A DNA stretch of 6,356 nt from Chloroflexota bacterium (lineage in GTDB: Bacteria > Chloroflexota > Dehalococcoidia > SHYB01). Below the pieces are notes generated by a model. The model did no database searches. It was not told where the DNA came from and worked only from the letters and a program-made list of their open reading frames with translations. Below are positions 1-6,356 of this stretch, one piece after another (position 1 is the stretch's first letter; each line of letters begins with the position of its first letter). A program made the translations under genes and the position numbers. The DNA lies in the NCBI GenBank assembly GCA_016200725.1, contig JACQEE010000143.1, positions 1 through 6,356 of the forward strand, given 5' to 3'.

Positions 1-180
1 AAGTGGGGAAGCGAGGGCTCGGGCGACGGTCAGTTCAACATGCCCTCGGGTATAGCGGTGGATGCGCAGGGGAACGTCTACGTTGCCGACCGTGGCAACT
101 ACCGTATCCAGGAGTTCACGAGCACCGGCAAATTCCTCACTAAGTGGGGAAGCGAGGGCTCGGGCGACGGTCAGTTCAAC
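1..180 (+). repeat. 141-bp tandem coding repeat with an identical 39-bp core
   Basis: Bases 1-39 and 142-180 are identical over 39 bp and encode KWGSEGSGDGQFN both times. The offset is 141 bp, or 47 codons, which is one NHL blade. Sequence after each core has diverged at many third positions, so the perfect identity of the core points to recent duplication or gene conversion. The array probably continues upstream of the window. Confidence 0.85.
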
Positions 181-273
181 AGCCCCTTTGGGGTAGCGGT
201 GGATGGCGTGGGAAATGTCTACGTCGCCGATTTCGACACTCCCGGCATCCAGAAGTTCGGGGTGAAGCCGTGA
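1..273 (+). CDS. NHL-repeat beta-propeller protein, C-terminal end (partial)
   Basis: The frame is open from the first base, so the gene starts upstream of the window; 90 residues are visible. They consist of NHL-type blades: KWGSEGSGDGQFN, then P-x-G-(I/V)-A-V-D, GNVYVAD and RIQEF. The blade unit is 47 residues and appears about twice. NHL repeats form beta-propellers that usually bind proteins, sugars or RNA and are often exported in bacteria; no catalytic residues can be read here. The last blade is degenerate: the usual N-x-R-I-Q after VYVAD has become a D-T-P-G-I-Q version, and the protein stops after KFGVKP, as expected at the end of a propeller. No clear terminator follows; a short inverted repeat (312-324) is the only structure nearby. 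The family call is secure, but the function is unknown. Confidence 0.9.
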   Translation, partial: KWGSEGSGDGQFNMPSGIAVDAQGNVYVADRGNYRIQEFTSTGKFLTKWGSEGSGDGQFNSPFGVAVDGVGNVYVADFDTPGIQKFGVKP

Positions 274-322
274 TGTCGTGTACGCTCTCTCAGGGTTACC
301 AAGCCGCCTTACCCAGTCACTG

Positions 323-426
323 GGAGCGGAAGGACATCGCGCACCCGTTTTGCGAGCGACTCGGCTACGGCTCTCCCTCGCGGGCATTCAGGAAGTATTT
401 CAAGGGCGAAGGGTGAGAGGGCAAAC
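323..426 (+). repeat. Dispersed protein-like element, copy A (PFCERL motif)
   Basis: This stretch aligns with 2963-3064. In one frame it reads ERKDIAHPFCERLGYGSP, then a segment containing AFRKYFKGEG, then a TGA at 414-416. Copy B reads ERKMPARPFCERLEYESP. In the shared codons for E, R, K, P, F, C, E, R, L, Y, S and P, six codons differ only at the third base (CGG/CGA, GAG/GAA, CGA/CGG, CTC/CTA, TCT/TCG, CCC/CCA), a pattern of coding constraint. An ATG at 273 overlaps the NHL stop codon and would give a 47-residue ORF ending at 416, but it lacks a convincing ribosome binding site. At the TGA, copy B has CGA, so copy A may be truncated. I do not recognise the family. LGYGSPSRAFRKYF vaguely resembles the end of an AraC-type helix-turn-helix, but three residues of that pattern are missing. 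Confidence 0.5.
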
Positions 427-568
427 GTCGGCACGGAATCGTCCCGGCCTCGCCCCACTCGGAGAGAAACGCACCTTGCTGGCAGAGGCATACTCTGGCT
501 GAACGGTGCGCAGGGACGGGCGGTTAGGCGCGCCCGGGAATCACTCTTCGGGCACGGTAGTCGAGTAT

Positions 569-608
569 TTGTAACCCGCTTGTAACCGCCTAGAAACAAC
601 CAGTTAAC
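569..608 (+). promoter_or_regulatory. GlnR/OmpR-type operator array upstream of the winged-helix gene
   Basis: Four half-sites lie at an exact 11-bp period: GTAAC (571), GTAAC (582), GAAAC (593) and TTAAC (604), each separated by 6 bases. Read as 7-mers, the unit is TTGTAAC-N4-TTGTAAC-N4-TAGAAAC-N4-AGTTAAC. The 5-bp-plus-N6 layout matches what is known for GlnR boxes (GTnAC-N6-GAAAC repeated), and 11-bp direct repeats are typical of OmpR/PhoB-family dimers in general. The array ends 26 bp before a possible -10 (TATAGT, 634-639), a position suited to activation. That the downstream regulator binds here is inference. Confidence 0.7.
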
Positions 609-633
609 ATATGCCCTCTACTGTGTTGTGGCG

Positions 634-639
634 TATAGT
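634..639 (+). promoter_or_regulatory. Possible -10 box for the winged-helix gene
   Basis: TATAGT lies 26 bp downstream of the operator array and 67 bp before the GTG start. No good -35 hexamer sits 16-18 bp upstream, where ATGCCC is found, which would fit an activator-dependent promoter whose -35 is replaced by the upstream array. This is a single hexamer match and could be chance. Confidence 0.3.
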
Positions 640-705
640 CGGCCCCGTTCGGTCCACTTCATGCCTTGGCTGACGGGCGCTGGCGATTAAGACCGAGGTG
701 CGTGC

Positions 706-1083
706 GTGCCCACCGAGCATTTGATCCGACTGGGAAACCTCGCTGTCGACAAGAGCACGTATGGGGTCCGGATCTCCGATAAACCGGTAGTACTCTCGTA
801 CCTCCAATTTGAGTTGCTCCTGTACCTAGCATCCCATCCCAATCAAATCATTTCCGCCCAGACGTTGCTTGAGAACGTCTGGGGCCTCCGCCCGGGAAAG
901 GGATCGAACACGCGACTGCGAATCCAGGTTTACCGGTTGCGCCGGTTCATTCAAGCGAGTTCACCCTGGAAGATCACCACTGTCTCGAAGCGCGGCTACG
1001 GGTTGATACAGGCCGCTGGCGAAGCCGCTCGGAAGCCGTCCCCATCGCGTAATGTGATGGTTACTCGACAGAAACAGCCTTGA
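706..1083 (+). CDS. Stand-alone OmpR/PhoB-type winged-helix transcription regulator
   Basis: This 125-residue protein consists almost entirely of one Trans_reg_C (OmpR/PhoB) DNA-binding domain, at about residues 5-103. FELLLYLASHPNQIIS matches the alpha-1/alpha-2 region, LLENVWG the alpha-2/loop, TRLRIQVYRLRRFI (69-82) the recognition helix, and ITTVSKRGYGL (90-100) the C-terminal wing. The N-terminal receiver domain with the phospho-accepting Asp is absent, and a stop codon (688-690) upstream in frame rules out a longer protein. The tail after residue 105 is basic and probably disordered. The start is GTG at 706, with GAGG at 695-698; TTG at 721 is an alternative. It lies upstream of, and in the same direction as, a small membrane protein gene and an ammonium transporter gene, with GlnR-like arrays before it and across its end. 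A role as nitrogen regulator is inferred from this context. Its base composition is visibly more AT-rich than that of the genes to the right. Confidence 0.88.
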   Translation: MPTEHLIRLGNLAVDKSTYGVRISDKPVVLSYLQFELLLYLASHPNQIISAQTLLENVWGLRPGKGSNTRLRIQVYRLRRFIQASSPWKITTVSKRGYGLIQAAGEAARKPSPSRNVMVTRQKQP

Positions 1084-1097
1084 AATACGCCTGTAAC
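1060..1097 (+). promoter_or_regulatory. GlnR/OmpR-type operator array upstream of the amt transcription unit
   Basis: Four half-sites lie at an exact 11-bp period: GTTAC (1060), GAAAC (1071), GAAAT (1082) and GTAAC (1093), each separated by 6 bases. The first two lie inside the last codons of the winged-helix gene, the third overlaps its TGA, and the fourth lies beyond it. The layout and half-sites match the array at 571-608 and the known GlnR-box pattern. The array sits 53 bp before the small membrane protein gene and about 240 bp before the transporter. The -10 is unclear; TAATTT at 1127-1132 is a weak candidate. Binding by the adjacent regulator is inferred. Confidence 0.72.
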
Positions 1098-1149
1098 ATT
1101 CGCGCGAGAAGATGCGCCGCAGCAAGTAATTTCCGCCAGGAGGGCACCC

Positions 1150-1266
1150 ATGCAGATAGCCGCCGCGATTGCAGTGTTCGGTGTGATGGTCATCGCTTTC
1201 GCCATCGTCCCCACGTTCGTTAAGAAGCGCCATGTAGCCCGCATGAAAGACAGCGCCCCCCAATAG
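1150..1266 (+). CDS. Small single-pass membrane protein (38 aa) upstream of amt
   Basis: ATG at 1150 is preceded by a near-perfect ribosome binding site, AGGAGGG (1138-1144), five bases away, and the frame ends at TAG 1264-1266. The protein has one hydrophobic segment (about residues 3-24, MQIAAAIAVFGVMVIAFAIV onward) followed by a basic stretch, KKRHVARMK. By the positive-inside rule this puts the C-terminus in the cytoplasm. It lies between the regulator and the transporter, 72 bases before the transporter start, and is probably co-transcribed with it. I do not recognise a family. A small accessory or stabilising subunit of the transporter, or a membrane sensor passing a signal to the receiver-less regulator, are both possible but unproven. 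The strong ribosome binding site and clean transmembrane-plus-basic-tail layout make a real gene likely. Confidence 0.7.
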   Translation: MQIAAAIAVFGVMVIAFAIVPTFVKKRHVARMKDSAPQ

Positions 1267-1295
1267 ACTGCCGGACCCGCCCCATCTTAAGTCGC

Positions 1296-1318
1296 CAGCC
1301 CAGGCCGGCGATGGGCTG
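1296..1318 (+). other. Inverted repeat in the leader of the amt gene
   Basis: CAGCCCA (1296-1302) and TGGGCTG (1312-1318) can form a perfect 7-bp stem with a 9-base loop. It ends 8 bases before the ribosome binding site of the transporter gene. No T-run follows, so it is not an intrinsic terminator. It may protect the mRNA end after processing or modulate translation of the transporter relative to the small membrane protein, but it may also be chance in GC-rich DNA. Confidence 0.35.
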
Positions 1319-1338
1319 CACCGTCTAGGAGAATCCTT

Positions 1339-2817
1339 ATGAGCGCGAATCTCTTTGTGGCCAAATCTGAGAGCGCAATCGAATCGTTCGCCACGTGGAT
1401 CGGTAACTCCGTCAGCAAGCGGTGGATGGTCGCCGGCATCATGCTCGGCATGTTGGTCATAGCGTTCTTCGGGATCCCTGCCATCGTCCACGCAGGCGAC
1501 CCGAACGGCGCCGACACCCTCAAGGCCGACCCCGACGCCGCCGTGAATATGGCTTGGACGCTGGTGACGGGATTCCTGGTCTTCCTTATGCAGCTCGGAT
1601 TTGCATTTCTCGGGGCTGGCCTGTTGAGGGCCAGGAATACCGTCAACTACTTCACCAAGAGTTACATGGACTTCTGCATAGGCGGCCTGGCCTATTGGGC
1701 GTTTGGCTTCGGCATCATGTTCGGCGGTTCCGCTCTCTGGCCGGGCCTCGCCGATGGCAACAAGATGTTCGGGTATTCCGGGTTCTTTCTGTCAGGGGAT
1801 AGTTACGACGTCAAGACCATCATGGGCTGGTTCTTCCAGATGGTCTTCGCGGCCACTGCTGCCACCATCGTTGCGGGCGCTGTCGCCGAGCGCATGAAGA
1901 TTACGGCCTATCTGGCCTATAGCTTTATCGTCACCGGCATCATCTACTCCGTGTACGGTCACTGGGTCTGGGGGGGTGGCTGGCTTGCGACGTTGAAGGT
2001 CGGAGATATGACTGGCGCGAAAGACTTCGCCGGCTCGGGCGTCGTGCACACCGTCGGCGGATTGGCGGCTCTGGTAGGGGCCTGGATGGTTGGCCCCCGG
2101 CTCGGCAAGTTCAACAAGGATGGCAGCCCCAACGCTATCAAGGGCCACAACCTCCCATTCGTGGTCATCGGCACCTTTATCCTTTTCTTTGGGTGGTTCG
2201 GTTTCAATCCCGGGAGCACTCTGGCGGCCACCGACCTGCGGATTTCCGTGATCACGGTCAATACGTTTCTCGCGGGCGCCGCTGGCGCGGTTGTGGGGCT
2301 GTACTACACATTCATGAAGACCGGAAAGGCGGATATCATCACCGCTTGCAACGGCTCGCTCGCTGGGCTAGTCGCGGTCACGGCGCCATGTGCATACATC
2401 GCTCCCTGGGCTGCAGTAGTGATCGGCGGCCTTGCCCCGTTCGTGATGATCGGCACGGCCACGTTCGTGGAGAGGACTCTCAAGGTTGACGATGCCGTCG
2501 GCGCGGTTGGCGTGCACGCTGGCGGCGGGCTGTTCGGCCTGCTGTGTGTGGGGATCTTTGCCGATGGCAAGTACGGCGGCATTACCGGGCTGATTCATGG
2601 ACATACAGACCAGCTCGTGCTCCAACTGATCGATATGGGTGTCGTGGCTGGCTGGACGCTGGGCACGGCATTTCTCTGCTTCTGGCTCATCAAGCAAACG
2701 ATTGGCCTGCGCGCGAGCCGGGAAGAGGAGTTGTCAGGTCTGGACGTACCCGAGCATGGGATTGAGGCCTATCCCGCCGACAAGCCTATCCCTGCTCTGT
2801 CCGGCGCCGCACAATAG
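1339..2817 (+). CDS. amt: Ammonium transporter, AMT1-like
   Basis: This 492-residue inner-membrane channel carries ammonium as NH3 or NH4+ in a trimer. The family signature DFAGSGVVHTVGG lies at residues 229-241. The twin pore histidines are H237 (in VVHTVG) and H393 (in GVHAGGG), matching E. coli AmtB H168 and H318. D229 matches D160. FNPGS at 289-293 matches the F215 and S219 region. FLMQLGFAFLGAG and LLRARN resemble AMT1-type rather than E. coli AmtB-type proteins, as does AERMKITAYLAYS. The N-terminus is long: about 30 polar residues, then a hydrophobic segment (31-52) and a linker before the first conserved helix at about 70. This may be a cleaved leader or an extra helix. The C-terminal tail EEELSGLDVPEHGIEAY is the conserved regulatory tail. 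The ribosome binding site AGGAG (1327-1331) supports the start. No glnK follows; a terminator comes directly after. Confidence 0.96.
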   Translation: MSANLFVAKSESAIESFATWIGNSVSKRWMVAGIMLGMLVIAFFGIPAIVHAGDPNGADTLKADPDAAVNMAWTLVTGFLVFLMQLGFAFLGAGLLRARNTVNYFTKSYMDFCIGGLAYWAFGFGIMFGGSALWPGLADGNKMFGYSGFFLSGDSYDVKTIMGWFFQMVFAATAATIVAGAVAERMKITAYLAYSFIVTGIIYSVYGHWVWGGGWLATLKVGDMTGAKDFAGSGVVHTVGGLAALVGAWMVGPRLGKFNKDGSPNAIKGHNLPFVVIGTFILFFGWFGFNPGSTLAATDLRISVITVNTFLAGAAGAVVGLYYTFMKTGKADIITACNGSLAGLVAVTAPCAYIAPWAAVVIGGLAPFVMIGTATFVERTLKVDDAVGAVGVHAGGGLFGLLCVGIFADGKYGGITGLIHGHTDQLVLQLIDMGVVAGWTLGTAFLCFWLIKQTIGLRASREEELSGLDVPEHGIEAYPADKPIPALSGAAQ

Positions 2818-2837
2818 CCGCTGAACGGGCTGACTCA

Positions 2838-2877
2838 CAAAAGGCCCCGCAGCAACCGCTGCGGGGCCTTTTGTTTT
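2838..2877 (+). terminator. Rho-independent terminator after amt
   Basis: A perfect 16-bp stem pairs 2838-2853 with 2858-2873 around the 4-base loop AACC. The core GGCCCCGCAGC is GC-rich, and the stem is followed by TTTTGTTTT (2869-2877). It begins 20 bases after the transporter stop codon and ends the nitrogen transcription unit. The A-run on the 5' side means it could also act on the minus strand. Confidence 0.95.
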
Positions 2878-2962
2878 GGCCTCGTAACACGTGTGTTCGC
2901 GTCTCAATCTGTCGCCGCGCAACACCTAAGCCGGTTCCCTGAGGCTACGGCTCGTAGGACAA

Positions 2963-3064
2963 GGAGCGAAAGATGCCCGCGCGCCCGTTTTGCGAACGGC
3001 TAGAATACGAGTCGCCAGCCCAGGTTCCGGAAGCGCTTCACGGGTGATGGGCGAGACGAGAAGG
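2963..3064 (+). repeat. Dispersed protein-like element, copy B (PFCERL motif)
   Basis: This is the second copy of the element at 323-426. Both share GAGCG-A-AAG, then CCGTTTTGCGA, and similarity continues to about 3064. Relative to copy A it lacks two bases near 3022: restoring them would place FRKRFTGDGRDEKG after the SP motif, against FRKYFKGEG in copy A. Conservation on both sides of the frame break suggests a once-longer protein, now frameshifted here and carrying an early TGA in copy A. No terminal inverted repeats or target duplications are visible. Confidence 0.5.
2973..3047 (+). CDS. Possible 24-codon small ORF within element copy B
   Basis: ATG at 2973 follows AAGGAG (2961-2966) by six bases, an ideal ribosome binding site, and the frame ends at TGA 3045-3047. 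The product begins MPARPFCERLEYESP and ends in VPEALHG. Its first half is shared with copy A (323-426), including codons that differ only synonymously. The second half is read in a shifted frame relative to copy A, so its present C-terminus is probably not ancestral. It lies 55 bases upstream of the amidohydrolase gene and could be a leader peptide, a decayed gene fragment or a true small protein. A 5-bp inverted repeat (2945-2957) lies just before the ribosome binding site. Function is not recognised. Confidence 0.35.
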   Translation: MPARPFCERLEYESPAQVPEALHG

Positions 3065-3102
3065 GCTTATGGGACTGACGCCTGGCGGAGGAGACTCGGC
3101 AT

Positions 3103-4134
3103 ATGCTGGTCATTGACGCCGATGGGCATGTCGAGGCGTCCGTGTACGTGGACTGGGACCGGTTCGCGCCGGAGCCGCATGCGTCGGCGATCACGAGGCT
3201 GGCGCGGCGCAAGTTCGATCTGGTCGGCGACATCACCGGCCTGCGTCGCGGGATGTGGGAGCCAGCCGACCGTCTGCGCGACATGGACGAAGAGGGGATC
3301 GACGTGGCGGTGCTGTTCGGCGGTCTCGTGGGGCTCAGTTTCGGTCCGGAGTTCGCCGGGGTGCGCGGCCCTGCGCAGGGGGAGGAACTGGCCTTCGCCT
3401 GCCATGCGGCGCGCGCTTACAACAACTGGCTCTCGGGGTACTGCGCGGAGGCGCCCGACCGCCTCAAGGGCGTGGCCTTGCTGCCGTGGATGGATGCGCA
3501 GGAGGCGTCGCGGGAGTTGGAGCGCGCAGTCAAACAACTCGGATTCGTTGCCGGGTTGATCCCCGTGCGGCTCGGCGAGAAGTCGCTGGACGATAGCCAC
3601 TTCGTGCCGCTCTACGAGACTGCGGAGCGTCTCGACGTGGCGCTCGCGGTGCATGCGCCCGGGCTTGTCACCTCGCCGCACATGCACACGCACTTTCGCC
3701 GCCACGCCTTCGATTTCGTCGCCGCGCTGATGGAGGGGCTGATGGCCGTGATCTGCGGCGGGGTGCTCGAGCGGTACAAGCGGCTGCGGCTCGGCTTCTT
3801 CGAGGGTGAGTGCGGGTGGGTGCCGTTCTGGCTTGACCGCCTCGACGATCACTATGAAGACCTGTCGCACCAGGTGTCGCGCATCACGCGGGAACCGAGT
3901 TCGTATTTCGCGGAGGGTCGGATCTACCTGTCGTGCGAGCCGAAGGAGAAGTCGCTGCCGTATGTCCTATCGCGGCTGGGGGACGAGTGCGTGGTGTATG
4001 CGTCGGACTACGCGCACTACGACTGCCTGTTCCCCGATTCGATGCGCGCGATCCGGCGGCGGAAGGACATCGCGAGTGCAGCGAAGACTAAGATTTTGGG
4101 AGCGAACGCCGCGCGGCTGTACGGTATCCGCTAG
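3103..4134 (+). CDS. Amidohydrolase-2 family metal-dependent hydrolase
   Basis: This 343-residue TIM-barrel protein belongs to the amidohydrolase-2 (ACMSD-like) family, whose members hydrolyse or decarboxylate varied substrates with a bound metal. The opening VIDADGHVEASVYVDW matches the usual D-A-D-G-H-V start; H9 stands in place of the second histidine of the H-x-H motif. H184 (AVHAPG), the E-G-E-C-G-W-V-P-F-W-L-D-R-L-D block at about 234-248, and D302 in YASDYAHYD are the other expected metal or catalytic positions. The length is usual for the family. ATG at 3103 is preceded by GGAGGAG (3087-3093). The gene stands alone after the terminated amt unit and converges on the next gene, sharing a CTAG. 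The substrate cannot be predicted. Close relatives often sit near luciferase-like oxidoreductases in degradation gene clusters, which is suggestive here. Confidence 0.9.
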   Translation: MLVIDADGHVEASVYVDWDRFAPEPHASAITRLARRKFDLVGDITGLRRGMWEPADRLRDMDEEGIDVAVLFGGLVGLSFGPEFAGVRGPAQGEELAFACHAARAYNNWLSGYCAEAPDRLKGVALLPWMDAQEASRELERAVKQLGFVAGLIPVRLGEKSLDDSHFVPLYETAERLDVALAVHAPGLVTSPHMHTHFRRHAFDFVAALMEGLMAVICGGVLERYKRLRLGFFEGECGWVPFWLDRLDDHYEDLSHQVSRITREPSSYFAEGRIYLSCEPKEKSLPYVLSRLGDECVVYASDYAHYDCLFPDSMRAIRRRKDIASAAKTKILGANAARLYGIR

Positions 4135-5051
4135 CGGCCAATAGCCTTCAAGTAGCGAGCCAGCGCATCGAGGTGCTGGGCGGCGGTGGTGAAGCCGGCG
4201 TCGAGCGAGTTGATGCGCAGGTGGCTGACGCCGAGGGCTTGCCAGGCGCGCGTCCGCTCCGCCCACTCGACCGCTGACTCCTCGTTGAGGCCGATGCGCC
4301 CCTCGATGCCGAGCGTGCGCCTCCCTCCCTCTCCAGCTCTGCTGGAGAGGGACCTCCGGCGAAGCCGGAGAGGGTGAGGCGCGGCTTTGGCGTAGGCGCG
4401 CACATGATCGAGTACGGCCTTCGTCTTCGACTGTCGCGGGTCCATGCGCATGGGCAGCCAGCCATCGGCGAGGCGGCCGACGCGCCGCATGACGACCTCG
4501 GCGGCGCCGCCGATCCAGATCGGGATGGGGCGCTGGACGGGCATCGGGTTCAGGCCAGCCGCGTTGATCGTGTGCCAGCGGCCTTTGAATGTCACGGATG
4601 GCTGCGTCCACAGCGCGCGCAGCACTGCGATCTGCTCTTCGCACTTCTGGCCGCGTGTGTGAAAGTCCTCGCCAAGCGCCTCGAACTCGACGGCGTTCCA
4701 ACCGACGCCGATGCCCAGCGAGAGTCGGCCGCCAGAGAGCACGTCCACTTCCGCGGCCTGCTTCGCCACGAGCGCGGTCTGTCGCTGCGAGAGCACCAGC
4801 ACGCCGGTCATGAACTCGAGGCGCTTGGTGACGCTGGCGAGGTAGCCCATCAAGACGAACGGCTCGTGGAACATGTCCTTCGCGCTGTAATGGCCTGTCC
4901 ACCCTGGGCGGTTGGTGATGTCCGCGCCGAGGACGTGCTCGTAGATGGAGACGTACTCGAAGCCCATCGCCTCGATGCCGCGCGCGAAGTCGCGGATGGC
5001 CTCGGGGCGCGACCCGATCTCAGTCTGGGGAAAGGTCACGCCGATCTTCAT
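4131..5051 (-). CDS. LLM-class F420-dependent oxidoreductase
   Basis: This 306-residue protein has the luciferase-like monooxygenase TIM-barrel fold of the subgroup expected to use cofactor F420. Visible landmarks are MKIGVTFPQTEIG at the N-terminus, SIYEHVLG (about 35-42), VLVLSQRQTALVAKQAAEVD then LSGGRLSLGIGVGWN (about 84-119), the EEQIAVLRALW helix (138-148), and RPIPIWIGG with RVGRLADGW (174-198). ATG at 5051 is preceded on the minus strand by AGGAG five bases away. Residues about 225-245 (from PHPLRLRRRS to the RR before TLGIEGR) are not expected in this family. They are encoded by an intergenic-type repeat lying in frame (4327-4379). The insertion replaces a short surface loop before the conserved GIEGR strand. 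The gene is convergent with the amidohydrolase and divergent from the hydrolase. The substrate is unknown. Confidence 0.92.
   Translation of the reverse strand: MKIGVTFPQTEIGSRPEAIRDFARGIEAMGFEYVSIYEHVLGADITNRPGWTGHYSAKDMFHEPFVLMGYLASVTKRLEFMTGVLVLSQRQTALVAKQAAEVDVLSGGRLSLGIGVGWNAVEFEALGEDFHTRGQKCEEQIAVLRALWTQPSVTFKGRWHTINAAGLNPMPVQRPIPIWIGGAAEVVMRRVGRLADGWLPMRMDPRQSKTKAVLDHVRAYAKAAPHPLRLRRRSLSSRAGEGGRRTLGIEGRIGLNEESAVEWAERTRAWQALGVSHLRINSLDAGFTTAAQHLDALARYLKAIGR
4327..4379 (-). repeat. Two-hairpin palindromic repeat lying in frame in the LLM gene
   Basis: Read on the minus strand it is CCTCACCC, then hairpin CTCCGGC-TTC-GCCGGAG (4370-4354), then an 11-bp stem CCCTCTCCAGC-AGA-GCTGGAGAGGG (4351-4327). 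The same layout occurs at 5901-5951 on the plus strand, with compensated changes in the arms. It contributes about 16 extra residues to the protein without a stop codon. Confidence 0.85.
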
Positions 5052-5112
5052 GCCGTCTCCTGCTTGGGTCGGCGCTTATGATAGCGACTGGCACCCGCTT
5101 TCGGAGGGGCGT
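5052..5112. promoter_or_regulatory. Divergent promoter region between LLM gene and MBL-fold gene
   Basis: Only 61 bases separate the two divergent start codons, and both ribosome binding sites lie inside. TATGAT (5077-5082) reads as a -10 for the rightward gene, and the overlapping TATCAT on the minus strand (5083-5078) as a -10 for the leftward gene. Neither has a good -35. Shared or competing transcription is plausible but rests on short matches. Confidence 0.35.
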
Positions 5113-5898
5113 ATGAAACTCGAAGTGATCGGCTGCGTGGGGAACTCGCCGACGGCCGAAGATGTTTGCCCGTGCTACCTCGTCAGCCACGGCGCAACGC
5201 GACTGCTGCTCGAGTGCGGGACCGGCTCGTTGCACCTTCTCCAGCAGCGGGTGGCGCTGCGCGACCTCTCGGCGGTGGTCATCACGCACATGCACTCCGA
5301 CCACTTCCTCGACCTCGTCCCCCTCGCGGGGCGCCTGCTCGTCGAGCAGCAAAGCACGGGCCAAGCACGAAGGCTGCGTATCCTGCTGCCGCCGGGAGGG
5401 AAGGCGATCCTGGAAGACATCCGAGACCTCCTCGTGCGCCACCGATTGACGATCCTGACGCGGAAGATGTTCGAAGTGTTGGCCATCGAGGAGTTCGCGC
5501 AGCCGAGCAGGGTGCGGATCGGTGACATGACTGTCCACCTCTCGGCGCCCGTCGAGCACGACGTCATCACATCGGCGGTGCGCGTCGAAGCGGGCGGCAA
5601 GGCGCTGTGCTACTCGGGCGATTGCGCGCCATGCGAGGCTATCGAGGCGAGCGCTCGCGGCGTCGATCTATTTCTCTGCGGGGCGGCCTATGCGCAACGG
5701 CCTGCGAAGCGCACCATCCTGCACATGTCGCCGGAAGAGGCGGGCGAGATCGCGGCGCGCGCCGGGGTGAAGCGCCTCGTGCTCACCAAGTTCTCGCGGT
5801 CGGACGCGGCATGGAAGCAGGCATATCTGCCGCGGGCGCGGGAGACGTTCGTGGGCGAGGTGACGCTGGCGCAGCATGGGCTGGTGGTGGAGGTGTAG
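5113..5898 (+). CDS. Metallo-beta-lactamase-fold hydrolase, RNase Z-like
   Basis: This 261-residue protein has the MBL fold. The metal-binding motif HMHSDH is at 59-64, H149 lies in VEHD, D170 in YSGD, and H204 in HMSPEEAGEIA. These match the usual order of ligands and the HST-type motif of RNase Z-like proteins. The last expected ligand, the His of L-T-H-(F/I)-S, is a lysine (K226 in VLTKFSRSD). RNase Z-like members process tRNA 3' ends, but this protein seems to lack an exosite arm, and many relatives are hydrolases of unknown substrate, so a general call is safer. ATG at 5113 has GGAGG (5103-5107) five bases before it, and the second residue starts the typical KLEVIGCVGNSP strand. An in-frame ATG at 4945 lies inside the divergent LLM gene and is rejected. 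The gene is followed by a repeat cluster. Confidence 0.9.
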   Translation: MKLEVIGCVGNSPTAEDVCPCYLVSHGATRLLLECGTGSLHLLQQRVALRDLSAVVITHMHSDHFLDLVPLAGRLLVEQQSTGQARRLRILLPPGGKAILEDIRDLLVRHRLTILTRKMFEVLAIEEFAQPSRVRIGDMTVHLSAPVEHDVITSAVRVEAGGKALCYSGDCAPCEAIEASARGVDLFLCGAAYAQRPAKRTILHMSPEEAGEIAARAGVKRLVLTKFSRSDAAWKQAYLPRARETFVGEVTLAQHGLVVEV

Positions 5899-5900
5899 GG

Positions 5901-5951
5901 CCTCACCCGTCCGCCTGCGGCGGACACCCTCTCCATCGGAGATGGAGAGGG
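5901..5951 (+). repeat. Two-hairpin palindromic repeat, intergenic copy
   Basis: CCTCACCC is followed by GTCCGCC-TGC-GGCGGAC (5909-5925) and an 11-bp stem CCCTCTCCATC-GGA-GATGGAGAGGG (5927-5951). It begins three bases after the MBL stop codon. It has the same architecture as the intragenic copy at 4327-4379, with three compensated base-pair differences in the stems. There is no T-run, so intrinsic termination is unlikely, but it may stabilise the 3' end of the mRNA. Confidence 0.85.
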
Positions 5952-5962
5952 GAAGACCCCCG

Positions 5963-6016
5963 CCTCAGGTCCTTCGACTACCCCTTCGACTACGCTCAGG
6001 GCTTCGGCTGGGAGAG
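5963..6016 (+). repeat. CTTCGACTACGCTCAGG-type intergenic repeat
   Basis: CCTTCGACTA occurs twice (5971-5980 and 5983-5992), followed by CGCTCAGGGCTTCGGCTGGG. This kind of sequence is known to me as a dispersed intergenic repeat in several high-GC bacteria. It carries no plausible gene. Its translation (FDYPFDYAQGFG) is a familiar artefact in ORF predictions. Confidence 0.6.
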
Positions 6017-6035
6017 GACGTAGGCCAAGAACAGA

Positions 6036-6054
6036 GGGCGACCGTCGGTCGCCC
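6036..6054. repeat. Palindromic repeat GGGCGACCG-T-CGGTCGCCC
   Basis: A perfect 9-bp inverted repeat surrounds one central base; as RNA, an 8-bp stem with a GTC loop is more realistic. It abuts the minus-strand stop codon at 6055-6057, so transcripts of the dehydrogenase gene end their coding part directly at the hairpin. It lacks a T-run. It closes a cluster of three different repeats between two genes that converge. Confidence 0.75.
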
Positions 6055-6356
6055 CTACGGAGTCAACTGCTGCTCGACCCATTCGGCGACATCGCTGCCG
6101 GTGCCTGTACGCGCGGCGAAGCGCTTCGCTACGACGACATCCTTGCGAATGAGGTCTGCGCCGTGCCGCGAGGCGTTCGGGCCAAGCAGGGCGTCGGCGA
6201 CGGTGAGCCCAAACGAGCGGGCACTGCCGGTGGAGAGGAAGTCGAGGAGTTGCTTGCGCGGGATGCCGGAGCGTTCGCCGAGATCGAGGCAGCGCTTGGC
6301 GAGAGCGAGATTCCCGGCGAAGAGCAGGTTGTTGACGAGTTTGCCCGCGCTGCCCA
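6055..6356 (-). CDS. 3-hydroxyisobutyrate dehydrogenase-like protein, C-terminal part (partial)
   Basis: Read from the right edge leftward, 99 residues end at a TAG (6057-6055); the start lies beyond the window. The visible part opens with GSAGKLVNNLLFAGNLALAK, matching the family's substrate and catalytic motif G-x-G-x-x-x-K-x-x-N-N, in which K5 of the fragment is the expected catalytic lysine. Then come ERSGIPRKQLLDFLSTGSARS and the all-helical end of the C-terminal domain, with LIRKDVVVAKRFA matching the usual K-D-x-x-x-A region. The family oxidises beta-hydroxyacids with NAD(P). The Rossmann domain is outside the window, so cofactor and substrate cannot be judged. It converges on the MBL gene, with a repeat cluster in between. 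Confidence 0.88.
   Translation of the reverse strand, partial: GSAGKLVNNLLFAGNLALAKRCLDLGERSGIPRKQLLDFLSTGSARSFGLTVADALLGPNASRHGADLIRKDVVVAKRFAARTGTGSDVAEWVEQQLTP

What the first reader, a model, noticed from the sequence alone, without database searches (positions are those of the whole stretch)
569..1097. Two matched four-site GlnR-like operators flank a receiver-less OmpR-type regulator next to an ammonium transporter
The arrays at 571-608 (GTAAC, GTAAC, GAAAC, TTAAC) and 1060-1097 (GTTAC, GAAAC, GAAAT, GTAAC) each have four 5-bp half-sites at exactly 11-bp spacing. One lies before the regulator gene and the other before the small protein and amt genes. GlnR is known to bind GTnAC-N6-GAAAC repeats and to control amt genes in actinobacteria. 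Here the linked regulator has only the DNA-binding domain. The inference is an autoregulated nitrogen switch without a receiver domain.
Basis: partly seen in the sequence, partly recalled or inferred. Interest (0 to 1): 0.82.

Follow-up and report, generated by a model that had tools for sequence, protein, structure and literature searches.

The report
Receiver-less nitrogen regulator beside GlnR-type operators
A little-studied group of bacteria appears to control its ammonium-uptake genes through the same kind of repeated DNA signal that actinobacteria use, and in this stretch the neighbouring regulator keeps only the DNA-binding half of the usual protein, which suggests a built-in brake or a stripped-down switch.

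Summary
Arrays 571-608 (4 half-sites) and 1049-1097 (5, one more than reported) are the two best 11-bp arrays in the window. They recur: 9 of 13 receiver-less regulator genes, the window's included, have such an array upstream, unmatched in 500 shuffles each; of 84 large ORFs in related loci 8 score as high, all amt genes. Over 36 arrays a -10-like hexamer starts exactly 10 nt after the last half-site in 21; no other offset exceeds 7. Both window arrays fit. They look like GlnR/PhoB-type activator sites, in Dehalococcoidia by amt kinship. The 125-aa protein has no receiver. It falls in a clade of receiver-less proteins, 7 of 10 read in context beside amt. Four relatives of the locus have a full-length regulator in its slot. 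The clade keeps the arginine at the guanine-reading place but not the loop typical of GlnR-like proteins. My best reading (0.37) is a brake on full-length GlnR; autoregulation is unproven. A new small membrane-protein family follows many arrays.

The parts
571..608 (+). Array 1: four half-sites GTAAC/GTAAC/GAAAC/TTAAC at 11-bp period, before the regulator gene
   Evidence: 22.7; 0 of 500 shuffles; best other period 10.2
619..624 (+). Predicted -10 hexamer TACTGT, exactly 10 nt after the last half-site of array 1
   Evidence: same phase in 21 of 36 arrays for nAnnnT, 11 of 36 for TAnnnT
706..1083 (+). 125-aa receiver-less OmpR/PhoB-type winged-helix protein (GTG start)
   Evidence: PF00486 5.3e-16; receiver-less clade 100/97; AF2 winged helix, residues 6-102; no receiver remnant
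1049..1097 (+). Array 2: five half-sites GTAAT/GTTAC/GAAAC/GAAAT/GTAAC; its first 35 nt lie inside the regulator ORF
1108..1113 (+). Predicted -10 hexamer GAAGAT (weak), 10 nt after the last half-site of array 2
1150..1266 (+). 38-aa small protein with one hydrophobic stretch (membrane span judged from the letters), first ORF after array 2; AGGAGG at 1138-1143
   Evidence: no Pfam family above cut-off
1339..2817 (+). amt, ammonium transporter, 492 aa
   Evidence: PF00909 3.3e-121; TIGR00836 over cut-off
2837..2874 (+). 17-bp perfect hairpin followed by TTTT: likely terminator of the amt transcript

Best explanation
Both arrays are nitrogen-regulon activator sites of GlnR type, each feeding a promoter whose -10 lies at a fixed phase: one for the regulator gene, one for small membrane protein + amt. 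The main reader is probably a full-length GlnR-like protein with an N-terminal receiver-like half, encoded elsewhere in the genome. The 125-aa protein is a DNA-binding-domain-only regulator of a conserved clade. It is made when the nitrogen regulon is on, settles on the same arrays, and, lacking the receivers that tetramerise and bridge to polymerase in GlnR and the loop typical of GlnR-like proteins, damps activation: a negative-feedback brake on ammonium uptake. Shown: arrays, phase, recurrence, linkage, missing receiver, changed loop. Inferred: who binds, and the sign of the effect.
For: Arrays far above shuffles. Arrays of 16 or more upstream of 9 of 13 receiver-less regulator genes (window included; 0 of 500 shuffles each); of 84 ORFs of 250 aa or more in 20 related loci 8 reach 16, all amt. 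nAnnnT at +10 nt in 21 of 36 arrays, next best offset 7; TAnnnT 11 at +10 and 5 at +21, at most 3 elsewhere. 7 of the 9 receiver-less arrays have TAnnnT at +10 or +21 (read off 45 and 54). Regulator beside amt in 7 of 10 contexts read, window included; one more before a nitrite/sulphite reductase. 5 of 6 such genomes in one order also carry a full-length relative. Arg at the PhoB R201 place in 13 of 13 receiver-less and 51 of 51 GlnR-clade rows; the loop Y-D/E-[FY]-[FYL]-G-G (columns 62-67) nearly invariant in the GlnR clade, with no position shared by more than 6 of 13 receiver-less rows. GlnR receivers form a tetramer that bridges to polymerase (passages of PMC10704036); loop mutants W184R, G185R, V190M and D192G abolish activation in PhoB (passages of PMC3973317). 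Nearest solved structures by sequence are GlnR DNA-binding domains (7, 46; named in 70).
Against: No binding data. PhoB numbering was laid on the columns from recall. The places of W184 and G185 are kept in the window (W59, G60), W in 12 and G in 8 of 13 receiver-less rows, so part of the contact loop is intact. A full-length relative found later, L248, has a changed loop too. The PhoB T194 place is Thr in 51 of 51 GlnR-clade rows but in only 2 of 13 receiver-less rows, so specificity may differ. 4 of 13 receiver-less genes lack an array upstream (L141, L142, L149, L134; 54); L142 and L149 have no amt in the DNA read. The clade is rare in these samples: 9 of 393 class genomes, 1 of 400 phylum genomes; both searches scored at most 11 candidates a genome, so these are lower bounds. 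Whether the window's genome has a full-length GlnR is unknown. The -10 of array 2 is weak.
Confidence: 0.37

Rival explanations
1. Stripped-down activator: without a receiver the domain binds the arrays constitutively and activates its own gene and amt, so activity is set by protein level alone.
For: In the window the gene sits in the slot that holds a full-length relative in four loci (L241 220 aa, L246 283 aa, L248 271 aa, L249 257 aa), so it may do that protein's job; the Amts of L241, L246 and L249 are 73, 69 and 68% identical to the window's. Arrays lie at activator position before both genes. W and G at the PhoB 184/185 places are kept. That the isolated PhoB domain works without its receiver is recalled, not read here.
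Against: The rest of the loop typical of GlnR-like proteins is not kept in the clade. Five of six clade genomes in one order keep a full-length copy as well.
Confidence: 0.3
2. The arrays are read only by a full-length GlnR-like protein; the receiver-less protein is merely a regulon member with other targets, or a decaying duplicate.
For: Arrays before amt occur in genomes with no receiver-less member found; recognition-helix places differ from GlnR (51); long branch of the window protein.
Against: The Arg at the guanine-reading place is kept in 13 of 13; the gene recurs beside amt or a nitrite/sulphite reductase in 8 of 10 contexts; a confident fold is predicted for residues 6-102.
Confidence: 0.24
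3. On origin rather than function (it can hold together with any of the above): the window protein is a GlnR-like protein that lost its receiver in place, and only long-branch attraction puts it with the other receiver-less proteins.
For: Same slot as the full-length gene in L241, L246, L248 and L249; highest raw identity 38%, to a full-length protein.
Against: Holding window + GlnR-like as one clade costs 20.4 log-likelihood units, AU p 0.0435, borderline (74); receiver-less clade with the window 100/97 (50).
Confidence: 0.2
4. Chance repeats.
For: The score was built after the motif was named.
Against: 0 of 500 shuffles; recurrence at the same place in other genomes; fixed -10 phase (12, 45, 54).
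Confidence: 0.01

Closest known systems
Actinobacterial GlnR and its box (gTnAc-n6-GaAAc, a-b-a-b at 11 bp)
   Same: Half-site sequence, 11-bp period, four sites, target amt; the nearest solved DNA-binding domains by sequence are GlnR (8hih, 8hml, 8hig, named in 70)
   Different: Window protein has no receiver; most of the loop before the recognition helix and the PhoB-T194 place differ; the host looks like Dehalococcoidia
Full-length GlnR-like proteins of Dehalococcoidia (L021, L130/L241, L002 and others)
   Same: Same kind of array, same slot before amt in L021 and L130; DNA-binding domain in one clade with actinobacterial GlnR (98/98)
   Different: About 220-283 aa with an N-terminal receiver-like half; the window protein is 125 aa
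PhoB and pho box promoters
   Different: Other half-site sequence; PhoB has a phosphorylated receiver
Archaeal small membrane proteins linked to AmtB (recalled; PMC11456600 seen in a search listing only)
   Same: Small membrane protein linked to ammonium transport
   Different: No sequence comparison made; the family here is bacterial and lies under GlnR-type arrays

Membership tests
GlnR (OmpR/PhoB-type, actinobacterial) | OmpR/PhoB-type winged-helix DNA-binding domain | tested here: met
GlnR (OmpR/PhoB-type, actinobacterial) | N-terminal receiver domain | tested here: not met
   125 aa only; a receiver profile of 44 relatives finds nothing in six frames of the window (best E 0.2); it finds L246, L248 and L249, which are not in the profile, at 3e-14 or better, and the receiver-less set at no better than 0.72
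GlnR (OmpR/PhoB-type, actinobacterial) | DNA-binding domain falls in the GlnR clade | tested here: inconclusive
   In the receiver-less clade (100/97); joined alone to the GlnR-like clade AU p 0.0435; receiver-less + GlnR-like as one clade not rejected, p 0.57; few columns, long branches
GlnR (OmpR/PhoB-type, actinobacterial) | Loop typical of GlnR-like proteins before the recognition helix (WGYD[FY][FY]GG) | tested here: not met
   the window keeps W and G, then differs at every loop column but one G. A feature seen here in the clade, not a published definition
GlnR-type operator | 5-bp half-sites near G[TA]nA[CT] at 11-bp period before nitrogen genes | tested here: met
   consensus from PMC10704036 passages
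GlnR-type operator | Position relative to the promoter as for an activator overlapping the -35 | tested here: met
   -10-like hexamer at a fixed +10/+21 phase; no transcription start was measured
GlnR-type operator | Bound by the regulator | not testable with these tools
   needs gel shift or DAP-seq

The most novel reading that the evidence does not exclude
Dehalococcoidia run a GlnR-type nitrogen regulon, and several lineages carry a dedicated receiver-less GlnR-box protein inside ammonium or nitrite operons, as a natural dominant-negative or, as the window's slot suggests, as a minimal signal-free replacement for GlnR, together with a previously unnamed single-span small membrane protein made first from many of the same promoters and acting on Amt or glutamine synthetase.
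Probability: 0.35. Interest if true: 0.75.

Novelty: new variant of a known kind. Interest (0 to 1): 0.6.

Why it matters
My searches (titles and abstract starts, 10 of 10, 12 of 66 and 4 of 4 hits listed, open-licence papers only) showed no paper on GlnR control in Chloroflexota. The arrays with their fixed -10 phase give a sequence rule for reading nitrogen promoters in this mostly uncultured class. A natural receiver-less relative beside the same operators lets one test directly what the GlnR receiver contributes: DNA binding, polymerase bridging, or nitrogen sensing, the last of which the GlnR review leaves to unknown signals (passages). The small membrane protein is a concrete new candidate partner of Amt or glutamine synthetase.

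Full report
Observation. The window holds two runs of 5-bp half-sites at an exact 11-bp period: 571-608 (GTAAC GTAAC GAAAC TTAAC) and 1060-1097 (GTTAC GAAAC GAAAT GTAAC). A half-site score puts them first and second among 4-site windows on both strands; 60 shuffled windows reached at most 16.5 against 22.7 and 23.0, and periods 8-10 and 12-14 reached at most 13.4. A fifth site, GTAAT at 1049, extends array 2 to 1049-1097, over the last 35 nt of the regulator ORF.

Genes. 706-1083 encodes 125 aa with a single domain, Trans_reg_C; 1150-1266 a 38-aa protein with one hydrophobic stretch; 1339-2817 an ammonium transporter; a 17-bp perfect hairpin with TTTT follows. The nearest amt genes are mostly in records titled Dehalococcoidia or Chloroflexi. 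No whole genome is held for the window, so its place in Dehalococcoidia rests on amt kinship.

Arrays elsewhere. Of 80 amt loci (the best 80 of 593), 76 have upstream DNA; 12 of 76 have a + strand 4-site array scoring 16 or more. Ten of these are among the 22 whose titles name Chloroflexi, Chloroflexota, Dehalococcoidia, SAR202, Anaerolineae/Anaerolineales/Anaerolinea or Caldilineales; 12 of those 22 do not reach 16. The other two are an Actinomycetota and a Phycisphaerae record. In one order of 25 genomes many loci read full-length GlnR-like gene, array, amt, glutamine synthetase genes. L190 and L191 there lack an array, and several amt pieces at contig ends could not be judged.

Phase. Over 36 arrays of four or more good sites in the loci fetched by then plus the window, a hexamer nAnnnT starts 10 nt after the last half-site in 21; the next best of the 45 offsets has 7. 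TAnnnT: 11 at +10, 5 at +21, at most 3 elsewhere. Some loci are close relatives, so these are not 36 independent events, but a peak at one offset, and a second one repeat later, is what an activator overlapping the -35 would give. Both window arrays fit (TACTGT at 619; the weaker GAAGAT at 1108).

Receiver-less clade. The 125-aa query found itself and one other protein in the protein database, but in 393 class genomes its three best hits were other short proteins with no receiver; 198 genomes had some match at 1e-10, most of the listed ones full-length. Nine contexts were read: L141, L143, L144, L145, L146 and L148 lie beside amt, with a P-II gene after it in L143 and L146 (PF00543) and, by its letters, L145; L147 lies before a nitrite/sulphite reductase; L142 and L149 have neither in the DNA read. 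Three further short ORFs (L134, L137, L139) were seen only in 3.3-kb loci. A profile of the ten finds 9 of 393 class genomes at 1e-30 and 1 of 400 phylum genomes; at most 11 candidates a genome were scored, so these are lower bounds. Within one order 6 of 25 genomes have it, and 5 of these 6 also have a separate full-length relative. Arrays score 16 or more within 300 bp upstream of 9 of 13 such genes, the window's among them, each unmatched in 500 shuffles; L141, L142, L149 and L134 do not. Of 84 ORFs of 250 aa or more in 20 related loci, 8 reach 16, and all 8 are amt. Seven of the nine have TAnnnT at +10 or +21 (read off; L137 and L139 do not).

Kinship. In a tree of 87 DNA-binding domains the receiver-less proteins form one clade (100/97), and GlnR-like proteins including the solved actinobacterial GlnR another (98/98) (few columns, long branches, the window row among the long ones). 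One clade of receiver-less plus GlnR-like is not rejected (p 0.57); the window protein inside the GlnR-like clade is borderline rejected (p 0.0435). Of 21 loci found by the small membrane protein alone, four (L241, L246, L248, L249) have a full-length relative of 220-283 aa just before the small protein and amt; a receiver profile matches all four, three of them not used to build it, at 3e-14 or better. The amt proteins of L241, L246 and L249 are 73, 69 and 68% identical to the window's. L259 has a regulator on the other side, and no regulator was found in the flank of the other loci, among them L247, whose amt is 73% identical. The window thus has a receiver-less protein in a slot where some relatives have a full-length one. 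Displacement and truncation in place are both open.

Mechanism. In PhoB, Arg201 reads guanine, Thr194 and Val197 touch thymines, and W184R, G185R, V190M and D192G in the loop before the recognition helix abolish activation (passages of PMC3973317; I laid this numbering on the columns from recall). The Arg is kept in 13 of 13 receiver-less and 51 of 51 GlnR-clade rows; the Thr in 51 of 51 but only 2 of 13. Of the loop, W is kept in 12 and the following G in 8 of 13, both in the window; the next six columns, nearly invariant in the GlnR clade (Y, D/E, aromatic, aromatic, G, G), share no residue in more than 6 of 13. The full-length L248 also departs there. In the GlnR activation complex four DNA-binding domains sit head to tail on four sites and four receivers form a tetramer bridging to polymerase (passages of PMC10704036). 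A protein that keeps the DNA-reading core but lacks the receivers is more likely to occupy arrays without full activation: a brake, made from an array promoter and so self-limiting. That is inference; a minimal activator, or a protein with other targets, is not excluded. The AF2 model (mean pLDDT 81.5) is a winged helix over residues 6-102 with a low-confidence tail, which may be why array 2 can overlap the coding sequence.

Small membrane protein. A profile from three members recovered 11 ORFs of 27-45 aa in the fetched loci. With the window, all 12 have an 11-bp array scoring 17.5 or more 65-134 bp upstream, and amt or glutamine synthetase as the next large ORF (Pfam for eight of these neighbours). 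These loci were amt-centred, so nearness to amt is partly by selection. A search by the small protein alone gave 21 places in 19 of 294 genomes. Amt or glutamine synthetase lies in the fetched flank on the same strand in 19 of 21: downstream in 16, upstream only in L243, L255 and L258; none in L242 and L250. An array of 16 or more lies upstream in 10 of 21 rows; L251 and L260 resolved to one ORF, so 9 of 20 distinct. In L243 a control period (17.6) beat the 11-bp score (15.8). No Pfam family above its cut-off in the six tested.

Literature. Searches for GlnR with Chloroflexi, GlnR with Dehalococcoid, and nitrogen-regulation terms listed no paper on GlnR control in this phylum (12 of 66 hits shown); the library holds open-licence papers only. 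PMC10704036, PMC3973317 and PMC3348028 were read in passages; other papers were seen as search listings.

Verdict. Real, recurring and GlnR-type; a new variant (receiver-less regulator within what looks like a Dehalococcoidia GlnR regulon). Autoregulation by the 125-aa protein is not shown.

Noticed in passing
window 1150-1266; L001, L002, L003, L006, L011, L012, L022, L025, L027, L035, L130; loci L241-L261: Unnamed family of small proteins, about 30-50 aa with one hydrophobic stretch (roughly MxxEAxLxxVAFxGLFxxWVVLPSxxRK), often first after GlnR-type arrays and next to amt or glutamine synthetase.
   Followed up: partly
L134, L137, L139: Short receiver-less ORFs lying tail-to-tail with a full-length GlnR-like gene; L137 and L139 have arrays upstream of the short ORF.
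   Followed up: partly
L147 4978-7613: Receiver-less regulator with an array upstream, followed by a nitrite/sulphite reductase instead of amt.
   Followed up: partly
window 338-418 and 2978-3056: Imperfect direct repeat, 72% over about 81 bp, one copy either side of the regulator-amt unit.
   Followed up: no
window 4327-4380 and 5900-5951: Inverted repeat copies (80%), one of them inside a luciferase-like monooxygenase ORF; look like a short mobile repeat.
   Followed up: no
window 1-270: End of an NHL beta-propeller protein; two repeat units 85% alike at DNA level.
   Followed up: no
L002 7873-10583: Two further amt-like genes follow the first; a second array sits before the second amt.
   Followed up: no
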